A stretch of 64,000 nucleotides of DNA from Sphingopyxis terrae subsp. terrae NBRC 15098 (GTDB lineage Bacteria; Pseudomonadota; Alphaproteobacteria; Sphingomonadales; Sphingomonadaceae). The stretch covers positions 62,001 to 126,000 of the forward strand of contig NZ_BCZQ01000012.1 in NCBI RefSeq assembly GCF_001598815.1. The letters are read 5' to 3'. Made by a program: the position numbers and the translations under genes. This document shows, one piece after another, positions 1 to 64,000 of the stretch (within the stretch, counting starts at the first letter, position 1; the number at the start of each line of letters is the position of its first letter). The notes under the pieces were generated by a model. It was not told the DNA's origin. It was given only the letters and a program-made list of their open reading frames with translations, and made no database searches.

Positions 1-149
1 ATCCGGTGCGCGATGGTCAGGCGGATATCGGCGCCGCCGACCGTCGGCAGCCCCGATGCGATCGGTTGCGCCCAGGCTGGCAGCCACGGGAGAAGCGCCG
101 CCGCGCCGCCTGCGGCCAACAGCGAACGGCGGCCCATTGCGTCGCTCAT
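1..149 (-). CDS. Partial Tat-exported protein, possibly a multicopper oxidase (N-terminus only)
   Basis: Only the first 49 codons lie in the window; the gene runs off the left edge. The start ATG (149-147) overlaps the TGA of the upstream glutaredoxin-MauE gene as ATGA, so the two are probably cotranscribed. The N-terminus reads MSDAMGRRSLLAAGG, then a hydrophobic Ala/Leu stretch ending PAWAQ: a twin-arginine-type signal peptide with a plausible cleavage site. The mature start (VGGADIRLTIAHR) resembles the beginning of CopA/FtsP-type multicopper oxidases, but too little is visible to be sure. Export is well supported; the family is a guess. Confidence 0.55.
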   Translation of the reverse strand, partial: MSDAMGRRSLLAAGGAAALLPWLPAWAQPIASGLPTVGGADIRLTIAHR

Positions 150-886
150 GCGATGGCTCCGCGCAGCATCCAGAGCGCCATCGCGATCATCATCAGATTT
201 TCGGTCAGCGATACGAAGCCCAGCGGTACCTTGCTGCTGCCGCCGACGCAGGCGCATTTGATGTCGCGGCGGTCGATATAGACCGCCTTGAAGACCGACA
301 CCGCGCCGATGACGGCGATGAACAGCGCGACCGGGATCGACAGCCACGGGAGGGCGTGCGCGGTCATCAGTACCCCGGCCAGCCCCTCGGCAAAGGGGTA
401 GACATAGGAATAGGGAACCCAGCGCCGCGCGAGCAGGTCATAGTTGAGGAACATCGTCGAGAAGCTCTCGACGTCCTGCAGCTTGAGCAGCGCCAGAACG
501 ATCATGCTGAACGAAATGAACCATTCGGCTGCGCGCAGGGTGAAGGGGCTGCCGTAGGCGGCGAAGCTCGCGGCGAGCGCCATCAGCGCGGTCATCGCGA
601 ACAGTGCGATCACGGGCGTATAGCTCGTCGCTCCCGGATCGCGGACGGCAAGGCCAAAATGGCGGCGCAGATCGTCATAGCCGCCAATCCGGCGGCCATC
701 GATGAAGGTCTGCGGCGTCGTCTTGACGCCATGTTCGGCCTTGAACGCGTCGGTTTGCGCGCGCGTCTCCAACCAATGATCGTCGACGGTGAAGCCCTTT
801 CGTTCGAGGAGATGCTTCGCCTTCAGGCCATAGGGACAGATATGCTGTGGCATGACCATGCGGTAGAGGGTTGCTGTCTGTGTCAT
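146..886 (-). CDS. Glutaredoxin-MauE/DoxX fusion membrane protein
   Basis: A 246-residue protein in two parts. Residues 5-85 are a glutaredoxin-like thioredoxin fold with a CPYG active site (Cys17) and a TPQTF cis-proline segment. Residues about 92-240 form a MauE/DoxX-type unit of four membrane helices that ends with a conserved CACVGG motif. MauE-type proteins help supply or maturate disulfides and metal centres in periplasmic enzymes, so a role in thiol/disulfide exchange for the exported protein encoded just downstream is inferred. It is the first gene after a mer-type promoter and diverges from the MerR-family gene, which probably controls it. The fusion and family are clear; the substrate is unknown. 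Confidence 0.8.
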   Translation of the reverse strand: MTQTATLYRMVMPQHICPYGLKAKHLLERKGFTVDDHWLETRAQTDAFKAEHGVKTTPQTFIDGRRIGGYDDLRRHFGLAVRDPGATSYTPVIALFAMTALMALAASFAAYGSPFTLRAAEWFISFSMIVLALLKLQDVESFSTMFLNYDLLARRWVPYSYVYPFAEGLAGVLMTAHALPWLSIPVALFIAVIGAVSVFKAVYIDRRDIKCACVGGSSKVPLGFVSLTENLMMIAMALWMLRGAIA

Positions 887-893
887 GCCGCCT

Positions 894-926
894 GTATAAC
901 CTCCGTACCATGGTACGGAGTCAAGC
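894..926 (-). promoter_or_regulatory. MerR-type promoter and operator
   Basis: On the minus strand TTGACT (926-921) and TTATAC (899-894) are separated by 19 bp, the long spacer typical of MerR-activated promoters. The spacer holds a perfect 20-bp palindrome, CTCCGTACCATGGTACGGAG (901-920). Its CCGTAC-N4-GTACGG core matches the classical mercury-resistance operator. The -10 ends only 8 nt before the ATG at 886, so transcription should begin at or next to the start codon. On the plus strand the GGAG at the end of the palindrome also serves as the ribosome binding site of the MerR gene. Confidence 0.85.
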
Positions 927-927
927 G

Positions 928-1329
928 ATGCAGCTTTCGATCGGAAAACTGGCGGAAGCGGGCGGCGTCGGGGTCGAAACGGTCCGTTATTATCAGCGCC
1001 GCGGGTTGATGACCACGCCAGCGCGCAGCGGCGGCGAGGGGTGGGGCGCCGGCATCCGTCGCTATGATGCCGACGATGTCCGCCGGCTGAAATTCATCCG
1101 GTCGGCGCAAGGGTCGGGCTTCACGCTCGAGGAAATCGCCGAGCTGCTGGAACTTGAACAGAGCGACGATCGTGCGCGGGTCCGCAGCCTGGCGCGCCAG
1201 CGCATCGCCGCGCTCGACGCCAAGATTGCCCAGATGAGCGAAACCCGCGCCGCGCTCGCGCGGTTGGCGGACCAGTGCGCCGCGACCGACAAGGGTCCTT
1301 GCCCGATACTGGCGGCTTTCGAGCCCTGA
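928..1329 (+). CDS. MerR-family metal- or redox-responsive transcriptional regulator
   Basis: A 133-residue regulator. The N-terminal winged helix-turn-helix (IGKLAEAGGVGVETVRYYQRRGL) is very close to mercuric MerR. The rest is the usual dimerisation helix and a C-terminal loop with Cys117 and Cys125 (QCAATDKGPCPIL). The two cysteines are separated by seven residues as in CueR, and the position matching MerR Cys82 is Arg, so the three-cysteine Hg(II) site is not intact. The start at 928 has GGAG seven bases upstream; an in-frame ATG at 910 lies inside the operator and is less likely. It should bind the divergent operator, control the glutaredoxin-MauE gene and repress itself. The inducer cannot be told from sequence. 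Confidence 0.88.
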   Translation: MQLSIGKLAEAGGVGVETVRYYQRRGLMTTPARSGGEGWGAGIRRYDADDVRRLKFIRSAQGSGFTLEEIAELLELEQSDDRARVRSLARQRIAALDAKIAQMSETRAALARLADQCAATDKGPCPILAAFEP

Positions 1330-1426
1330 CGTCATCGCGCGGAGCGCAGCGACGACGCAATCGCCCGCTTGTCGGCCGTGCGCAAGGTCGATGGCTGGAG
1401 ATTGCCTCGCTTCGCGCGCAATGACG
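1330..1426. repeat. Extragenic palindromic repeat between convergent genes
   Basis: Two imperfect inverted copies of one unit: CGTCATCGCGCGGAGCGCAG... (1330-1362) and, inverted, ...CTTCGCGCGCAATGACG (1400-1426). It lies between the ends of the merR-like gene and ychF, where it may act as a transcription barrier. REP-type elements of this form are common in sphingomonads. Confidence 0.65.
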
Positions 1427-1448
1427 AAGTTTCAGGGCGCAGCGCGGC

Positions 1449-2546
1449 CTAGCTGTGCAGGAAGTGCATGACGTCGCCGTCGTGCACGATATAGGCCTTG
1501 CCTTCGGCGCGCAGCTTGCCGGCTTCGCGTGCCTTGGCTTCACCGCCCAGCGCGACATAATCGTCATAGGCGATGGTTTCGGCGCGAATGAAGCCCTTCT
1601 GGAAATCGCTGTGGATTTCGCCCGCCGCCTCCGGCGCGGTCGCGCCGGTATGGACGGTCCATGCGCGCGCTTCCTTCGGGCCGACGGTGAAGAAGGTCAG
1701 CAGGTGGAGCAGCTCATATCCCGCGCGGATCACGCGCGCGAGGCCGGTTTCGTGCAGCCCCATTTCTTCCAAGAACATCATGCGTTCTTCGCCGTCCATG
1801 CCGACAAGCTCGCTTTCGATCGCTGCCGAGACGATCACCGCCTGTGCCCCTTCGGCCTTGGCGCGCGCGAAGACGGCTTCGCTGTGCGCATTGCCGGTCG
1901 CGGCATTCGCTTCTTCGACATTGCAGACATAGAGGACGGGCTTGCTGGTCAGCAGCTGCGCCTGCCGGAGGATGCGCTCTTCATCGGCATCCTTCGGATC
2001 GGTCAGACGCGCGGGCTTGCCGTCGCGCAGCAGATCGAGCGCCTGGCCAAGCACCGATGCTGCGGCCTTGGCTTCCTTGTCGCCCTGCGCCGCCTTTTTC
2101 GCGAAAGCGGGGACGCGCTTTTCCAGGCTTTCGAGATCGGAAAGCAGCAGTTCGGTCTCGACCGTCTCGGCGTCGGCGACCGGATCGACCTTGTTTTCGA
2201 CATGCTGGATGTCGTCATCCTCGAAACAGCGCAGGACGTGGATGATCGCGTCGACTTCGCGGATGTTGCCTAGGAACTGGTTGCCGAGCCCTTCGCCCTT
2301 CGACGCGCCGCGCACGAGGCCGGCGATATCGACGAAGGCGAGCTGGGTCGGGATGATCTTCTGACTGCCTGCGATCGCCGCAAGCTTGTCGAGCCGCGCG
2401 TCGGGCACCGCGACATTGCCGATATTCGGTTCGATCGTGCAGAAGGGATAATTCGCCGCCTGCGCCGCCTGCGTCTCGGTCAACGCATTGAACAGCGTCG
2501 ACTTGCCGACGTTCGGCAGCCCGACGATCCCGCATTTGAAACCCAT
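1449..2546 (-). CDS. ychF: Redox-regulated ATPase YchF
   Basis: A 365-residue OBG-family P-loop protein that associates with ribosomes and prefers ATP to GTP. The G1 loop GLPNVGKST is at residues 9-17, DIAG is the G3 motif, and NVEE replaces the usual NKxD, which explains the relaxed nucleotide choice in this family. A coiled-coil insertion (about 130-190) and a C-terminal TGS domain ending in DGDVMHFLHS complete the usual architecture and length. It stands alone, convergent with the MerR gene and 12 bp downstream of the GNAT gene on the same strand. Confidence 0.97.
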   Translation of the reverse strand: MGFKCGIVGLPNVGKSTLFNALTETQAAQAANYPFCTIEPNIGNVAVPDARLDKLAAIAGSQKIIPTQLAFVDIAGLVRGASKGEGLGNQFLGNIREVDAIIHVLRCFEDDDIQHVENKVDPVADAETVETELLLSDLESLEKRVPAFAKKAAQGDKEAKAAASVLGQALDLLRDGKPARLTDPKDADEERILRQAQLLTSKPVLYVCNVEEANAATGNAHSEAVFARAKAEGAQAVIVSAAIESELVGMDGEERMMFLEEMGLHETGLARVIRAGYELLHLLTFFTVGPKEARAWTVHTGATAPEAAGEIHSDFQKGFIRAETIAYDDYVALGGEAKAREAGKLRAEGKAYIVHDGDVMHFLHS

Positions 2547-2558
2547 TTTCCTACCCTT

Positions 2559-2969
2559 TTAATCAAGCCGGCGGGCAAAGACGCGCACCGGCTGCAAATC
2601 CCAGTCGAGGCGCTCATAGAGCCCCGCGGCGGGATTTCCATCCCGAACCATCAATTCCACCTTCGGACAGCCCCGCGCCCGCAGCCAGTCGCAGCCGGCA
2701 TCGAGCAGATCGCGCGCGATCCCGTCGCCGCGCCGGTCGGGCTGGACGCCCAGATAATAGACCCAGCCGCGGTGACCGTCGAAGCCGACCATGATCGTGC
2801 CGACAATCGCGCGTCCGGCTTCGGCGAGCAGGATCGTCGCGGCGTCGTGGCCGAGCGCGCGGTCAAAGTCGGCGTCCGGGTCGTTCCAGGGCCGGGTGAG
2901 GTCGCAGCTTTGCCACAGGGCGACCGCGGCGTCGCGATCGGCGGGCGTCGCGGCGCGGATCAGCGTCAT
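2559..2969 (-). CDS. GNAT-family acetyltransferase (YpeA-like)
   Basis: A 136-residue single-domain GCN5-related N-acetyltransferase. The acetyl-CoA pyrophosphate-binding motif A is visible as VQPDRRGDGIARDLL (about 75-90), followed by the C-terminal LYERLDWD motif. It fits the YpeA subfamily; its acceptor is not known. The start ATG overlaps the stop of pth as ATGA, so the two are translationally coupled. Confidence 0.85.
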   Translation of the reverse strand: MTLIRAATPADRDAAVALWQSCDLTRPWNDPDADFDRALGHDAATILLAEAGRAIVGTIMVGFDGHRGWVYYLGVQPDRRGDGIARDLLDAGCDWLRARGCPKVELMVRDGNPAAGLYERLDWDLQPVRVFARRLD

Positions 2970-3535
2970 GGTTGCAGCCGCAGCGCCAGATCGTTCTGGA
3001 ACCGCACGTCGTCGCCCTCGGCAAGCCAGCTTGCTTCGGCGGCGATCGCGCCAAGCAGGTCGGTCAGCGGTTCGATCTCGGTCTTGTGGTAATTGCCGAG
3101 GACATGGCCCGTCACGCGGTCCTTGTGCCCCGGATGACCGATGCCGATGCGGACGCGGCGGAAATCGTCGCCGATATGCTGGATCATGCTGCGGATGCCG
3201 TTATGTCCGGCCGCGCCGCCGCCCTGTTTGACCTTCACCTTCATCGGCGCAAGGTCGAGTTCGTCGTAGAAGGCGGTCACGTCCTGCGGCGCAAGCTTGT
3301 AGAAATCCATCGCGGCGCGCACGCTGCGACCGCTTTCATTCATGAAGGTGCCGGGCTTGAGCAGCAGAATGCGGGTCCGGCCGATGCGGCCGTCCTGCAA
3401 CCAGCCCTGAAATTTCTTGGCGGGCGGCGCGAATTGATGAGTGTCGGCGATTACGTCGATCGCCATGAAGCCGACATTATGCCGGTTCATCGCATATTGA
3501 GGCCCGGGATTGCCGAGGCCGACCCAGAGCTGCAT
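2966..3535 (-). CDS. pth: Peptidyl-tRNA hydrolase
   Basis: Releases tRNA from peptidyl-tRNAs dropped by stalled ribosomes. The 189-residue length is normal. The substrate-binding Asn (GLGNPG, residue 9), catalytic His19 (RHNVG), the FMN loop and the DELDL aspartate that activates the histidine are all present. It lies downstream of rplY on the same strand, an arrangement common in alphaproteobacteria, with a hairpin in the 68-bp gap, and overlaps the GNAT gene at its end. Confidence 0.97.
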   Translation of the reverse strand: MQLWVGLGNPGPQYAMNRHNVGFMAIDVIADTHQFAPPAKKFQGWLQDGRIGRTRILLLKPGTFMNESGRSVRAAMDFYKLAPQDVTAFYDELDLAPMKVKVKQGGGAAGHNGIRSMIQHIGDDFRRVRIGIGHPGHKDRVTGHVLGNYHKTEIEPLTDLLGAIAAEASWLAEGDDVRFQNDLALRLQP

Positions 3536-3564
3536 TGCGGTGCCTTTCCCGGGTCCGATGGAAA

Positions 3565-3590
3565 CGCCCCTCCCCCGGAGAGGAGGGGCG
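3565..3590 (-). terminator. Hairpin between rplY and pth
   Basis: A perfect 9-bp inverted repeat, CGCCCCTCC / GGAGGGGCG, with an 8-nt loop. On the minus strand it is followed only by TTTCC, so it may be a weak terminator, an attenuator or an mRNA-stabilising hairpin. Its sequence resembles the CCCTCCCGC...GCGGGAGGG repeat at 17.1 kb. Confidence 0.45.
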
Positions 3591-3603
3591 CATCCGGTAA
3601 GCG

Positions 3604-4233
3604 TTAGGCTTCGCCTTCGGCGGCTTCGCCTTCGTCCTTCGTCGTGTCGCCATCGCTCGACTTGAGCGCCGACGGAGCGACGATGGTCGCAATCGTGAAG
3701 TCGCGATCGCTGATCGCGCTCTCGACACCCTTGGGCAGGGCGACGTTGCTGATGTGGATCGAATCGCCGACGTCGAAGCCGGTGACGTCGATGCTGATTT
3801 CGTCGGGGATCTTGTCCGCTTCGCAGACGAGTTCCAGCTCGTGACGAACGATGTTCAGCACGCCGCCGCGCTTCAGGCCGGGCGAGGCTTCTTCGTTGGC
3901 GAACACCACCGGCACTTCGACATGGACCTTGGCGTCCTTCGAGATGCGCAGGAAGTCCGCATGGATCGGGCGATCCTTGACGGGATGAAAGGCGACGTCC
4001 TTGGGCAAGGTGCGGACGGTCTTGCCGCCCACTTCGATCATCACGACCGAGTTCATGAAGTGACCCGTCATCAGCTGCTTCATCAGCAGCTTTTCTTCGA
4101 CGTGGATCATCAGGGGTTCTTCGTTGCCGCCATAGACGACGGCGGGGACGCGGCCATTGCGACGCAGGTCACGCGAGGCTCCCTTGCCTGCACGTTCGCG
4201 CGTCTCGGCCGTCAGCGTCAGCTGATCGCTCAT
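3604..4233 (-). CDS. rplY: 50S ribosomal protein L25 / general stress protein Ctc
   Basis: A 209-residue long form of L25 (Ctc type), which binds 5S rRNA in the central protuberance of the large subunit. The N-terminal RNA-binding domain ([23 protein letters not shown]) and the C-terminal TL5-like beta domain (about 100-190) are recognisable. The acidic tail ([16 protein letters not shown]) is common in alphaproteobacterial homologues. GGAG nine bases before the ATG supports the start. Confidence 0.95.
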
Positions 4234-4302
4234 ATCATTTCTCCGAGAAACAGTTGCACATATCCGTCACGCCTCCAGGGATGACCATGGCGGAAGCGCG
4301 GG

Positions 4303-4331
4303 CGCATAGCCGGGAACCGGCGGAAAGGCAA
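4303..4331 (-). promoter_or_regulatory. Candidate rplY promoter
   Basis: On the minus strand TTGCCT (4331-4326) and TATGCG (4308-4303) are spaced by exactly 17 bp, about 70 bp upstream of the rplY start. The -10 is a poor match to consensus, so this is only a candidate. Confidence 0.3.
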
Positions 4332-4404
4332 GCGCGATGCGGGAAAGGGGGATCGGATCGGCGAAAAGGGGAATGTCGGTATCGCATCCCGTCTTGCCGC
4401 CGGG

Positions 4405-5307
4405 CTATTGCACCCGCACCACCCGGTATCCGGCCGCTTCCAGAGCGGCGGGAACGCCGTCAGCGCCCACCAGATGTCCCGCACCGACCGCGATCAGCAC
4501 CGTGCCGGGTTTCGCCATGCGCTGCTCGACCCATGCCGTCCAGCGCCGGTTGCGATCGGTGATGATCGCGGCGCGCGCGGCCGGGACCGCGTCGACATCC
4601 TCGTTCACCACCTTTTCGAGTGCGGCGACGTCGCCGCGCGCCCAGGCGGCGTTCATCGCCTTCACGTCGGCGACGCCGCTTGCCGAATTGGCGAGCGCGC
4701 GCGTCAGCAGGCGGCGCTGCGTTGCGGCGTCGAGCGTTTCGAACAGCGTCAACTGCCCCCGCGCCGTCTCCAGCCCGCCGATCGGCTTTCCGGCGTCGGA
4801 AAAGCGCTGCGTCAGCCGGGCTTCGACGCCATTTTCGGGCGACAAATCGGCCTGCTGCGCGACACGCTGGCCCATCAGCACCAGGATTGCCCAGTCGTCG
4901 AGCGCATCGCCGCCGAAACCGCTGCCCGCGCCTTCTATCTTGCGATAGGCGGCAAGCGCCGCCGGATCGAGCCGGCGCTCCATCGCCAGCGGCGCGCTGC
5001 GCGGTGCGAGTTCGCGGAACACGTCGCCTGCAGCCGCGAGTTGATCGGGCGCCAGTTCGAGGACCAATTCGTCGGCCGCCGCAATCGCCGCGCCGACCTT
5101 CCCGCCGTCCCAGCGCGTGCCGGCGGGAAGCGCGTGCATCGAGCCGAGCAGGAAGATGCGCGTGTCGGCGTCTTCGACCAGCCACATCGCCGGATGCGCT
5201 TCGGTAACTGGCGTCGCAGCTTTGCAGGCGAGCAGCAGCAACGGCAAAAGGGTCGCCGCGGCGCGGCGACCCCAGGACCGAAGGGCAAGGGCGCCCCGCT
5301 GCGTCAC
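4405..5307 (-). CDS. TraB/GumN-family lipoprotein
   Basis: A 300-residue TraB/GumN (Tiki-related) protein. The family signatures GSMH near the start of the mature part and GAGHLVG near the C-terminus are thought to form a metal-dependent active site. The GTG start overlaps the TGA of the upstream paralogue (GTGA). The N-terminus is a signal sequence ending LLLLACKA, which fits a lipobox, so the protein is probably a membrane-anchored lipoprotein facing the periplasm. It appears to be a tandem duplicate of its upstream neighbour. The substrate is unknown. Confidence 0.82.
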   Translation of the reverse strand: MTQRGALALRSWGRRAAATLLPLLLLACKAATPVTEAHPAMWLVEDADTRIFLLGSMHALPAGTRWDGGKVGAAIAAADELVLELAPDQLAAAGDVFRELAPRSAPLAMERRLDPAALAAYRKIEGAGSGFGGDALDDWAILVLMGQRVAQQADLSPENGVEARLTQRFSDAGKPIGGLETARGQLTLFETLDAATQRRLLTRALANSASGVADVKAMNAAWARGDVAALEKVVNEDVDAVPAARAAIITDRNRRWTAWVEQRMAKPGTVLIAVGAGHLVGADGVPAALEAAGYRVVRVQ

Positions 5308-6239
5308 TGGATGCGCGTCACCTTCAACCCGCGCTGCTCGAGATAGTCCTGCACGCTTTTTGCTCCCGCCAGATGGCCCGCGCCGACCGCGACGAAAACC
5401 GTGCCCGGCTGTGCCATGCGCGCCTCGATCTGCTCGGCCCAGCGCGCGTTGCGGTCCCACAGCAGGGTTTTGGCGACGTCGGGCGTTTCGGCAAGCCCCT
5501 CGTTCATCGTTTCGGCGAGCGCAGCCGGATCGCCGGCCCCCCATTGCCCGACCATCGTGTCGAGCTGCGGCCCCAGCTTGTCGAGATCCTTGACCATGAC
5601 GTTGAGGAAGGCGATCTGGCTGGACATGGGCAGCGCATCGAAAAAGCCGAGCTGTTCGCTGAGCGTTTCGAACCCGGAGATCGGCTTGGCGGCCGCCTTC
5701 GCTGCATTGCTCAACTGCTTTTCGGCGCCTTCTTCGGGGTTGTAGCCCATTTTGGTCAGCGGCAGCACCGACAGGGTGATCCCCGCAAACCACGGCTTGA
5801 AGCCGTCGAAGCTGGCGGGCGGCAGGCCCAGGCTGGTCATCGCCGCCTGATAGGCCGCAAGCGCTGCCGGATCGAGCCGCGCAGAAAGCGCCGTTCCGCT
5901 CTGGTCCAATGCCAGCGCCATAGTTTCCTTCGCCACTTCATTCTGGTCTTCGGGCAGCACGAGTTCGAGTTTGAGTTCGTCCGATTTGTCGAACGCATCT
6001 TTGACGGCGCCGTCGAACCAGCTCAATCCGGGCTTCAGCACATGCACGGTGCCGAACAGATAGACGGTGGTGTCGTCGTCCTTCACCGCCCACAGCGCGG
6101 GTTTGATCGCGGTCGTCGTTGCCGCGGCGGGCGCGGCAGCTTCCTGCGCCGCGGCGCTATTGTGTCCCGGCACGACCGCGCATTGGGCGAGGGGAATGAT
6201 CGCGCAGCTCAGCGCAAGTTTGCGGAAGAAGGAGGTCAT
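5304..6239 (-). CDS. TraB/GumN-family exported protein
   Basis: A 311-residue paralogue of the gene that follows it. It has a short N-terminal signal (MTSFFRKLALSCAIIPLAQC), an Ala/Thr-rich linker, the FGTVHVLKPG motif and the C-terminal GAGHLAG motif. The start at 6239 was chosen because the signal sequence begins there; longer in-frame extensions are not protein-like. LAQC is an atypical lipobox (Gln before Cys), so lipidation is less sure than in the downstream copy. Exported, function not established. Confidence 0.82.
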   Translation of the reverse strand: MTSFFRKLALSCAIIPLAQCAVVPGHNSAAAQEAAAPAAATTTAIKPALWAVKDDDTTVYLFGTVHVLKPGLSWFDGAVKDAFDKSDELKLELVLPEDQNEVAKETMALALDQSGTALSARLDPAALAAYQAAMTSLGLPPASFDGFKPWFAGITLSVLPLTKMGYNPEEGAEKQLSNAAKAAAKPISGFETLSEQLGFFDALPMSSQIAFLNVMVKDLDKLGPQLDTMVGQWGAGDPAALAETMNEGLAETPDVAKTLLWDRNARWAEQIEARMAQPGTVFVAVGAGHLAGAKSVQDYLEQRGLKVTRIQ

Positions 6240-6289
6240 CGGGCCTGCTTTCGTTTCAAAAAGGGGAGGGGCAAGAGGTTCGCTGATAA

Positions 6290-6910
6290 TCAACGATATT
6301 TGAACCAGAGATAGACGATCAGGTTGACGGCGAGCGTCAGGACAAAGAGCGCCATGGCGCCGACCGGCGGCGCGAGGCTGGCGCGGGCGGCGACCCACCA
6401 CACGGGGCAGGCGATCACAAAGGCATGAAAGCCGGCGACGCTTCCCAGATAATAGGCATGGCGTTCATGATCGTCGACCGCGCGGAAATAGAAGAGGCTG
6501 GCGACACTCATCCCGACGACCCAGATCACCGAGACGATGATCGCCGTTGCGGGGGTCAAGGGCGCGTCGCTTGCCAGATCGCCCGACCCCTGCGCAACCT
6601 GGAGGGTCAGTGCGACCCCCGCGCCAAGGCTCATCGACGCGACCATCGTCACCCAATAGAGGCGCTTGCGCGGCGACCAGCCGGCCCAGGCTTCGCGGTT
6701 CAGGCGGATATAGAGCGCCATACCGGCCAGTGCGAGGACGAGCGCCGCCACCGGGCCCGCCCATGTCGGCAACGGCTGGCCGCCGGTTTCGGCCAGGCCG
6801 TCGCTATAACCGGCGAAAGCGCCAGCAACGGCTCCCGCTATCATGATGATGGCAACCGGCCACAGATAACCGGGACCGGCGCGGCGTTCCTTCGGCATGT
6901 TCGTCATCAT
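6290..6910 (-). CDS. Six-helix membrane protein paired with an XRE regulator
   Basis: About 206 residues with six predicted membrane helices (roughly 17-37, 46-68, 83-104, 117-140, 150-172, 180-203) and no recognised catalytic motif. The ATG at 6910 overlaps the stop of the XRE gene (ATGA); a second ATG at 6907 is equally possible. Small regulators of this type are often encoded together with a polytopic protein, so joint function is inferred, but the role is unknown. Confidence 0.7.
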   Translation of the reverse strand: MMTNMPKERRAGPGYLWPVAIIMIAGAVAGAFAGYSDGLAETGGQPLPTWAGPVAALVLALAGMALYIRLNREAWAGWSPRKRLYWVTMVASMSLGAGVALTLQVAQGSGDLASDAPLTPATAIIVSVIWVVGMSVASLFYFRAVDDHERHAYYLGSVAGFHAFVIACPVWWVAARASLAPPVGAMALFVLTLAVNLIVYLWFKYR

Positions 6911-7113
6911 TCCTGTCCTGCAAAGCCGTCGTCGAAAATGTCTTCGATCGGCATTTCGAATAGTCGGGCCAGCTTGAAAGCGAGCGGTAAAGACGGGTCG
7001 TATTTCCCTGTCTCGATTGCATTTACTGCCTGCCGCGACACGTCGAGCCGGTCGGCCAGTTCGGCTTGGCTCCAATTGCGCATTGCGCGCAGGACTTTCA
7101 GTTTGTTGTTCAT
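6907..7113 (-). CDS. Small XRE-family helix-turn-helix regulator (YozG-like)
   Basis: A 68-residue protein that is little more than one Cro/C1-type helix-turn-helix: LKVLRAMRNWSQAELADRL, then VSRQAVNAIETGKYDPSLPLAFKLA. The start MNNKLKV gives the usual length for this family. It overlaps the six-helix membrane protein gene by 4 nt, and the pair probably forms one transcript. Target DNA and signal are unknown. Confidence 0.85.
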   Translation of the reverse strand: MNNKLKVLRAMRNWSQAELADRLDVSRQAVNAIETGKYDPSLPLAFKLARLFEMPIEDIFDDGFAGQE

Positions 7114-7315
7114 CGGCGCCTCGCCAATAGGATCCCTTCGGGCCTGCATATAGTCACAATCGCTATCCTTTTGTCAGCCGATCGAAACGCGATGCCCGCC
7201 CGCGGGGATTTTCGGGATCAAGAGGCTGGAGCGCCGCCGCGTCGGGCCGCGCTCCAGCTCAAGTCGCCTGCCGACACCGGGGAGCATCGACGCGGACGAA
7301 GCCCGATGGAGGGGA

Positions 7316-7648
7316 TCAGCGGCCGGGCTTGATCATCAGCAGCGCCAGCTGGGTACCGCCGTCGGCGCGGGCAATGGCGCGTTCAATCTGCGGCTTTGCG
7401 GCGGCGAGGGCAGTCGCCATGCAGGCATTTTCCGAATTGCGCGCGGCAAGACCGCGAGCCGAGGTAGCGCAAATCTGGCGGGCAGCGCTGTGAACGCGCG
7501 ATTCCAGCCGCTCGCGTCCCTTGGCGCTGGTGAGCTTGAGGTCGTCGATGCGGATGGTGGCGGTGGGCGCTTCATCGACGGTCGCGGCGAGTGCCGGCGT
7601 GCCGGCCAGAGCGAGCGAGAGGGCGAGAATGGCGGTACGAGCGATCAT
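7316..7648 (-). CDS. UrcA-family exported protein
   Basis: A 110-residue protein with a cleavable signal peptide (MIARTAILALSLALAGTPALA). The UrcA motif follows: IRIDDLKLTSAKGRERLESRVHSAARQIC. UrcA proteins are small periplasmic proteins of alphaproteobacteria with no known activity; two cysteines (RQIC and ENAC) could form a disulfide. AAGGAG eight bases before the ATG is a strong ribosome binding site, and a good promoter with repeated dyads lies upstream. Confidence 0.85.
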   Translation of the reverse strand: MIARTAILALSLALAGTPALAATVDEAPTATIRIDDLKLTSAKGRERLESRVHSAARQICATSARGLAARNSENACMATALAAAKPQIERAIARADGGTQLALLMIKPGR

Positions 7649-7684
7649 AATGGGTCTCCTTGGATGATGTCTTGGTCACGTCAA

Positions 7685-7740
7685 CCTGTCTTCATGTCAG
7701 GTATGCATGACTATATGTCGTGATTCGCTGACTATGTCAA
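7685..7740 (-). promoter_or_regulatory. urcA-like gene promoter with three phased dyads
   Basis: On the minus strand TTGACA (7740-7735), 17 bp, then CATATA (7717-7712), about 65 bp before the start codon. Three related dyads overlie it: TGAC-TAT-GTCA (7729-7739, on the -35), CATGAC-N5-GTCGTG (7706-7722, on the -10) and CCTGTC-N5-GTCAGG (7685-7701, just downstream of the expected start). Their centres are about 20 bp apart, as expected for a regulator binding one face of the helix. Confidence 0.65.
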
Positions 7741-7878
7741 CAACACATGACAAAAAGTTTTGTGACCGTGACACGCGGCGTGATTTGGTCGGTGCGCAGA
7801 TGGCAGCGAGCCTTGACCCTGCGCGCCCGCTGCGCCAAGGGCGGCGGCGATTGTTGCACCTGCGAAAGATGTGGACTC

Positions 7879-8802
7879 GTGGCCGATACGGCAGAAAAGA
7901 AACCACTCAGCTTTCAGGACATGATCCTGACGCTTCACGATTATTGGAGCGCGCGGGGCTGTGCGATCCTGCAGCCTTATGACATGCGGGTGGGCGCGGG
8001 GACGTTTCACCCGGCGACGACGCTGCGCAGCCTGGGGCCGGAGCCGTGGAATGTCGCCTATGTCCAGCCGAGCCGCCGCCCGACCGACGGCCGCTATGGC
8101 GAGAACCCGAACCGCCTTCAGCATTATTATCAATATCAGGTGATCCTGAAGCCGTCGCCCGCCGACCTGCAGGAACAATATCTCGGCAGCCTGGCCGCGA
8201 TCGGCATCGATCCGCTGCTCCACGATATCCGGTTCGTCGAGGATGACTGGGAATCGCCGACGCTCGGCGCATGGGGGCTGGGCTGGGAAGTCTGGTGCGA
8301 CGGGATGGAAGTCACCCAGTTCACTTATTTTCAGCAGATGGGCGGCTTCGACTGCAAACCCGTCGCGGGCGAGCTGACCTATGGGCTCGAACGCCTCGCC
8401 ATGTATATCCAGAATGTCGACAATGTGTACGACCTCAGGTTTTCCGACCCCGTCGGCGACGTGCCGGGTTTGAGCTATGGCGATGTCTTCCTCGAAAACG
8501 AGCGCCAATTCTCGAAATGGAATTTCGAGGTTGCCGACACCGATACGCTGTTCGCGGGGTTCAAGGCGGCCGAAGACGAATGCAAGCGCGCGATTGCGGC
8601 GAATGTGCCGCTTGCTGCGTACGACCAGGCGATCGAGGCGAGCCATTTGTTCAACCTCTTGCAAGCGCGCGGCGTGATCAGCGTGCAGGAACGCGCCAAT
8701 TACATGGCGCGCGTCCGCGACCTCGCGAAGGGAAGCTGCAAGGCGTGGATCGACAGCCAGTCCGAACGCTGGACCGAAAAATATCCGGGGTGGGTGCTGT
8801 GA
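7879..8802 (+). CDS. glyQ: Glycyl-tRNA synthetase alpha subunit
   Basis: Catalytic alpha subunit (307 residues) of the tetrameric bacterial GlyRS. It shows the conserved [42 protein letters not shown] and [19 protein letters not shown] blocks of the class II core. The GTG at 7879 is chosen because homology starts a few residues later; the in-frame extension upstream to 7747 is Arg- and Cys-rich and unlikely to be protein. The gene overlaps glyS by GTGA. Confidence 0.95.
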
Positions 8803-11153
8803 CCGATTTTCTTCTCGAACTGCGCAGCGAGGAAATCCCCGCGCGGATGCAGGCGGGCGCGCGTGCCGAGCTGGAAAAGCTGTTCCGCGCGCAGATGGCA
8901 GCGGCGGGCATCGACGTCGGCAATCTGACCATCTGGTCGACCCCGCGCCGACTTGCGCTGATCGCAAAGGGGCTTCCGCAAGCGACCGCTGCGGTCAGCG
9001 AGGAAATCAAAGGGCCGCGCAGCAGTGCGCCGCCGCAGGCGCTCGAAGGCTTCCTCCGCAAGACCGGGTTGACGCAGGATCAACTCGAAGATCGCGATGG
9101 CGTTTACTTCGCCGTCATCGACAAGCCCGGCCGTGCGACGGCCGAGGTGCTCGCCGAGGCGATCCCCGCGATCGTCCGCGGCTTTGCCTGGCCCAAGTCG
9201 ATGCGCTGGGGCAAGGAAAGCGCAAGCAGCGAAAGCCTGCGCTGGGTGCGCCCGCTGTCGGGGATCGTCGCGATCTTCGGCGACGAATTGGTGCCGTGCG
9301 AAATCGGCGGGATCGCCAGCGGCTTCGTGACGCGCGGCCACCGCTTTCATTGCCCCGGCGAAATCACCATCGGATCGGCGGCGGATTATGCCGAAAAGCT
9401 GCGCGCCTGCCACGTCATCGTCGACCATGAGGAGCGGCAGGCGATCGTTCGCGATGGCGCCGCCAAGGCCGCGGCCGACGCCGGGCTGAGCCTTGTCGAG
9501 GACGAGGGGCTGGTGATCGAGAATGCGGGCCTCACCGAATGGCCGGTGCCGCTGCTCGGCCGCTTCGACGAAGCCTTCCTGGAGGTGCCGCCCGAGGTCA
9601 TTCAGCTTACCGCGCGCGTGAACCAGAAATATTTCGTCGTGAACGGGACGGACGGCAAGCTCGCCAACGGCTTCGTCTGCACCGCGAATATCGACGCCAA
9701 GGACGGCGGCGCGGAGATCGTCGCGGGCAATCGCAAGGTGCTGGCGGCGCGGCTTTCGGATGCGCGCTTCTTCTGGGAGCAGGACCAGAAGAAGACGCTG
9801 GAACAGCACGCCGAGAAGCTGGCGAACATCACCTTCCACGAAAAGCTCGGCACCGTAGCCGACAAGGTCGAGCGCGTCGCCAAGCTGGCGCGCTGGCTGG
9901 TCGAGGAAGGCATCATTATGCCTTCGAGTGTTCCCGCGCAGGCGGGAACCCAGAGCGGAGATGGGCCCACAGCGGATGGACGCTCTGGACCCCCGCCTTC
10001 GCGGGGGAACATGGACGTGTCTCGCGAGGAATTGGCCGACCAGGCCGAACTCGCCGCGCGATTGGCGAAAGCCGACCTCGTCACCGAGATGGTCGGCGAA
10101 TTCCCCGAATTGCAGGGCCTGATGGGCGGTTATTACGCCCGGGCCGAAGGCTTGCCCGACGCGGTCGCTGACGCGATCCGCGATCATTACAAGCCGGTCG
10201 GGCAGGGCGATGACGTGCCGACCGCGCCGGTGACGGTGGCTGTAGCGCTGGCGGACAAGCTGGATACGATCATGGCATTCTTCGGAATCGAAGAAGTCCC
10301 GACAGGATCTAGGGATCCCTTTGCGCTTCGCCGCGCCGCGCTTGGAATTATTCGTATCATACAGTCAAATGCGATCAGGCTTTCCTTGAGCGCGGTGACG
10401 TACAATGGAATGATTGTTCCAATTTTTCAGTCTTTTGCAGTACCAGAAGCAATTGATCGGGAGCACGTAAAGCGCGTTCTTGCTCCCGCGAAGAAGTTCC
10501 TTTCAGACGAAAGCGCTGCGAGCCAGTCCGTGCTGGAAGATAAATTTCTGGTCGAAGCTGAGCAATCGGCCGCGAGGTACGCCGTCGCTCAGGCATCCAT
10601 TATAAAATTGCTCGACTTCTTCGCCGACCGCCTCAAGGTCCAGCAGCGCGAAGCCGGCGTCCGTCACGACCTGATCGACGCGGTGTTTGCGCTCGGCGGC
10701 GAGGACGATCTCGTTCGCCTGCTCGCGCGGGTGAAGGCGTTGCAGGCGTTTATGGCGACCGAGGACGGCGCCAATCTGCTTGCGGGCTACAAGCGCGCGG
10801 CGAATATATTGAAGCAAGCCGAAAAAGACGTCGTCCCCGCGCAGGCGGGGACCGCTGGCGGCACTGCTCCCACGATAACGGCCCCCGCCTTCGCGGGGGC
10901 GACGGATGTGGACAAGGCGCTGCTCGCCGCGCTCGACGCCGCCGAGCCCGCGGCGTCTGCTGCGGTTGCCGACGAACGCTTTACCGACGCCATGGCGGCG
11001 CTCGCCAGCCTGCGCGCGCCGATCGATGCCTTTTTCGACGGCGTGATGGTCAACGATCCCGACGAAGCGGTGCGCGCCTATCGGCTCGGCCTGCTGTCGC
11101 GCTTTACCGGCGCGGTGCATGGCGTTGCCGATTTCTCGAAGATCGAGGGCTGA
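8799..11153 (+). CDS. glyS: Glycyl-tRNA synthetase beta subunit, with in-frame repeat insertions
   Basis: Beta subunit (tRNA recognition) with GTG start coupled to glyQ. At 784 residues it is clearly longer than the usual 690 or so. Three unusual segments explain this. Residues about 377-405 ([12 protein letters not shown]...SGPPPSRGN) and 677-702 ([12 protein letters not shown]...[10 protein letters not shown]) are translations of palindromic repeats also seen outside genes. Residues about 505-605 are encoded by a strikingly AT-richer stretch with rare codons (ATA, TCA, AGG, GTA). The conserved N-terminal [15 protein letters not shown], the RVNQKYF region and the C-terminal DALR-like domain ([22 protein letters not shown]) are intact and in frame, so the protein should be functional. 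Confidence 0.95.
9929..10011. repeat. Palindromic repeat inserted in frame in glyS (copy 1)
   Basis: An 83-bp element made of two inverted arms, each itself a hairpin: TTCCCGC-GCAG-GCGGGAA on the left and CCCCCGC-CTTC-GCGGGGG on the right, with CAGAGCG / CGCTCTG pairing between them. It is read through as 28 extra residues of GlyS without a frameshift or stop. Confidence 0.85.
10300..10620 (+). other. AT-rich, atypical-codon segment inside glyS
   Basis: Composition and codon choice change sharply within the open frame. Runs such as ATT CGT ATC ATA CAG TCA and ATG ATT GTT CCA ATT TTT contrast with the GC-ending codons on both sides. The encoded segment lies just before the C-terminal [11 protein letters not shown] motif and appears longer than in typical GlyS. 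Recombination with a foreign allele is the simplest reading. Confidence 0.6.
10829..10904. repeat. Palindromic repeat inserted in frame in glyS (copy 2)
   Basis: A 76-bp element of the same family: left arm CGTCGTCCCCGC-GCAG-GCGGGG, right arm CCCCCGC-CTTC-GCGGGGGCGACG, the outer ends complementary with one mismatch. It adds about 26 residues (VVPAQAGT...[10 protein letters not shown]) between the DALR-like region and the C-terminal helices of GlyS. Confidence 0.85.
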
Positions 11154-11265
11154 CGCGCCGGCTATCCGCCAGAGCTTATAACGAACGAAGTAAAACTGAA
11201 TCGACCAACCGCGATTGCATACCTATCCAGCCGCGACCTCCTCCCCGGGGCAGCAGGAGTAAGAC

Positions 11266-13926
11266 ATGACGAAGATGGTGCATTTGTTCGGCGGCGCGGC
11301 CACGACGGCCGAGCGTTCGAAGGAATTGCTGGGCGGCAAGGGATCGAACCTTGCCGAAATGGCGTCGATCGGCCTGCCGGTCCCGCCGGGCTTTACGATC
11401 ACCACCGACGTCTGCACCGCCTATTACGCCAACGGCGAAGCGTTTCCCGACGGGCTGACCGCCGACGTCGAAAATGGCATCGCGCATATCGAGGGGATCA
11501 CCGGCAAGCGGTTCGGCGACGCGGCGAACCCGCTGCTCGTTTCGGTCCGGTCGGGCGCGCGCGTGTCGATGCCGGGGATGATGGACACCGTCCTCAACCT
11601 CGGGCTCAACGATGCGACCGTCGCGGGGCTTTCCGAAGCCTCGGGCGACCCGCGTTTCGCGTGGGACAGCTATCGCCGCTTCATCCAGATGTACGCCGAC
11701 GTCGTCATGGGCCTGGACCATGCCGAGTTCGAGGAAGCGCTGGAAATCGCCAAGGAAGACAAGGGCTTTTTCCTCGACACGGAGATGTCGGCTGAAGACT
11801 GGCAGGCGCTGGTCAAGGAATATCAGGCGATCGTCGAGCGCGAGACCGGCGCACCCTTTCCGCAGGAACCGAAGGACCAGCTGTGGGGCGCGATCGGCGC
11901 CGTCTTTGCGAGCTGGGAAAGCGACCGGGCGAAAGTCTATCGCCGCCTGAACTCGATCCCCGGCGAATGGGGCACCGCGGTCAATGTGCAGGCGATGGTG
12001 TTCGGCAATATGGGCGACACATCGGCGACCGGCGTTGCCTTCACGCGCGATCCCGCGACCGGCGAGCGCGCTTGGTACGGCGAATGGCTGATCAATGCGC
12101 AGGGAGAGGACGTCGTCGCCGGCATCCGCACGCCGCAGTATCTGACGAAAATCGCGCGCGAAAAGGCGGGGGCAAAGCCGCTGTCGATGGAAGAGGCGAT
12201 GCCCGAAACCTTCGGGGAATTGGGCCGCGTCTTCGACACGCTCGAAACCCATTACCGCGACATGCAGGATATCGAATTCACCGTCGAACGCGGGACGCTG
12301 TGGATGCTGCAGACGCGATCGGGCAAGCGCACCGCCAAGGCGGCGCTGCGCATCGCCGTCGAAATGGCGGCCGAAGGGCTGATTTCCGAAGAGGAAGCGG
12401 TCGGCCGTGTCGATCCGGGTGCGCTCGACCAGCTGCTCCACCCGACGCTCGACCCGAAGGCGCCGCGCGACGTTCTGACCAAGGGGCTCCCGGCCAGCCC
12501 CGGCGCCGCGTCGGGCAAGATCATGTTCGACGCCGACAGCGCCGAAAAGGCGGCGGGCATGGGTGAGGCGGTGATCCTCGTCCGCGTCGAAACCAGCCCT
12601 GAGGATATTCACGGCATGCACGCCGCCAAGGGCATCCTGACCGCGCGCGGCGGGATGACGAGCCACGCGGCGGTGGTTGCGCGCGGCATGGGGCGCCCCT
12701 GCGTCTCGGGCGCCGGCGGGCTGGCGATCGACGGCAATGCGCGCGTGCTGCGCGTCGCGGGGCGCGAGCTTCGCGAAGGCGATGTCATCACGCTCGACGG
12801 ATCGACCGGCGAAGTGATGGCGGGCGAGGTTCCGACGCTCCAGCCCGAACTGGTCGGCGATTTCGGCACGCTGATGGGCTGGGCCGACAAGGTGCGCCGC
12901 ATGAAGGTGCGCACCAACGCCGAAACCCCCGCCGACGCGCAGGTCGCGCGCGATTTCGGTGCCGAGGGCATCGGGCTGTGCCGCACCGAGCATATGTTCT
13001 TCGACGCCGCGCGGATTACTGCGGTGCGCGAGATGATCCTGGCCGACAGCGAGGACGGCCGCCGCGCCGCGCTCGCCAAGCTGCTGCCTGAACAGCGCGG
13101 CGACTTTGCGGCGATCTTCGGCGTGATGGCGGGGCTGCCGGTCACGATCCGGCTGCTTGACCCGCCGCTGCACGAATTCCTGCCGACGCGCGAGGAGGAT
13201 TTTGCCGATGTCGCCGCCGCGGCAGGGGTGGGGGTCGAGGCGCTGAAGGCGCGGGCGAACGAACTCCATGAATTCAACCCGATGCTCGGCCACCGCGGTT
13301 GCCGCCTTGGCGTCACTTACCCCGAAATCTACGAGATGCAGGCGCGGGCGATCTTCGAGGCGGCGTGCGACGTCGCTGCCGAAACCGGCGCGGCGCCGAT
13401 CCCCGAGGTGATGATCCCGCTGGTGGCGACGCGCCGCGAATTCGATCTGATGAAGGCGGTCGTCGACGCGCAGGCGAAGGCGGTGTTCGCCGAAAAGGGG
13501 CGCGAGATCGCCTATCTTGTCGGGACGATGATCGAACTGCCGCGCGCTGCGCTGATGGCGGGCGAGATCGCCGAAACGGCGGAATTCTTCTCGTTCGGTA
13601 CCAACGACCTCACGCAGACGACGATCGGGATCAGCCGTGACGACGCGGGCCGATTCCTGACGCAATATGTCGACAAGGGCATCTTCCTGACCGATCCGTT
13701 CGTCAGCCTGGACGTCGACGGCGTCGGGCAGTTGATCGAGATCGCCGCCGAGCGCGGCCGTGGTGCCCGCGCGGGGATCAAGATGGGCATTTGCGGCGAG
13801 CATGGCGGCGATGCGCCGAGCATCCACTTCTGCGAACAGACCGGGCTCGACTATGTCAGCGCCTCGCCCTACCGTGTGCCCATCGCACGTCTGGCAGCAG
13901 CACAGGCGGCGCTGAAGAGGGGATGA
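11266..13926 (+). CDS. ppdK: Pyruvate, phosphate dikinase
   Basis: Interconverts ATP + phosphate + pyruvate and AMP + diphosphate + phosphoenolpyruvate. The full-length 886 residues comprise the ATP-grasp domain (about 1-350), the swivelling phosphohistidine domain with GGMTSHAAVVA (His467), and the C-terminal PEP/pyruvate barrel with GLCRTEHMFF and GICGEHGGD (Cys843). AGGAG eight bases upstream supports the ATG. In sphingomonads this enzyme usually serves gluconeogenesis or PEP supply. It is followed after 4 bp by the DUF1214 gene. Confidence 0.97.
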   Translation: MTKMVHLFGGAATTAERSKELLGGKGSNLAEMASIGLPVPPGFTITTDVCTAYYANGEAFPDGLTADVENGIAHIEGITGKRFGDAANPLLVSVRSGARVSMPGMMDTVLNLGLNDATVAGLSEASGDPRFAWDSYRRFIQMYADVVMGLDHAEFEEALEIAKEDKGFFLDTEMSAEDWQALVKEYQAIVERETGAPFPQEPKDQLWGAIGAVFASWESDRAKVYRRLNSIPGEWGTAVNVQAMVFGNMGDTSATGVAFTRDPATGERAWYGEWLINAQGEDVVAGIRTPQYLTKIAREKAGAKPLSMEEAMPETFGELGRVFDTLETHYRDMQDIEFTVERGTLWMLQTRSGKRTAKAALRIAVEMAAEGLISEEEAVGRVDPGALDQLLHPTLDPKAPRDVLTKGLPASPGAASGKIMFDADSAEKAAGMGEAVILVRVETSPEDIHGMHAAKGILTARGGMTSHAAVVARGMGRPCVSGAGGLAIDGNARVLRVAGRELREGDVITLDGSTGEVMAGEVPTLQPELVGDFGTLMGWADKVRRMKVRTNAETPADAQVARDFGAEGIGLCRTEHMFFDAARITAVREMILADSEDGRRAALAKLLPEQRGDFAAIFGVMAGLPVTIRLLDPPLHEFLPTREEDFADVAAAAGVGVEALKARANELHEFNPMLGHRGCRLGVTYPEIYEMQARAIFEAACDVAAETGAAPIPEVMIPLVATRREFDLMKAVVDAQAKAVFAEKGREIAYLVGTMIELPRAALMAGEIAETAEFFSFGTNDLTQTTIGISRDDAGRFLTQYVDKGIFLTDPFVSLDVDGVGQLIEIAAERGRGARAGIKMGICGEHGGDAPSIHFCEQTGLDYVSASPYRVPIARLAAAQAALKRG

Positions 13927-13930
13927 CGCC

Positions 13931-14506
13931 ATGAAGAGCTGGCACCGCTATGCGATCACCCTGGTGGGCGGGATAGCGGTGGGGCTCGGCGGCGCCTGGG
14001 GCCTGACCCGTGGCGGGCTCGGCGATGGCGCGATCCGCAACGGCCCGTGGACGACGTCGCTCGGCTATGGGACGAAGGCGACCGATCCGCTGACGCGCGC
14101 GATGGTCGCGCGGTCGGGGCTGCTCGCGCTGCCGGCAAAGGAGACGCTCTACTGGATGGCGCGCACCGACGCCTCGGGCGCGCGGCTCGACGGCAATTGC
14201 CGCTACCGTCTGTCGGGAAAGCCGCTCGATGCGCGCTGGTGGAGCGTGACCGTCTATGACGCCAAAGGCTATCTGGTCGCCAATGCCGCGAATATCTGGT
14301 CGGTCAACGGCGCCAGTGTCCCGCTCGACGACAAGGGCGAATGGCATGTGACCATCGCGCCCGACCGGCCCGCCGATGGCGCTTGGCTTCCCGGGATCAA
14401 GGGGCAGCCGTTCGACCTGACGCTGCGCATGTACAATCCGGGCGCTGGCGTCCGCGCCGGGCCATCGGCGGCCGCGCTGCCCGCGATCGTCAAGGAGGGG
14501 TGCTGA
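13931..14506 (+). CDS. DUF1214 domain protein, membrane-anchored
   Basis: A 191-residue protein with one N-terminal helix (residues 8-26, YAITLVGGIAVGLGGAWGL) and a DUF1214 beta domain. Visible family landmarks are ARTDASGARLDGNCRYRLSG, WWSVTVYDAKGYLV and the C-terminal LTLRMYNPG. It forms a pair with the DUF1254 gene that follows by a single base. Proteins with both domains fused are widespread and uncharacterised; here they are separate subunits. Function unknown. Confidence 0.82.
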   Translation: MKSWHRYAITLVGGIAVGLGGAWGLTRGGLGDGAIRNGPWTTSLGYGTKATDPLTRAMVARSGLLALPAKETLYWMARTDASGARLDGNCRYRLSGKPLDARWWSVTVYDAKGYLVANAANIWSVNGASVPLDDKGEWHVTIAPDRPADGAWLPGIKGQPFDLTLRMYNPGAGVRAGPSAAALPAIVKEGC

Positions 14507-14507
14507 C

Positions 14508-15035
14508 ATGCGCCGCTGGATCGGACCGCTCGCTTTCGGGCTGATCGTCGCGCTCGCGGCCGGCTATGCGGCCATCGCCGCCATCCCCTATGGCATGATG
14601 AAGATTGCGATGGACCGGCTTGGCCGCGGCGGTATCAATCAGATGTCGCAGGGGCCGCTCGCGACGCCCGCGCGCCAGCCTGTCGTGCGGCCGAGCCCCG
14701 ATCTTGCCTATTCCAGCTGTCCGTTCGACCTTGCGGCGGGGCCGCTCGAGATTATGGTCGTGCCGGTCCCGGGGCGCTATTCTTCGCTCAGCATCTTCGA
14801 TGCCGCGACCGACGTCGCCTTCGTGCGCAATGACGTCGAAGCGGGCGGAAAACCCTATCGAATCATCGTCGCGCGCGAAGGGCAGGTGGTGCCGCCGGGC
14901 GCCGAAGTGGTGCGCGTCGGCCACGATCGCGGGATTGCGCTGATTCGCCTGCTGCTGAAGAATCCTGCGGAAATCGGGTCGCTCGACGCAATTCGCCGCC
15001 AATCGACCTGTCGAACCGTCACAAAGTCGAAATAG
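14508..15035 (+). CDS. DUF1254 domain protein, membrane-anchored
   Basis: A 175-residue protein with an N-terminal membrane helix (about 5-28) and a short DUF1254 domain (NQMSQGPLATPARQPVVRPSPDLAYSS, then VPVPGRYSSLSIFDAATDVAF). It is cotranscribed with the DUF1214 gene and probably acts with it at the membrane or in the periplasm. No catalytic residues are recognised. Confidence 0.8.
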   Translation: MRRWIGPLAFGLIVALAAGYAAIAAIPYGMMKIAMDRLGRGGINQMSQGPLATPARQPVVRPSPDLAYSSCPFDLAAGPLEIMVVPVPGRYSSLSIFDAATDVAFVRNDVEAGGKPYRIIVAREGQVVPPGAEVVRVGHDRGIALIRLLLKNPAEIGSLDAIRRQSTCRTVTKSK

Positions 15036-15039
15036 GGGG

Positions 15040-15068
15040 TTGCACGCCCCGCCGACTGCTCCTAAAGG
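15040..15068 (+). promoter_or_regulatory. Promoter of tRNA-Arg
   Basis: TTGCAC (15040-15045) and TAAAGG (15063-15068) with a 17-bp spacer, ending 11 bases before the mature tRNA start. It lies just past the stop codon of the DUF1254 gene, so the tRNA is probably transcribed independently. Confidence 0.5.
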
Positions 15069-15079
15069 CACCGCTCCAC

Positions 15080-15156
15080 GCACCCGTAGCTCAGCTGGAT
15101 AGAGCATCAGACTACGAATCTGAGGGTCGGACGTTCGAATCGTTCCGGGTGCGCCA
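15080..15156 (+). tRNA. tRNA-Arg (anticodon ACG)
   Basis: A complete 77-nt cloverleaf: acceptor GCACCCG / CGGGTGC, D-arm GCTCAGCTGGATAGAGC, anticodon arm TCAGA-CTACGAA-TCTGA with anticodon ACG, and T-arm with GTTCGAATC. G is the discriminator and CCA is encoded. The A at position 34 is normally deaminated to inosine, so it reads CGU, CGC and CGA. Confidence 0.97.
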
Positions 15157-15283
15157 TTCCCCTTCGACATCGAAATTCAGGATTCGCGGGCGCGACCGTG
15201 CATAGCTATGCCCTGTTGCATCGCTGCCGGGCCTGCGACATTCCGGACGCGATCCGGCCATGATGGACCGGCGAGGGAGAGTC

Positions 15284-16255
15284 ATGAGCGAAGCCATCGT
15301 CACGGTCGATATCGGCGGCACGCACGCCCGTTTCGCGATCGCCGAGGTGGCGGCCGGCCGCGTTGTCTCGCTCGGGCCCGAAACGACGCTGCATACAAAA
15401 GACCACGCCAGCTTTCAGACCGCCTGGCAGGATTTCGAGCGGCGGCAGGGCGGTGCGCTCCCGCGCGCCGTCGCCATTGCGATCGCGGGGCCGACGCGCG
15501 GCGAGATCATTCGCTTCACCAACAATCCCTGGATCATTCGCCCGGCGCTGATCGGCGAGAAGCTGAATGTCGACCGCTATACGCTGGTCAATGATTTCGA
15601 GGCTGTCGGTCATGCGGTCGCGCAGGCCGAGGCGCAATATTTCGAGCGGCTGACAGGCCCTGACGAGCCGCTTCCCGCAATGGGAACGGTCAGCGTTATC
15701 GGCCCCGGGACCGGGCTTGGCGTCGCGCATGTATGGCGCGATGGGACCGACTATCGCGTCCAGGCGACCGAAGGCGGACATGTCGATTTCGCGCCGCTCG
15801 ACAGCATCGAGGACGCCATCCTCGCGCGGCTGCGCAAACGCCATCGCCGCGTGTCGGTAGAGCGTATCGTATCCGGTCCCGGCATCGTCGATATTTATGA
15901 AACGCTGGCGAGCATGGAAGGACGCGCGATCACTCCGCTCGATGACCGCACGATATGGGCAGCGGCGATGAGCGGAGAGGATGCGCTGGCGGCTGCGGCT
16001 GCGGATCGCTTCTGTCTGTCGCTCGGCAGCGTTGCAGGCGACCTTGCGCTTGCACAGGGGGCCAGCGGCGTCGTGATCGCGGGGGGGCTTGGCCTGCGTA
16101 TCCGCGACCAGCTCGTCCGGTCGGGTTTCCCCGAGCGCTTCGTCGCCAAGGGGCGCTTCGAGAATTTCATGGCGGCGATCCCGGTCAAATTGATTACCCA
16201 CCCGCAGCCCGGCCTTTTCGGTGCCGCTGCGGCATTCGCGCGCCAGCATCGCTGA
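15284..16255 (+). CDS. glk: Glucokinase
   Basis: Phosphorylates glucose to glucose 6-phosphate, feeding the Entner-Doudoroff route usual in sphingomonads. The 323-residue protein has the ASKHA phosphate-1 motif DIGGTHARFAI, the catalytic NDFEAVGHAV region, GPGTGLGVAHV (phosphate 2) and EGGHVDFAP, as in the bacterial Glk family. ATG 15284 is preceded by GGGAG; the ATG at 15260 lacks such a site. The next gene starts 45 bp downstream. Confidence 0.95.
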   Translation: MSEAIVTVDIGGTHARFAIAEVAAGRVVSLGPETTLHTKDHASFQTAWQDFERRQGGALPRAVAIAIAGPTRGEIIRFTNNPWIIRPALIGEKLNVDRYTLVNDFEAVGHAVAQAEAQYFERLTGPDEPLPAMGTVSVIGPGTGLGVAHVWRDGTDYRVQATEGGHVDFAPLDSIEDAILARLRKRHRRVSVERIVSGPGIVDIYETLASMEGRAITPLDDRTIWAAAMSGEDALAAAAADRFCLSLGSVAGDLALAQGASGVVIAGGLGLRIRDQLVRSGFPERFVAKGRFENFMAAIPVKLITHPQPGLFGAAAAFARQHR

Positions 16256-16300
16256 AAAAATCCGCTGGCGCGAGGGCGCAAAAGGCGGCAGCAAGGGGGC

Positions 16301-17041
16301 ATGTCCGCGCGCCCCGTCCTCGGTATTATCGCCTGCAACCGCACCGTCGGGACAGAGGTCGCGCAAACGGTGATCAACCGCTATGCGACCGCCGCGATGC
16401 GCTACGCCGATTGCGCGGCGCTCATCATCCCGTCGCTTCCCGACCATATGCACGCGCGCGAGATCGTCGGACGGCTCGACGGCGTGCTGCTCACCGGAAC
16501 GCCGTCGAATGTCGCGCCGGCGCTCTATGGCGATATGGTGGAAGGCGAGGGGCCGTTCGACCCCGATCGCGATCGGATGATGATCGAGCTTGTCGAAGCG
16601 ACGGTCGCCGCGCAGCGCCCGCTGTTCGGCATCTGCCGGGGTTTTCAGGAAATCAACGTGGCGTTGGGCGGAACGCTGCGCCGCGATACGTCGGCGAGCG
16701 ACGAACTGCTGCACCATCACGCGCCCGACGATGCCGCTTTCGACGCGATGTTCGATCATCGGCACAAGGTCGATCTCGTCGAAGGGGGCCTGCTTGCGTC
16801 GGCCTATGCCGCGCCCTCGCTCGAGGTCAATTCGGTTCATTATCAGGGCATCGGCGCGCTCGCCGACAGCCTGGAGGTCGAAGCGCGTGCACCCGACGGA
16901 CTGGTCGAAGCCTATAGCGCGCGGCCGAACGGAGCGCCGTTGCTCGCGGTGCAATGGCACCCCGAATGGGCGACCGACGGCAATGATCAGAGCCAGACCT
17001 ATTTCCACCTTCTCGGCCGCGCGCTAAGAGGCGAACTATGA
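16301..17041 (+). CDS. puuD: Gamma-glutamyl-gamma-aminobutyrate hydrolase-like (PuuD, peptidase C26)
   Basis: A class I glutamine-amidotransferase-like hydrolase of 246 residues. The catalytic triad is visible: Cys112 in FGICRGFQE, and His220 and Glu222 in QWHPEW. PuuD hydrolyses gamma-glutamyl-GABA to glutamate and GABA in the gamma-glutamylated putrescine pathway. PuuA- and PuuB-like genes lie 7-12 kb away, which supports this assignment over other C26 peptidases. Confidence 0.85.
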   Translation: MSARPVLGIIACNRTVGTEVAQTVINRYATAAMRYADCAALIIPSLPDHMHAREIVGRLDGVLLTGTPSNVAPALYGDMVEGEGPFDPDRDRMMIELVEATVAAQRPLFGICRGFQEINVALGGTLRRDTSASDELLHHHAPDDAAFDAMFDHRHKVDLVEGGLLASAYAAPSLEVNSVHYQGIGALADSLEVEARAPDGLVEAYSARPNGAPLLAVQWHPEWATDGNDQSQTYFHLLGRALRGEL

Positions 17042-17106
17042 ACCGCCGCGTCACCCGATATGATCGCTATCTCGCGCGGATCAGCTTTTCGCCCTGATTG
17101 AAGAAC

Positions 17107-17228
17107 GCCCCTCCCGCTGGCGGGAGGGGGCGGGGGTGGGGTGAGCCACAGGCGAACGTCCATCCTCTCGTCCTTCGGAGCGCGCTTCGCGCGTGCCCAC
17201 CCCCAACCCCTCCCGCCTGCGGGAGGGG
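17107..17228. repeat. Extragenic palindrome (CCCTCCCGC family)
   Basis: Inverted arms CGCCCCTCCCGCTGGCGGGA... (from 17107) and ...CCCCTCCCGCCTGCGGGAGG (to 17228), each a small hairpin, flank about 60 bp. The element fills most of the 205-bp gap between the puuD-like and aminotransferase genes, which are codirectional. Confidence 0.7.
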
Positions 17229-17246
17229 AATTTCAGGATCAGAAAC

Positions 17247-18620
17247 ATGCCCCGTAATCACGACATCGCCGAACTGCGCCGCCTCGACGTCGCGCATCAT
17301 CTTCCCGCGCAGGCCGACTGGGCCGAAATCGAAAAACTCGGCGGCAGCCGCATCATCACCCATGCCGAAGGCTGCACGATCGTCGATGGCGACGGCCACC
17401 GTATCCTTGACGGCATGGCGGGCCTCTGGTGCGTCAATGTCGGCTATGGCCGCGAGGAACTGGTTGAGGCCGCGGCGGCGCAGATGCGCGAGCTGCCCTT
17501 CTATAATACTTTCTTCAAGACCGCGACGCCACCGACGGTGACGCTCGCGGCCAAGATCGCCCAGCTCACCGGCGGGCGCCTGCCGCACATCTTTTTCAAC
17601 GCCTCGGGCAGCGAGGCGAACGACACGGTGTTCCGTATGGTGCGCCATTATTGGAAACTCAAGGGCGAGCCAAAACGGACCGTCTTCATCAGCCGTTGGA
17701 ATGCCTATCATGGTTCGACCGTCGCGGGCGTATCGCTCGGCGGGATGAAGGCCATGCACGCGCAGGGCGACCTGCCTATTCCCGGCGTCGAACATGTCCG
17801 CCAGCCCTATTTCTACGGCGAAGGGCAGGGGATGACCGAGGAGGAATTCTGCGATGCCTGCGTGGCTGCGATCGAGGACAAGATTCTGGAAGTCGGTCCC
17901 GAAAATTGCGCCGCCTTCATCGGGGAGCCGGTTCAGGGCGCCGGTGGGGTCATCATCCCGCCCAAGGGCTATTGGCCGAAGGTCGAGGCGGTGGTGCGCA
18001 AATATGGCCTGCTGCTCGTGGCCGACGAAGTCATCTGCGGCTTCGGGCGCACCGGGAAGATGTGGGGGCATGAAACCATGGGTTTCACCCCCGACCTGAT
18101 GCCGATGGCGAAGGGGCTTTCGTCGGGCTACCTTCCGATCTCGGCGACAGCGGTGGCGAGCCATGTCGTCGACGTGCTCAAGACCGGCGGCGATTTCGTC
18201 CACGGCTTTACCTATTCGGGCCATCCGGTCGCTGCGGCAGTCGCGCTCAAGAATATCGAGATCATCGAACGCGAAGGGCTGGTCGAACGCACCGGCAGCG
18301 TTACGGGGCCGCATCTGGCGAAAGCGCTTGCGACGCTGGACGATCATCCGCTCGTCGGTGAAACGCGCTCGATCGGCCTGCTCGGCGCGGTCGAGATCGT
18401 CGCCGACAAGGAAACGCGCGCGCGGTTCGGCGGCGCCGAAGGGACCGCCGGCCCGATGGCGCGCGACGCGTGCATTGCAAACGGACTGATGGTCCGCGGT
18501 ATCCGCGACAGCCTCGTCATGTGCCCGCCGCTGGTCATCACCACCGAACAGATCGACGAGATGGTGGCGATCATCCGCAAATCGCTCGACGAGGTGATGC
18601 CGAAGCTGCGGGCGCTCTAG
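17247..18620 (+). CDS. Class III aminotransferase, SpuC-like (putrescine:pyruvate)
   Basis: A 457-residue PLP-dependent omega-aminotransferase. Visible landmarks: GLWCVNVGYGREEL (N-terminal arm), NASGSEANDTVFRM, RWNAYHGSTVAG, the DEVICGFGRTG aspartate that binds the pyridine nitrogen, and the Schiff-base Lys289 in MAKGLSSGYLP. Family and context point to transfer of amino groups from putrescine or similar diamines to pyruvate. ATG 17247 has AGGA about 9 bases upstream. Exact amine donor not proven. Confidence 0.88.
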   Translation: MPRNHDIAELRRLDVAHHLPAQADWAEIEKLGGSRIITHAEGCTIVDGDGHRILDGMAGLWCVNVGYGREELVEAAAAQMRELPFYNTFFKTATPPTVTLAAKIAQLTGGRLPHIFFNASGSEANDTVFRMVRHYWKLKGEPKRTVFISRWNAYHGSTVAGVSLGGMKAMHAQGDLPIPGVEHVRQPYFYGEGQGMTEEEFCDACVAAIEDKILEVGPENCAAFIGEPVQGAGGVIIPPKGYWPKVEAVVRKYGLLLVADEVICGFGRTGKMWGHETMGFTPDLMPMAKGLSSGYLPISATAVASHVVDVLKTGGDFVHGFTYSGHPVAAAVALKNIEIIEREGLVERTGSVTGPHLAKALATLDDHPLVGETRSIGLLGAVEIVADKETRARFGGAEGTAGPMARDACIANGLMVRGIRDSLVMCPPLVITTEQIDEMVAIIRKSLDEVMPKLRAL

Positions 18621-18635
18621 CGATTTCTTGCCATT

Positions 18636-18723
18636 CCCGTTCGTGCTGAGCTTGTCGAAGCACTGTTTTCTTCTTTAGACGTGAAGAGAAGAACGGTCCT
18701 TCGACACGCTCAGGACGAGCGGG
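18636..18723. repeat. Extragenic palindrome (TTCGTGCTGAGC family)
   Basis: CCCGTTCGTGCTGAGCTTGT... on the left is inverted, imperfectly, as ...TTCGACACGCTCAGGACGAG on the right, about 35 bp apart. The element separates the aminotransferase from the DUF808 gene; a related copy lies at 57.6 kb. Confidence 0.75.
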
Positions 18724-18758
18724 TTGAGGGCCTATATCCAGTAAGAGGATCGACCCCC

Positions 18759-19694
18759 ATGCCATCCGGCCTTTTTGCGCTGCTCGATGACGTTGCCACC
18801 ATCGCCAAGGTCGCCGCCGCGAGCATCGACGACGTCGGCGCCGCGGCATCGAAGGCCGGGGCCAAGGCTGCGGGGGTGGTGGTCGACGATACGGCGGTGA
18901 CGCCGCGTTACGTCACCGGCTTCACCCCCGATCGCGAACTGCCGATCATCTGGCGGATCACCAAGGGATCGCTGTTCAACAAGCTGGTGCTGATCCTGCC
19001 GGCGCTGTTGCTGCTGTCGACGTTCCTGCCCTGGGCGATTACGCCGCTGTTGATGATGGGCGGCGCCTATCTCTGCTTCGAGGGCGCGGAAAAGGTCATC
19101 CACGCGCTGCAGAAAGACAGGACGAGCCTGGAGGAAGATGCCGAGATCGTCGCCGACCGCAATCATGAAGAAGTGATGGTGAAGGGCGCGGTGCGCACCG
19201 ACTTCATCCTGTCGGCCGAAATCATGGTGATCGCGCTCAACGAAGTGCTGGACGAACATCTCGTGATGCGCGGCGCCACGCTTGCCGTCGTTGCCGTGCT
19301 GATTACCATCGCGGTCTATGGCGTGGTCGGGTTGATCGTGAAGATGGACGATATCGGTCTGCACATGGCGAAGGAAGGCAACAGGGCGCGCCGCGCGATC
19401 GGGCGCGGGCTCGTCGATTTCATGCCGAAGTTGCTGGCCGCGCTGGCGACGATCGGCACGGCCGCCATGTTGTGGGTCGGCGGGCAGATCGTGCTGCACG
19501 GCCTGCACGAATATCATATCGGCGGTATTGCCGAAGCGCTCGAATTGCTGGCTCATTCGGTCGCGGGCGGACTGCCGCTCGAAGGGCTTTGGACGTGGCT
19601 CATCAAGGCGACCGGCGACGGCATCTTCGGATTGCTGCTCGGCAGCGTGATCGTCGGCGTGCTGCACTTCGTGCCGGGCAAGAAGGCCCATTGA
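18759..19694 (+). CDS. DUF808 inner-membrane protein (YedI-like)
   Basis: A 311-residue YedI/DUF808 protein. It starts PSGLFALLDDVATIAKVAAASIDDVGAAASKAGAKAAGVV, the family's diagnostic N-terminus. Several membrane helices follow (about 82-108, 178-200, 230-255, 285-305), with FEGAEKV and TDFILSAEIMVIAL between them. Function is unknown. ATG 18759 is preceded by AAGAGGA. Convergent with the potA-like gene. Confidence 0.9.
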   Translation: MPSGLFALLDDVATIAKVAAASIDDVGAAASKAGAKAAGVVVDDTAVTPRYVTGFTPDRELPIIWRITKGSLFNKLVLILPALLLLSTFLPWAITPLLMMGGAYLCFEGAEKVIHALQKDRTSLEEDAEIVADRNHEEVMVKGAVRTDFILSAEIMVIALNEVLDEHLVMRGATLAVVAVLITIAVYGVVGLIVKMDDIGLHMAKEGNRARRAIGRGLVDFMPKLLAALATIGTAAMLWVGGQIVLHGLHEYHIGGIAEALELLAHSVAGGLPLEGLWTWLIKATGDGIFGLLLGSVIVGVLHFVPGKKAH

Positions 19695-19697
19695 TTT

Positions 19698-19771
19698 CGT
19701 CATCCCGGACTTGATCCGGGATCCACCGCGGCACCGGAAGTCATGGACCCCGGATCAAGTCCGGGGTGACG
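19698..19771. repeat. Extragenic palindrome (CGTCATCCCGGACTTGATCC family)
   Basis: CGTCATCCCGGACTTGATCC... inverted as ...GGATCAAGTCCGGGGTGACG, about 20 bp apart, between two convergent genes. This form is widespread in alphaproteobacterial chromosomes and can fold into a long hairpin, so it may also stop transcription from both sides. Confidence 0.8.
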
Positions 19772-19789
19772 ATGGTGCAAGGGTTGCCG

Positions 19790-20920
19790 TCAGCCCAGCA
19801 ACACCACCGGGCTGTCGGCGCGCCAGTGCATGCTGACCTTGTCGTCCCAGGTGAAATCCTCCTGGTCGTGACGCGACAGATTGGGGCGCGACACGCGTAG
19901 CCGTGCACCCGATTCGAGTTCGATGTCGTAAAGGGTGATATCGCCGAGATAGCTCATGCCCTTGATCGTGCCGCGCGCGAAATTATGCCCCTCGGGGGCA
20001 TCCTGCGCCGCGGCGCGCACCGCTTTGCCTTCGCCCGGAACGTGCAGATAGATTTTCTCGGGTCGCAGCGCGACCCAGACGTCGGCGCCATGCGGACCGG
20101 TCACGCCATGGTTCAGATAGACGCGCCCCAATCCGGGGCAATCGACCGCGGCGCGATCGGGTTCGTCGAGCGTCAGCTTGCCTTCGAAGATGTTCACCGA
20201 ACCGACGAAATCGGCAACGAAGCGGTTGGCGGGATATTCGTACAGGTCCGAAGGCCCGGCGAGCTGCGCCACGTCGCCCTTGTTGATCACCGCAATGCGG
20301 CTCGCCATCGACAGCGCTTCGTCCTGGTCGTGCGTCACGGTGACGAAGGTGATGCCGACCTGGTCCTGCAGGTCGGCGAGCTCGAACTGCATCTGCGCGC
20401 GCAATTTGGCGTCGAGCGCCGACAGCGGTTCGTCGAGGAGCAGCACCTTCGGCCGCATGATGAGGCTGCGCGCCAGCGCGACGCGCTGCCGCTGGCCGCC
20501 CGACATCTGGTCGGGCATGCGGTCTTCGAAGCCGCCGAGCTTTACCAGCTCGAGCGCTTCGGCAACGCGGTCCTTGACTTCGCCGCCGCGCACGCCAGCG
20601 ATCTTGAGGCCGTAGGCGACATTGTCGGCGACGCTCATGTGCGGAAAGACGGCATAGCTCTGGAACACCATGTTCACCGGCCGCTTGTTCGGCGGGATAC
20701 CGGCCATGTCCTGCCCGTCGATCAGGATATGGCCTTCGGTCGGCAATTCGAAGCCGGCGATCATGCGCAGCAGCGTCGTCTTGCCGCAGCCCGACGGGCC
20801 GAGCAGCACGAAGAACTCGCCCGCCATGATGTCGAGGCTGACGTTATCGACCGCGGTCACCTTGCCGAAGCGTTTAGAGACATTCTGGATCTGGATGATC
20901 GGCCTGGGCGCGTCGGTCAT
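19790..20920 (-). CDS. potA: Polyamine ABC transporter ATP-binding protein
   Basis: A 376-residue ABC ATPase of the spermidine/putrescine (PotA/PotG) type. Walker A GPSGCGKTT, signature SGGQRQRVALA, Walker B LLLDEPLSALD and the switch His (THDQDEAL) are intact. A C-terminal TOBE domain (about 280-376) follows. The start at 20920 lies 2 bp after the stop of the permease gene. It energises the two permeases encoded directly upstream. Confidence 0.93.
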   Translation of the reverse strand: MTDAPRPIIQIQNVSKRFGKVTAVDNVSLDIMAGEFFVLLGPSGCGKTTLLRMIAGFELPTEGHILIDGQDMAGIPPNKRPVNMVFQSYAVFPHMSVADNVAYGLKIAGVRGGEVKDRVAEALELVKLGGFEDRMPDQMSGGQRQRVALARSLIMRPKVLLLDEPLSALDAKLRAQMQFELADLQDQVGITFVTVTHDQDEALSMASRIAVINKGDVAQLAGPSDLYEYPANRFVADFVGSVNIFEGKLTLDEPDRAAVDCPGLGRVYLNHGVTGPHGADVWVALRPEKIYLHVPGEGKAVRAAAQDAPEGHNFARGTIKGMSYLGDITLYDIELESGARLRVSRPNLSRHDQEDFTWDDKVSMHWRADSPVVLLG

Positions 20921-20922
20921 GG

Positions 20923-21768
20923 TCAGTGGGTTTCCGCAATGGCTTTGACGCCCTGAAGTTTCAGCGCGACGGCGGTGAGCAGGATGGTGAGGAGGATGAG
21001 CAGCGTCGACGCCGCGTTGACTTCGGGCGTCACCGAGAAGCGGACCATCGAATAGACCTTCACCGGGAAGGTGATCGTGTCGGGGCCGCTGGTGAAATAG
21101 GTGATGACGAAATCGTCGAGGCTGAGCGTGAAGGACAGCAGCGCGCCCGCGATCAGCGCCGGGCGCATGTGCGGGATCAGCACATCGCGGAACACCGCCC
21201 ATTCGCCGGCGCCAAGGTCCTTTGCCGCTTCCTCCTGCTCGCGGTTGAAGGTCGCGAGGCGCGATCGCACCACCATCGTCACGAACGGAAAGCAGAAGGT
21301 GATGTGCGCGATGATGATCGCGCCGAGATTGAAGGGCCAGATCAGGTTGGTCGGCCATTCGAGCCATTTGGCAAAGAAGATCAGGAAGGCGACGCCCATG
21401 CAGATTTCGGGAACGATGATCGGCAGCGAAATCGTTCCGTCGACCGCGCCCTTCAACGGGAAGCGGAAACGCCAGAGCATCACTGCTGCGACCGCGCCGA
21501 GGATCAGGCTGATAAGCGTCGCGAGCGCCGCGATCGTGAGCGAGTTGACGAGCGCCTCGACCAGCACGTCGTTGCCGAGGGCCTTGTCATAATATTTGAA
21601 GGTGAAGCCGCGCCAGACGACGTTGCGCTTGCTGTCGTTGAAGCTGAAGATCATCAGCACGACCAGCGGCGCGTAGAGAAAGACCATGACCGCGCCGACC
21701 CACAGCCGCATCCACAGGGTGCGGCTATATTCCAGCGGCGCGCGCGGGGTGCGGGAAAAGATCGCCAT
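20923..21768 (-). CDS. potI: Polyamine ABC transporter permease (PotI/PotC type)
   Basis: A 281-residue inner-membrane permease with about six helices. The cytoplasmic EAA loop that contacts the ATPase is visible as EEAAKDLGAGEWAVFRDVLIPHMRPALIAG. It carries the family landmark SFNDSKRNVVWRGFT after the first helix. ATG overlaps the TGA of the preceding permease gene by one base. Confidence 0.92.
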   Translation of the reverse strand: MAIFSRTPRAPLEYSRTLWMRLWVGAVMVFLYAPLVVLMIFSFNDSKRNVVWRGFTFKYYDKALGNDVLVEALVNSLTIAALATLISLILGAVAAVMLWRFRFPLKGAVDGTISLPIIVPEICMGVAFLIFFAKWLEWPTNLIWPFNLGAIIIAHITFCFPFVTMVVRSRLATFNREQEEAAKDLGAGEWAVFRDVLIPHMRPALIAGALLSFTLSLDDFVITYFTSGPDTITFPVKVYSMVRFSVTPEVNAASTLLILLTILLTAVALKLQGVKAIAETH

Positions 21769-22673
21769 CAGCGCGCCTCCGGCACCTTGCGCCGCATCGA
21801 TTGCAGCGCGATCAGGATGAACATCGCGTAGATGAGGATGAAGGAGAGCGCGGCGCCAAAGGGCCAGTCGTTCGCTTTCTTGAACTGGCGTTCGATCACG
21901 TTCGCGATCATCTGGCTGTCGGTCCCGCCCATCAGGTCCGGTGTGAGATAGGCGCCGAGCGCGGGGATCAGCGTGATCATTACGCCGGCGACGATGCCCG
22001 GCGCGGCCAGCGGCACGACGATGCGCATGATCGTGCGGAAATGCCCCGCGCCAAGGTCGAGGCTCGCCTCGATCAGGCTGCGGTCGAGCCGGTCAAGCGC
22101 CGCATAGAGCGGCAGCACCATGAAGGGTAGATGGACGTAAACCAGCCCGAAGACGACCGCGAAATTGTTGAAGAGCAGTTGCACCGGCTCCCACGTCGGA
22201 AGCGGCTGCATCCCGACGAGCGTCTTGAGCCAGCTCGCGCCGTCCCACAGCGCGCCCAGCCCCTTGTTGGCGAAGCCCTGGGTGCCGAGCAGCATCATCA
22301 GCGCATAGGTGCGGATCAGCAAATTGGTCCAGAAGGGCAGCATGATGCCAAGCAGCAGCCACGGCCGCCACTTCTCGCTCGCGAAGGTGATCGCCATCGC
22401 CACGGGAAAGCCCACGATCAGGCAGATGAGCGTAACGAGCGCCGCGACCGCGAAGCTTTTGCCGAAGATCGACAGGTAGAGAAATTCGGTCGCGCGCTTG
22501 TAATTTTCGAGCGTGCCCGAAAATTCGATCTCGGTCAGGCCGCGATTCTCGCCGAAGCTGTAGAACCAGACGATCGCCATCGGGATGACGAAGAACAGAA
22601 GGGTCCACAGCAGGGTCGGAACCGACACCGCCGCGAAGACCCGCTTGTTCGCCTTCCAGTCCTGCTCGGCCAT
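21768..22673 (-). CDS. potH: Polyamine ABC transporter permease (PotH/PotB type)
   Basis: A 301-residue partner permease with six helices and an EAA loop (EASLDLGAGHFRTIMRIVVPLAAPGI). The motif LPFWTNLLIRTYALMMLLG is characteristic of PotH/PotB. It forms the heterodimeric channel with the next gene and lies 24 bp downstream of the binding-protein gene. Confidence 0.92.
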   Translation of the reverse strand: MAEQDWKANKRVFAAVSVPTLLWTLLFFVIPMAIVWFYSFGENRGLTEIEFSGTLENYKRATEFLYLSIFGKSFAVAALVTLICLIVGFPVAMAITFASEKWRPWLLLGIMLPFWTNLLIRTYALMMLLGTQGFANKGLGALWDGASWLKTLVGMQPLPTWEPVQLLFNNFAVVFGLVYVHLPFMVLPLYAALDRLDRSLIEASLDLGAGHFRTIMRIVVPLAAPGIVAGVMITLIPALGAYLTPDLMGGTDSQMIANVIERQFKKANDWPFGAALSFILIYAMFILIALQSMRRKVPEAR

Positions 22674-22697
22674 CCCCCCGATGCCCCTTTCAGACCG

Positions 22698-23804
22698 TTA
22701 CGACGCCCGTACCTTCGTGAAGGCTTCCTCGTAGAGCGGCTGAAGCTTTTCGTTGAACTTCGCATATTCGCACTTGGCGAGCACGTCCGCGGGCGGGAAG
22801 ATGACCGGATTGTTCTTGTAGCTGTCGGGCATCAGCGCCTTCGCGGCGGCGTTGGGGGTCGGGTAGAGGATCGTTTCGGTGATCTTCTTGTCGACCTCGG
22901 CATCGAGCATATAGTTGATGAAGGCGTGGGCGTTCTTCGGGTGCGGCGCGCCCTTCGGAATGCACAGCGTATCCGAATTGAGCTGGCTGCCTTCCTTCGG
23001 CACGACGAAATCGAGATCGAGATCCTCGGTCATCGCCTGCGCGATGTCGCCATTATATTCGAGCACGACATCGACGTCGCCCTTGAGCAGCAGATCCTGC
23101 CCGTCGTCCTCGTGGAATTTCTTCACATAGGGCTTTTGCTTGATCATCATCGCCGAGATGGTCTGAATATCCTCCGGCGTCAGCGAATTGACCGATTTGC
23201 CGAGATATTTGCCATAGAGGCGGAACATGTCGCCGGCCTCCGACAGCCAGGCCATGCGGCCCTTATATTCGTCGCTGTCGAACAGGACCTTCCAGCTGTC
23301 GGGCGCGGTCTTCACCTTCGACTTGCGATAGCCGATACCCAGAACCAGCCAGGTGTAAGGCATCGAGAATTTGCGGCCCGGATCATAATCGACGTTCAGG
23401 AAGCTGGGGTCGATATTCTTCATGTTCGGGATCTGCGCATGATCGAGCGGCATCAGCATGTCGGCGCGCGCCATGCGTTCGACAAAGTCGTTCGACGGCA
23501 CGATGACGTCATAGCCGGGATTGCCCGCCTTGAACTTCGCGAACAGCGTGTCGTTGCTGTCGAACAGGTCCATCGTGACATCGACGCCGGTCGACGCCTT
23601 GAAATCGTCGAGCGTCGTTTCGCCGATATAGGTGTCCCAGTTGTAGAAGTTGAGCTTGGCCTCTTCGCCGTTGGCAAGCTTCTTGTCGCTGCCCTTGCTG
23701 CACGCGGCGAGGCCGCCGAAGCTGATCCCGATTGCGGCGACGCCCATCGCCTGAAGCAGCGAGCGGCGATTGCGGCCCTGCGCGAGCAGTTCGTTCAAAT
23801 CCAT
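22698..23804 (-). CDS. potF: Periplasmic polyamine-binding lipoprotein (PotF/PotD type)
   Basis: A 368-residue solute-binding protein. The N-terminus combines a twin-arginine-like RRSLLQAMGVAAIGIS with a lipobox LAAC, so the protein is probably a lipoprotein. NFYNWDTYIG and YDVIVPSNDFVERM are typical of PotD/PotF, and acidic and aromatic residues that bind amines are present (YNWDTY, EYNGDIAQA). GGGAGG six bases before ATG 23804 supports the start. Whether putrescine or spermidine is preferred cannot be told. Confidence 0.92.
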   Translation of the reverse strand: MDLNELLAQGRNRRSLLQAMGVAAIGISFGGLAACSKGSDKKLANGEEAKLNFYNWDTYIGETTLDDFKASTGVDVTMDLFDSNDTLFAKFKAGNPGYDVIVPSNDFVERMARADMLMPLDHAQIPNMKNIDPSFLNVDYDPGRKFSMPYTWLVLGIGYRKSKVKTAPDSWKVLFDSDEYKGRMAWLSEAGDMFRLYGKYLGKSVNSLTPEDIQTISAMMIKQKPYVKKFHEDDGQDLLLKGDVDVVLEYNGDIAQAMTEDLDLDFVVPKEGSQLNSDTLCIPKGAPHPKNAHAFINYMLDAEVDKKITETILYPTPNAAAKALMPDSYKNNPVIFPPADVLAKCEYAKFNEKLQPLYEEAFTKVRAS

Positions 23805-23922
23805 GGCTGGCCTCCCTGATTGTGACCGCAAGCTGACTCATTAATGTCGGCTTGAAAAGAGGCTTTTTTGCACCGCAACACGAATCCGTGACATTTTCGT
23901 GCGTCGTGGCCCAGGCAGGTCG

Positions 23923-25314
23923 CTATGCGTTGCGCAGATACCAGTCGTAGTCGATCGTCGGCACCGTCCCGAAATAGCGATCCTGTTCGACCCGCTTCAC
24001 GATGCTGAACATGTCGACGAAGCGGTCGCCGAGATAATCGCGCATCAGCGCCGAGGCGTGGAAGCGGTCAACGGCCGCGAACCAGTTCGACGGCGGCTTG
24101 TCGTCGCCCGAGGCGTCGCGATCATAGCCGTTGCCGACGACCGCCGGACCGGGGTCGGTCCGGCTTGTCATTCCGTGATGCATGCCGGCGAGTACGGCGG
24201 CTACCGCGAGATAGGGATTGGCATCGGCGCCGCAGGCGCGATGCTCGACATGCCGGCTTGGCGGCGGCCCGGCCGGGATGCGGAAGGATACGGTGCGATT
24301 GTTGACCCCCCAGGTCGGCGCGACGGGGGCGTAGCTGTTCGCCTTGAACCGGCGATAGCTGTTCGCATGCGGGGCAAAGAGCGCAAAGCCGTCGCCGACG
24401 CTGCCGATCATGCCGCCGATCGCGTGGCGCAGCGCATCGGTGCCCTCGGGATCGTCGCTCGCAAAGATATTGCCGCCCGCGCCATCGTTGACCGAGACGT
24501 GGATGTGCATCCCGCTCCCCGCCTGTTCGGCGAAAGGCTTGGCCATGAAGGTCGCCTCGAGCCCATGTTGCTGGGCGATCGCCTTGACCAGCCTTTTGTA
24601 CATGATCGCGTCGTCGCAGGCGCGCAGCGCGTCCGGCTTGTGGCGCAGCGTCAGCTCGAACTGGCCCGGCGCAAATTCGCTGATCGCGCTTTCGAGCGGC
24701 AGGCCCTGGACGTCGGTCGCCGCATAGAGGGCGTCGAAGAAGGGACGAAAGTCGTCGAGTTCACGCAGGCCATAGACTTCGACATTGCGCGGCGTGTCGC
24801 GGCTGTAGCCGGGGCGGGCGGGGCGCACCGACCCGTCGCGCGCGCGGCGCGGGTCGAGCAGGTAGAATTCCAGCTCGACTGCAAGCACCGGGGTCAGGCC
24901 GTCGGCGGTGTAGCGGTCGATCACGCGGCCGAGGACATGGCGGGGATCGAGGTCGTGCGGCGTGCCGTCGAGTTCATAGAAATCGACGAGGAACTGCGCG
25001 GCCCGATCGCCGCCCCACGGCGTGCGGACGAGGGTGCCGGGGATCGGCTTCATCGATCGGTCGGCGTCGCCATCTTCCCAGACCAAGCCCGTTTCGACGG
25101 TGTCCTGCCCAGTGATGTCGACGACAGTGATCGAGCCGGGGAACATGCGTCCGCTTTCATAGACAGCGAGCACTTCATGTTGGCGCAGCCGCTTGCCGCG
25201 CGGGACGCCGCCCATGTCGGTATAGATCATCTCGATCGAATCGACGTCGGGATTGGCCCGGAAGAATTCCTCGGCCTCCGACCGCGGCGCGATCACGCCC
25301 GACGACTTCGCCAT
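23923..25314 (-). CDS. puuA: Gamma-glutamylpolyamine synthetase (glutamine synthetase family, PuuA-like), copy 1
   Basis: A 463-residue glutamine-synthetase homologue. It has the N-terminal beta-grasp (SIEMIYTDMGGVPRGKRLR) and the catalytic barrel with AVELEFYLLDP, the ATP-binding GSGMHIHVSV, NSYRRF and NRTVSFRIP. PuuA ligates glutamate to putrescine at ATP cost. Location between the aminotransferase gene and the polyamine importer supports an amine-ligase role rather than ammonia assimilation. It lies 7 bp after the preceding gene. Confidence 0.85.
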   Translation of the reverse strand: MAKSSGVIAPRSEAEEFFRANPDVDSIEMIYTDMGGVPRGKRLRQHEVLAVYESGRMFPGSITVVDITGQDTVETGLVWEDGDADRSMKPIPGTLVRTPWGGDRAAQFLVDFYELDGTPHDLDPRHVLGRVIDRYTADGLTPVLAVELEFYLLDPRRARDGSVRPARPGYSRDTPRNVEVYGLRELDDFRPFFDALYAATDVQGLPLESAISEFAPGQFELTLRHKPDALRACDDAIMYKRLVKAIAQQHGLEATFMAKPFAEQAGSGMHIHVSVNDGAGGNIFASDDPEGTDALRHAIGGMIGSVGDGFALFAPHANSYRRFKANSYAPVAPTWGVNNRTVSFRIPAGPPPSRHVEHRACGADANPYLAVAAVLAGMHHGMTSRTDPGPAVVGNGYDRDASGDDKPPSNWFAAVDRFHASALMRDYLGDRFVDMFSIVKRVEQDRYFGTVPTIDYDWYLRNA

Positions 25315-25321
25315 TGCCCCA

Positions 25322-26665
25322 CTACTCCTTCAGCGCCTTGATGCAGTCGGCGAAGCCGCCGACGAGCCGGTCGATCTGGTCGTCGCCGGTCACCGGGCTC
25401 ACCAACATCATATTGTGAAATGGCGCCAGCAAAATTCCCCGATTGGCGAGGAAAATGTGGATCGCGGCCTCCAGCGCGGGGTGCATCGCCGCCTTCGCCT
25501 CGCCGCCGCTGCGGGGCGGGACGAGACAGGTCAGAAACTCGACGCGCGCGCCGACCTGCGTGACGTGCCAGTCGAGCGACGCAGCGGCGATTTCGCGCTC
25601 CAGCCCCGTGACCAGCCGCGCGGCGCCGCGCAACATGGCGTCATAGGCGGTGGGGGTGATGACCTCGCCGAGCATGACGTCCATCGCAGTGATCGCAAGC
25701 GCGTTGGCGGAGAGCGTCGTGCCGATGCCGCTATGCCCCGGCGGGCGCCTCCTGTTGAGCGCCGCCATGCGCTCCGCGACCGCGGCGCTGAAACCATAGA
25801 CGGCGCACGGCACGCCGCCGCCGATCGACTTTCCGACGACCATCAGATCCGCCATAGGGCCGTGGGTGCGGGCATGGCCGCCATAGCCCGACGAGATGCT
25901 GTGCGTTTCGTCGAAAACCAGCAGCGTGCCCGTCTCGTTGCACAGGCTGCGCAGCGTTTCGAGGAAGCCCGGCGCGTCCTGCACCATGCCGACATTGGTC
26001 ATGACGGGTTCGGCGAGGACGCAGGCGATATCGCCGCCGCGCAGCGCGGCGGCAAGCGTGCCTACGTCGTTGAATTCGATCACCGTCGTCGTGCCGCGAA
26101 GATCGTGGACCTGGCCGATCAGGCTGGCGCGCATCACCGGCGCGCCGTCTTTCAGATCGACGAACACATCGTCGACCGCGCCATGATAGGCGCCGTTGAA
26201 GGTGAGGATTTTCGGGCGCCCGCTGATCCCGCGGCACCAGCGGATGACGGCGCGATTGGCTTCGCTTGCCGTGGTCGTCACCTGCCATTGCGGAAAGCCG
26301 AACATGGCCGACAGCTTCGCCGACAGCGCGGCGCCGCGGGCGGTGGGCAGCATATAGCTCAGCCCCTCGGCCGCCTGCCGTGCGAGCGCGGCGGCGAGCG
26401 CGGGCGGCGAATGTCCGAACAGGCTGGCCGTGTCGCCAAGGCAGAAATCGTCATAGGTCCGCCCGTCGATACTCGTCAGCGTCGTATCCTTGGCCGACGC
26501 GGCGACGATCGGCACCGGGCTGGGCCAATCTTTCATCCAGTGGAAGGGCACCGACTGGAACCAGCCGGTCGCCGCGGCCCGATGCGCGAACGCGCGCGGG
26601 TTGTCGGCGCGGAAGCGTTCGGCCTCGCGTGCGGCGACGCGGGCGATGGCGGCATCGGCGATCAT
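25322..26665 (-). CDS. Class III aminotransferase (HemL-like)
   Basis: A 447-residue fold-type I PLP enzyme closest in look to glutamate-1-semialdehyde aminomutase-like aminotransferases. Seen: CLGDTASLFGHSPPALAAAL, TTTASEANRAVIRWCR, FNGAYHGAVDDV, FDETHSISSGYGG and Schiff-base Lys279 (VVGKSIGGGVP). Because it lies within a polyamine operon it probably acts on an amine or amino acid from that route, not in heme synthesis. Start ATG overlaps the stop of the oxidase gene (ATGA). Confidence 0.83.
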   Translation of the reverse strand: MIADAAIARVAAREAERFRADNPRAFAHRAAATGWFQSVPFHWMKDWPSPVPIVAASAKDTTLTSIDGRTYDDFCLGDTASLFGHSPPALAAALARQAAEGLSYMLPTARGAALSAKLSAMFGFPQWQVTTTASEANRAVIRWCRGISGRPKILTFNGAYHGAVDDVFVDLKDGAPVMRASLIGQVHDLRGTTTVIEFNDVGTLAAALRGGDIACVLAEPVMTNVGMVQDAPGFLETLRSLCNETGTLLVFDETHSISSGYGGHARTHGPMADLMVVGKSIGGGVPCAVYGFSAAVAERMAALNRRRPPGHSGIGTTLSANALAITAMDVMLGEVITPTAYDAMLRGAARLVTGLEREIAAASLDWHVTQVGARVEFLTCLVPPRSGGEAKAAMHPALEAAIHIFLANRGILLAPFHNMMLVSPVTGDDQIDRLVGGFADCIKALKE

Positions 26666-27933
26666 CCCAGCCTGTCTTTCAACGCATAATAAAGGAGGCC
26701 CAGCGTAGCGAGCGGGCGGCGCAGCCATTTGCCGCCGGGGAAGGGGCGCGACGGCAGGCTCGCGAGCACGTCGAAGCGTTCGGCGGTCCCCGCCAGCGCC
26801 TCGGCGATCAACTCGCCGGCGGTCGTCGTGATCAGCGCGCCATGCCCCGAAAATCCGTGCGCGAAAAAGACATTTCCGCGCCGGCCGATATGCGGCAGCC
26901 GGTTCATCGTCACCGCGACCGCACCGCCCCAGCCATAGTCGATCCTGGTATCGGCGATCTGCGGAAACACCTCGGCCATGAACGGACGCACGAACGCTGC
27001 GATGTCGCGCGGCGGCGTCTGCGAATAACGCTCGCCGCCGCCGAAGATCAGGCGCTTGTCGGCCGAGAGGCGGAAATAGTTGAGCACGAAGCGGCTGTCG
27101 GCAACCGCGGCGTCGGTCGGGAGCAGCGCGTCGGCGTTGGCGAGGGGCGCGGTCGCGATGTTGTAGTTCATGATCGGCACCGTGTAGCGCCCGAGGTCGG
27201 GCTCGACCTCGCCGATCCAGCTATCGGTGGCGTCGATGACGTAACGAGCTTCGATGATGTCCCGTGTTGTGAACAGCCCGCTCGATCCGTCGCTCAAGTT
27301 TACAATTTGTTCGACGCGTTCATTCTCCAGGATGCGCACCCCCATAGCCTCCGCCGCTTTCGCTAGGCCGATGGCATAATTAAGCGGGTGGAAATGGCCG
27401 CCCTGCGGATCATGGATTCCACCATGATATAAGGGGCTCGAGATATGCGCGCCCATCGCGGATTTTGCGACGACTTCGGTTGTATAACTGAAGCGTGTGT
27501 CGAGAAAGGCGGCTTCGCGTTGCATGGCGTCGAAGTCTTTCGGCGTCCACGCTGCCTCCAGATGGCCCGCTTTTAGGTCGCAATCGATGCCATGGTTTTC
27601 GATCCGCGCTTTGACGCGATTGTTGCGCCAGCACAGGTCGAACAGTGCATCGGCGCGCTCGCGGCCGAACTCTTCCTCCAACTCGGATGTAGTCCAGCGC
27701 AATCCCGGTATCAGCTGCCCGCCGTTGCGCCCCGATGCCCCGAAGCCGACATGCTCGCGCTCGATTAGGATCACCGAAAAGCCGCGCTCCGCGCAGGCCA
27801 AAGCTGCCGAAAGGCCTGTGAAGCCGCCGCCGATCACAGCGACGTCGCACTCCAGATCGTCCGCCGTTGAACGAAGCGGCCGCCACGGATTCGCGGTCGC
27901 GGCATAATAGCTGTAGCTCAGCGGGTCGGTCAT
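26662..27933 (-). CDS. puuB: FAD-dependent gamma-glutamylputrescine oxidase-like protein (PuuB-like)
   Basis: A 423-residue DAO-family flavoprotein. The dinucleotide-binding motif is CDVAVIGGGFTGLSAALACAERG (residues 29-51), followed by GASGRNGGQLIPG as in PuuB/OrdL oxidases, and a C-terminal GRRGNVFFAHGFSGHGAL FAD contact. PuuB oxidises gamma-glutamylputrescine to the aldehyde with release of ammonia and H2O2. The flanking PuuA homologues support this call. Confidence 0.85.
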   Translation of the reverse strand: MTDPLSYSYYAATANPWRPLRSTADDLECDVAVIGGGFTGLSAALACAERGFSVILIEREHVGFGASGRNGGQLIPGLRWTTSELEEEFGRERADALFDLCWRNNRVKARIENHGIDCDLKAGHLEAAWTPKDFDAMQREAAFLDTRFSYTTEVVAKSAMGAHISSPLYHGGIHDPQGGHFHPLNYAIGLAKAAEAMGVRILENERVEQIVNLSDGSSGLFTTRDIIEARYVIDATDSWIGEVEPDLGRYTVPIMNYNIATAPLANADALLPTDAAVADSRFVLNYFRLSADKRLIFGGGERYSQTPPRDIAAFVRPFMAEVFPQIADTRIDYGWGGAVAVTMNRLPHIGRRGNVFFAHGFSGHGALITTTAGELIAEALAGTAERFDVLASLPSRPFPGGKWLRRPLATLGLLYYALKDRLG

Positions 27934-27946
27934 GGCGTCGCGCGCG

Positions 27947-29293
27947 TCAAACGCGCATCAGCAGATGTTCGCGCTCCCAGCTCGACACCACCGACTGATA
28001 GTTGAACAGCTCATAATCCTTCACGGCGTAGAAGATTTCGAAGAAATCGTCGCCGAGCAGGTTGCGGACCTTCTTGCAGGAGCTGAACCGGTCGAGCGCG
28101 GCTTCCAGCGTGCGCGGCAGGGTGCGGGCGCGGTTATAGGCGCTGCCGGTGATCGGCTTGGGCGGTACCATGCGATCGACCATGCCGATATAGCCGCAGA
28201 CGAGCGAGGCCGCGATCGCCAGATAGGGATTGCTGTCGGCGCCGGGCAGACGGTTTTCGACGCGGCGGTTGTTCTTGTCCGACACGGGGATGCGAAAACC
28301 GCACGACCGGTTGTCGACGCCCCACTGGACGTTGATCGGCGCTGCGCTGTCGGGACGCATCCGGCGAAAGCTGTTCACATTGGGCGCCCACATGGGCGAG
28401 ATTTGCGGCATGAAGCGGATCAGCCCCGCGACATAGGATCGAAAGGCCGCGCTGTCGCGGCCATTGGCGGTCGCGAACAGGTTGCGCCCCGTCTCGGCAT
28501 CGACGACCGATTGGTGAATGTGCATCGCGCTTCCCGGCTGACCCGCCATCGGGTTCGCCATGAAGGTCGCATAGACGCTGTGCTGTTTCGCGACGTTGCG
28601 GACGACGCGTTTGAAGAGAAACACCTCGTCGGCGAGCCGCAGCGGATCGCCGTGCATGAAATTCACCTCGAGCTGCGCGGCGCCCATTTCGTGGATCATC
28701 GTGTCGATATCGAGCCCCATCAGCTCGCAATCGTCATAGATATGATCGATGATATCCTCATATTCGTTCATGGCTTCAAGGCCATAGGGCTGGCTCGCGG
28801 TTTCCGCCCGGCCCGACTGGCCGGTCGGCGGCGTCAACGGAAAGTCGGGGTCGGTGTTCTGCGAGACGAGATAGAATTCGACCTCGGGTGCGATGATCGG
28901 CTTCCAACCCTTGTCCTGGTAAAGGCCCAGCACCTTTTTCAGGATCGTCCGCGGCGCGATGTCGACCTCGGTGCCGTCGCCATTATAGGCATCGGCAATC
29001 ACGAAGGCCGTCGGCGAGGTGAAGCCCGGCGCGACGCAGATGGTATCGGGATCGGCAAGCAGGATCTTGTCGGGATCCTTGTCCCAGATATCGTCGATAT
29101 CCTCGGGATAATGGCCGTCGATCGTGCAGATGAAGACGCTGCCGGGGATGCGCAGCGACTTGTCCTTGACCGAAGCGAGGAATTTCTTGGCGGGCAGAAC
29201 CTTGCCGCGCTGCACCCCGTTGATGTCGGGAACGATACATTCGACTTCGTCGATATTATGGTCGCTGATCCATTGTTCCAGATTGACTGACAT
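27947..29293 (-). CDS. puuA: Gamma-glutamylpolyamine synthetase (PuuA-like), copy 2
   Basis: A 448-residue glutamine-synthetase-family ligase, first gene of the minus-strand polyamine operon. Visible are VECIVPDINGVQRGKVLP (N-terminal domain), APEVEFYLVS, GSAMHIHQSVVD, NSFRRM and NRSCGFRIPVSD. It differs considerably from copy 1 (LVNFMHGDPLRL versus LTLRHKPDALRA regions), so the two may act on different amines. The operon promoter should lie in the gap above 29293. Confidence 0.85.
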   Translation of the reverse strand: MSVNLEQWISDHNIDEVECIVPDINGVQRGKVLPAKKFLASVKDKSLRIPGSVFICTIDGHYPEDIDDIWDKDPDKILLADPDTICVAPGFTSPTAFVIADAYNGDGTEVDIAPRTILKKVLGLYQDKGWKPIIAPEVEFYLVSQNTDPDFPLTPPTGQSGRAETASQPYGLEAMNEYEDIIDHIYDDCELMGLDIDTMIHEMGAAQLEVNFMHGDPLRLADEVFLFKRVVRNVAKQHSVYATFMANPMAGQPGSAMHIHQSVVDAETGRNLFATANGRDSAAFRSYVAGLIRFMPQISPMWAPNVNSFRRMRPDSAAPINVQWGVDNRSCGFRIPVSDKNNRRVENRLPGADSNPYLAIAASLVCGYIGMVDRMVPPKPITGSAYNRARTLPRTLEAALDRFSSCKKVRNLLGDDFFEIFYAVKDYELFNYQSVVSSWEREHLLMRV

Positions 29294-29512
29294 GCGCCCC
29301 CGATTGGGCCGAGGAGCCGGCCCGTTTGTGGAAGGTGCAGCGTATAGCGAAGTTGAACGGAGCGCCAGAGGGGCCGCTATCGGTCATTTCTCGATGGAAT
29401 ATTTCAGGAGGCAGGGTGTCGCGAACCCGGCCGATTGCGGACATGGATTCTAGTTGACCAGCCACTTTCTAGCGGCTCCTCATTCAAGAATCCTATTACG
29501 ACAATGCCTAGC

Positions 29513-29884
29513 CTAGCGTGCCAAAAAATAGATAATCGCGAGTAGCATCGCTAGCGCTGTCGTCGTGCGTTCAAGGGGGAGCCGGGCGGGAGACTCTTCG
29601 GCCCTGAAACCTGAAAACCCGCCCCCATTTTTTCGAACTATTTCCTCGCGGTGAATTTGTGCGAGAACGATACCGGGGTCCCCTTTGGATGCCAAAGGAC
29701 CGGGCGATCCATAGAGCAGCGGGACGTCAGTCAGCAGGTCCTTATTCAAACCTTTTGCTGCTTCGCCGCGCTGCGTCAGATTCCTCGCAAACTCCGTCGC
29801 GCTGTCCAAAGCGGGCGGGTGGCTTGGATCGTCTACTAATATTGCAGCATTGGCTCGCTCGCTAGGCTCCTGCTCGTTCGCCAA
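29513..29884 (-). CDS. Hypothetical tail-anchored protein in an AT-rich island
   Basis: A possible 123-residue protein not recognised from any family. The chosen TTG start (29884) has GGGAAG four bases upstream; a longer frame from a TTG at 29959 is possible. The body is hydrophilic (ANEQEPSERANAAILVDD, then KDLLTDVPLLYGSPGPLASKGDPG) and ends with a single hydrophobic segment, ALAMLLAIIYFLAR, right at the C-terminus. Such a layout suggests a tail-anchored membrane protein. Base composition is lower in GC than all neighbours, suggesting foreign origin. It may not be a real gene. Confidence 0.4.
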   Translation of the reverse strand: MANEQEPSERANAAILVDDPSHPPALDSATEFARNLTQRGEAAKGLNKDLLTDVPLLYGSPGPLASKGDPGIVLAQIHREEIVRKNGGGFSGFRAEESPARLPLERTTTALAMLLAIIYFLAR

Positions 29885-30225
29885 ATCACTTCCCTTCGAT
29901 ATTGTGCTTTCGGTGAATTTAGCGCTGGATAGTAAACGAGAGGTTCTGCGCGCAGGCAAACGGAGCAGAAGTTGCTCGATCTATTAGTCTGTACGCATAC
30001 CCACCTAGCATGAGGCCGATGGTCTGCTTCCCACCCCAAAGTCGCCATCCCGCCCCGATTTTTCGCTGTCCTACTTTGTTTGGACGCGATAGCGTCGCAC
30101 GACACCTGTCGCGTCGGTTGTGCCAACGCCAGACATGGAGAACGGACAAGGCTGACCTTCGGTGAACTTTGGGGCCGACAAAATAATGGCCGCTTGCCGC
30201 CCTCGGCAAAGCAGGGAGATGATCG
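29885..30225. other. Non-coding gap upstream of the omega-aminotransferase
   Basis: No convincing gene is present in these 341 bp. The left part continues the AT-richer composition of the hypothetical gene; the right part holds AGGGAG just before the ATG at 30226. I found no confident -35/-10 pair. Confidence 0.4.
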
Positions 30226-31539
30226 ATGCAGGGTGACAACGACCAGCTGGCGAGCTTCTGGATGCCCTTCACCGCGAACCGTTCCTACAAGGCCCATCCG
30301 CGCCAGCTCGTCGCGGCGAGCGGGATGTATTATCAGTCGGGCGACGGACGCCGGATCCTCGACGGCACCTCGGGCCTGTGGTGCAGCAATGCCGGCCACT
30401 GCCGCCCCGAAATTGCAGAAGCCATCGCCAAGGCGGCGACAACGCTCGATTTCGCGCCGACGTTTCAGCTTGGCCATCCGCTGCCCTTCGAGCTGGCGCA
30501 GCGTCTCGCGGCGCTGATGCCCGAAGGGCTCGACCGGATATTCTTTACCAACAGCGGGTCCGAATCGGTCGATACCGCGCTCAAGATCGCACTCGCGGTG
30601 CAGCGCGCGAAGGGGCAGGGGACGCGCACCCGGCTGATCGGCCGCGAGCGCGGCTATCATGGCGTCGGTTTCGGCGGAATCAGCGTCGGCGGGATCGTCA
30701 GCAATCGCCGCACCTGGCCGGGGCTGCCCGGAACCGATCATCTGCGGCACACGCACGATCTGGCCCGCAACGCCTTTACGCGCGGTTTCCCGGCGCACGG
30801 CGCCGAACTCGCCGACGACCTTCAGCGGCTCGTCGACCTGCATGGCGCTGAAACGATCGCGGCGGTGATTGTCGAGCCGATGGCGGGCTCGACCGGCGTG
30901 CTGATCCCGCCAGCCGGCTATCTCCAGCGGCTGCGCGAGATTTGCGACCGGCATGGTATCATCCTGATCTTCGACGAGGTGATTACCGCTTTCGGCCGCA
31001 TCGGCGCGGCGACCGCTGCCGAGGCCTGGGGGGTGACCCCCGACATCATCACCATGGCGAAAGGGCTGACCAACGCGGCGGTGCCGATGGGCGCGGTCGC
31101 GGTGAAGCGCGACCTCCACGACGCCGTGATCGAAAGCGTGCCGGGCGGGATCGAGCTGTTCCACGGCTTTACCTATTCGGGCCACCCGCTCGCGAGCGCG
31201 GCGGGGCTCGCGACGCTCGATATTTATGCGCACGAGGGGCTGTTCGAACGGGCGAACGAACTCGCCGGCTATTGGGAGGAGGCGGCGCACAGCCTGAAGG
31301 GGCGGCGCCACATCATCGATATCCGCACGATCGGGCTTGTCGCCGGCGTCGAACTCGAACCGCGACCCGGCGCTCCGACGGCGCGGGCAATGGAATTGTT
31401 CCACGCCGCCTTCGACAGCGGCCTGCTGGTGCGCGCAACGGGCGACATCATCGCGCTGTCGCCGCCGCTGATCGTTGAAAAGACAGAGATAGATGCGATG
31501 TTCGGCCAGCTTGCCGAGCTTCTGGACCGCATCGATTGA
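30226..31539 (+). CDS. Omega-amino acid:pyruvate aminotransferase (beta-alanine type)
   Basis: A 437-residue class III aminotransferase starting ASFWMPFTANRSYKAHPRQL, the signature N-terminus of beta-alanine:pyruvate transaminases. Other marks are GLWCSNAGHCRPEI, NSGSESVDTALKIAL, ERGYHGVGFGGISVGG, FDEVITAFGRIG and Schiff-base Lys279 in MAKGLTNAAVPMG. It probably moves amino groups from beta-alanine, GABA or related polyamine products to pyruvate. AGGGAG precedes the ATG, and a strong terminator follows. Confidence 0.9.
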   Translation: MQGDNDQLASFWMPFTANRSYKAHPRQLVAASGMYYQSGDGRRILDGTSGLWCSNAGHCRPEIAEAIAKAATTLDFAPTFQLGHPLPFELAQRLAALMPEGLDRIFFTNSGSESVDTALKIALAVQRAKGQGTRTRLIGRERGYHGVGFGGISVGGIVSNRRTWPGLPGTDHLRHTHDLARNAFTRGFPAHGAELADDLQRLVDLHGAETIAAVIVEPMAGSTGVLIPPAGYLQRLREICDRHGIILIFDEVITAFGRIGAATAAEAWGVTPDIITMAKGLTNAAVPMGAVAVKRDLHDAVIESVPGGIELFHGFTYSGHPLASAAGLATLDIYAHEGLFERANELAGYWEEAAHSLKGRRHIIDIRTIGLVAGVELEPRPGAPTARAMELFHAAFDSGLLVRATGDIIALSPPLIVEKTEIDAMFGQLAELLDRID

Positions 31540-31565
31540 CCGCTCCGCTCGGGTGGGCGCACAAA

Positions 31566-31591
31566 AAAGGGGCCGCATATGCGGCCCCTTT
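31566..31591. terminator. Bidirectional intrinsic terminator
   Basis: A perfect 26-bp palindrome with core GGGGCCGCATATGCGGCCCC, flanked by an A-run on the left and T-rich bases on the right. It lies between the omega-aminotransferase (plus) and gltA (minus), and can end both transcripts. Confidence 0.9.
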
Positions 31592-31632
31592 CTGCAAGCG
31601 GTTCTGAACCGGGACAGGTTCCCGGTACCGCC

Positions 31633-32919
31633 TCAGCGCTTGTCGACGGGGACGTAGGCGCGCTGCGTCGGGCCGGTGTAGAGCTGGCGCGGGCGGCCGA
31701 TCTTCTGCGCGGGGTCCGAGATCATCTCGTTCCACTGCGCGACCCAGCCGACGGTGCGGGCGAGCGCGAAGAGGGCGGTGAACATCGTGGTCGGGAAGCC
31801 GATCGCCGACAGGATGACGCCCGAATAGAAGTCGACATTGGGGAAGAGCTTCTTTTCGACGAAATAATCGTCGTTGAGCGCCATTTCCTCAAGCTGCAGC
31901 GCGACGTCGAAGACCGGGTCGTTGACCTTGAGCGCGGCGAACACCTCGCGCACGGTCTTCTGCATCACCGTCGCACGCGGGTCGTAATTCTTGTACACGC
32001 GGTGGCCGAAGCCCATCAGGCGGAACGGATCGTCCTTGTCCTTCGCGCGCGCGATATATTCGGGGATGCGTTCGGGACGGCCGATTTCGCGCAGCATGTT
32101 GAGCGCGGCTTCGTTGGCCCCGCCATGCGCCGGACCCCACAGGCAGGCGATGCCCGCCGCGATGCACGCGAAGGGATTGGCGCCCGACGAACCCGCAAGG
32201 CGAACGGTCGAGGTCGACGCATTCTGCTCATGGTCGGCATGCAGGATGAAGATGCGGTCGAGCGCGCGGACGACCGCCGGATCAACCTCATATTCCTCGG
32301 CCGGAACGCCGAAGGTCATGCGCAGGAAATTATGCGTGTAGCTGAGGTCGTTCTGCGGGTAGATGAAGGGCTGACCCACCGAATATTTATACGCCATCGC
32401 CGCGATCGTCGGCATCTTGGCGATCAGGCGGTGGCTCGCGATCATGCGCTGGTGCGGATCGTGGATTTCGGTCGAATCATGATAAAAGGCCGACAACGCG
32501 CCAACCACGCCGCACATGATCGCCATCGGGTGCGCGTCGCGGCGGAAGCCGCGATAGAAGGTCGCAAGCTGTTCATGCAGCATCGTGTGGCGCGTGATCG
32601 TGGTATCGAACTTCGCCAGCTCGTCGCCGCTCGGCAATTCGCCGTTCAGGAGCAGATAGGCGACCTCCATGAAGGTCGAATGTTCGGCAAGATCGCCGAT
32701 CGCATAACCGCGGTGGAGCAGGACGCCTTCGTCGCCGTCGATATAGGTCAGCTTCGACTCGCAGCTCGCGGTCGAGGTGAAGCCCGGATCATAGGTGAAG
32801 GCGCCGGTCTGGCCGTAGAATTTGCGGATGTCGACGACGTCGGGGCCGACGGTGCCCTTCAGCACCGGACTCTCGACAGTCTTGTCGCCCAGGGTGATTT
32901 TCGCGGTCTGGTCGGTCAT
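31633..32919 (-). CDS. gltA: Citrate synthase (type II)
   Basis: Condenses oxaloacetate with acetyl-CoA to start the TCA cycle. The 428-residue protein has the long N-terminal domain of hexameric, NADH-sensitive type II enzymes ([21 protein letters not shown]). Active-site blocks are [27 protein letters not shown] (His) and [14 protein letters not shown] (His), plus NVDFYSG (Asp). It lies 37 bp downstream of gltX on the same strand. Confidence 0.97.
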
Positions 32920-32956
32920 ATTTTTTCCCCTGATCTACGGGCGGGAGAGTGAGTGG

Positions 32957-34423
32957 CTACGCCCCTGCCGGATAATTGTGCGCTGCGTCAAGTCGCGCCA
33001 GGCTCTCGTCGCGTCCCAATAGCAGCAAGACGTCGAAAATGCCCGGAGAAACGGTGCGGCCGGTCAAGGCGGCGCGCAGCGGCTGAGCGAGCTTGCCGAG
33101 GCCGACACCGGCCGACTCGCTCGTCTCGCGCACCGCCGTCTCGATGGCATCGTGCGACCAGTCGTCCAGCGCGCGCAGGCGGTCGGTAACATTCGCCAGC
33201 AAGCCTTCCGGCGCTTCGGCGATCAGCGCGGCGGCTTTCTCTTCGATCGTCAGCGGACGCACGGCAAACAGGAAGACGGCGCCCTCGGCAATTTCGTCCA
33301 ATGTCTTCGCGCGCGGCTTGAGCACGTCCATCGCGCGCGCCAGCAAGGCGCGGTCGTCGCTGTCGAGCGCGCGCCCGACCAGCGTCTCGACCCGCGGCGC
33401 CACCAGGCCGGCGAGCCGGGCATCGTCGGCCTCGCGGATATAATGGCCGTTCAGATTTTCGAGCTTCTTGAAATCGAAGCGCGACGGCGAGCGGCCGACG
33501 TTGGCGAGATCGAACCATTCGACCGCCTGCTCGCGGCTGATGATTTCGGCATCGCCATGCCCCCAGCCGAGGCGGAGCAGATAATTGTTCACCGCCTCGG
33601 GCAGATAGCCAAGCTCGTCGCGATAGGCATCGACGCCGAGCGCGCCGTGCCGTTTCGACAGCTTTGCGCCATCGGCGCCGTGGATCAACGGGACGTGTGC
33701 ATAAACCGGCTCGCGCCACGCCATCGCGCGGATCAGCGCGAGCTGGCGGAAGGCGTTGTTCAGGTGATCGTCACCACGGATGACATGGGTGATCCCCATG
33801 TCGTTATCGTCGACGACGACGCTGAGCATATAGGTCGGGGTGCCGTCGCTGCGCAGCAGGATGAAATCGTCGAGCTCGGCATTCTGGACCGTCACCTCGC
33901 CCTGCACGCGATCGTGGATCGTCACCGCGCCATCTTGCGGCGCGCGCAAGCGGATGACGTGCGGGGCGGCGGGATCGCCGTCGTCACGGTCGCGCCACGG
34001 GCTGCGGACGCGGAAGGGGATGCGCTTTTCCTGTGCTTCGGCACGCATCGCGGCCAGTTCATCCTGCGTCAAATAGCAGCGATAGGCCGCGCCCTTGGCG
34101 AGCAGTTCGTGCGCAACCTCGGCATGGCGCGCCGCGCGCGCGAACTGATAGACGGTCTCGCCGTCCCAATCGAGGTCGAGCCACTGCATCCCGTCGAGGA
34201 TCGCGTCGATGGCGGCGTCGGTTGAGCGTGCGCGGTCGGTATCCTCGATCCGCAGCAGGAACTTGCCGCCGTGATGGCGCGCAAAAAGCCAGTTGAACAG
34301 CGCGGTCCGCGCGCCGCCGATGTGCAGATATCCCGTGGGGGAGGGGGCGAAGCGGGTGACGACGGCGGCGCCCGTCGCTTCGGGGGTCGCTTCTGCCAAT
34401 TCGGTTTTGTTTTCGGTTGCCAC
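32957..34423 (-). CDS. gltX: Glutamyl-tRNA synthetase
   Basis: A class I synthetase of 488 residues. The HIGH-type motif is [17 protein letters not shown], the KMSKS-type loop is AKLSKRHGA, and the C-terminal helical anticodon domain is intact. The GTG at 34423 is preferred (GAGG just upstream); another GTG at 34438 would add five residues. The comEC gene diverges about 70 bp away. Confidence 0.96.
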
Positions 34424-34493
34424 TCTGGCCTCTTTCACTCAGGCTGCCGGCCGCGGAACAGGGACCGCGGCGGATTTCGGGGCTGCCCCTAGC

Positions 34494-36653
34494 ATGGCGA
34501 CAAGCACGCTTCAAACGCCCATTGCCGCGCGGACGCTTTCATGGTTCGGCGCTTTGCCGGCGGCGCTCGAGACGCGGCTGGAGGTCGAGCGCGAGCGGCT
34601 GCCGCTCTGGTTTCCTGTGGCCTTCGGCGCGGGGATCGCGCTGTGGTTCGCCTTGCCGACCGCAGCGCAATGGATCGGGCTTCTTTGCGCCTTGACGGGG
34701 GGCATGGCCTTCGGCCTGGCAATCGGCTGGCAGACCCGCGTTGGCCGCGCCCTGACGATCGGTTGCGGGGTTGCCGCGGCAGGGCTGCTGCTGATCTGGG
34801 GCCGCGCGCTGTGGGTCGAGGCGCCGGTGCTCGCGCGGCCGGTGACGACCGAATTTTCGGCGCGGGTCGAAGCGGCCGAGCCTTTGCCAGCGCGCGCGCA
34901 ATTGCGGCTTGTCGTGCGGCCGCTCGCGCGTCCCGATCTGCCACCGCGCCTGCGGCTGACGCTGCGCGGCGACCAGCGGCGCCCAATTGTGCCGGGGACG
35001 ATGATCGGCGTGCGCGCGCGGCTGATGCCGCCGCCAACCGCGAGCCTGCCCGGCGGCTATGATTTTGCGCAGCGCGCCTGGTTCGACCGCATCGGCGCGG
35101 TCGGAACAGTGCTTGGCGATGTCATACTGCCGCCGGGCGCCGAGCAGGCGCGCCAGCCGCTGCGCGCGCGGCTGAGCGAGCATATCCATCGCCAGGTCGC
35201 GGGGTCGCCGGGCGGTGTCGCGTCGGCGCTGGTAACGGGCGATCGCGGCGCGATCACGCCCGAGGATGAAGAGGCGATGCGGCGCAGCGGGCTGGCGCAC
35301 TTGCTGTCGATCAGCGGGCTGCACGTCACTGCGGTGGTCGGCTTCGCGATGCTGCTCGCCATGCGATTGCTGGCGCTCAGCCCGCGGCTCGCGCTTGCGG
35401 GCTATGTGTTGCCGCTCGCCGCCGCCGCCGGGGCGCTGGCTGGGGGCGGCTATACGTGGTTGGCTGGCGCCGAGGTGCCGACGCTGCGGTCGTTGATCGC
35501 GGCGTTGTTGGTGCTGGCGGCGATCCTGCTGGGGCGCGAGGCGATTACCCTGCGGCTCGTCGCTGCCGGCGCGCTGCTTGTGCTGCTCTGGCGGCCCGAG
35601 GCGCTGGTCGGGCCGAGCTTCCAGCTCAGCTTCGCGGCGGTAACCGCGATCGTCGCGCTCCACGAAAGCAGGGCGATGCAGCGCTTCGTCGCGCGGCGCG
35701 AGGAGCCATTTGCCTTCCGCTTCGGGCGCGGCGTCGCCGGCCTGCTGATCACCGGCATCGTAGTCGAGGTCGCCTTGTCGCCGATCGCGCTGTTCCATTT
35801 CCACAAGGCGGGGCTTTACGGCGCGCTCGCCAATGTCGTCGCGATCCCGCTGACCACCTTCGTGATCATGCCGGCGGAGGCCTTGGCGCTGCTGTTCGAC
35901 GCGGTAGGAGCGGGGGCGCCCTTCTGGTGGGTGGCCGATCATGCGCTGCGCCTGCTCATCGGGCTCGCGCATCATGTCGCCGCGGCGCCCGGCGCCGTCA
36001 CCACCTTGCCTGTTTTCCCGCCATGGGCTTTCGGGGTCGCGATGGCGGGCGGGTTGTGGATCTTGCTGTGGCGCAGCGGGTGGCGCTGGGCGGGCGCCGT
36101 GCCGCTGGTGGCGGGGATGGCGGTGCTGCTCGCGCAGCCGCGCCCCGACCTGCTCGTGACCGGCGACGGGCGGCATATCGCAGCCGCCGTGCCGGGCGGC
36201 GGCTATGCCATGCTGCGCGATCGTGCCGGCGATTTCGTACGCGACGCGATGGCCGAAGCGGCGGGGATCGACACGCCGCTCGTCGCGCTCGGCGATCTCG
36301 ACCATGTCGACTGCAATCCCGATTTCTGCCGTTGGACACAGGGCAGGGGCGATGCGCCGCGCGTCATCCTCGCCGCGCATGGGCGCGACCGGATCGCGGG
36401 TGAGGAGATGGCGGCCGCCTGCGCCGCCGCCGATGTGGTCATCAGCGAACGCTGGCTACCGCGCGAATGCGTCGCGCGCTGGCTGACGATCGACCGCGAT
36501 ACGCTGGAACAAAGCGGCGGCCTTGCGTTCTATCTGGGCGCGAAGCCGCGGCTCGTTTCGGCGCTGCGCGCGGGCGATGCGCATCCTTGGCGCCGCCCGC
36601 ACCAGCTTAGTGGTAACGACGAAGCAATCCCGACAGCCGACCTTGCACCATGA
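34494..36653 (+). CDS. comEC: ComEC/Rec2-family competence DNA channel protein
   Basis: A 719-residue polytopic protein. After two or three N-terminal helices (about 40-105) comes the DUF4131 beta domain (120-210), then the competence domain with the hallmark [20 protein letters not shown] and a long run of helices to about residue 545. The C-terminal part ([14 protein letters not shown]) is a short, apparently degenerate version of the metallo-beta-lactamase-like domain. ComEC carries single-stranded DNA across the inner membrane in transformation. Its last 47 bp overlap the convergent lexA gene. Confidence 0.92.
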
Positions 36654-37290
36654 CGCGATCGGCTTCGTAGCGCTGGGGTTCATAGGCGCTGTTGGCGGGA
36701 TCGAGGCGCACCATCCGGCCTTCGCGATGGAAATATTTGAGCGTTGCGTCCTGTCCGTCGACGAGCGCGACGACGATATCGCCCTCGCGCGCGGTACTCG
36801 CCTTCTGGATCAGCGCATAATCGCCGTCGAAAATCCCCGCCTCGACCATCGAGTCGCCCGATACTTCGAGCGCATAATGTTCGCCCGCGCCGAGCAACGC
36901 GGCGGGAACGGCGAGCCGGTTATAATCCTCGAACGCCTCGATCGGGACGCCCGCGGCAATCTTGCCGTGCAGCGGCACTTCGATAATGTCGTTCGCGGCG
37001 ATGGGCTTCAGCGCCGGTGCGGGCTTGCGCAGCGGCACCACATTGTCACTGTCGCTCCGCGTTTTGGGCTTGGCCGCATCGGGCAGCTTCAACACTTCGA
37101 GCGCGCGCGCACGATTGGGCAGGCGGCGCAGGAAGCCGCGTTCTTCGAGCGCGCTGATCAGCCGGTGGATGCCCGATTTCGACTTGAGGCCCAGCGCCTC
37201 CTTCATTTCCTCGAACGACGGCGAGATGCCGCTGGCGTCGAGCCGTTCCTGGATGAAGTGGAGCAGTTCATGCTGCTTCGCGGTCAACAT
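36607..37290 (-). CDS. lexA: LexA repressor
   Basis: SOS-response repressor and self-cleaving S24 peptidase of 227 residues. It has the N-terminal winged helix-turn-helix ([17 protein letters not shown]), cleavage site Ala113-Gly114 (IAAGVPIE), catalytic Ser147 (SGDSM) and Lys185 (DATLKYF). The 3' end overlaps comEC by 47 bp on the opposite strand. An SOS box in its promoter shows autoregulation. Confidence 0.97.
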
Positions 37291-37327
37291 CGGTCTTTCT
37301 CCATGATGGCATTACCGGACATAAGGA

Positions 37328-37359
37328 GAACGATAGTGGAACAGACCGGAACTTGTCAA
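37328..37359 (-). promoter_or_regulatory. lexA promoter with SOS box
   Basis: On the minus strand TTGACA (37359-37354) lies 17 bp from CTATCG. GTTC-CACTATC-GTTC (37342-37328) is a perfect copy of the alphaproteobacterial SOS box GTTC-N7-GTTC and overlaps the -10. The -35 covers the stop codon of moeA, so the promoter starts inside the preceding gene. Confidence 0.85.
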
Positions 37360-38546
37360 GCGATCGCGATATAGCTTGCAGGCTCCCCCGCCGCGCGGGG
37401 TGCTGCGCCGATATCGCGGACGATCAGCGCGTTGGCAGAGATCAGCGGTTGCGTCTGGCCGCTGTCCTGTCCGTCGCAGGGGGTCAGCAGCCCCTTGTAG
37501 AGGCGCGCGCGCAGATAATCGCGCCTTGCCCCGCCGGGGCCGAGTGACACCGCGAGCGGGGCCTGGCCGACCTCCGGCAACGGCGCGGCCGCCCCGGCAA
37601 GGTAGCGGACGAGCGGTAGCAGAAAGAGCGTCGCGGTCACGAACGCCGACGACGGATTGCCCGGCAGGCCGAGCAGGATCGCGTCGCCGATCCGGCCGGC
37701 GATCAGCGGCTTGCCAGGGCGCATCGCGATCTTCCAGAAATCGAGCTGCCCGCCCGCATCGTCGAGCGCGCCGCGGACATGGTCGTGATCGCCCACCGAC
37801 GCGCCGCCAACGGTAACGATGACATCGTGCCGCCGCGCCATATCGCCCAATATATTGGCGAGAACGCCGCGATCGTCGCGCGCGCGCAGCGGCAGCGTGA
37901 CGTCGGCGGGTTCGGCGGCGAGCATCGCGGCGAGCATCGTGCCGTTGCTGTCGGGTATCTGGCCGGGCGCGAGCGCACGCCCGGGCGCGACCAGTTCGTC
38001 GCCTGTCGTCAGGATCGCGACGCGCGGGCGCTCCCCGACGATCAGATCGCCCGCACCGCCCATGATGGCGGCGGCGAGCGCGCCGGGAGAGAGGCGACAT
38101 CCCGCCGTGAGCAAATGCGCTCCCGCTGCAAAATCGCTTGCCCGGGCGCGGACATGGCGTCCACGCGACGCGGGGCCATCGCCGGTGAGCGTGAGGCGCG
38201 CGCCATCGGCGATGACATCCTCTTGCACCACCACGGTATCGGCATTGGCCGGCAGCATCGCGCCGGTGAAGATGCGGATCGCTTCGCCGGGGCCGAGCGC
38301 GTGGGCGGGCGCGGTGCCGGCGGCGACTTCGCCGGCGATCGTCCACGGGCCGGGCATATCGGCAAAGTGGATCGCATAGCCGTCCATCGCCGACAGCGCC
38401 GCCGCGGGCTGGTCGCGCCCGGCGACGACGTCCTGCGCAAGGTAGCGCCCGGCGCATTGCGCCACGCCGATATTGTCGGCGCCGAGCGGCGGCTTCAGCG
38501 CCAGCAGCCGCGCCTGGGCCTCCTCGACCGCGAGCAGCGCGCTCAT
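37356..38546 (-). CDS. moeA: Molybdopterin molybdenumtransferase MoeA
   Basis: A 396-residue enzyme that inserts molybdate into adenylated molybdopterin. Seen: [29 protein letters not shown], the MoCF/MogA-like domain with [25 protein letters not shown] and the [13 protein letters not shown] loop. Start overlaps the end of moaC as ATGA, so the two are coupled. The stop lies within the lexA -35. Confidence 0.95.
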
Positions 38547-39016
38547 GCGGCGCGCCAGTCGCCCGACCGGCCGCCGCTCTTTTCGAGCAGGCGGATATCG
38601 CCGAGCACCATCGTGCGGTCGAGCGCCTTCGCCATGTCGTAGAGCGTCAGCAATGCGACGGACGCGGCGGTTAGCGCCTCCATCTCGACCCCCGTCGGCC
38701 CGGTCGTCGCGGCGGTCGCGCGGACCGAAATGCCGTCGGCTTCCCAGTCGAATTCGACCGCGACGCTGGTCAACGCCAGCGGGTGGCAGAGCGGGATCAG
38801 CTCGGCGGTGCGCTTGGCTGCCATGATCCCGGCGATGCGCGCGGTCGACAGCACATCGCCCTTGGGCGCGTTGCCGGCGCGGATCGCGGCGAGCGCTTCG
38901 GGCGCCATCGCGATGCGACCGCTGGCGACGGCGTGCCGACCGGTCGCGGCCTTCGCGCCGACATCGACCATATGCGCCGCGCCGCTTTCGTCGAGATGTG
39001 TTGGTCGGTTCGTCAT
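38543..39016 (-). CDS. moaC: Cyclic pyranopterin monophosphate synthase MoaC
   Basis: A 157-residue enzyme of the first stage of molybdenum cofactor synthesis, acting with MoaA. Conserved blocks are [47 protein letters not shown] and [20 protein letters not shown], in which the active-site Lys and Asp occur. It precedes moeA with ATGA overlap and follows the histidine kinase gene by 16 bp. Confidence 0.96.
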
Positions 39017-39032
39017 CGATGCCGCCCCTTCG

Positions 39033-40262
39033 TCAATGCGCTTCGGACAGCGGAAAGGACACGGACACGCGTGTGCCCTTACCGACTTCGCTTTGAATAT
39101 CGAGCTGGCCGTTATGCCGTTCGCTGATGTGCTTGACGATCGCCAGCCCCAGCCCGGTGCCGCCGACCGAGCGGCTGCGTGCTTCGTCGACGCGGTAGAA
39201 GCGTTCGGTGAGACGCGGGAGGTGATCGGGCGCGATGCCTTCGCCTTCGTCCTGGACCGACAAACGGACGCGGCGGCCCTCGCGCGTCAGTTCGACCGTC
39301 ACCGGGGTGCCGGGGCGGCCGTATTTCATCGCGTTCGAGACGATATTGTGGACGAGCTGGCCGAGCTGCGCCGCGTCGCCCAGCACCGGCTGCGCTGCAT
39401 CGCCGAGGCGATCGGCAATGTCCTGCGGCCGCGCCTCTGCACTGTCCTTCATCTGCGCAAGCGTATGGCGGACGATGGCGGCGAAATCGACCGGGGTGGT
39501 CGGGCGGCGGAAGCGATCGGCTTCGACGCGCGAGATCGACAGCAGGTCGATGACAAGCTGCTGCATCCGCCGCGCCTCGCGCTCGATGATCGCGAGGAAA
39601 CGGTTGCGCGTCGGCGCATCGGCCTCGTCGTTCATGTCCTGCAATGTCTCGACATAGCCGAGGATCGCGGCAAGCGGCGTGCGCAGTTCGTGACTGGCGT
39701 TGGCGACGAAATCGGACCGCATGCGGTCGGCGGCATCGATCGCCGAGCGGTCGGACAAAAAGATGATGCGGCCGCCGTGCGACAGTGTCGCGATCCGCAT
39801 CGTCCAGCGCTGGCCGGGCCGCGGATAGTCGGCGAGATCGACGGTCATCGCGCCCGTGTCGACGTCGCCAGCCGACAGCCATTCGGCCGCCACCGGATGG
39901 CGGATCGCGGTGCGGATGTCGGCGCCGACGATGTGGCGTCCGAGCAGGCGGACCGCTGCATCGTTGGCGATGGCGACGACATTGTCGATTACCCCCAGCA
40001 CCGGTTCGCGCTCCTGATCGGCCCAGCGGGTGAAATCGGGATGGCGCAGCAGCAGCGGCGGTTCGACGGGGACGGGAGAGGCGACGGCAGGCGGCGCGGC
40101 GGCAGGCGGCGGCTGCGCGCCATAAACAAGGACCGCGCCGAGCGCCCCTGCGAGTGCCAGGATCGCGATCGAGGCAAGGTCGCCGCCGACAAGCGCCGCG
40201 AAAATCGCCGCGACGGCGACAAGCGTCAGCGCCGCAACCAAGCTGGACAGGCGGTCGAACAT
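39033..40262 (-). CDS. PhoR-like sensor histidine kinase
   Basis: A 409-residue membrane kinase: two close N-terminal helices (about 5-48), a Pro/Ala-rich linker, a PAS-like domain (about 70-175), HisKA with the phosphoacceptor in [19 protein letters not shown], and HATPase with [18 protein letters not shown] and [12 protein letters not shown]. It most resembles PhoR. No response regulator or pst genes are adjacent, so its partner is unknown. ATG 40262 was chosen; a GTG at 40280 is possible. Confidence 0.85.
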
Positions 40263-40422
40263 CGACGCTGCGCCTCGCACGAAGCGGCGCGGCGCGCAAG
40301 GCGCTTCGCGGGGCGGTGCATCGGGTTACCATCGCGGCGCATCCTGTCCCAAAGCGGGAAGGGCGTGGGCGTCCGCCGGTCTTTTGCTTTTCCTAAAGGC
40401 TTCACTGGTTTAATGCGCGGCC

Positions 40423-40836
40423 ATGGAAGACAGCGACATCCCGACCGAAGCGCCCGCGACCGGCGACGAAGCCGTCCCCTCGCGGCGCAAGATGCTCGCG
40501 CTCGGCGCGGTCGGCGTGTCGGCGGCGCTGACCATCCGCCCCGCCTTTGCACAGACCGCGGTATCGGTGATGAACTGCCAGATTCCGGTGCCCGACGCAT
40601 CGGCCGCCGGCCGCTACATCGACGCGGCGGGCAAGCTTGTCCCGCCGGGGACCCAGGGGGCGTTTCCGGGCGCACCGCGGCCGTTCACCGGCGAGGAAGT
40701 CAAGCGCGCCTTTCGCGGCCAGACGCTGCCGGGCACCAGCTACAACCAGTCGCAGGCCTATCTGCAATATATCCGGCGCTTGCAGGCGGGGCAGAGCGGC
40801 TTTACCTGTTTCGCATCCATCCAGATGCCGCGCTGA
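40423..40836 (+). CDS. Hypothetical Tat-exported small protein
   Basis: A 137-residue protein with an acidic N-terminus, then a twin-arginine-type signal (PSRRKMLALGAVGVSAALTIRPAFAQ). The mature part of about 90 residues has two cysteines and the stretch PFTGEEVKRAFRGQTLPG. No family was recognised. It diverges from the histidine kinase gene and is followed after 57 bp by the hydrolase gene. Coding character and export signal are good; function unknown. Confidence 0.65.
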   Translation: MEDSDIPTEAPATGDEAVPSRRKMLALGAVGVSAALTIRPAFAQTAVSVMNCQIPVPDASAAGRYIDAAGKLVPPGTQGAFPGAPRPFTGEEVKRAFRGQTLPGTSYNQSQAYLQYIRRLQAGQSGFTCFASIQMPR

Positions 40837-40893
40837 TCGTCGCTCCCCCCTTTGCGATGATGGTTCGCCGGCATCGCAGACAAAGGGACAGAT

Positions 40894-41895
40894 GTGAAAC
40901 TAGCTTCGCTGAAAGCCGGGCGCGACGGCCGGCTCGTCGTCGTTTCGGACGACCTCGCCTGGTATGCCGATGCGACCCATATCGCGCCGACGCTGCAGGC
41001 GGCGCTTGACGACTGGGCGGAAACGGCGCCGCGGCTGAAGGCGCTTGCCGAAGATATCAATCACGAGGCGATCCCGCGCGAGCGCTTTCACGAGCGCGAC
41101 GCTGCATCGCCGCTGCCGCGCGCCTATCAATGGGCCGATGGCAGCGCCTATGTGAACCATGTCGCGCTGGTGCGGCAGGCGCGCGGCGCCGAAATGCCTG
41201 AAAGTTTCTGGCACGATCCGCTGATGTATCAGGGCGGCAGCGACGCCTTTCTGGCGCCGCGCGATCCGATTCCGCTCGGCGATCCGGCGTGGGGCTGCGA
41301 CATGGAGGCCGAGGTGGTGGTCGTCACCGGCGACGTGCCTATGGGTGTCGATGCCGAAACGGCGCGGAGCCACATTCTGCTCGTCGGCCTGACCAACGAC
41401 GTGTCGCTGCGCGGGCTGATCCCCGGCGAACTGGCCAAGGGCTTCGGCTTTTTCCAGTCGAAGCCGTCGAGTGCGATGTCGCCGGTGTTCGTTACTCCCG
41501 ACGCGCTCGGTGACCGGTGGCAGGACGGCAAGCTGCACGGCACGCTGTGCGTCGACCTCAACGGCCAGCCGCTCGGCCGCGCCGATGCCGGCGTCGACAT
41601 GACCTTCGACTTCGGCCAGCTGATCGCCCATGCCGCGAAAACGCGCGACCTGCGCGCGGGGACGATCATCGGATCGGGGACGGTTTCGAACCGCGACGCC
41701 GATGGCGGACCCGGCAAACCGATCGGTGAGGGCGGGCTCGGCTACAGCTGCCTTGCCGAAGTGCGGACGGTCGAGACGATCCGCGACGGCGAGGCGAAAA
41801 CGCCCTTCATGCAGGCAGGCGATACGGTGCGGATCTGGATGGACGACGAGCGCCACCACAGCATCTTCGGCGCGATCGAACAGACGGTCGCCTGA
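40894..41895 (+). CDS. Fumarylacetoacetate hydrolase-family protein
   Basis: A 333-residue protein of the FAH superfamily, which cleaves C-C bonds or opens rings in beta-diketo-type acids with a bound Mg or Ca ion. The metal-binding acidic residues fall in WGCDMEAEVVVVTGDVPMG, and the C-terminal GTIIGSGTVSNRDADGG and DTVRIWMDD motifs are clear. The GTG start has AAGGGA upstream. Substrate not deducible. Ends at a strong terminator. Confidence 0.9.
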   Translation: MKLASLKAGRDGRLVVVSDDLAWYADATHIAPTLQAALDDWAETAPRLKALAEDINHEAIPRERFHERDAASPLPRAYQWADGSAYVNHVALVRQARGAEMPESFWHDPLMYQGGSDAFLAPRDPIPLGDPAWGCDMEAEVVVVTGDVPMGVDAETARSHILLVGLTNDVSLRGLIPGELAKGFGFFQSKPSSAMSPVFVTPDALGDRWQDGKLHGTLCVDLNGQPLGRADAGVDMTFDFGQLIAHAAKTRDLRAGTIIGSGTVSNRDADGGPGKPIGEGGLGYSCLAEVRTVETIRDGEAKTPFMQAGDTVRIWMDDERHHSIFGAIEQTVA

Positions 41896-41914
41896 CGCGC
41901 CGGTGGCAAAAAAG

Positions 41915-41944
41915 AAGGGGCGGGAATGATCCCGCCCCTTTTTT
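41915..41944. terminator. Bidirectional intrinsic terminator
   Basis: AAGGGGCGGGA-ATGA-TCCCGCCCCTT: an 11-bp perfect stem with a 4-nt loop, followed by a T-run and preceded by an A-run. It separates the FAH-family gene (plus) from tadC (minus) and suits both. Confidence 0.93.
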
Positions 41945-41968
41945 GTTGGGTTTGCGATGCGACGTTCG

Positions 41969-43015
41969 TCAGGGCTTGCCGCCGCCGAGGCTGCCGCCCG
42001 ACATTGCATCGCTGAGCGAACAGGCCGCCGGCCCCAGAATGACGATGAACAGCACCGGCAGGATGAACAGGATCAGCGGCACCGTCATGATCGCGGGCAG
42101 GCGCGCGGCCTTTTCTTCGGCGCGCATCATGCGTTCGTTGCGGAATTCCGCCGACAGGACGCGGAGCGCGCTGGCAAGCGGCGTCCCGTATTTTTCGGTC
42201 TGGATCATGGTCGTGACCACGCCCTTCACCGATTCGAGGTTCACGCGATACGCCAGATTTTCGAACGCTTGCCGCCGCTCGGTCAAAAAGCCGAGTTCGA
42301 TCGAGGTCAGCGCGAATTCCTCGCCCAGTTCGGGATAGGCACGGCCGAGTTCCTTCGACACGCGGGAAAAGGCCGAGTCGACGGTCAGGCCCGCTTCGGC
42401 GCAGATGACCAGCAGGTCGAGCGCGTCGGGAAGGCCTTTGCGGATCGCGTCGGTGCGCTTTTGCCGCTTGTTCTGGATGAACAGGTCGGGCGCCTTGTAA
42501 CCGAGGATGAGCATGGCCATCGTCGCGCCCGAACGCTTGAACGGCGTCAGGTCGGGCCACATGTCGACCCAATAGATGAGCAATGCCGCGATACCGCCGA
42601 AGACGATCGGCAGGACGAGGCGGCCGAAAATGACCGCGACGGCCAGATCCTTCGACCGGATGCCGGCCTGCGCCAGCTTTTGCTGCACTTCCTTGATCTG
42701 GCTGTCCTGCAGCACCTGCAGCTTGCCGAGGAAGGTGCGCATCTTGTCGGCAGTATGGTTCTTGCGGACGAGGCGCGCGCGGCGCTTGGCGGTCGAGGCG
42801 GTGATCCCCGCCTTCAGCTGTTCGCGGCGATCGTTGAGCGCCTTCACGCGCTTCGCCATCGGGTCGCGAACGGTCAGCGCGCCGTAAATGGCCACCATGA
42901 CCGCGAAGATGCCGACCGCAACGAGCATGGTCGAGGCCCAGACGACGTCGACGCCCAATAGGGTCGGGCCGGGCTGCGATCCGGAGAAGGCGGTGAGGAG
43001 GAGGGTGCTGTTCAT
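41969..43015 (-). CDS. tadC: Tad pilus platform protein TadC
   Basis: A 348-residue type II secretion F-domain protein with helices near residues 27-47, 128-150, 160-175 and 310-332. The F domain contains GLPDALDLLVICAEAGLTVDSAFSRVSKEL. With TadB it forms the inner-membrane platform of the Flp/Tad pilus. It is the last gene of the minus-strand cluster, 13 bp after tadB. Confidence 0.92.
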   Translation of the reverse strand: MNSTLLLTAFSGSQPGPTLLGVDVVWASTMLVAVGIFAVMVAIYGALTVRDPMAKRVKALNDRREQLKAGITASTAKRRARLVRKNHTADKMRTFLGKLQVLQDSQIKEVQQKLAQAGIRSKDLAVAVIFGRLVLPIVFGGIAALLIYWVDMWPDLTPFKRSGATMAMLILGYKAPDLFIQNKRQKRTDAIRKGLPDALDLLVICAEAGLTVDSAFSRVSKELGRAYPELGEEFALTSIELGFLTERRQAFENLAYRVNLESVKGVVTTMIQTEKYGTPLASALRVLSAEFRNERMMRAEEKAARLPAIMTVPLILFILPVLFIVILGPAACSLSDAMSGGSLGGGKP

Positions 43016-43028
43016 GCTGCGTCCTTCC

Positions 43029-44000
43029 TCAGATTTCGAACGAGATCATGCGCGACATGATGAAGGCGCCGATGCTCATCCACACCAGACCGCCCAGGCC
43101 AGCGACGATCAGCCGCTGTTCGAAGAAGAAGCCCTGAAGATAGCCGGGGTTCATCGACCAGACGACGCCGAAGACGAAGAACGGCAGGGCGCCGACGATA
43201 TAGGCCGAAGCCTTGGCTTCCGACGACATCGCCTTGATCTTCAGCTTCATCTGCGCGCGCTTGCGCAGCACGTCCGACAGATTGGCCAGCGTTTCGGCAA
43301 GATTGCCGCCCGTTTCGCGCTGGATCGCGATCGTGATGCAGAAGAACTGGAATTCGGGCGTGCCCAGCATTTCTGCCGATTCCTGCAACGCCTGTTCCAT
43401 CGTGTTGCCGATGCGGATGCGTTCGACGATCCCGCGAAACTCCTCGCCGACGGGGCCGGGCAGCTCCTGGCTCACCACCTGAAAGGTCTCGGTCACGGGA
43501 AGCCCCGATTTCAGACCGCGAACGAGCAGGTCGATCGCGTCGGGAAAGCGCGCATTGAACTGGAGGACGCGCTTCTTTATGATCCGCCCGACCACCATAT
43601 GCGGAAGCCCCACCCCGGCGAGCAGCCCGAACATCAGCGCCAGCATGAACGGCGCGCGCACGGACAGCATGCCGCCTGCAACGACGACGAACAATGCCAT
43701 CGACGCGAACATATATTTGCTGAGCGTCCAGCCCTTGCCGGTCCGGCGAAGGCGCAGTTCCATCAATTCGCGTCGCGGCATCAGGCTGCTGATGCTGGCG
43801 TTGCCGCTATTGCCGGCGGCAGCGATCGTCTTGCGCATCTGGGCCGCGACGACTGCCTCGGTCGAGGCCGCGTGGCGATCCTTCACCGACGACAGGCGGC
43901 GGCTCTTGGCCTTGCCGGCAGAAGGTCCGGCAAAAGCCAGCGCCAGCATGCCGACCGCCAGCAACGCGGCGCCGAATGTTAGGATGATTGGCAGGTTCAT
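43029..44000 (-). CDS. tadB: Tad pilus platform protein TadB
   Basis: A 323-residue F-domain protein. It has an N-terminal helix, paired helices around 95-135 and C-terminal helices around 265-320. The F domain shows FPDAIDLLVRGLKSGLPVTETFQVVSQELPGPVGEEF and QRETGGNLAETLANLSDVLRKR. In other Tad clusters the TadA/CpaF ATPase gene directly precedes it; here only 69 bp separate it from cpaE. Confidence 0.93.
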   Translation of the reverse strand: MNLPIILTFGAALLAVGMLALAFAGPSAGKAKSRRLSSVKDRHAASTEAVVAAQMRKTIAAAGNSGNASISSLMPRRELMELRLRRTGKGWTLSKYMFASMALFVVVAGGMLSVRAPFMLALMFGLLAGVGLPHMVVGRIIKKRVLQFNARFPDAIDLLVRGLKSGLPVTETFQVVSQELPGPVGEEFRGIVERIRIGNTMEQALQESAEMLGTPEFQFFCITIAIQRETGGNLAETLANLSDVLRKRAQMKLKIKAMSSEAKASAYIVGALPFFVFGVVWSMNPGYLQGFFFEQRLIVAGLGGLVWMSIGAFIMSRMISFEI

Positions 44001-44039
44001 GATCGCCCTTTGCCCCGTTCCCGCTGTGGCCGCGGCGGC

Positions 44040-44057
44040 GGCCGGCCTGAGCCGGCC
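44040..44057 (-). terminator. Hairpin in the cpaE-tadB gap
   Basis: GGCCGGC-CTGA-GCCGGCC: a 7-bp GC-only stem with a 4-nt loop, in the short gap where the pilus ATPase gene would be expected. There is no T-run after it on the minus strand, so it is more likely an attenuating or mRNA-protecting hairpin than a full terminator. Confidence 0.35.
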
Positions 44058-44069
44058 CCCGTCACGTGT

Positions 44070-45338
44070 TTATTTCGCGCCTTTTTTGACGAGCGTACCC
44101 AGACCGCCCAGCTTGCCGAGCAGCGAGCTGCCCGATTTTGCTTTCGCCGGTGCCACCTCTTCGGCTTCGGCATCGGCACCGTCGAGGACGACGCGCGTCA
44201 GATTGGCCCAGACTTGGCCGGCCTTGGTTCCCTTGCACACCTCGGCATAGGATTTGCCGAGCTTGGCCGCCTGCGCGACCAGCTTGGGGTCGAAGGGGAC
44301 GACGACATCGATCGCGCGTTCGATCGACGATTCGAACTCCTTGCGCGACAATTCGCCGATCGTGGTCTGGAACTTGTTCGCGACGAGCACGACGCGCGCG
44401 CCCGGCACATTCTGTTTGAACCACGACAGGAGACGGATCGTATCGCGCGCCGAAGCCAGCGTGACGTCCGTAACGAGCAGGATCGTCCCGCATTCCGACA
44501 CGAGGTGCGGGAAGGGGATCAGAACTTGACGCGGAATATCGACGATCGTCATCTCGAACGCGTTCCGCAGCTCTTCTTCGAGCTGGTAGAAGGCCGAACC
44601 GTCGGTCATCACCGGCTGGTGGATCGGCGCTTCGGCCGACAGCAGGCTGAGCTTGTCCGAGGCGCGTACCATCGCGCGTTCGATGAACAGCCCGTCGATA
44701 CGGCTGGGATTGTCGATCGCGTCGATCAGCCCGCGGCCGGGTTCGAGATCGAGCGTCAGCGCACCGGTGCCGAAATGCACGTCGAGGTCGAGAAGCGCGG
44801 TCTGGCGGTCGGCCTGTTCGCTGATCGCCCAGGCGAGTGAGGTCGACACCATCGAGGCGCCGACGCCGCCGCGCACGCCGACGACCGCCATCATGTGGTG
44901 CGGCTTGTCGTCATGCATGTCGGCATGCTTGGGGGCCGAAAGGATCGCCTGCGCATTGGTCAGCGCGTCGCGGACCTGATCGAGCGACAGCGGTTTCAGC
45001 AGGTAATCCTGAATGCCGCTCGACAAGAGATCGCGATAGAGGCGAACGTCGTTGACCTGGCCCGCCGCGATGACGACGGTGCCGGGTTCGCAGACTTCGG
45101 CCAGCGCGTTGATGTCGTTGATCGGATCGCCCGATTCGGACATGTCGACGAACAGGATGTTCGGGCTCGCCGAGACCGACAGCGACTGCACCGCGTTGCG
45201 CAGGCCGCCCTTGTTGCACTTCTCGATAGGCCAGCCCATGTCGGCGGCGGCGACGCGGATCAGCTCCAGCGTATCGTCGTCGCACACAAAGGCGTTGAAC
45301 GGGTCACGCAGCCCGGCTGCTTTGAAAGGCGCGTTCAC
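44070..45338 (-). CDS. cpaE: Tad pilus localisation ATPase CpaE/TadZ
   Basis: A 422-residue protein with an N-terminal receiver-like domain (NILFVDMSESGDP, YLLKPLSLDQVRDAL) and a ParA/MinD-type domain. The P-loop is the deviant VRGGVGASMVS, normal for TadZ. A Lys-rich tail (LLGKLGGLGTLVKKGAK) may bind membrane. CpaE/TadZ places the pilus machine at a cell pole. The GTG start overlaps the stop of cpaD. Confidence 0.92.
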   Translation of the reverse strand: MNAPFKAAGLRDPFNAFVCDDDTLELIRVAAADMGWPIEKCNKGGLRNAVQSLSVSASPNILFVDMSESGDPINDINALAEVCEPGTVVIAAGQVNDVRLYRDLLSSGIQDYLLKPLSLDQVRDALTNAQAILSAPKHADMHDDKPHHMMAVVGVRGGVGASMVSTSLAWAISEQADRQTALLDLDVHFGTGALTLDLEPGRGLIDAIDNPSRIDGLFIERAMVRASDKLSLLSAEAPIHQPVMTDGSAFYQLEEELRNAFEMTIVDIPRQVLIPFPHLVSECGTILLVTDVTLASARDTIRLLSWFKQNVPGARVVLVANKFQTTIGELSRKEFESSIERAIDVVVPFDPKLVAQAAKLGKSYAEVCKGTKAGQVWANLTRVVLDGADAEAEEVAPAKAKSGSSLLGKLGGLGTLVKKGAK

Positions 45339-45982
45339 TGGCTTCCTCCGCTGTTGCTGGTCGCCTGTCCGCGCAGATCGCCTGCGCCCGTCGGCGGTTT
45401 GTCGCGATAGGTCTTGATCGCGCGGGTCGCGGTCGTCGGATCATTGTCGCGCTCGCTGGTGCCCTTGATCAGATCGTTGGGATCGGCGACCATCGCGGCC
45501 AGATTGCTGTTCGTCGCACAGCCATAGTTGGCCGAGGTCGCGTTGTTGACGTTGATCGCCGAACGGCTCGACCAGTTGGGGCAGCTTGGCACCGAAGCCG
45601 ACGCCCGCGTCACGACGACGCGAACATAGCCCGGCGCGACCGCGCCCGTCGTCACCGGCACATCGCCGCTGAGCAGCAGGCCGCGGCGTTCGACCATTTC
45701 GCGGATCGTTTCCTTCGCGCCGCTGCTGCCATAGGCCGACGGGTCTTCGATCGCGATGCGATCGCCGTAGCGGACGTTCATCGCGTCGAGCCAGCCCTGC
45801 AGACGGCCTTGCTCGCTGGGGGCAAGGTCACCGCCCGCCGCCGCGACGTCGAACTGGTAGATGTCGTTGCGCACGACCGGCTGATGCACCGATTCAAGGC
45901 TGCGATTGCTGTTCGCGGCGCCTGCGCAGCCGGCGAGAGTGGTTGCCAGCGCCAGGACGGTCCAAGTTGCGATTTTCTTCAT
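45335..45982 (-). CDS. cpaD: CpaD-family pilus assembly lipoprotein
   Basis: A 215-residue lipoprotein with signal sequence ending TTLAGCAG (lipobox LAGC). The CpaD domain shows GRLQGWLDAMNVRYGDRIAIED and VPSCPNWSS. It is thought to help the CpaC secretin in the outer membrane. ATG 45982 has AGGAG upstream; a GTG at 46009 overlapping cpaC is an alternative start. Confidence 0.9.
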   Translation of the reverse strand: MKKIATWTVLALATTLAGCAGAANSNRSLESVHQPVVRNDIYQFDVAAAGGDLAPSEQGRLQGWLDAMNVRYGDRIAIEDPSAYGSSGAKETIREMVERRGLLLSGDVPVTTGAVAPGYVRVVVTRASASVPSCPNWSSRSAINVNNATSANYGCATNSNLAAMVADPNDLIKGTSERDNDPTTATRAIKTYRDKPPTGAGDLRGQATSNSGGSQ

Positions 45983-46005
45983 CACGTTGCTCCTGTTTGC
46001 CAGCA

Positions 46006-47511
46006 TCACTTCTTGAGGTTGAAGCCGGGCGCCGCATCGGGCGAACCCGCGCGCGGCCGGTCGGCATCGTTCACCGACGTTTCAAGGCGCGGTTTGGGAC
46101 GATCGCCGCCCGTCACGCCATCGGTCTGCTGGTTGAGCAGCAGGCGCTGAAGGTCGTTCGCGTCCTGATAGCCGTCGGTCGGCAGCTTGATCTCGTTCGC
46201 CGACACCGGCTTGACGAGATAGGGCGTCACCACGATCACCAGTTCGGTTTCACCGCGGCGGAAGCTGTCCGATTTGAACAGCATGCCGAGGATCGGCACG
46301 TCGCCGAGGCCCGGCACCTTGTCGATGGCGCCGATCGACCGGTTGTTCATCAGGCCGGCGATCATGAAGCTTTCGCCCGACCCGAGCTCAACCGTCGTTT
46401 CGGCGCGGCGGATCGTCAGCGCGGGGATCTGGAACCCGTCCATTTCGATCGCGCCTTCGGTCGACAGTTCCGACACTTCGGGACGGACGCGCAGGCTGAT
46501 ACGACCGTTCGACAGCACCGTCGGCGTATAGGCCAGGCTGACGCCATATTTGCGATATTCGATCGTCGTGCCGGCGAAGTTGCCGGGGATCGGGATCGGA
46601 AATTCGCCGCCCGCCAGGAAGTCGGCGGTTTCGCCCGAAATCGCGGTCAGGTTCGGCTGTGCCAGCGTGACGACCATGCCCGACCGTTCGCCGAGATCGA
46701 GCGAGGCCATCAGGTCCATGCCGAACAGGCGGCCGGCGGCGCCAAAGCTGTTGGTGCCGGCGGGAACGGTGAAATTATAGGCCGTCGTACCGGGCGCAAC
46801 CGGCGGATCGCCTTCGCCCGGATAGAGGATCGAGCCCGGCGAGCGGCCGCGCACGATGCTGCCGAGGAAGCCGTTGCCCATCGCCCCGTCGCGATCGCGC
46901 GACAGCACGTTGCCGTTGATTTCCTTGACGAGCGTGCGGTTCACTTCGGCGATGCGGACCTGCAGGTTGACCTGCAGCGGCGTCGCGGTGCGCAGGCGCG
47001 ACAGCACCTTTGTCTGTTCGCCGACAAACGCCTGGACGAGGCGTTCGGCCTCGGCCGCATCGTCGGGCGACTGGACAGTGCCAGTCAGCAGGACGAAGCC
47101 GTTCATCGTGTTCGACTGGATCTTCGCGTCGGGCATTGCGAGCGACAGCATCTGGTCGATCGTTTCGATATTGTTGCCGACGCGGGCAACGGTCGAATAG
47201 ACAACGCGGCCGTTGCCGTCGGTCGCATAGATGCTCGTTTCACCCGGCGCCTTGCCGAAGATGTAGAGCTGGCGCGACGAGCGGACCTGAACGTCGGCAA
47301 CCTGGTCGTTGGCGACGAAAACGTCTGACATTGCGGCCGGCAGGCTGACCAGGCGGCCGCGGCCGACCGACAGGTCGATGCTGCTGCTGGCGTTCTGAAC
47401 GGCCTGCGCAACGGCTTGCTGCGCGGGGGCGGAGATCAGCGTCGCTGCAACCAGGCCGACGGCCAGGGTGCGGGCGAGGGCCGCCGCCTTGAAATTGGCT
47501 TTGCTGTGCAT
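46006..47511 (-). CDS. cpaC: Tad pilus outer-membrane secretin CpaC/RcpA
   Basis: A 501-residue secretin with an N-terminal signal peptide (ending SAPAQQAVAQA), a pilus/BON-like domain (DLSVGRGRLVSLPAAMSDVFVAN) and a C-terminal secretin domain with VPGLGDVPILGMLFKS and TELVIVVTPYLVKPV. It forms the outer-membrane pore for the pilus. The ATG follows the stop of cpaB by one base. Confidence 0.94.
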   Translation of the reverse strand: MHSKANFKAAALARTLAVGLVAATLISAPAQQAVAQAVQNASSSIDLSVGRGRLVSLPAAMSDVFVANDQVADVQVRSSRQLYIFGKAPGETSIYATDGNGRVVYSTVARVGNNIETIDQMLSLAMPDAKIQSNTMNGFVLLTGTVQSPDDAAEAERLVQAFVGEQTKVLSRLRTATPLQVNLQVRIAEVNRTLVKEINGNVLSRDRDGAMGNGFLGSIVRGRSPGSILYPGEGDPPVAPGTTAYNFTVPAGTNSFGAAGRLFGMDLMASLDLGERSGMVVTLAQPNLTAISGETADFLAGGEFPIPIPGNFAGTTIEYRKYGVSLAYTPTVLSNGRISLRVRPEVSELSTEGAIEMDGFQIPALTIRRAETTVELGSGESFMIAGLMNNRSIGAIDKVPGLGDVPILGMLFKSDSFRRGETELVIVVTPYLVKPVSANEIKLPTDGYQDANDLQRLLLNQQTDGVTGGDRPKPRLETSVNDADRPRAGSPDAAPGFNLKK

Positions 47512-47512
47512 C

Positions 47513-48535
47513 TTACTTACCCCCAACCGGAACTGCGGTCACTTTGTCGCCACGGGTCACGCGGACCACCGGGCCGATCGGCACGGCGGCGGCCTGCGGG
47601 CTGCCGGCTGCGATCGGCATGCCGGCGGGCGGGCGCGGCGCCGAGACGCGGCCGCTGACCGGAACCCAGAAGCGCGAGACGTCGCCGCCCGTGGTCGCGG
47701 TGCGCGATGCGGTCGGACGACCGGCCGCATCGGCCATCATCCGGCGCTCGGCAGCGCTGCCACCCTTGGTCGGCACGTTCACGTCGCCCGACGCGATCGC
47801 CGCTTCGAGTTCGCCGGTGTTTTCGGCGAGCGGACGCAGCGCGAGCGAGAGCTTGCCCATATTTTCGGCGACCGCGATGCGTTCGGCGATGTCGGGCGTC
47901 GCTTCCAGCGTCACCGAGCCGAAGGTGCGTACCGGCGTCTTGCCGGTTTCGTCTTCGGCGTCGTAGCGCTGGTCGGTGGCAAGGACGCGGACGTTCCGCA
48001 CGATGGTTTCGGCGGTGTAGAGCTGGTCGTCGGGATAGGAGCTGCCCTCCTTGACCGCGATCGTCTGCGCGAGCAGCACGTCGACGCGGTCGCCCGGGAA
48101 GACGAAACCGGCAACGCCCTGTTCCTGGGAAACCTTGACCGTCACGGCGCGCATGCCCGGTGCGAGAGCGGCTGCGAGGAAGCCGCGGTCATCGGGATGG
48201 ACGAGCGAGCCCTGGGTCAGCGGCTGACCGGCGGTGATCGGGTAGCGCACGACGGTGCCCACCAGCGTATTCACGTCGGTCTTGTCCTTCAGGAAGTAGG
48301 CCTTCTCGACCAACTCCTTCGGCCACGGCTGATAGCGGAAGCTGTCGGGGCCGATAATCGTGCCCGTCGGCAGCTGCCGTGTCGCGACGAGGATCATGGG
48401 GCCGTTGATTTCGGGCGCCGCTGCTGCGCGCGCCGTCGGTGCGGAGGAACCCCGCATCATCTGGTTGACCCCGAACGCCGCGCCGATCGCAATGATCAAC
48501 GCGCCGACGATCAGCATAATCTTTCGCGTATCCAT
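47513..48535 (-). CDS. cpaB: Flp pilus assembly protein CpaB/RcpC
   Basis: A 340-residue periplasmic protein anchored by one N-terminal helix (7-25). A SAF domain (MILVATRQLPTGTIIGPDSFRYQPW) and the RcpC domain (GMRAVTVKVSQEQGVAGFVFPGDRVDVLL) are clear. It belongs to the pilus envelope complex and may contact peptidoglycan. First of the cpaB-C-D-E run. Confidence 0.93.
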   Translation of the reverse strand: MDTRKIMLIVGALIIAIGAAFGVNQMMRGSSAPTARAAAAPEINGPMILVATRQLPTGTIIGPDSFRYQPWPKELVEKAYFLKDKTDVNTLVGTVVRYPITAGQPLTQGSLVHPDDRGFLAAALAPGMRAVTVKVSQEQGVAGFVFPGDRVDVLLAQTIAVKEGSSYPDDQLYTAETIVRNVRVLATDQRYDAEDETGKTPVRTFGSVTLEATPDIAERIAVAENMGKLSLALRPLAENTGELEAAIASGDVNVPTKGGSAAERRMMADAAGRPTASRTATTGGDVSRFWVPVSGRVSAPRPPAGMPIAAGSPQAAAVPIGPVVRVTRGDKVTAVPVGGK

Positions 48536-48582
48536 GACGGTTTTTCGCCTCCTACACCCACCGGACGCGGGGATGCTTGCCC

Positions 48583-49071
48583 TCAGGTCGATCCGATAAA
48601 CTGAAACTGGTTAAGATAGTGTTGGTGAAGCGCCCAAAGGCCCCCGGCGGCGATCGCGAGCCCGTAGGGAACCTCTATCGCCTTGTCCGAAGGACGAATT
48701 TTGGACTGAATCAGCATCACAGCCGACAGGATTCCGCCCCCGATCGCCATGATGGTCAGCATGGGAAAGTACAAATAAAGTGGAATCCAGAGCATCACGG
48801 CGCCGATCATCTTCACATCGCCGCCGCCCATCGCTCCCAGAGCGAAGAGACCGGCGAACACCGCGAAGACCGCAAAGGCGGCGCCGAACTGCATCGGCAT
48901 GTCGGGCCAGAATGCCATGCCCGACACTATCCAGAAGGGGATAGCGAAGAGGGCGATGGTCGCATTGAGGCCGTTCGAGATAGTGCGCGAGCGCAGGTCG
49001 CTGACCGCCGCGGCGATCATCAACAAGGCGAGCAGCCCCATCAGGCCCAATGCGATGATTTTCTGGTCCAT
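48583..49071 (-). CDS. cpaA: Prepilin peptidase CpaA/TadV
   Basis: A 162-residue integral-membrane aspartyl protease (A24 family) that trims Flp prepilins. The catalytic aspartates are in AAVSDLRSRTISN and in the GxGD-type motif GGGDVKMIGA. Five or six membrane helices. The ATG at 49071 is preferred to upstream starts because the first helix begins immediately. It is the first gene of the Tad cluster; no pilin gene precedes it. Confidence 0.9.
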   Translation of the reverse strand: MDQKIIALGLMGLLALLMIAAAVSDLRSRTISNGLNATIALFAIPFWIVSGMAFWPDMPMQFGAAFAVFAVFAGLFALGAMGGGDVKMIGAVMLWIPLYLYFPMLTIMAIGGGILSAVMLIQSKIRPSDKAIEVPYGLAIAAGGLWALHQHYLNQFQFIGST

Positions 49072-49165
49072 GCCGCCGCTGTAGCGACTATGGCTTATCA
49101 AATAGTAACCATGAGTGTGCGCCCGCCGGGTTGCATTCCGCGGGCCAGCGGATATGCGGCGTCGC

Positions 49166-50305
49166 ATGTCCGACCCGCGCCCTTCCTCCACCGACGTGCT
49201 GATCGTCGGCGCGGGCATCGCCGGCGCAAGCCTCGCCGCCGCGCTGGCGCCGCACCGCCGCGTGCAGATGGTCGAGGCCGAGGAGGCGCCCGGCTATCAT
49301 GCGACGGGCCGGTCGGCGGCCTTCTGGCACGAAAGCTATGGCGGCCCCGGCGTGCAACCGCTGTCCGCTGCGTCGTTCGATGCGCTGGCGCGGCCGGCAG
49401 CCGATTTTTCCGACAAGCCTTTCCTGACGCCGCGCACCGCGCTGACAATCGGTCGCGGCGGCGCGGAGACCGCGGCGGTCGATGCCTTCGTTGCCGAATT
49501 TCGCGCCAAGGGGGTGGCGGTCGACCGCATGGGTTTCGACGCGATGGCGGCGCTGGTGCCCGGTCTGCGATCCGAATGGACCGCCGCCGCCTATGAAGCG
49601 GCGTGCAGCGACATCGACGTCGGTGCGTTGCATGCGGCCTATCTGCGCGCGGCGAAGCGCGGCGGCGCGGTGCTTGCAACGCGCGCGCGTTTCGACGGTG
49701 CGCGCCGGGTCACCGGCGGCTGGGAGGTCAGCGTCGGAGGCGAAACACTGCACGCCGAGCTGATCGTCGATGCCGCGGGCGCATGGGCCGATATGGTTGC
49801 TGCACGTTGCGGGATCGCGCCGGTCGGCATCCAGCCCTATCGCCGGACGGTGGCGCAGCTTCGCCTGGACGTGCCGGTCACCGCCGACCTACCGCTGATC
49901 GTCCACGTCGGCGGCGACTTTTATTTCAAGGGCGCCGGAGAGGGGCGCGTCTGGCTGAGCCCGCACGACGAGACGCCGTCCGAGCCGTGCGATGCCGCGC
50001 CCGAGGAGTGGGACGTGGCGGTCGCGATCGAACGGATGCAGTCGGTGGTCGACTGGCCCGTCGCCGCGGTCGAGCGCAAATGGGCCGGGCTGCGCAGCTT
50101 CGCCCCCGATCGCCTGCCGGTCTTCGGCGCCGACCCGGCCGAGCCCGCTTTCATCTGGTGCGCGGGGCAGGGCGGTTTCGGCATCCAGACGTCGCCCGCG
50201 ATCGGCGCACTGCTCGCCGCACAGCTTGGCGCCCCGGCGCCGGGCGGGGCGATCGGCACGGTCGATGCCTTCGCCTATGCGCCGGGCCGGTTCGGCGCAC
50301 ACTGA
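49166..50305 (+). CDS. FAD-dependent amino-acid oxidase/dehydrogenase-like protein
   Basis: A 379-residue DAO-family flavoenzyme. The FAD motif TDVLIVGAGIAGASLAAALAP is near the N-terminus, followed by ATGRSAAFWHESYGGPGVQPLS. VERKWAGLRSFAPDRLPVFG and WCAGQGGFGIQTSPAIG occur near the end. It resembles glycine/D-amino acid oxidases, but the substrate is unknown. ATG 49154 is an alternative start. It diverges from the Tad cluster. Confidence 0.85.
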   Translation: MSDPRPSSTDVLIVGAGIAGASLAAALAPHRRVQMVEAEEAPGYHATGRSAAFWHESYGGPGVQPLSAASFDALARPAADFSDKPFLTPRTALTIGRGGAETAAVDAFVAEFRAKGVAVDRMGFDAMAALVPGLRSEWTAAAYEAACSDIDVGALHAAYLRAAKRGGAVLATRARFDGARRVTGGWEVSVGGETLHAELIVDAAGAWADMVAARCGIAPVGIQPYRRTVAQLRLDVPVTADLPLIVHVGGDFYFKGAGEGRVWLSPHDETPSEPCDAAPEEWDVAVAIERMQSVVDWPVAAVERKWAGLRSFAPDRLPVFGADPAEPAFIWCAGQGGFGIQTSPAIGALLAAQLGAPAPGGAIGTVDAFAYAPGRFGAH

Positions 50306-50389
50306 CACTCGGCGCTTGCGCGCGCAAATCAGGGGTTTAGGATGCGGGAGCCGCGTCGCCCGTGGCGCGGCTGACCAGTGGAGGTACCC

Positions 50390-50566
50390 GTGGCCCATTA
50401 TTTCGAGATCAAGAAGAACAAGGCCGGCGAGTTCGTCGCCTATTTCAAATATAACAGCGAAACGATCTTCTGGACCGAAGGCTATAGCAGCAAGGCATCG
50501 GCGAAGAACGCCATCGAGTCGATCAAGAAGAACGGCCCTGCCGCGGAAACCCGCGAAGCCGAATGA
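50390..50566 (+). CDS. YegP-like DUF1508 small protein
   Basis: A 58-residue protein consisting of a single DUF1508 repeat: HYFEIKKNKAGEFVAYFKYN, then ETIFWTEGYSSKASAKNAIESIKKNG. The GTG start has GGAGG five bases upstream. Family members are small beta-rich proteins of unknown role, often linked to stress. Well supported as a gene. Confidence 0.88.
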   Translation: MAHYFEIKKNKAGEFVAYFKYNSETIFWTEGYSSKASAKNAIESIKKNGPAAETREAE

Positions 50567-50620
50567 TCCCGGCGGCGCGGGCGCACGCAGCGCCCGCGCC
50601 AGCTGGTACGCTCGAGCGAT

Positions 50621-51175
50621 CTACAGCTTGGGCAGCGTCACGCCCTGTTGCCCCATATATTTGCCGGCGCGGTCGGCGTAGCTCGTCTCGCACGGCTCGT
50701 TCCCCTGCAGGAACAGGAACTGGCAGGCGCCTTCGTTGGCATAGATTTTGGCGGGCAGCGGGGTGGTGTTCGAAAACTCCAGCGTCACATGGCCCTCCCA
50801 ACCGGGTTCGAGCGGGGTGACGTTGACGATGATGCCGCAGCGCGCATAGGTCGATTTGCCAAGGCAGATGACGAGGATGTCGCGGGGGATGCGGAAATAT
50901 TCGACCGTCCGGGCGAGCGCGAAGCTGTTCGGCGGAATGATGCAAACGTCGGTTTCGCGGTCGACGAAGCTGTTCGCGGCAAAATCCTTGGGGTCGACGA
51001 CCGCGCTGTCGACATTGGTGAAAATCTTGAATTCGGGCGCGACGCGCGCATCATAGCCGTAGGACGAGAGGCCGTAGCTGATGCAGCCGTCACGCCGCTG
51101 CGCCTCCACGAAGGGTTCGATCATGCCCTGCGTCCGGGCGGCTTCGCGAATCCATTTATCGGAAAGAATGCTCAT
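50621..51175 (-). CDS. dcd: dCTP deaminase
   Basis: Converts dCTP to dUTP for thymidylate synthesis. The 184-residue protein has [20 protein letters not shown], the nucleotide loop [32 protein letters not shown] with the catalytic Glu, and the C-terminal [12 protein letters not shown] that closes over the triphosphate. Follows cdd by 39 bp on the same strand, so two pyrimidine deaminases are adjacent. Confidence 0.97.
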
Positions 51176-51214
51176 GCCGCTGTCTTGTCGGTCCTCGGCG
51201 GCTTGCGCAAGCGG

Positions 51215-51667
51215 TCAGTCGGGGATCATCCCCAGATCCTTCGGCCCGAAGGCGGCGGGGAGCAGTTCGCTCAGGCGATAGGTGGTGACCGCGCTGCCGT
51301 CGCCCGAAGCGCAGTGGACCAGGATATCGGTTTTCGACCGTTCGGCGGCTTCGTTCAATATCTGGCGGCAGCGGCCGCAGGGGTTGACCGGATCGCTGCC
51401 GATCAGTGCATCGCCCTCGGGGCGCCCGCCGATGATGGCGACTTCGGCGAGTTCGCCGATCCAGCCTTCGTTGGCGATCTTGGCGACTGCGGTGGTCTCC
51501 GCGCAGAGCGTCAGACCGTAGCTCGCGTTTTCGACATTGGCACCGGTCACGACATCGCCGTTTTTCAACAGCAGCGCGGCGCCGACATGAAAGCCCGAAT
51601 AGGGGGCATAGGCGCGGCTCGCGGCGTCGCGCGCGGCATCGATCAGGGCATCGCGGGTGTCGGTCAT
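51215..51667 (-). CDS. cdd: Cytidine deaminase
   Basis: A 150-residue tetrameric-type zinc enzyme that deaminates cytidine and deoxycytidine. Zinc ligands and the catalytic Glu are in TLCAETTAV and NPCGRCRQIL, with YSGFHVGAALL and GANVENASYG for the substrate. Its ATG overlaps the TAA of the GH25-like gene (TAATG), so translation is coupled. Confidence 0.95.
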   Translation of the reverse strand: MTDTRDALIDAARDAASRAYAPYSGFHVGAALLLKNGDVVTGANVENASYGLTLCAETTAVAKIANEGWIGELAEVAIIGGRPEGDALIGSDPVNPCGRCRQILNEAAERSKTDILVHCASGDGSAVTTYRLSELLPAAFGPKDLGMIPD

Positions 51668-52428
51668 TATTCCTGTCCTTCGGGTCGCAGCACGTTCCAG
51701 CCCACCGTTCCGCCGGCGCCGGTCAGCCGGACATAGTCGTTCGCCTGCCACATCGCCCAGGGGTGGGCGCCATAATCGGGTTCGAAAAAGTCGCGGCGCA
51801 GCCAGGTGGTGCGCGCAATTCCGGCGGTGACGCGATAATCGGCCTCGAAGGCGGGGCCGGGCGCGATCACGCTGCGCTTGCCCGTATGCGCCTCGATCTG
51901 CGCAAGGAAGGTCGCAAGTTCGCTGAGCAGCAGCGCGCGCGTCGGCCGGTCGGGGCAGCGGTCGTCATAGTCGAGCCATACCACCGGCGGCAGCGCATCG
52001 GCGCGGCGCGCGACGTGGCGGATGAAATTGGCCGCCTGGTCGGTTGCCAGCTTGCACAGGCTGTAGCGATGGATCGCGCCCACCTGCACCCCGACGACGC
52101 GCGCCTGCGCGGCGTTGCGGGCATATTGCGGATCGATGCCGTCGGCGCCGTCGGTCGCCATGACATAGGCGAAATCGGCGCCCGCCGCCTTGATCGAGCC
52201 CCAATGGACCTTGCCATTGTCGGCGGAGATGGTGACGCCCTGAATCGGATAGAGCGCGCGGTCGGGCGTCCAGCGCGCCGCCCACCACAGCGCGAGACCG
52301 GCGAGCAGCAGGATCAGGACGAGTCCGCCGCCGATCCGGCGCGCCAGCCGCGCGGCGCGTGCCCGCCAGTCGGACAGGCCTTTCGTTGCGGTTTTGCCCT
52401 TTGTTTTTACCCCCGCGCGCATCGTCAT
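51667..52428 (-). CDS. Membrane-anchored GH25 (lysozyme)-like protein with altered active site
   Basis: A 253-residue protein with an N-terminal membrane helix (about 32-50) and a glycoside hydrolase 25 (muramidase) fold. Fold landmarks are kept: GSIKAAGADFAYVMATDG, ARVVGVQVGAIHRYS, ATDQAANFIRHV and WAMWQANDYV. The catalytic acids are not. The family's GxDVS is GVTIS here, the DxE pair is WLD (in VVWLDYDD), and VDLN near the end is VGWN. It is thus probably a cell-wall-binding pseudoenzyme. Coupled to both neighbours by overlapping start and stop codons. Confidence 0.8.
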   Translation of the reverse strand: MTMRAGVKTKGKTATKGLSDWRARAARLARRIGGGLVLILLLAGLALWWAARWTPDRALYPIQGVTISADNGKVHWGSIKAAGADFAYVMATDGADGIDPQYARNAAQARVVGVQVGAIHRYSLCKLATDQAANFIRHVARRADALPPVVWLDYDDRCPDRPTRALLLSELATFLAQIEAHTGKRSVIAPGPAFEADYRVTAGIARTTWLRRDFFEPDYGAHPWAMWQANDYVRLTGAGGTVGWNVLRPEGQE

Positions 52429-52922
52429 CCCTTGATGTGAAGCACACAGATCAGCGTGAAGAGACGGCGCGCGGTGTCGAAATCGACCGCGATCTTGCCA
52501 TCGAGCCGGTCCATCAGCATTTCGGCGGCCTCGTTGTGCAGCGCGCGGCGCGCCATGTCGACGGTCTCGATCTGCTGCGCGGTAGAGGTCTTGATCGCCT
52601 GATAATAGCTGTCGCAGATCGCGAAATAGTCGCGGATCGGACGGCGGAAGCGCCCGAGGCCGAGGATCACCGCTTCGAGCGGCGAGCCATCCTCGCGGCT
52701 GATCTCGAAGATCAGGCGCCCGTCCTCGACGCGGAGCATCAGGCGATACGGGCCGGCATAGCCATCGGGGTGGCCGCGCTGCGGCACGAACTTGTTGTCC
52801 TCGATCAGATCGAAGATCGCGACACGCCGCTCCTGCTCGACATCGGGGTTGCGCCAGACGATCGAGCCCTCGTCGAGCTCTACCGAGATGATGCGCTGTT
52901 TCGATGGGTCGGCGTCGGTCAT
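52425..52922 (-). CDS. UPF0262 family protein
   Basis: A 165-residue protein of a family limited to alphaproteobacteria. Typical stretches are QRIISVELDEGSIVWRNPDVEQER, YRLMLRVEDGRLIFEI, RFRRPIRDYFAICDSYYQAI and TARRLFTLICVLHIKG. Role unknown. First gene of a minus-strand run (UPF0262, GH25-like, cdd, dcd) that diverges from dnaB. Confidence 0.9.
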   Translation of the reverse strand: MTDADPSKQRIISVELDEGSIVWRNPDVEQERRVAIFDLIEDNKFVPQRGHPDGYAGPYRLMLRVEDGRLIFEISREDGSPLEAVILGLGRFRRPIRDYFAICDSYYQAIKTSTAQQIETVDMARRALHNEAAEMLMDRLDGKIAVDFDTARRLFTLICVLHIKG

Positions 52923-53050
52923 GCTGACCGTGCTTCTACTTGGCCGGGCGCGAAGGGCAAGGGCGACTTATTCACAGCATTCCACAGTTATGATAGGTTG
53001 ATCGATATCGTCGATTGCGCCCGCCGCGCCTTCGACGCATGAAAGCTGTC

Positions 53051-54562
53051 ATGCCCGAGCTTGCCCTTTTTCCTGCCCCGGTCCCGGCCGGGAACGAACG
53101 CCAATTGCCCCGCAATATCGAGGCTGAGGCCGCCTTTCTGGGCGCGATTCTGATCGACAACCGAGTCGTCGAGGATCTGCCGGTGCAATTGACCGCGGCG
53201 CATTTCTTCGAACCGCTGCACGGCCGCATCTATGGGCAGGCAATGGCGCTGATCGAGCGCAACAGCATCGCGACGCCGGTTACGCTGAAGCCCTTTTTCG
53301 AAAATGACGAGGCGATGAAGGCCGTCGGCGGGGTCGGCTATCTGGCGCAGCTGACTGGCAGCGGCGCGGGCCTCATCGGCGCGCGCGACTTCGCGCGGCA
53401 GATTTTCGACCTGGCGCTGCTGCGCGAACTGGTCGGCGTCGGGCGGGGACTGGTCGAGGGGGCGCTCGACACGAGCGAAAGCGTCGACCCGCATGCGCAG
53501 ATCGAGGAAGCCGAAACCGCGCTCTATCGCGTCGCGGGCGGCGAGGCCGAAATGGGGTCGGTCAAGAGCTTCAGCACCGCGAGCCTCACCGCCTTGCAGG
53601 CCGCCGAGCGCGCGCTCAATTCGGGCGGTCACCTGTCGGGGATCACCACCGGCATTTCGAGCGTCAACGCCAAGATCGGCGGCATGCACAATTCGGACCT
53701 GATGATCCTCGCCGGGCGTCCGGGGATGGGCAAGACCTCGCTTGCGACCAATATCGCCTATAATGCCGCCGAACGCTGGCGGCGCGACGAGGAGGACGGG
53801 ATTCCGCCCGAAAAGAATATGGGCGCCAAGGTTGCCTTCTTCAGCCTCGAAATGTCCGCTGACCAGCTCGCGACGCGTGTGCTCGCCGAACAGTCGGGGG
53901 TATCGGGCGAGGCGCTGCGCATGGGCAAGATCAGCAAGGAGCAGTTCCAGCAATTGTCGCGCGCCGCGCAGGCGCTGCAAACGCTGCCGCTGTTCATCGA
54001 CGACACGCCCGGCCTGACGATCGCCAGCCTGCGCACCCGCGCGCGCCGCCTGCAGCGCCGCCACGGCATCGGTTTCATCGTCGTCGACTATTTGCAGCTG
54101 CTGCAGGGCTCGTCGAAGAGCGGCGACAATCGCGTGCAGGAAATTTCGGAAATTTCACGCGGATTGAAGACCTTGGCGAAGGAACTTCACGTTCCGGTGA
54201 TGGCGCTGTCGCAGCTCAGCCGTCAGGTCGAAAGCCGCGAGGACAAACGGCCGCAGCTCTCCGACCTTCGCGAATCGGGCTCGATCGAGCAGGACGCCGA
54301 CATGGTGCTCTTTGTGTTCCGCGAGGATTATTATGTCGCCGCGCGCGAGCCCAAGCGCCCGGTCGAGGGCGACGATATCAAGATTCACGCGGCGCATGAG
54401 GAATGGGCCGCCGAAATGGAACGTGTCTTCGGCCTCGCCGAACTGATCGTCGCCAAGTCGCGTCACGGCTCGACCGGCAAGGTGCGCCTCCACTTCGACG
54501 CCAAGACGACGAAATTCCAGGATCTGGCGGACGACAGCCAGGCCTATGCGGATTATGAGTAG
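53051..54562 (+). CDS. dnaB: Replicative DNA helicase DnaB
   Basis: Hexameric helicase that unwinds DNA at the replication fork. The 503-residue protein has the N-terminal primase-interacting domain (RQLPRNIEAEAAFLGAILIDN) and a RecA-like motor with Walker A GRPGMGKTS, Walker B VVDYLQLLQG, QLSRQVE and LRESGSIEQDAD. ATG 53039 would add four residues. It reads away from the UPF0262 run. Confidence 0.96.
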   Translation: MPELALFPAPVPAGNERQLPRNIEAEAAFLGAILIDNRVVEDLPVQLTAAHFFEPLHGRIYGQAMALIERNSIATPVTLKPFFENDEAMKAVGGVGYLAQLTGSGAGLIGARDFARQIFDLALLRELVGVGRGLVEGALDTSESVDPHAQIEEAETALYRVAGGEAEMGSVKSFSTASLTALQAAERALNSGGHLSGITTGISSVNAKIGGMHNSDLMILAGRPGMGKTSLATNIAYNAAERWRRDEEDGIPPEKNMGAKVAFFSLEMSADQLATRVLAEQSGVSGEALRMGKISKEQFQQLSRAAQALQTLPLFIDDTPGLTIASLRTRARRLQRRHGIGFIVVDYLQLLQGSSKSGDNRVQEISEISRGLKTLAKELHVPVMALSQLSRQVESREDKRPQLSDLRESGSIEQDADMVLFVFREDYYVAAREPKRPVEGDDIKIHAAHEEWAAEMERVFGLAELIVAKSRHGSTGKVRLHFDAKTTKFQDLADDSQAYADYE

Positions 54563-54575
54563 ATAGCCGCGCCCA

Positions 54576-54674
54576 GTGCCCCTGCGAAGGCAGGGGCCCA
54601 TCACGAGGTTTTGCAATCAAAAGCCTGCGTCTGGCGAAGGGGCAGGAGATGGGCCCCTGCCTTCGCAGGGGCAC
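54576..54674. repeat. Extragenic palindrome (GTGCCCCTGCGAAGG family)
   Basis: A 27-bp arm (GTGCCCCTGCGAAGGCAGGG..., 54576-54602) is repeated as an exact inverted copy at 54648-54674. Each arm is itself a hairpin. It separates the convergent dnaB and cysH genes. The CCCCTGC-GAAG-GCAGGGG core has the same design as the repeats inserted in glyS. Confidence 0.9.
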
Positions 54675-54686
54675 GCGGGTCTGTTC

Positions 54687-55472
54687 TCAGAACGCCGGAT
54701 CGTTCGCCGGATTGTCGTCGATCGGCGTCACCGCTTCGTGGATGCCGCATTCGGTCTTGTCCCAGCCGCGCCAGCGGCCCGCGCGCGGGTCTTCGCCCGG
54801 TTTGACCTTAGACGTGCAGGGCGAGCAGCCGATCGAGGGATAGCCCTCTGCCTCAAGCGGATGGCGCGGCAGATCGTGCTCGGCGAAATAATCGTCGAGC
54901 ATTTCGCGCGTCCAGTTGGCGAGCGGGTTGAATTTCAGGCGGCCGGTGTTGCCGTCGAGCTCGAAGCGCGGCAGGCCTTGGCGCGTCGACGACTGGAAGC
55001 CCTTGCGGCCGGTGATCGACGTGTCGAAATCGGCGAGCGCCTTTTCGAGCGGTTTGACCTTGCGGATTTCGCAGCAGCCGTCGGGATCATACGACCAGCG
55101 CAGTTCGGTCGCGTCCTTTTCGGCGAGTTCGGCGGCATCGGGCGTGAGATTGACGAGATTGAGGCCGAGCCGCGCGGCAAGTTCGTCGCGATAGGCCAGC
55201 GTTTCGGGAAAATGCTTGCCCGTGTCGAGGAACAGCACCGGCATGTCGGGCGCGACGCGCGTCACGAGATGGAGCAGCACCGCGCTTTCGGCGCCGAAGC
55301 TCGACACGATCGCGGTGTCGCCGATCAGCCCCGCGCCGATCACGCTTGCAACCGCCTCGCCCGCGTCCTGGCCGCGGAACAGGTTATTGAGACGGATGAC
55401 ATCGGCCTGCGTGAAACGCGGCGCGACGTCGATCCGGTCGCGGGTGCGGGGTTCAGCCTTCACCTCAGCCAT
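54687..55472 (-). CDS. cysH: Phosphoadenylyl/adenylyl-sulfate reductase
   Basis: Reduces activated sulfate to sulfite. The 261-residue protein has SSFGAESAVLLHLV (P-loop-like), and cysteine pairs at 133-134 (DGCCEIRK) and 216/219 (GCSPCTS), which bind a 4Fe-4S cluster. That marks the plant/bacterial APS-reductase type rather than the cluster-free E. coli enzyme. The nucleophilic Cys242 is in KTECGIH. Its start overlaps the end of the DUF934 gene by 8 bp. Last gene of the sulfate operon. Confidence 0.93.
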   Translation of the reverse strand: MAEVKAEPRTRDRIDVAPRFTQADVIRLNNLFRGQDAGEAVASVIGAGLIGDTAIVSSFGAESAVLLHLVTRVAPDMPVLFLDTGKHFPETLAYRDELAARLGLNLVNLTPDAAELAEKDATELRWSYDPDGCCEIRKVKPLEKALADFDTSITGRKGFQSSTRQGLPRFELDGNTGRLKFNPLANWTREMLDDYFAEHDLPRHPLEAEGYPSIGCSPCTSKVKPGEDPRAGRWRGWDKTECGIHEAVTPIDDNPANDPAF

Positions 55473-55911
55473 GCCGCAGCTTCCAGATCGGCACGGCGCC
55501 GTCGGCTGCTCCCTGATAATGTTCGGGCCAGCGGCTCAGCGCCGCCTCGACATCGGCATTGTTGAGCGGCTTTTCGGGCGCGAAACTGTCGAAGCCGCAG
55601 CGCTTCATATAGGCGATCTGATCGACCAGCACGTCGCCCTGCGCACGCAGTTCGCCAGCATAGCCCGCTTCGCGCAGGATGCGCGCCGACGAATAGCCGC
55701 GACCGTCGCGGAACTTGGGGAAAGCGACCTCGATCAGCGTCAACCGGTCGAGGTGCGGGATCAGCGCACGCGCGTCCTCGTCGGGTTCGAGCCGCACCGC
55801 CGTCGCGTTCGATTGCGAAAGGAAGGCATCGAGCGTGACGCAGGGCTCTTCGCCGTCGGTGTGCCACCCTTCCGCTTGCGGAAGGGACTGATTATCGGCG
55901 CGTTCAACCAT
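55465..55911 (-). CDS. DUF934 protein of the sulfate-assimilation operon
   Basis: A 148-residue cytoplasmic protein of the DUF934 family, nearly always encoded between cysI and cysH in proteobacteria that lack CysJ. Landmarks: LDRLTLIEVAFPKFRDGRGYSSARILRE and GELRAQGDVLVDQIAYMKRCGFDSF. The ATG lies inside the end of cysI (8-bp overlap). It is suggested to help electron delivery to sulfite reductase; the mechanism is not known. Confidence 0.88.
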   Translation of the reverse strand: MVERADNQSLPQAEGWHTDGEEPCVTLDAFLSQSNATAVRLEPDEDARALIPHLDRLTLIEVAFPKFRDGRGYSSARILREAGYAGELRAQGDVLVDQIAYMKRCGFDSFAPEKPLNNADVEAALSRWPEHYQGAADGAVPIWKLRHG

Positions 55912-57535
55912 AGATCGCCTCCTTGAAGGGGGCCATGCCGACACGGCGGAAGGTGTCGACGAAGCGTTCGCCTTCGCTCCGTTCGGCCAGATATTTGTCG
56001 GTGACGCGCTCGATCGCATCGACGATGCCATCCTCGTCGAAACCGGGGCCCGTTATCGTGCCGAGCGACACGTCCTCCGCGCCCGATCCGCCGAGCAAAA
56101 GCTGGTAGTTTTCGGTGCCCTTGCGGTCGACGCCCAGGATGCCGATGTGGCCAGCGTGGTGATGCCCGCAGGCGTTGATACAGCCCGAAATCTTGAGCTT
56201 GAGCTCACCCAGCTCCTTCTGGCGGCCGAGGTCGGAGAAGCGCGCCGCGATCTTCTGCGCGACCGGGATCGAACGCGCATTGGCGAGGCTGCAATAATCG
56301 AGGCCGGGGCAGGCGATGATGTCGCTGATCAGGTCGAGGTTCGGCGTCGCGAGCCCGGCCGCGTCGAGCTTTTGCCAGATCGCGTAGAGATCGGCCTTGC
56401 GGACGTGCGGCAGCACGATGTTCTGCGCGTGGGTCACACGCAGTTCGTCATGGCTGTAGGCTTCGGCGAGGTCGGCCATCAGGTCGATCTGCGCCGAAGA
56501 GGCATCGCCCGGGATGCCGCCGACGGGCTTCAGGCTGATGTTGACGATCGCATGGCCCGGCACCTTGTGTGCGGCGACATTCTGGTCGACCCACACAGCG
56601 AAGTCGGGGTCGCTGCGGTCGATTTCGTCGGGCGCCGACGCATCGAGCGCGGGCGGCGCGAATTGCGCCGCGATGCGGTCGAACTCGGCCTTCGGCGGGT
56701 CGATGCCGAGCGACTTCACATGCGCGAATTCTTCTTCGACCTGGCGGCGATATTCGTCGGCGCCAAGCTCGTGGATCAGGATCTTGATCCGCGCCTTGTA
56801 GATATTGTCACGGCGGCCGTAGCGGTTGTAGACGCGCAGGCACGCCTCGGCATAGCTCAGCATGTCCTCGAGCGGCACGAAATCCTTGATCAGCGGCGCG
56901 ATCATCGGCGTGCGGCCCATGCCGCCACCGACGTAGAATGCGGCGCCATGGACGCCATCCTTCTCGACGATCTGGATGCCGATGTCGTGCAGCCGCATCG
57001 CGGCGCGATCTTCCTCGGCCGCGATGACGGCGATCTTGAACTTGCGCGGCAGATAGCTGAATTCGGGGTGGAAGCTCGACCATTGGCGCAGCAGCTCGGC
57101 CCACGGACGCGGATCGGTGATCTCGTCGGCGGCGGCGCCGGCCCACTGGTCCGAGCTGATGTTGCGGATGCAGTTGCCGCTCGTCTGGATCGCATGCATC
57201 TCGACCGACGCGAGATCGGCGAGGATCGCGGGCGCATCCTCCAGCTTGATCCAGTTATACTGGATATTCTGGCGCGTGGTGAAATGGCCGTAATCGCGGT
57301 CATATTTGCGCGCGATATGCGCGAGCATCCGCATCTGGCGGCTGTCGAGCGTTCCGTAAGGCACCGCGACGCGCAGCATATAGGCGTGGAGCTGGAGATA
57401 GAGGCCGTTCATCAGGCGCAGCGGCTTGAACTGATCCTCGGTGATCTCGCCGGCAAGGCGGCGCTTCACCTGATCCGAAAATTCGGCAACGCGGGCATCG
57501 ACCATCTGCTGGTCATATTGGTCATATTTATACAT
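55904..57535 (-). CDS. cysI: Sulfite (nitrite/sulfite) reductase, siroheme 4Fe-4S subunit
   Basis: A 543-residue hemoprotein that reduces sulfite to sulfide with six electrons. Two ferrite-reductase half-domains and the siroheme-4Fe-4S site are seen, with ligands in CPGLDYCSLAN and CINACGHHH. Substrate-binding basic residues lie in HFTTRQNIQYNWI and GNCIRN. No CysJ flavoprotein gene is adjacent, so ferredoxin or another donor is likely. Confidence 0.93.
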   Translation of the reverse strand: MYKYDQYDQQMVDARVAEFSDQVKRRLAGEITEDQFKPLRLMNGLYLQLHAYMLRVAVPYGTLDSRQMRMLAHIARKYDRDYGHFTTRQNIQYNWIKLEDAPAILADLASVEMHAIQTSGNCIRNISSDQWAGAAADEITDPRPWAELLRQWSSFHPEFSYLPRKFKIAVIAAEEDRAAMRLHDIGIQIVEKDGVHGAAFYVGGGMGRTPMIAPLIKDFVPLEDMLSYAEACLRVYNRYGRRDNIYKARIKILIHELGADEYRRQVEEEFAHVKSLGIDPPKAEFDRIAAQFAPPALDASAPDEIDRSDPDFAVWVDQNVAAHKVPGHAIVNISLKPVGGIPGDASSAQIDLMADLAEAYSHDELRVTHAQNIVLPHVRKADLYAIWQKLDAAGLATPNLDLISDIIACPGLDYCSLANARSIPVAQKIAARFSDLGRQKELGELKLKISGCINACGHHHAGHIGILGVDRKGTENYQLLLGGSGAEDVSLGTITGPGFDEDGIVDAIERVTDKYLAERSEGERFVDTFRRVGMAPFKEAIYG

Positions 57536-57561
57536 GCGGTTTCTCGCCGAAAATTGCCGTT

Positions 57562-57670
57562 TGTCCTGAGGAGGGGCTGAGCCTTGGCGAAGGCCCGTCT
57601 CGAAGGACGTTGGGCTTGGGTGCTTCGAGACGCCATTTCGACAAGCTCAATGGCTCCTCAGCACGAACGG
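57562..57670. repeat. Extragenic palindrome (TTCGTGCTGAGC family, interrupted copy)
   Basis: Left part TGTCCTGAGGAGGGGCTGAG..., right part ...TTCGACAAGCTCAATGGCTC, ending CAGCACGAAC. It is related to the element at 18.6 kb, but an additional segment splits the right arm. It lies between the DUF2849 and cysI genes of the same operon, not at a transcript end. Confidence 0.6.
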
Positions 57671-57688
57671 AGGGAGGAAAAGGCTGCA

Positions 57689-57985
57689 TCAGATCACCCA
57701 GTCGCCGGCATTGGGATCGGCGGGTTTCAGCGTCAGGTCGGGGCGCACGGTCGGGCCGAGCGCGCGGATGCGGTCCTTGATATGCGCAGGGCGCGGGCCT
57801 TCGGGCGTCGCTTCGCCCGCGATGATATAGGGCGCGTTGACACGGCGCGCGCCTTCTTCGGCAGCGAGGATTGCCTCCCCATGCTCGCCGACATCGGCGG
57901 CGTCCTCGATATGGAGCGACCAGTCGGCGCCGGTCCACCAGGTGACAAATCCTGTTTTCAGGTCGTTGCCCGTGAGCAATTTCAT
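57689..57985 (-). CDS. DUF2849 protein
   Basis: A 98-residue protein starting MKLLTGNDLKTGFVTWWTG, with YIIAGEATPEGPRPAHIKDRIRALGP in the middle. This small alphaproteobacterial family is usually found between the methyltransferase and sulfite reductase genes, as here, and its role is unknown. ATGA overlap with the preceding gene indicates coupling. Confidence 0.88.
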   Translation of the reverse strand: MKLLTGNDLKTGFVTWWTGADWSLHIEDAADVGEHGEAILAAEEGARRVNAPYIIAGEATPEGPRPAHIKDRIRALGPTVRPDLTLKPADPNAGDWVI

Positions 57986-58770
57986 GTGAAGTCCCTTATC
58001 TGTTCGGCGATCCCCGGCGCGCCGAGGCAATCGAGCGCGTCGGCGCGCGCCGCGACCTTGCCCACGACGATCAGCGCCGGGCTTTGCACCGCCTCGCGCG
58101 CCACAAGGTCGCCAAGGTCGGTGAGGAGGGTGCGCAGGACGCGCGCATCGGCGGTGGTGCCGCGTTCGATCACCGCGACGGGCAGGCCCGGCGAAACCCC
58201 GTCGGCGATCAGCTTGTCGGCGATTGCATGTGCGGTCGCGAGACCCATGTAGATGACGAGCGTGCGGCCGTGGCCGGCAAGGCCCGACCAGTCCTGATCC
58301 GAGAGGTCCTTGCACTGGCCCGCAACGAAGCTGACCGCGCTTGCATCCTCGCGGTGGGTGAGCGGGAGGCCCGCCTGCGCGGCGCAGCCCGCCGCCGCGG
58401 TGATGCCGGGAACGACCTCGACCGCGATGCCCGCTGCGCGCGCGGCATCGAGTTCTTCGCCGCCGCGGCCGAAAATGAAGGGATCGCCGCCCTTCAGCCG
58501 AACGACCTGCTTGCCGCTCTGCGTCTCGCGGACGATCAGCGCGTTGATCAGGTCCTGCTTCATCGTGTGACGGCTGCGCTGCTTGGCGACGCTGATCCGT
58601 TCGACATGCGGCGGGATCAGCGCGAGCACGCCCGCACCCACCAGCCCGTCATGCACGACAAGGTCGGCGCTTTCCAGCAGCCGCGCGGCGCGCAGCGTCA
58701 GCAAGTCGGGATCGCCCGGCCCGGCGCCGACGAGCCACAGCTTGCCTGCCAAAGAAGGTTGCTTTTCCAT
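57982..58770 (-). CDS. cobA: Uroporphyrinogen-III C-methyltransferase
   Basis: A 262-residue SUMT enzyme that methylates uroporphyrinogen III to precorrin-2, the first step to siroheme. Motifs: LVGAGPGDPDLLTLRAARLL, VVHDGLV, GGDPFIFGRGGEE and GITAAAGCAAQAGLPLTHR. It is the methyltransferase part only, with no CysG dehydrogenase/chelatase domain. First gene of the cys operon, so it supplies cofactor for CysI. Confidence 0.94.
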   Translation of the reverse strand: MEKQPSLAGKLWLVGAGPGDPDLLTLRAARLLESADLVVHDGLVGAGVLALIPPHVERISVAKQRSRHTMKQDLINALIVRETQSGKQVVRLKGGDPFIFGRGGEELDAARAAGIAVEVVPGITAAAGCAAQAGLPLTHREDASAVSFVAGQCKDLSDQDWSGLAGHGRTLVIYMGLATAHAIADKLIADGVSPGLPVAVIERGTTADARVLRTLLTDLGDLVAREAVQSPALIVVGKVAARADALDCLGAPGIAEQIRDFT

Positions 58771-58856
58771 GCGACCCTAAATGGTCGGCGGGCGCCGGAA
58801 TCGCAAAACAGGCTTTGTTGGCGAGGGTGAAGCTAAAATTGCCCCGGATCTGGCGG

Positions 58857-60302
58857 TCAGAGATATTTCTTCGTCACCAGCTTCGGCGTGTCGTCGTCGC
58901 GCAGGCCGACCCCGATCGAAGCGCGCAGCGCGTCGCTTTCGGAGCTGGCGACCGGATAGGCGCAATAGTCGGCGGCGTAAAAGGCGCTCGGCCGATGGTT
59001 GCCCGACAGGCCGACGCCGCCAAAGGGCGCGGCCGACGAGGCGCCGTTGGTCGGGCGGTTCCAGTTGATGACGCCCGCGCGGGCATTCGCCCAGAATTGG
59101 TCGTAAAGCTGCGGTGTCCCGCCGATCAGCGCCGCCGAGAGGCCGAAGGCGGTGTTGTTCGCCTCGGCAATCGCGGCTTCGAAACTGTCGACGCGGATCA
59201 CCTGCAGCAGGGGGCCGAACAGCTCGATATCGGGGCGTTCGGGCATCGCGGTGACGTCGATGATGCCGGGGGTAAGGAAGGGGCGGTTTGCATCCGGCCG
59301 CGTCATGTGGCGGATCACCTGGCCGCCGTTCGACATCAGGATCAGAAAGCTTTCGGTCAGTCCGTCGGCGGCCTCGTTGTCGATTACCGGCCCCATAAAG
59401 GGGGCTGGGTCGGCGTGGGGATGACCGACGATCAGCCGTCCCGCGAGCGTCTTGACCTCGGCGAGCAGGTGATCGGCCAGATCCTGTTTGACGATCAGCC
59501 GCCGGGCATTGCTGCAACGCTGGCCCGCGCTCAGGAAGGCGGACTGGACGACGATCGTTGCCGCGGTCGCGATGTCGGCGGTGTCCCAGACGACGATCGG
59601 ATTGTTGCCACCCATTTCGAGCGCGACGATCTTCCCCGGCTGATCGGCGAACTGGCGGTTGATCGCGACCCCGGTGCGCGCCGACCCTGTGAACAGCAAT
59701 CCGTCGATGCCGGGATGCGCGGCCAGCGCCTTGCCCGCGTCGGGTCCGCCGATGACGAGCCGCACGACCTCTTCGGGAACTCCGGCGCCGTGGAGCAGTT
59801 CGACAAGCCGCGCGCCAACGGCAGGGGTTTTTTCAGACGGTTTGAACAGCACCGAATTGCCGGCGATCAGCGCCGGCACGATATGGCCGTTCGGCAGATG
59901 CGCGGGGAAATTATAGGGGCCGAGGACGGCAAGCGCGCCGTGCGGCTTGTGGCGCACCGCGTTGCGCAGCCCCATCGCGCCTTCGATCCGGCGGTTGGGG
60001 GTGCGTTCGGCATAGGCCTTGATCGAGATATCGACCTTGTTCGCGACCGATTCGACCTCGGTCCGCGCTTCCCACAAAGGTTTGCCGGTCTCGCGCGCGA
60101 TCAAATCGGCGAGCTGTTCGCCATCGGCCTTCACCCGGTCGGCAAAGCGGCGCAGCGTTTCGGTGCGGAAGGTGACGGGCTTCGCGGCCCAAGCGGGCCA
60201 GGCGGCGCGCGCGGTTGCAACTTCGGCGTCGATGTCACTGATACGGCCGCGCCATAATTCGGCGCCGGTTGCCGGCTCGAAGGACAGAAGGTCTTCGCTC
60301 AT
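58857..60302 (-). CDS. astD: Succinylglutamate-semialdehyde dehydrogenase-like aldehyde dehydrogenase
   Basis: A 481-residue NAD(P)-dependent aldehyde dehydrogenase of the AstD group. It shows GPYNFPAHLPNGHIVPALIAGN (cofactor binding), the general-base Glu in VALEMGGNNPIVVW and catalytic Cys263 in SAGQRCSNARR. AstD oxidises N-succinylglutamate semialdehyde in arginine breakdown. No other ast genes are in the window, so a wider aldehyde role is possible. ATG 60302 follows a GGGGAACGGGG stretch. Confidence 0.85.
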   Translation of the reverse strand: MSEDLLSFEPATGAELWRGRISDIDAEVATARAAWPAWAAKPVTFRTETLRRFADRVKADGEQLADLIARETGKPLWEARTEVESVANKVDISIKAYAERTPNRRIEGAMGLRNAVRHKPHGALAVLGPYNFPAHLPNGHIVPALIAGNSVLFKPSEKTPAVGARLVELLHGAGVPEEVVRLVIGGPDAGKALAAHPGIDGLLFTGSARTGVAINRQFADQPGKIVALEMGGNNPIVVWDTADIATAATIVVQSAFLSAGQRCSNARRLIVKQDLADHLLAEVKTLAGRLIVGHPHADPAPFMGPVIDNEAADGLTESFLILMSNGGQVIRHMTRPDANRPFLTPGIIDVTAMPERPDIELFGPLLQVIRVDSFEAAIAEANNTAFGLSAALIGGTPQLYDQFWANARAGVINWNRPTNGASSAAPFGGVGLSGNHRPSAFYAADYCAYPVASSESDALRASIGVGLRDDDTPKLVTKKYL

Positions 60303-60531
60303 CCCCGTTCCCCCGTCGATTTGGGCGCGCAAAGGCGCCAGTGCGCTCGATCATTGGGGGGCGGCAAAAGCATTGTCGCCCTCTTATCTGCGAAAGCGTA
60401 CGGCGGCAACCGCGATAGGCCCCGCAACAGCGAAAGCGGGCCGATTGTCACGGGCGCGACAGGGTGGCTTGCACCGGCGCGCGCGGTTCGCGATAGAGGC
60501 GGATAGTATCGGCTTAAGGGGACGGGCAATT

Positions 60532-61422
60532 TTGGCGCGACAGGATGCACAGCGCGAATGGAGCGATCATTATTGGTGGTCGGCCGACGGCGTTCGCCTG
60601 CACGCGCGCATCTATGACGGACCCCCGACCGCGGCGGAGGCGCCGCCGATCCTGTGCATGCCCGGCTTGGCCCGCAACGCCCGCGATTTCGAGGCGTTGG
60701 CACCGCATATGGCGGCGCAGCGGCGCGTGATCGTGATCGAGTTCCGCGGGCGGGGCGAGAGCGCCTATGCCAAGGATCCGATGACCTATGTCCCGCTGAC
60801 ATATGTCCAGGATGTCGTCGCGCTGCTCGACGAGCTGGCGATCGCGCGTTTCGCGACGGTCGGCACGTCGCTCGGCGGGCTGGTGGCGATGTTCCTTGCC
60901 GCCAGCCTGCCGGGTCGGCTCGTCGGCGCCGTGCTGAACGATGTCGGCCCCGAACTCGAGGCGGCAGGGCTCGATCGCATCCGCGACTATATCGGAGCCG
61001 GCGGCAGCCAGCCGACCTGGATGCACGCGGCGCGCGCCTATGCCGAGCTCAACGCCGCGGTTTATCCGGACTATGACATTCACGACTGGCTGCGCATCAC
61101 CAAGCGGACCCACCGGCTGACTCCCGAAGGACGCATCGTCACCGATTACGACAAGCAGATTGCGGCGCCGCTGCGCCTTGCCGGCGATCAGGAGGGTATC
61201 GACCTGTGGCCCGCCTATCGCGCGCTTGGCGATGCACCGGTGCTGATCCTGCGCGGCGCGCTGTCGGACATTCTCGCCGGAACGGCTGCCGCAAAAATGC
61301 AGGCCGCGCTGCCCCACGCGACGCTGGTCGAGGTTCCGGGTGTCGGTCATGCGCCGACGATGGACGAGCCCGCGGCGCGCGCGGCGATCGACGCCTGGAT
61401 CGCGGCGCTTCCCGCCGCGTGA
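60532..61422 (+). CDS. Alpha/beta-fold hydrolase
   Basis: A 296-residue serine hydrolase. Visible: oxyanion strand region ILCMPGLARNARDFEALAPHM, nucleophile elbow GTSLGG (Ser113) and the catalytic His273 in GVGHAPTM. The TTG start is chosen since homology begins right after; no better ATG/GTG is in frame. It overlaps the next gene by GTGA, so hydrolase and glycosyltransferase are coupled. Substrate unknown. Confidence 0.85.
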   Translation: MARQDAQREWSDHYWWSADGVRLHARIYDGPPTAAEAPPILCMPGLARNARDFEALAPHMAAQRRVIVIEFRGRGESAYAKDPMTYVPLTYVQDVVALLDELAIARFATVGTSLGGLVAMFLAASLPGRLVGAVLNDVGPELEAAGLDRIRDYIGAGGSQPTWMHAARAYAELNAAVYPDYDIHDWLRITKRTHRLTPEGRIVTDYDKQIAAPLRLAGDQEGIDLWPAYRALGDAPVLILRGALSDILAGTAAAKMQAALPHATLVEVPGVGHAPTMDEPAARAAIDAWIAALPAA

Positions 61423-62621
61423 CCGAAGTCGGCGCGATCGAGGAGCGGGAGCATCCGGTCCGCATCCTTCACCTTCACTCGAGCTTTTCGCTCGGCGGCA
61501 AGGAAGCGCGCGCGGTTCGCCTGATGAACCTGATGGGCGACCGGGCGCAGCACACGATCCTCTCCGCGGTCCCCGATGCGCTCGGCGCGCGCGATGCGAT
61601 CGATCCAGGGATTGACGTCAGCTTTCCGACCGATGCGCCGCCGCTGGCCGGGCGGCCGTCGCTGGCGCGTTTCCGCGATCTTGCGACCTATATCTACCGC
61701 TTCGACCTGGCGCTCAGCTATAATTGGGGCGCGATGGACGGGGTGATGGCGCACCGGCTCTACTGGCATCGCTGGTGGTATCAGATGCCGCCATGCCTGA
61801 TTCATCACGAGGATGGGTTCAACGAGGACGAAAGCGTCCGGCGCAACTGGAAGCGCAACCTCTATCGCCGCTACGCGCTGCGTAACGCCGCCGGGGTCGT
61901 CGTGCCTTCGGCACTGCTCGCCGGGATTGCGGCGGACGAGTGGAAACTGCCGCCCGATCGCATCCATCTGATCCGCAACGGGATCGACGTGGCCGCCTAT
62001 GCCGCCGCGCCATCGGTGCCGATCCCGGGCTTCGTCCGCCGGCCGGGCGAGGTGGTGATCGGGACGGTAGCGGGGCTTCGCAAGGTCAAGGATCTGCCGC
62101 GCCTCGTGCGCGCCGTTGCGGCGCTGCCGCCGCATGTGCGACTGGTAATCGTGGGGGAGGGGCCTGAGCGCGCGGCGATCGCCGCCGAGGCGGCGGCGTG
62201 CGGCATGGCCGACCGGCTGGTGCTTGCGGGATTCATGCCCGAACCGGCGCAATGGATCGGCCATTTCGACCTGCTCGCGCTCTCGTCGCGGAGCGAACAG
62301 GCGCCGATTGCGGTGATCGAGGCGATGGCGGCGGGGCTGCCCTTTGTCAGCCCGGCGGTCGGCGACGTGGCGGCGATGGCGGGCGAGGCGAACCGCCCGT
62401 TCATCGCGGCGGACGAGACGAATTTTCGCGCCGCGCTGGCGCGCCTTGCGGACGATGCGGCGTTGCGCGCAGCGGTGGGTGCGGAGAATCGGCGCGTTGC
62501 CGCCGAGCGCTTCACCGAATCCGGGATGGTCGCGGGCTATCAAAGCCTCTATGCTCGCGCGCTGGAAGGATATGACGTTTTTACGGGGCGTTTCCTGGGG
62601 TCGGACCCCGCCTTCGATTGA
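61419..62621 (+). CDS. Group 1 (GT4-type) glycosyltransferase
   Basis: A 400-residue GT-B enzyme. The N-terminal half begins ILHLHSSFSLGGKEARAVRLMN. The C-terminal half has VVIGTVAGLRKVKDLPRLVRAV, VIVGEGPERAAI and the donor-binding SEQAPIAVIEAMAAGLPFVSPAVGD, with the E-x7-E pattern. GTG start, coupled to the hydrolase gene. It probably transfers a sugar to a cell-surface lipid or polysaccharide; no other polysaccharide genes are nearby. Confidence 0.87.
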   Translation: MTEVGAIEEREHPVRILHLHSSFSLGGKEARAVRLMNLMGDRAQHTILSAVPDALGARDAIDPGIDVSFPTDAPPLAGRPSLARFRDLATYIYRFDLALSYNWGAMDGVMAHRLYWHRWWYQMPPCLIHHEDGFNEDESVRRNWKRNLYRRYALRNAAGVVVPSALLAGIAADEWKLPPDRIHLIRNGIDVAAYAAAPSVPIPGFVRRPGEVVIGTVAGLRKVKDLPRLVRAVAALPPHVRLVIVGEGPERAAIAAEAAACGMADRLVLAGFMPEPAQWIGHFDLLALSSRSEQAPIAVIEAMAAGLPFVSPAVGDVAAMAGEANRPFIAADETNFRAALARLADDAALRAAVGAENRRVAAERFTESGMVAGYQSLYARALEGYDVFTGRFLGSDPAFD

Positions 62622-62706
62622 CAAAGGCGGTCCGGTTCCGCTTACGGAAGAGGCAAATGGGGGCTGGCGCGCGGCTGCGCAGCCGGCGGAGAGAAAGAGG
62701 TTTATA

Positions 62707-64000
62707 GTGTTCAAAGGTTTGAAGCCCATCCTTTACGGCGGACGCGAAGTCTGGCCGCTGGTCGAGGGCGGGAAGGGCGTGTCGGCGACCAACCATATGT
62801 CGAGCGGCGCCTGGGCCGCGGCTGGCGGGATCGGCACCGTTTCGGCGGTCAACGCCGACAGCTACGACGCCGAAGGCAAGATCGTGCCGCAGGTCTATCG
62901 CGCTGCGACGCGCCGCGAACGGCACGAAGAACTGGTCCGCTACGCCATCGACGGCGCGGTCGAACAGGTGAAGCGCGCTTATGACCTCGCCAGCGGCAAG
63001 GGTGCGATCAACATCAACGTCCTCTGGGAAATGGGCGGAGCGCAGCAGGTATTGGAAGGCGTGCTCGAACGCACCAAGGGGCTGATCACCGGCGTCACCT
63101 GCGGCGCGGGGATGCCGTACAAGCTCAGCGAAATCGCGGCGCGGCACAATGTCCATTATCTGCCGATCATCTCGTCGGCGCGTGCGTTTCGCGCGCTCTG
63201 GAAGCGCGCCTATCACAAGGTCGCGCATCTGATGGCGGCGGTCGTCTATGAAGATCCGTGGCTCGCCGGCGGGCACAACGGCCTGTCGAACGCCGAAGAT
63301 CCGCTGAAGCCCGAAGATCCCTATCCGCGCGTCAAGGCGCTGCGCGACACGATGCGCGCCGAGGGGATTTCGGACGAAGTGCCGATCGTGATGGCGGGCG
63401 GCGTCTGGTATCTGCGCGACTGGAACGACTGGATCGACAATCCCGAATTAGGCTCGATCGCCTTTCAATATGGCACGCGGCCGCTGCTGACGCAGGAAAG
63501 CCCGATCCCGCAGGAGTGGAAGGACCGGCTGCGCACGCTCGACGAGGGCGATGTGTTGCTCCACCGCTTCTCGCCCACAGGCTTTTATTCGAGCGCGGTG
63601 CGCAATCCTTTCCTGCGCGATCTCGAAGCGCGGTCGGAGCGGCAGATTCCCTATTCGAAGCAGGAAGCGGGCGACCATGTCGCGCAGCTCGACGTCGGCG
63701 TGAAGGGGCGCAATTTCTGGGTGACCCCGCACGACCGCGACCGCGCGCGCGACTGGGTGGCCGAAGGCTATACCACCGCGCTCAAGACGCCCGACAATAC
63801 GGTCGTCTTCGTCACCGAAGAGGATAGGACCGTGATCCGCAAGGATCAGGCCGATTGCATGGGCTGCCTGTCGCACTGCGGCTTTTCGGCGTGGAAGGAC
63901 CATGACGATTATTCGACCGGCTACCTCGCCGATCCGCGCAGCTTCTGCATCCAGAAAACGCTGCAGGACATCGCGCACGGCGGCGACGTCGACCAGAATC
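62707..64000 (+). CDS. NAD(P)H-dependent flavin oxidoreductase / nitronate monooxygenase-like, C-terminus cut off
   Basis: The gene runs off the window after 431 codons. GTG start with AAGAGG six bases upstream. The FMN-barrel family (2-nitropropane dioxygenase-like) is indicated by TNHMSSGAWAAAGGIGTVSAVNA, GLITGVTCGAGMPYKLSEIAA, VYEDPWLAGGHNGLSN and IVMAGGVWYLRD. A cysteine cluster near the end (DCMGCLSHCGF) is outside the usual core and could bind a metal or cluster. It is longer than typical nitronate monooxygenases. Confidence 0.82.
   Translation, partial: MFKGLKPILYGGREVWPLVEGGKGVSATNHMSSGAWAAAGGIGTVSAVNADSYDAEGKIVPQVYRAATRRERHEELVRYAIDGAVEQVKRAYDLASGKGAININVLWEMGGAQQVLEGVLERTKGLITGVTCGAGMPYKLSEIAARHNVHYLPIISSARAFRALWKRAYHKVAHLMAAVVYEDPWLAGGHNGLSNAEDPLKPEDPYPRVKALRDTMRAEGISDEVPIVMAGGVWYLRDWNDWIDNPELGSIAFQYGTRPLLTQESPIPQEWKDRLRTLDEGDVLLHRFSPTGFYSSAVRNPFLRDLEARSERQIPYSKQEAGDHVAQLDVGVKGRNFWVTPHDRDRARDWVAEGYTTALKTPDNTVVFVTEEDRTVIRKDQADCMGCLSHCGFSAWKDHDDYSTGYLADPRSFCIQKTLQDIAHGGDVDQN

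Follow-up and report, generated by a model that had tools for sequence, protein, structure and literature searches.

The glyS gene of Sphingopyxis terrae subsp. terrae NBRC 15098, which encodes the beta subunit of glycyl-tRNA synthetase (GlyRS), contains two palindromic doublets in frame, and the same two places are empty in many glyS genes of the genus and are filled with other repeat families in further ones. We consider it likely that each doublet is a REP dimer translated in a tolerant loop of the enzyme, with turnover by insertion, decay and allele swapping. As far as the literature searched extends, what is new is that many families have used the same two fixed loops repeatedly in a genus and an order, that alleles with and without inserts exist and have been exchanged, and that a subgroup of the repeats is without CGTC. 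The window is the whole stretch of DNA analysed (64,000 nucleotides); the following features use its positions.

8799..11153, plus strand: glyS, glycyl-tRNA synthetase beta subunit, the host gene (784 aa, GTG start; from translation and Pfam)
9519..10659, plus strand: stretch where the glyS alleles of this strain and its nearest relative differ (from window identities; edges placed to about 120 nt)
9929..10011, plus strand: element 1, an 83-bp palindromic doublet without a CGTC tag (fold and translation; tags GAGT and ATGT)
9930..9949, plus strand: element 1 hairpin A (8-bp stem, 8 of 8 bp paired; 4-nt loop GCAG)
9989..10008, minus strand: element 1 hairpin B, the inverted partner of hairpin A (loop GAAG on the minus strand)
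10332..10622, plus strand: hypervariable low-GC segment, GlyS residues 512-608 (from the genus gene comparison)
10829..10905, plus strand: element 2, a palindromic doublet with CGTC at its left end and GACG at its right end (fold and translation)
10833..10852, plus strand: element 2 hairpin A (inverted-repeat search)
10881..10900, minus strand: element 2 hairpin B (inverted-repeat search)

The product of glyS matches the Pfam families tRNA_synt_2f (E 4.4e-182) and DALR_1 (E 7.7e-7) and is the only GlyS match found in the genome, so we take the enzyme to be working. Sphingopyxis supplies most of the named loci closest to this GlyS, within a set from which records very near our genome are possibly absent. 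A sequence-only reading had described an 83-bp double hairpin of extragenic type, lying in frame in an essential synthetase gene and adding about 28 residues. Its coordinates hold, and the translation of glyS agrees with it: element 1 covers GlyS residues 377-405 and would be expressed as 27 residues between a serine and a methionine. Its outer arms pair end to end and enclose two hairpins, each made of an 8-bp stem and a 4-nt loop (MFE -49.8 and -51.5 kcal/mol for the two strands; z -4.5 and -4.7; equalled by 0 of 200 shuffles), and hairpin B includes a match to the repeat core at 9992-10005 on the minus strand (C12:71992-72005). Between the same anchors this GlyS has 58 residues, vs 23 in the allele of the nearest relative (G013), which is without element 1, a net gain of 35. 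Immediately 5' of element 1, at window 9906-9925, lies a perfect 8-bp inverted repeat, GAAGGCAT..ATGCCTTC.

The same reading had called element 1 a first copy, and the second was found in the same gene as element 2, whose fold is stronger (z -6.4 and -7.2). Element 2 is translated as 25 residues flanked by aspartates, and both elements begin in the frame that yields VPAQAG. Both fall within the range of CGTC REPs for stem (8-9 bp) and loop (4-5 nt). Element 1 ends in the 3-nt tail CCA, and the left-arm tail of element 2 is CGC, a minor type found on 15 of the 82 arms in this genome. Element 2 carries CGTC on both arms; element 1 has neither CGTC nor its variants TGTC and CCTC on either arm.

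Similar elements are plentiful elsewhere in the genome. The core CCCGCGNAGGCGGG has 36 plus-strand and 32 minus-strand matches (68) in the 4.08-Mb sequence, and the reversed control has 0 and 0. All but 12 of these matches (56/68) form 28 close pairs, every one of them plus then minus, which is the HH arrangement, with tags outside, defined for CGTC REPs (PMC3733652). A search that allowed two mismatches and considered only the plus-then-minus order returned 41 doublets in 45 loci. CGTC stands on both arms of 14 of them, on one arm of 3 and on neither arm of 24, the commonest other tag being GTGT (22/82 arms); there thus appear to be two subgroups, one with CGTC on both arms, to which element 2 belongs, and one without CGTC, which holds element 1. 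In this set, for which the core pattern searched already implies most of the stem, 79 of the 82 arms have at least 7 of the 8 stem positions paired; the loop is GAAG in 68 arms and GCAG in 10, and 47 arms have the CCA tail. The window holds a further doublet of like build at 54579-54671, with CCCCTGCGAAGGCAGGG arms that differ from the searched core by two mismatches. Across the genus, the core occurs in 79 of 80 genomes, at 0 to 172 copies per strand and 0 to 337 in total; two palindromes similar to it occur in 78 and 42 genomes, and a palindrome of other sequence, CCTCCCGCNNGCGGGAGG, in 76. The repeat shows no adaptation to coding, as the share of stop-free frames is 0.695 vs 0.681 in shuffled copies.

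Translated REP dimers in a synthetase gene are a known kind, here unusually clear and repeated. By S. alaskensis in what follows we presume Sphingopyxis alaskensis to be meant. CGTC REPs were described and tied to Rickettsia RPEs and Neisseria dRS3 by Di Nocera et al. (2013; PMC3733652), and the passages of that paper on which we draw report units within tRNA synthetases of X. oryzae, E. litoralis and S. alaskensis, and no dedicated transposase. The CGTC-1 REP resembles the glyS elements in its 8-bp stem, 4-nt loop, 3-nt tail and HH dimers, and likewise in a mainly alphaproteobacterial distribution and the presence of units inside genes, tRNA synthetases included (PMC3733652). A dedicated transposase is reported to be lacking for CGTC REPs, and in our genome a search for PF01797, the transposase profile covered, gave no match. 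It differs in that element 1 is without CGTC on both arms, although element 2 has it, and in the genus-wide filling of one site by many families, for which the nearest statement in those passages concerns recB, where two Xanthomonas species have different REPs at about the same site (PMC3733652). Among the views offered there is that insertions are possibly neutral owing to their position in flexible linkers or loops (PMC3733652). For a glyS hotspot no report was found in the literature searched; glyS itself may already stand in the supplementary list of PMC3733652.

Rickettsia palindromic elements are translated in frame in likely working genes, and element 1, in an enzyme presumed active, and element 2 are of the same kind in this respect. 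R. conorii has such elements in many genes, whereas our genome has 3 copies in two Pfam-supported genes. The parallel with Rickettsia drawn by the sequence-only reading was already in print, since R. conorii RPE-6 and RPE-4 have been equated with CGTC-1 and CGTC-4 REPs (PMC3733652); the relation in sequence is taken from that paper. The enterobacterial RU-1 to RU-3, of 103-168 bp and with open reading frames (Delihas, 2007; PMC2759123), are likewise small mobile repeats inside annotated genes, read as protein, but they are larger, have other sequences and live in other hosts. Finally, the doublet recalls the REPIN. REPINs consist of two inverted REPs with a spacer and are proposed to be moved by RAYT transposases. 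Our doublets are also two inverted REPs with a spacer that form one long hairpin; they differ in that our genome is without a Y1_Tnp match and that repeat number in the genus is not tied to RAYT.

The sequence-only reading had proposed that GlyS of other sphingomonads be compared, and the insert proved to be present in some and absent from others. Among 80 genus genomes 77 gave usable glyS genes; G102 had no match, the gene of G085 was cut off by a contig end and G096 was left unscored. Rows L069, L115 and L122 are excluded from the homologue alignment (wrong frame). Site 1, the place of element 1, is occupied (more than 30 residues) in 29 of the 77 genes and short in 48, so the segment is not conserved in all homologues. 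Site 2 is occupied in 43 of the 73 genes scored by script and empty in 30; the remaining four missed the anchors and were inspected by eye, which showed G091 and G093 to be empty, G083 to have a PERGGG-type insert and G072 to have lost the frame within the repeat. A significant hairpin (z at or below -3) is present in 22 of the 29 occupied segments at site 1 and 40 of the 43 at site 2, and in none of the 48 and 30 empty segments or of 120 control segments. The frame is uninterrupted across both sites in 76 of the 77 genes, a count to be read with the knowledge that the script sought uninterrupted frames and could miss broken genes, and that 3 of 80 genomes had no usable gene. In G072 (L234) the frame is lost within the site 2 repeat and an early stop follows, owing to mutation or to an assembly error at the hairpin, which would mean that inserts are not always harmless.

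The inserts at the two sites belong to six or more sequence types. By loose motif rules, site 1 inserts were assigned to F2 (CCGGCGAARGCCGG type; 12), F1 (CCCGCGNAGGCGGG core; 9), F4 (1) and others (7), the last including PSPEGEG, PERGGG and tandem GTVPSG types, and site 2 inserts to F1 (14), F2 (11), F3 (10), F4 (7) and other (1). The four family cores have 110 matches in the 77 genes, counting F4, a perfect palindrome, on both strands, and all of them lie at the two sites. Wear is seen in some inserts, at site 1 in G021 and G098 and at site 2 in G034 and G004. A tree built from the first 1020 bases requires a minimum of 25 changes of family state at site 1 and of 35 at site 2. Support is poor for 33 of its 74 inner branches, and recombination raises these figures, which do not equal numbers of insertions. 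The site 1 insert of G083 (L251) is made of two tandem copies of an unrelated peptide, GTVPSG(K/N)AAPWTVPGGADEG, with 81 residues between the anchors.

Of 80 named loci, 52 were compared. Among 40 sphingomonad loci outside Sphingopyxis, grouped by name or GlyS identity, a significant hairpin is present at site 1 in 20 and at site 2 in 7, whereas 7 other alphaproteobacterial loci have none at either site. Site 1 of S. italica is an empty named locus and yet passes the hairpin threshold (z -3.1).

It had also been suggested that the loop be located in a GlyRS model. In an AlphaFold2 model of GlyS built from 59 sequences (mean pLDDT 88.8, pTM 0.83), element 1 falls in a low-confidence coil (370-408) between helices 353-369 and 409-422, and the site 2 insert in a coil (678-702) between helices 655-677 and 703-724. 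The pLDDT is under 50 at residues 380-394 and 679-689, which fits disorder of both loops. In 7yse chain C, the nearest sequence with a solved structure, site 1 has 6 residues, vs 44 in our GlyS. As both insert peptides are modelled as low-confidence coils linking helices, tolerance of these loops is the likely reason why inserts sit there.

Inserts of this sort need not come or go by transposition. The glyS genes of our strain and of G013 are 0.993 identical over nucleotides 1-720 and 0.93 identical over 721-1080; towards the gene end 498 of 525 positions are identical, and element 2 is common to both. They differ in the state of site 1 and in the hypervariable segment, and the differing stretch at 9519..10659 contains element 1 as well as that segment. 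Alleles have thus been exchanged in one of the two lineages. Around site 1, G013 is closest to other empty alleles (0.96 to G099, G080 and G078), and its hypervariable segment is closest to that of G025 (0.85-0.88). Element 1 of our genome is closest to an element at the same place in G066 (0.92 identity), the sister of our strain and G013 on the tree (support 96); it would therefore either predate the split from G066 or have come by allele exchange. Since G066 has an insert of our type and G013 resembles empty alleles, the likelier direction is that G013 was the recipient and lost element 1; the reverse, in which our genome would have gained it from a G066-like allele, is less likely. Two earlier proposals were dropped: import of the middle of our glyS together with element 1, as the three-way identities favour G013 as recipient, and identity of about 97% to G013 throughout, the gene end having only 498 of 525 positions identical.

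The hypervariable segment, which lies between the two element sites, is not one of these palindromes. In 75 genus genes scored it is 28 to 119 aa long, with a mean pairwise identity of 16% vs 87% upstream and a mean GC of 0.54 vs 0.65 for the gene. It is often unrelated between congeneric species though the enzyme is essential, and some versions are shared, as by G013 and G025. A donor of the segment of our strain was looked for and not found.

The sequence of events that we favour may be put as follows. Element 1 would be a REP dimer, two inverted CGTC-1-like hairpins of REPIN-like build, translated within glyS and lengthening by about 28 residues a disordered loop that joins two helices of GlyRS beta. 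If this loop tolerates added residues, a repeat with an open frame and a frame-keeping length could survive in it as a more or less neutral peptide, and the same rule would apply to element 2 in the second loop. Across the order, unrelated repeat families may insert and decay while homologous recombination swaps glyS alleles, and the net effect would be that both loops are filled, emptied and refilled. The ancestor shared with G066 probably already had element 1 in its glyS, after whatever insertion first placed it there, and G013 then lost it by exchange.

Whether the number of repeats in a genome bears on occupancy depends on correction for the tree. Genomes with an occupied site 1 have a median of 131 F1 plus F2 matches vs 77.5 for those with an empty one (p 0.0004), and for site 2 the medians are 117 and 69.5 (p 0.004), both without tree correction. 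After correction, site 1 gives 8 independent pairs on supported branches, a mean of 5.0 with and 0.4 against the association (median p 0.06), which is suggestive, and at site 2 the association is absent (6 independent pairs, median p 0.5).

Several other readings were weighed against translated dimers in tolerant loops. The sites could be targets, at which some activity inserts hairpin repeats or converts residents to the current family of the genome. The two sites agree in family in 15 of the 17 genes that have F1-F4 inserts at both, where 7.3 would be expected (permutation p 5e-5, no tree correction), and the F1/F2 ratio of a genome goes with the family found at its sites (p 0.03 and 0.02, likewise uncorrected for the tree). 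At site 2 of G084 and G034, hybrids combine an F3-like left hairpin with an F1-like right one and keep the spacing, which looks as if hairpins had been converted singly; in G084 a worn F3 hairpin is thus joined to an intact F1 hairpin. These same-family pairs and hybrids leave room for local conversion of hairpins, but the pairs are also explicable by shared descent of alleles or by whichever family was active, and F4, PSPEGEG and PERGGG types also land at the sites, which fits tolerance better. Nor was a common target sequence or duplication seen in the two intergenic cases aligned, the flanks of which are altered. These two were the candidates for empty intergenic sites in G013 (39 joined flank pairs were prepared and 9 searched, the last not quite completely), and neither gave a clean empty site. 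We regard such targeting as rather unlikely. A bolder form, to which we would likewise give only a small chance, is that the GlyRS-beta loops are landing pads of an active, RAYT-independent insertion or conversion, with the hypervariable segment exchanged along with them, perhaps under attack by some agent; an essential synthetase would then be under continual exchange in sphingomonads.

A recent jump of element 1 into glyS in this lineage by a RAYT-type Y1 transposase, as proposed for REPINs, appears very unlikely, although the doublet of inverted hairpins resembles a REPIN in build, the nearest relative is without the element and core matches vary as widely as 0 to 337 across genus genomes. 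Our genome has no PF01797 match (the Y1 profile was the one searched, and a lost or divergent transposase is possible), and only 15 of 80 genus genomes have one. Repeat number shows no tie to it, with a median F1 count of 54 in genomes with a match and 41 in those without (p 0.64), and G100, with 337 core matches, has none. Moreover, the element is also found at this place in G066, and our glyS and that of G013 differ across a long stretch and not in element 1 alone.

It is hard to credit that the insert has been put to use, its mRNA hairpin or its peptide regulating glyS or GlyRS. The predicted hairpin is stable and inserts persist across many species, but the sites are so often empty (48/77 and 30/73), unrelated sequences replace one another and several inserts are worn. 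That the insert is bypassed by the ribosome or spliced, and hence absent from the protein, has next to no probability in our view: a strong hairpin would be a plausible signal and the frame loss of G072 would be forgiven, but a bypassed insert could freely shift the frame and gain stops, which the genus genes, of which few were left out, show in a single case.

The mobility of CGTC-type REPs and the neutrality of their intragenic copies were left open in 2013. The GlyRS beta of sphingomonads provides a natural series of one gene and two loops in dozens of species, with empty sites and with fresh and worn inserts of several families, in which gain, loss and swapping can be traced and the cost of an insert measured by a simple assay of an essential enzyme.

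The sequence-only reading had further suggested that REP-like elements can spread into genes. Elements do lie in glyS (twice) and in ileS (once), but wide spread is not borne out, as only 3 of 41 doublets in this genome are inside Pfam-supported genes, and the presence of the same element in G066 (0.92) leaves a recent jump into glyS without support. A doublet is spanned by 34 distinct ORFs of at least 120 aa with at least 12 codons on each side, and 20 of these, glyS included, were scanned with Pfam; the other 14 include ORFs that are short or that oppose or overlap glyS and ileS. Among the other 19 scanned, IleRS was matched around the repeat, RecR and KDPG aldolase were matched beyond it and 16 had no match. 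The true starts of the RecR and KDPG aldolase genes probably lie downstream of the repeat: the doublets at L022 201-273 and L096 2949-3013 stand just 5' of recR and the KDPG aldolase gene, where a misplaced start would mimic an intragenic copy. Exact VPAQAG occurs among the repeat-spanning ORFs only in glyS, twice; PAKAG readings come from ORFs that have no Pfam match, and in ileS the copy is translated in a different frame.

The ileS doublet of this genome sits between the anticodon-binding domain and the zinc finger. Among 30 ileS loci, picked for their resemblance to a query with a repeat, inspection by eye showed a repeat of like kind there in 22, a remnant in 1 and none in 5, and 2 were unreadable. 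IleRS (L017 1503-1564, L254-L283) has a repeat hotspot between those domains, and inspection by eye shows another variable stretch ahead of the zinc finger.
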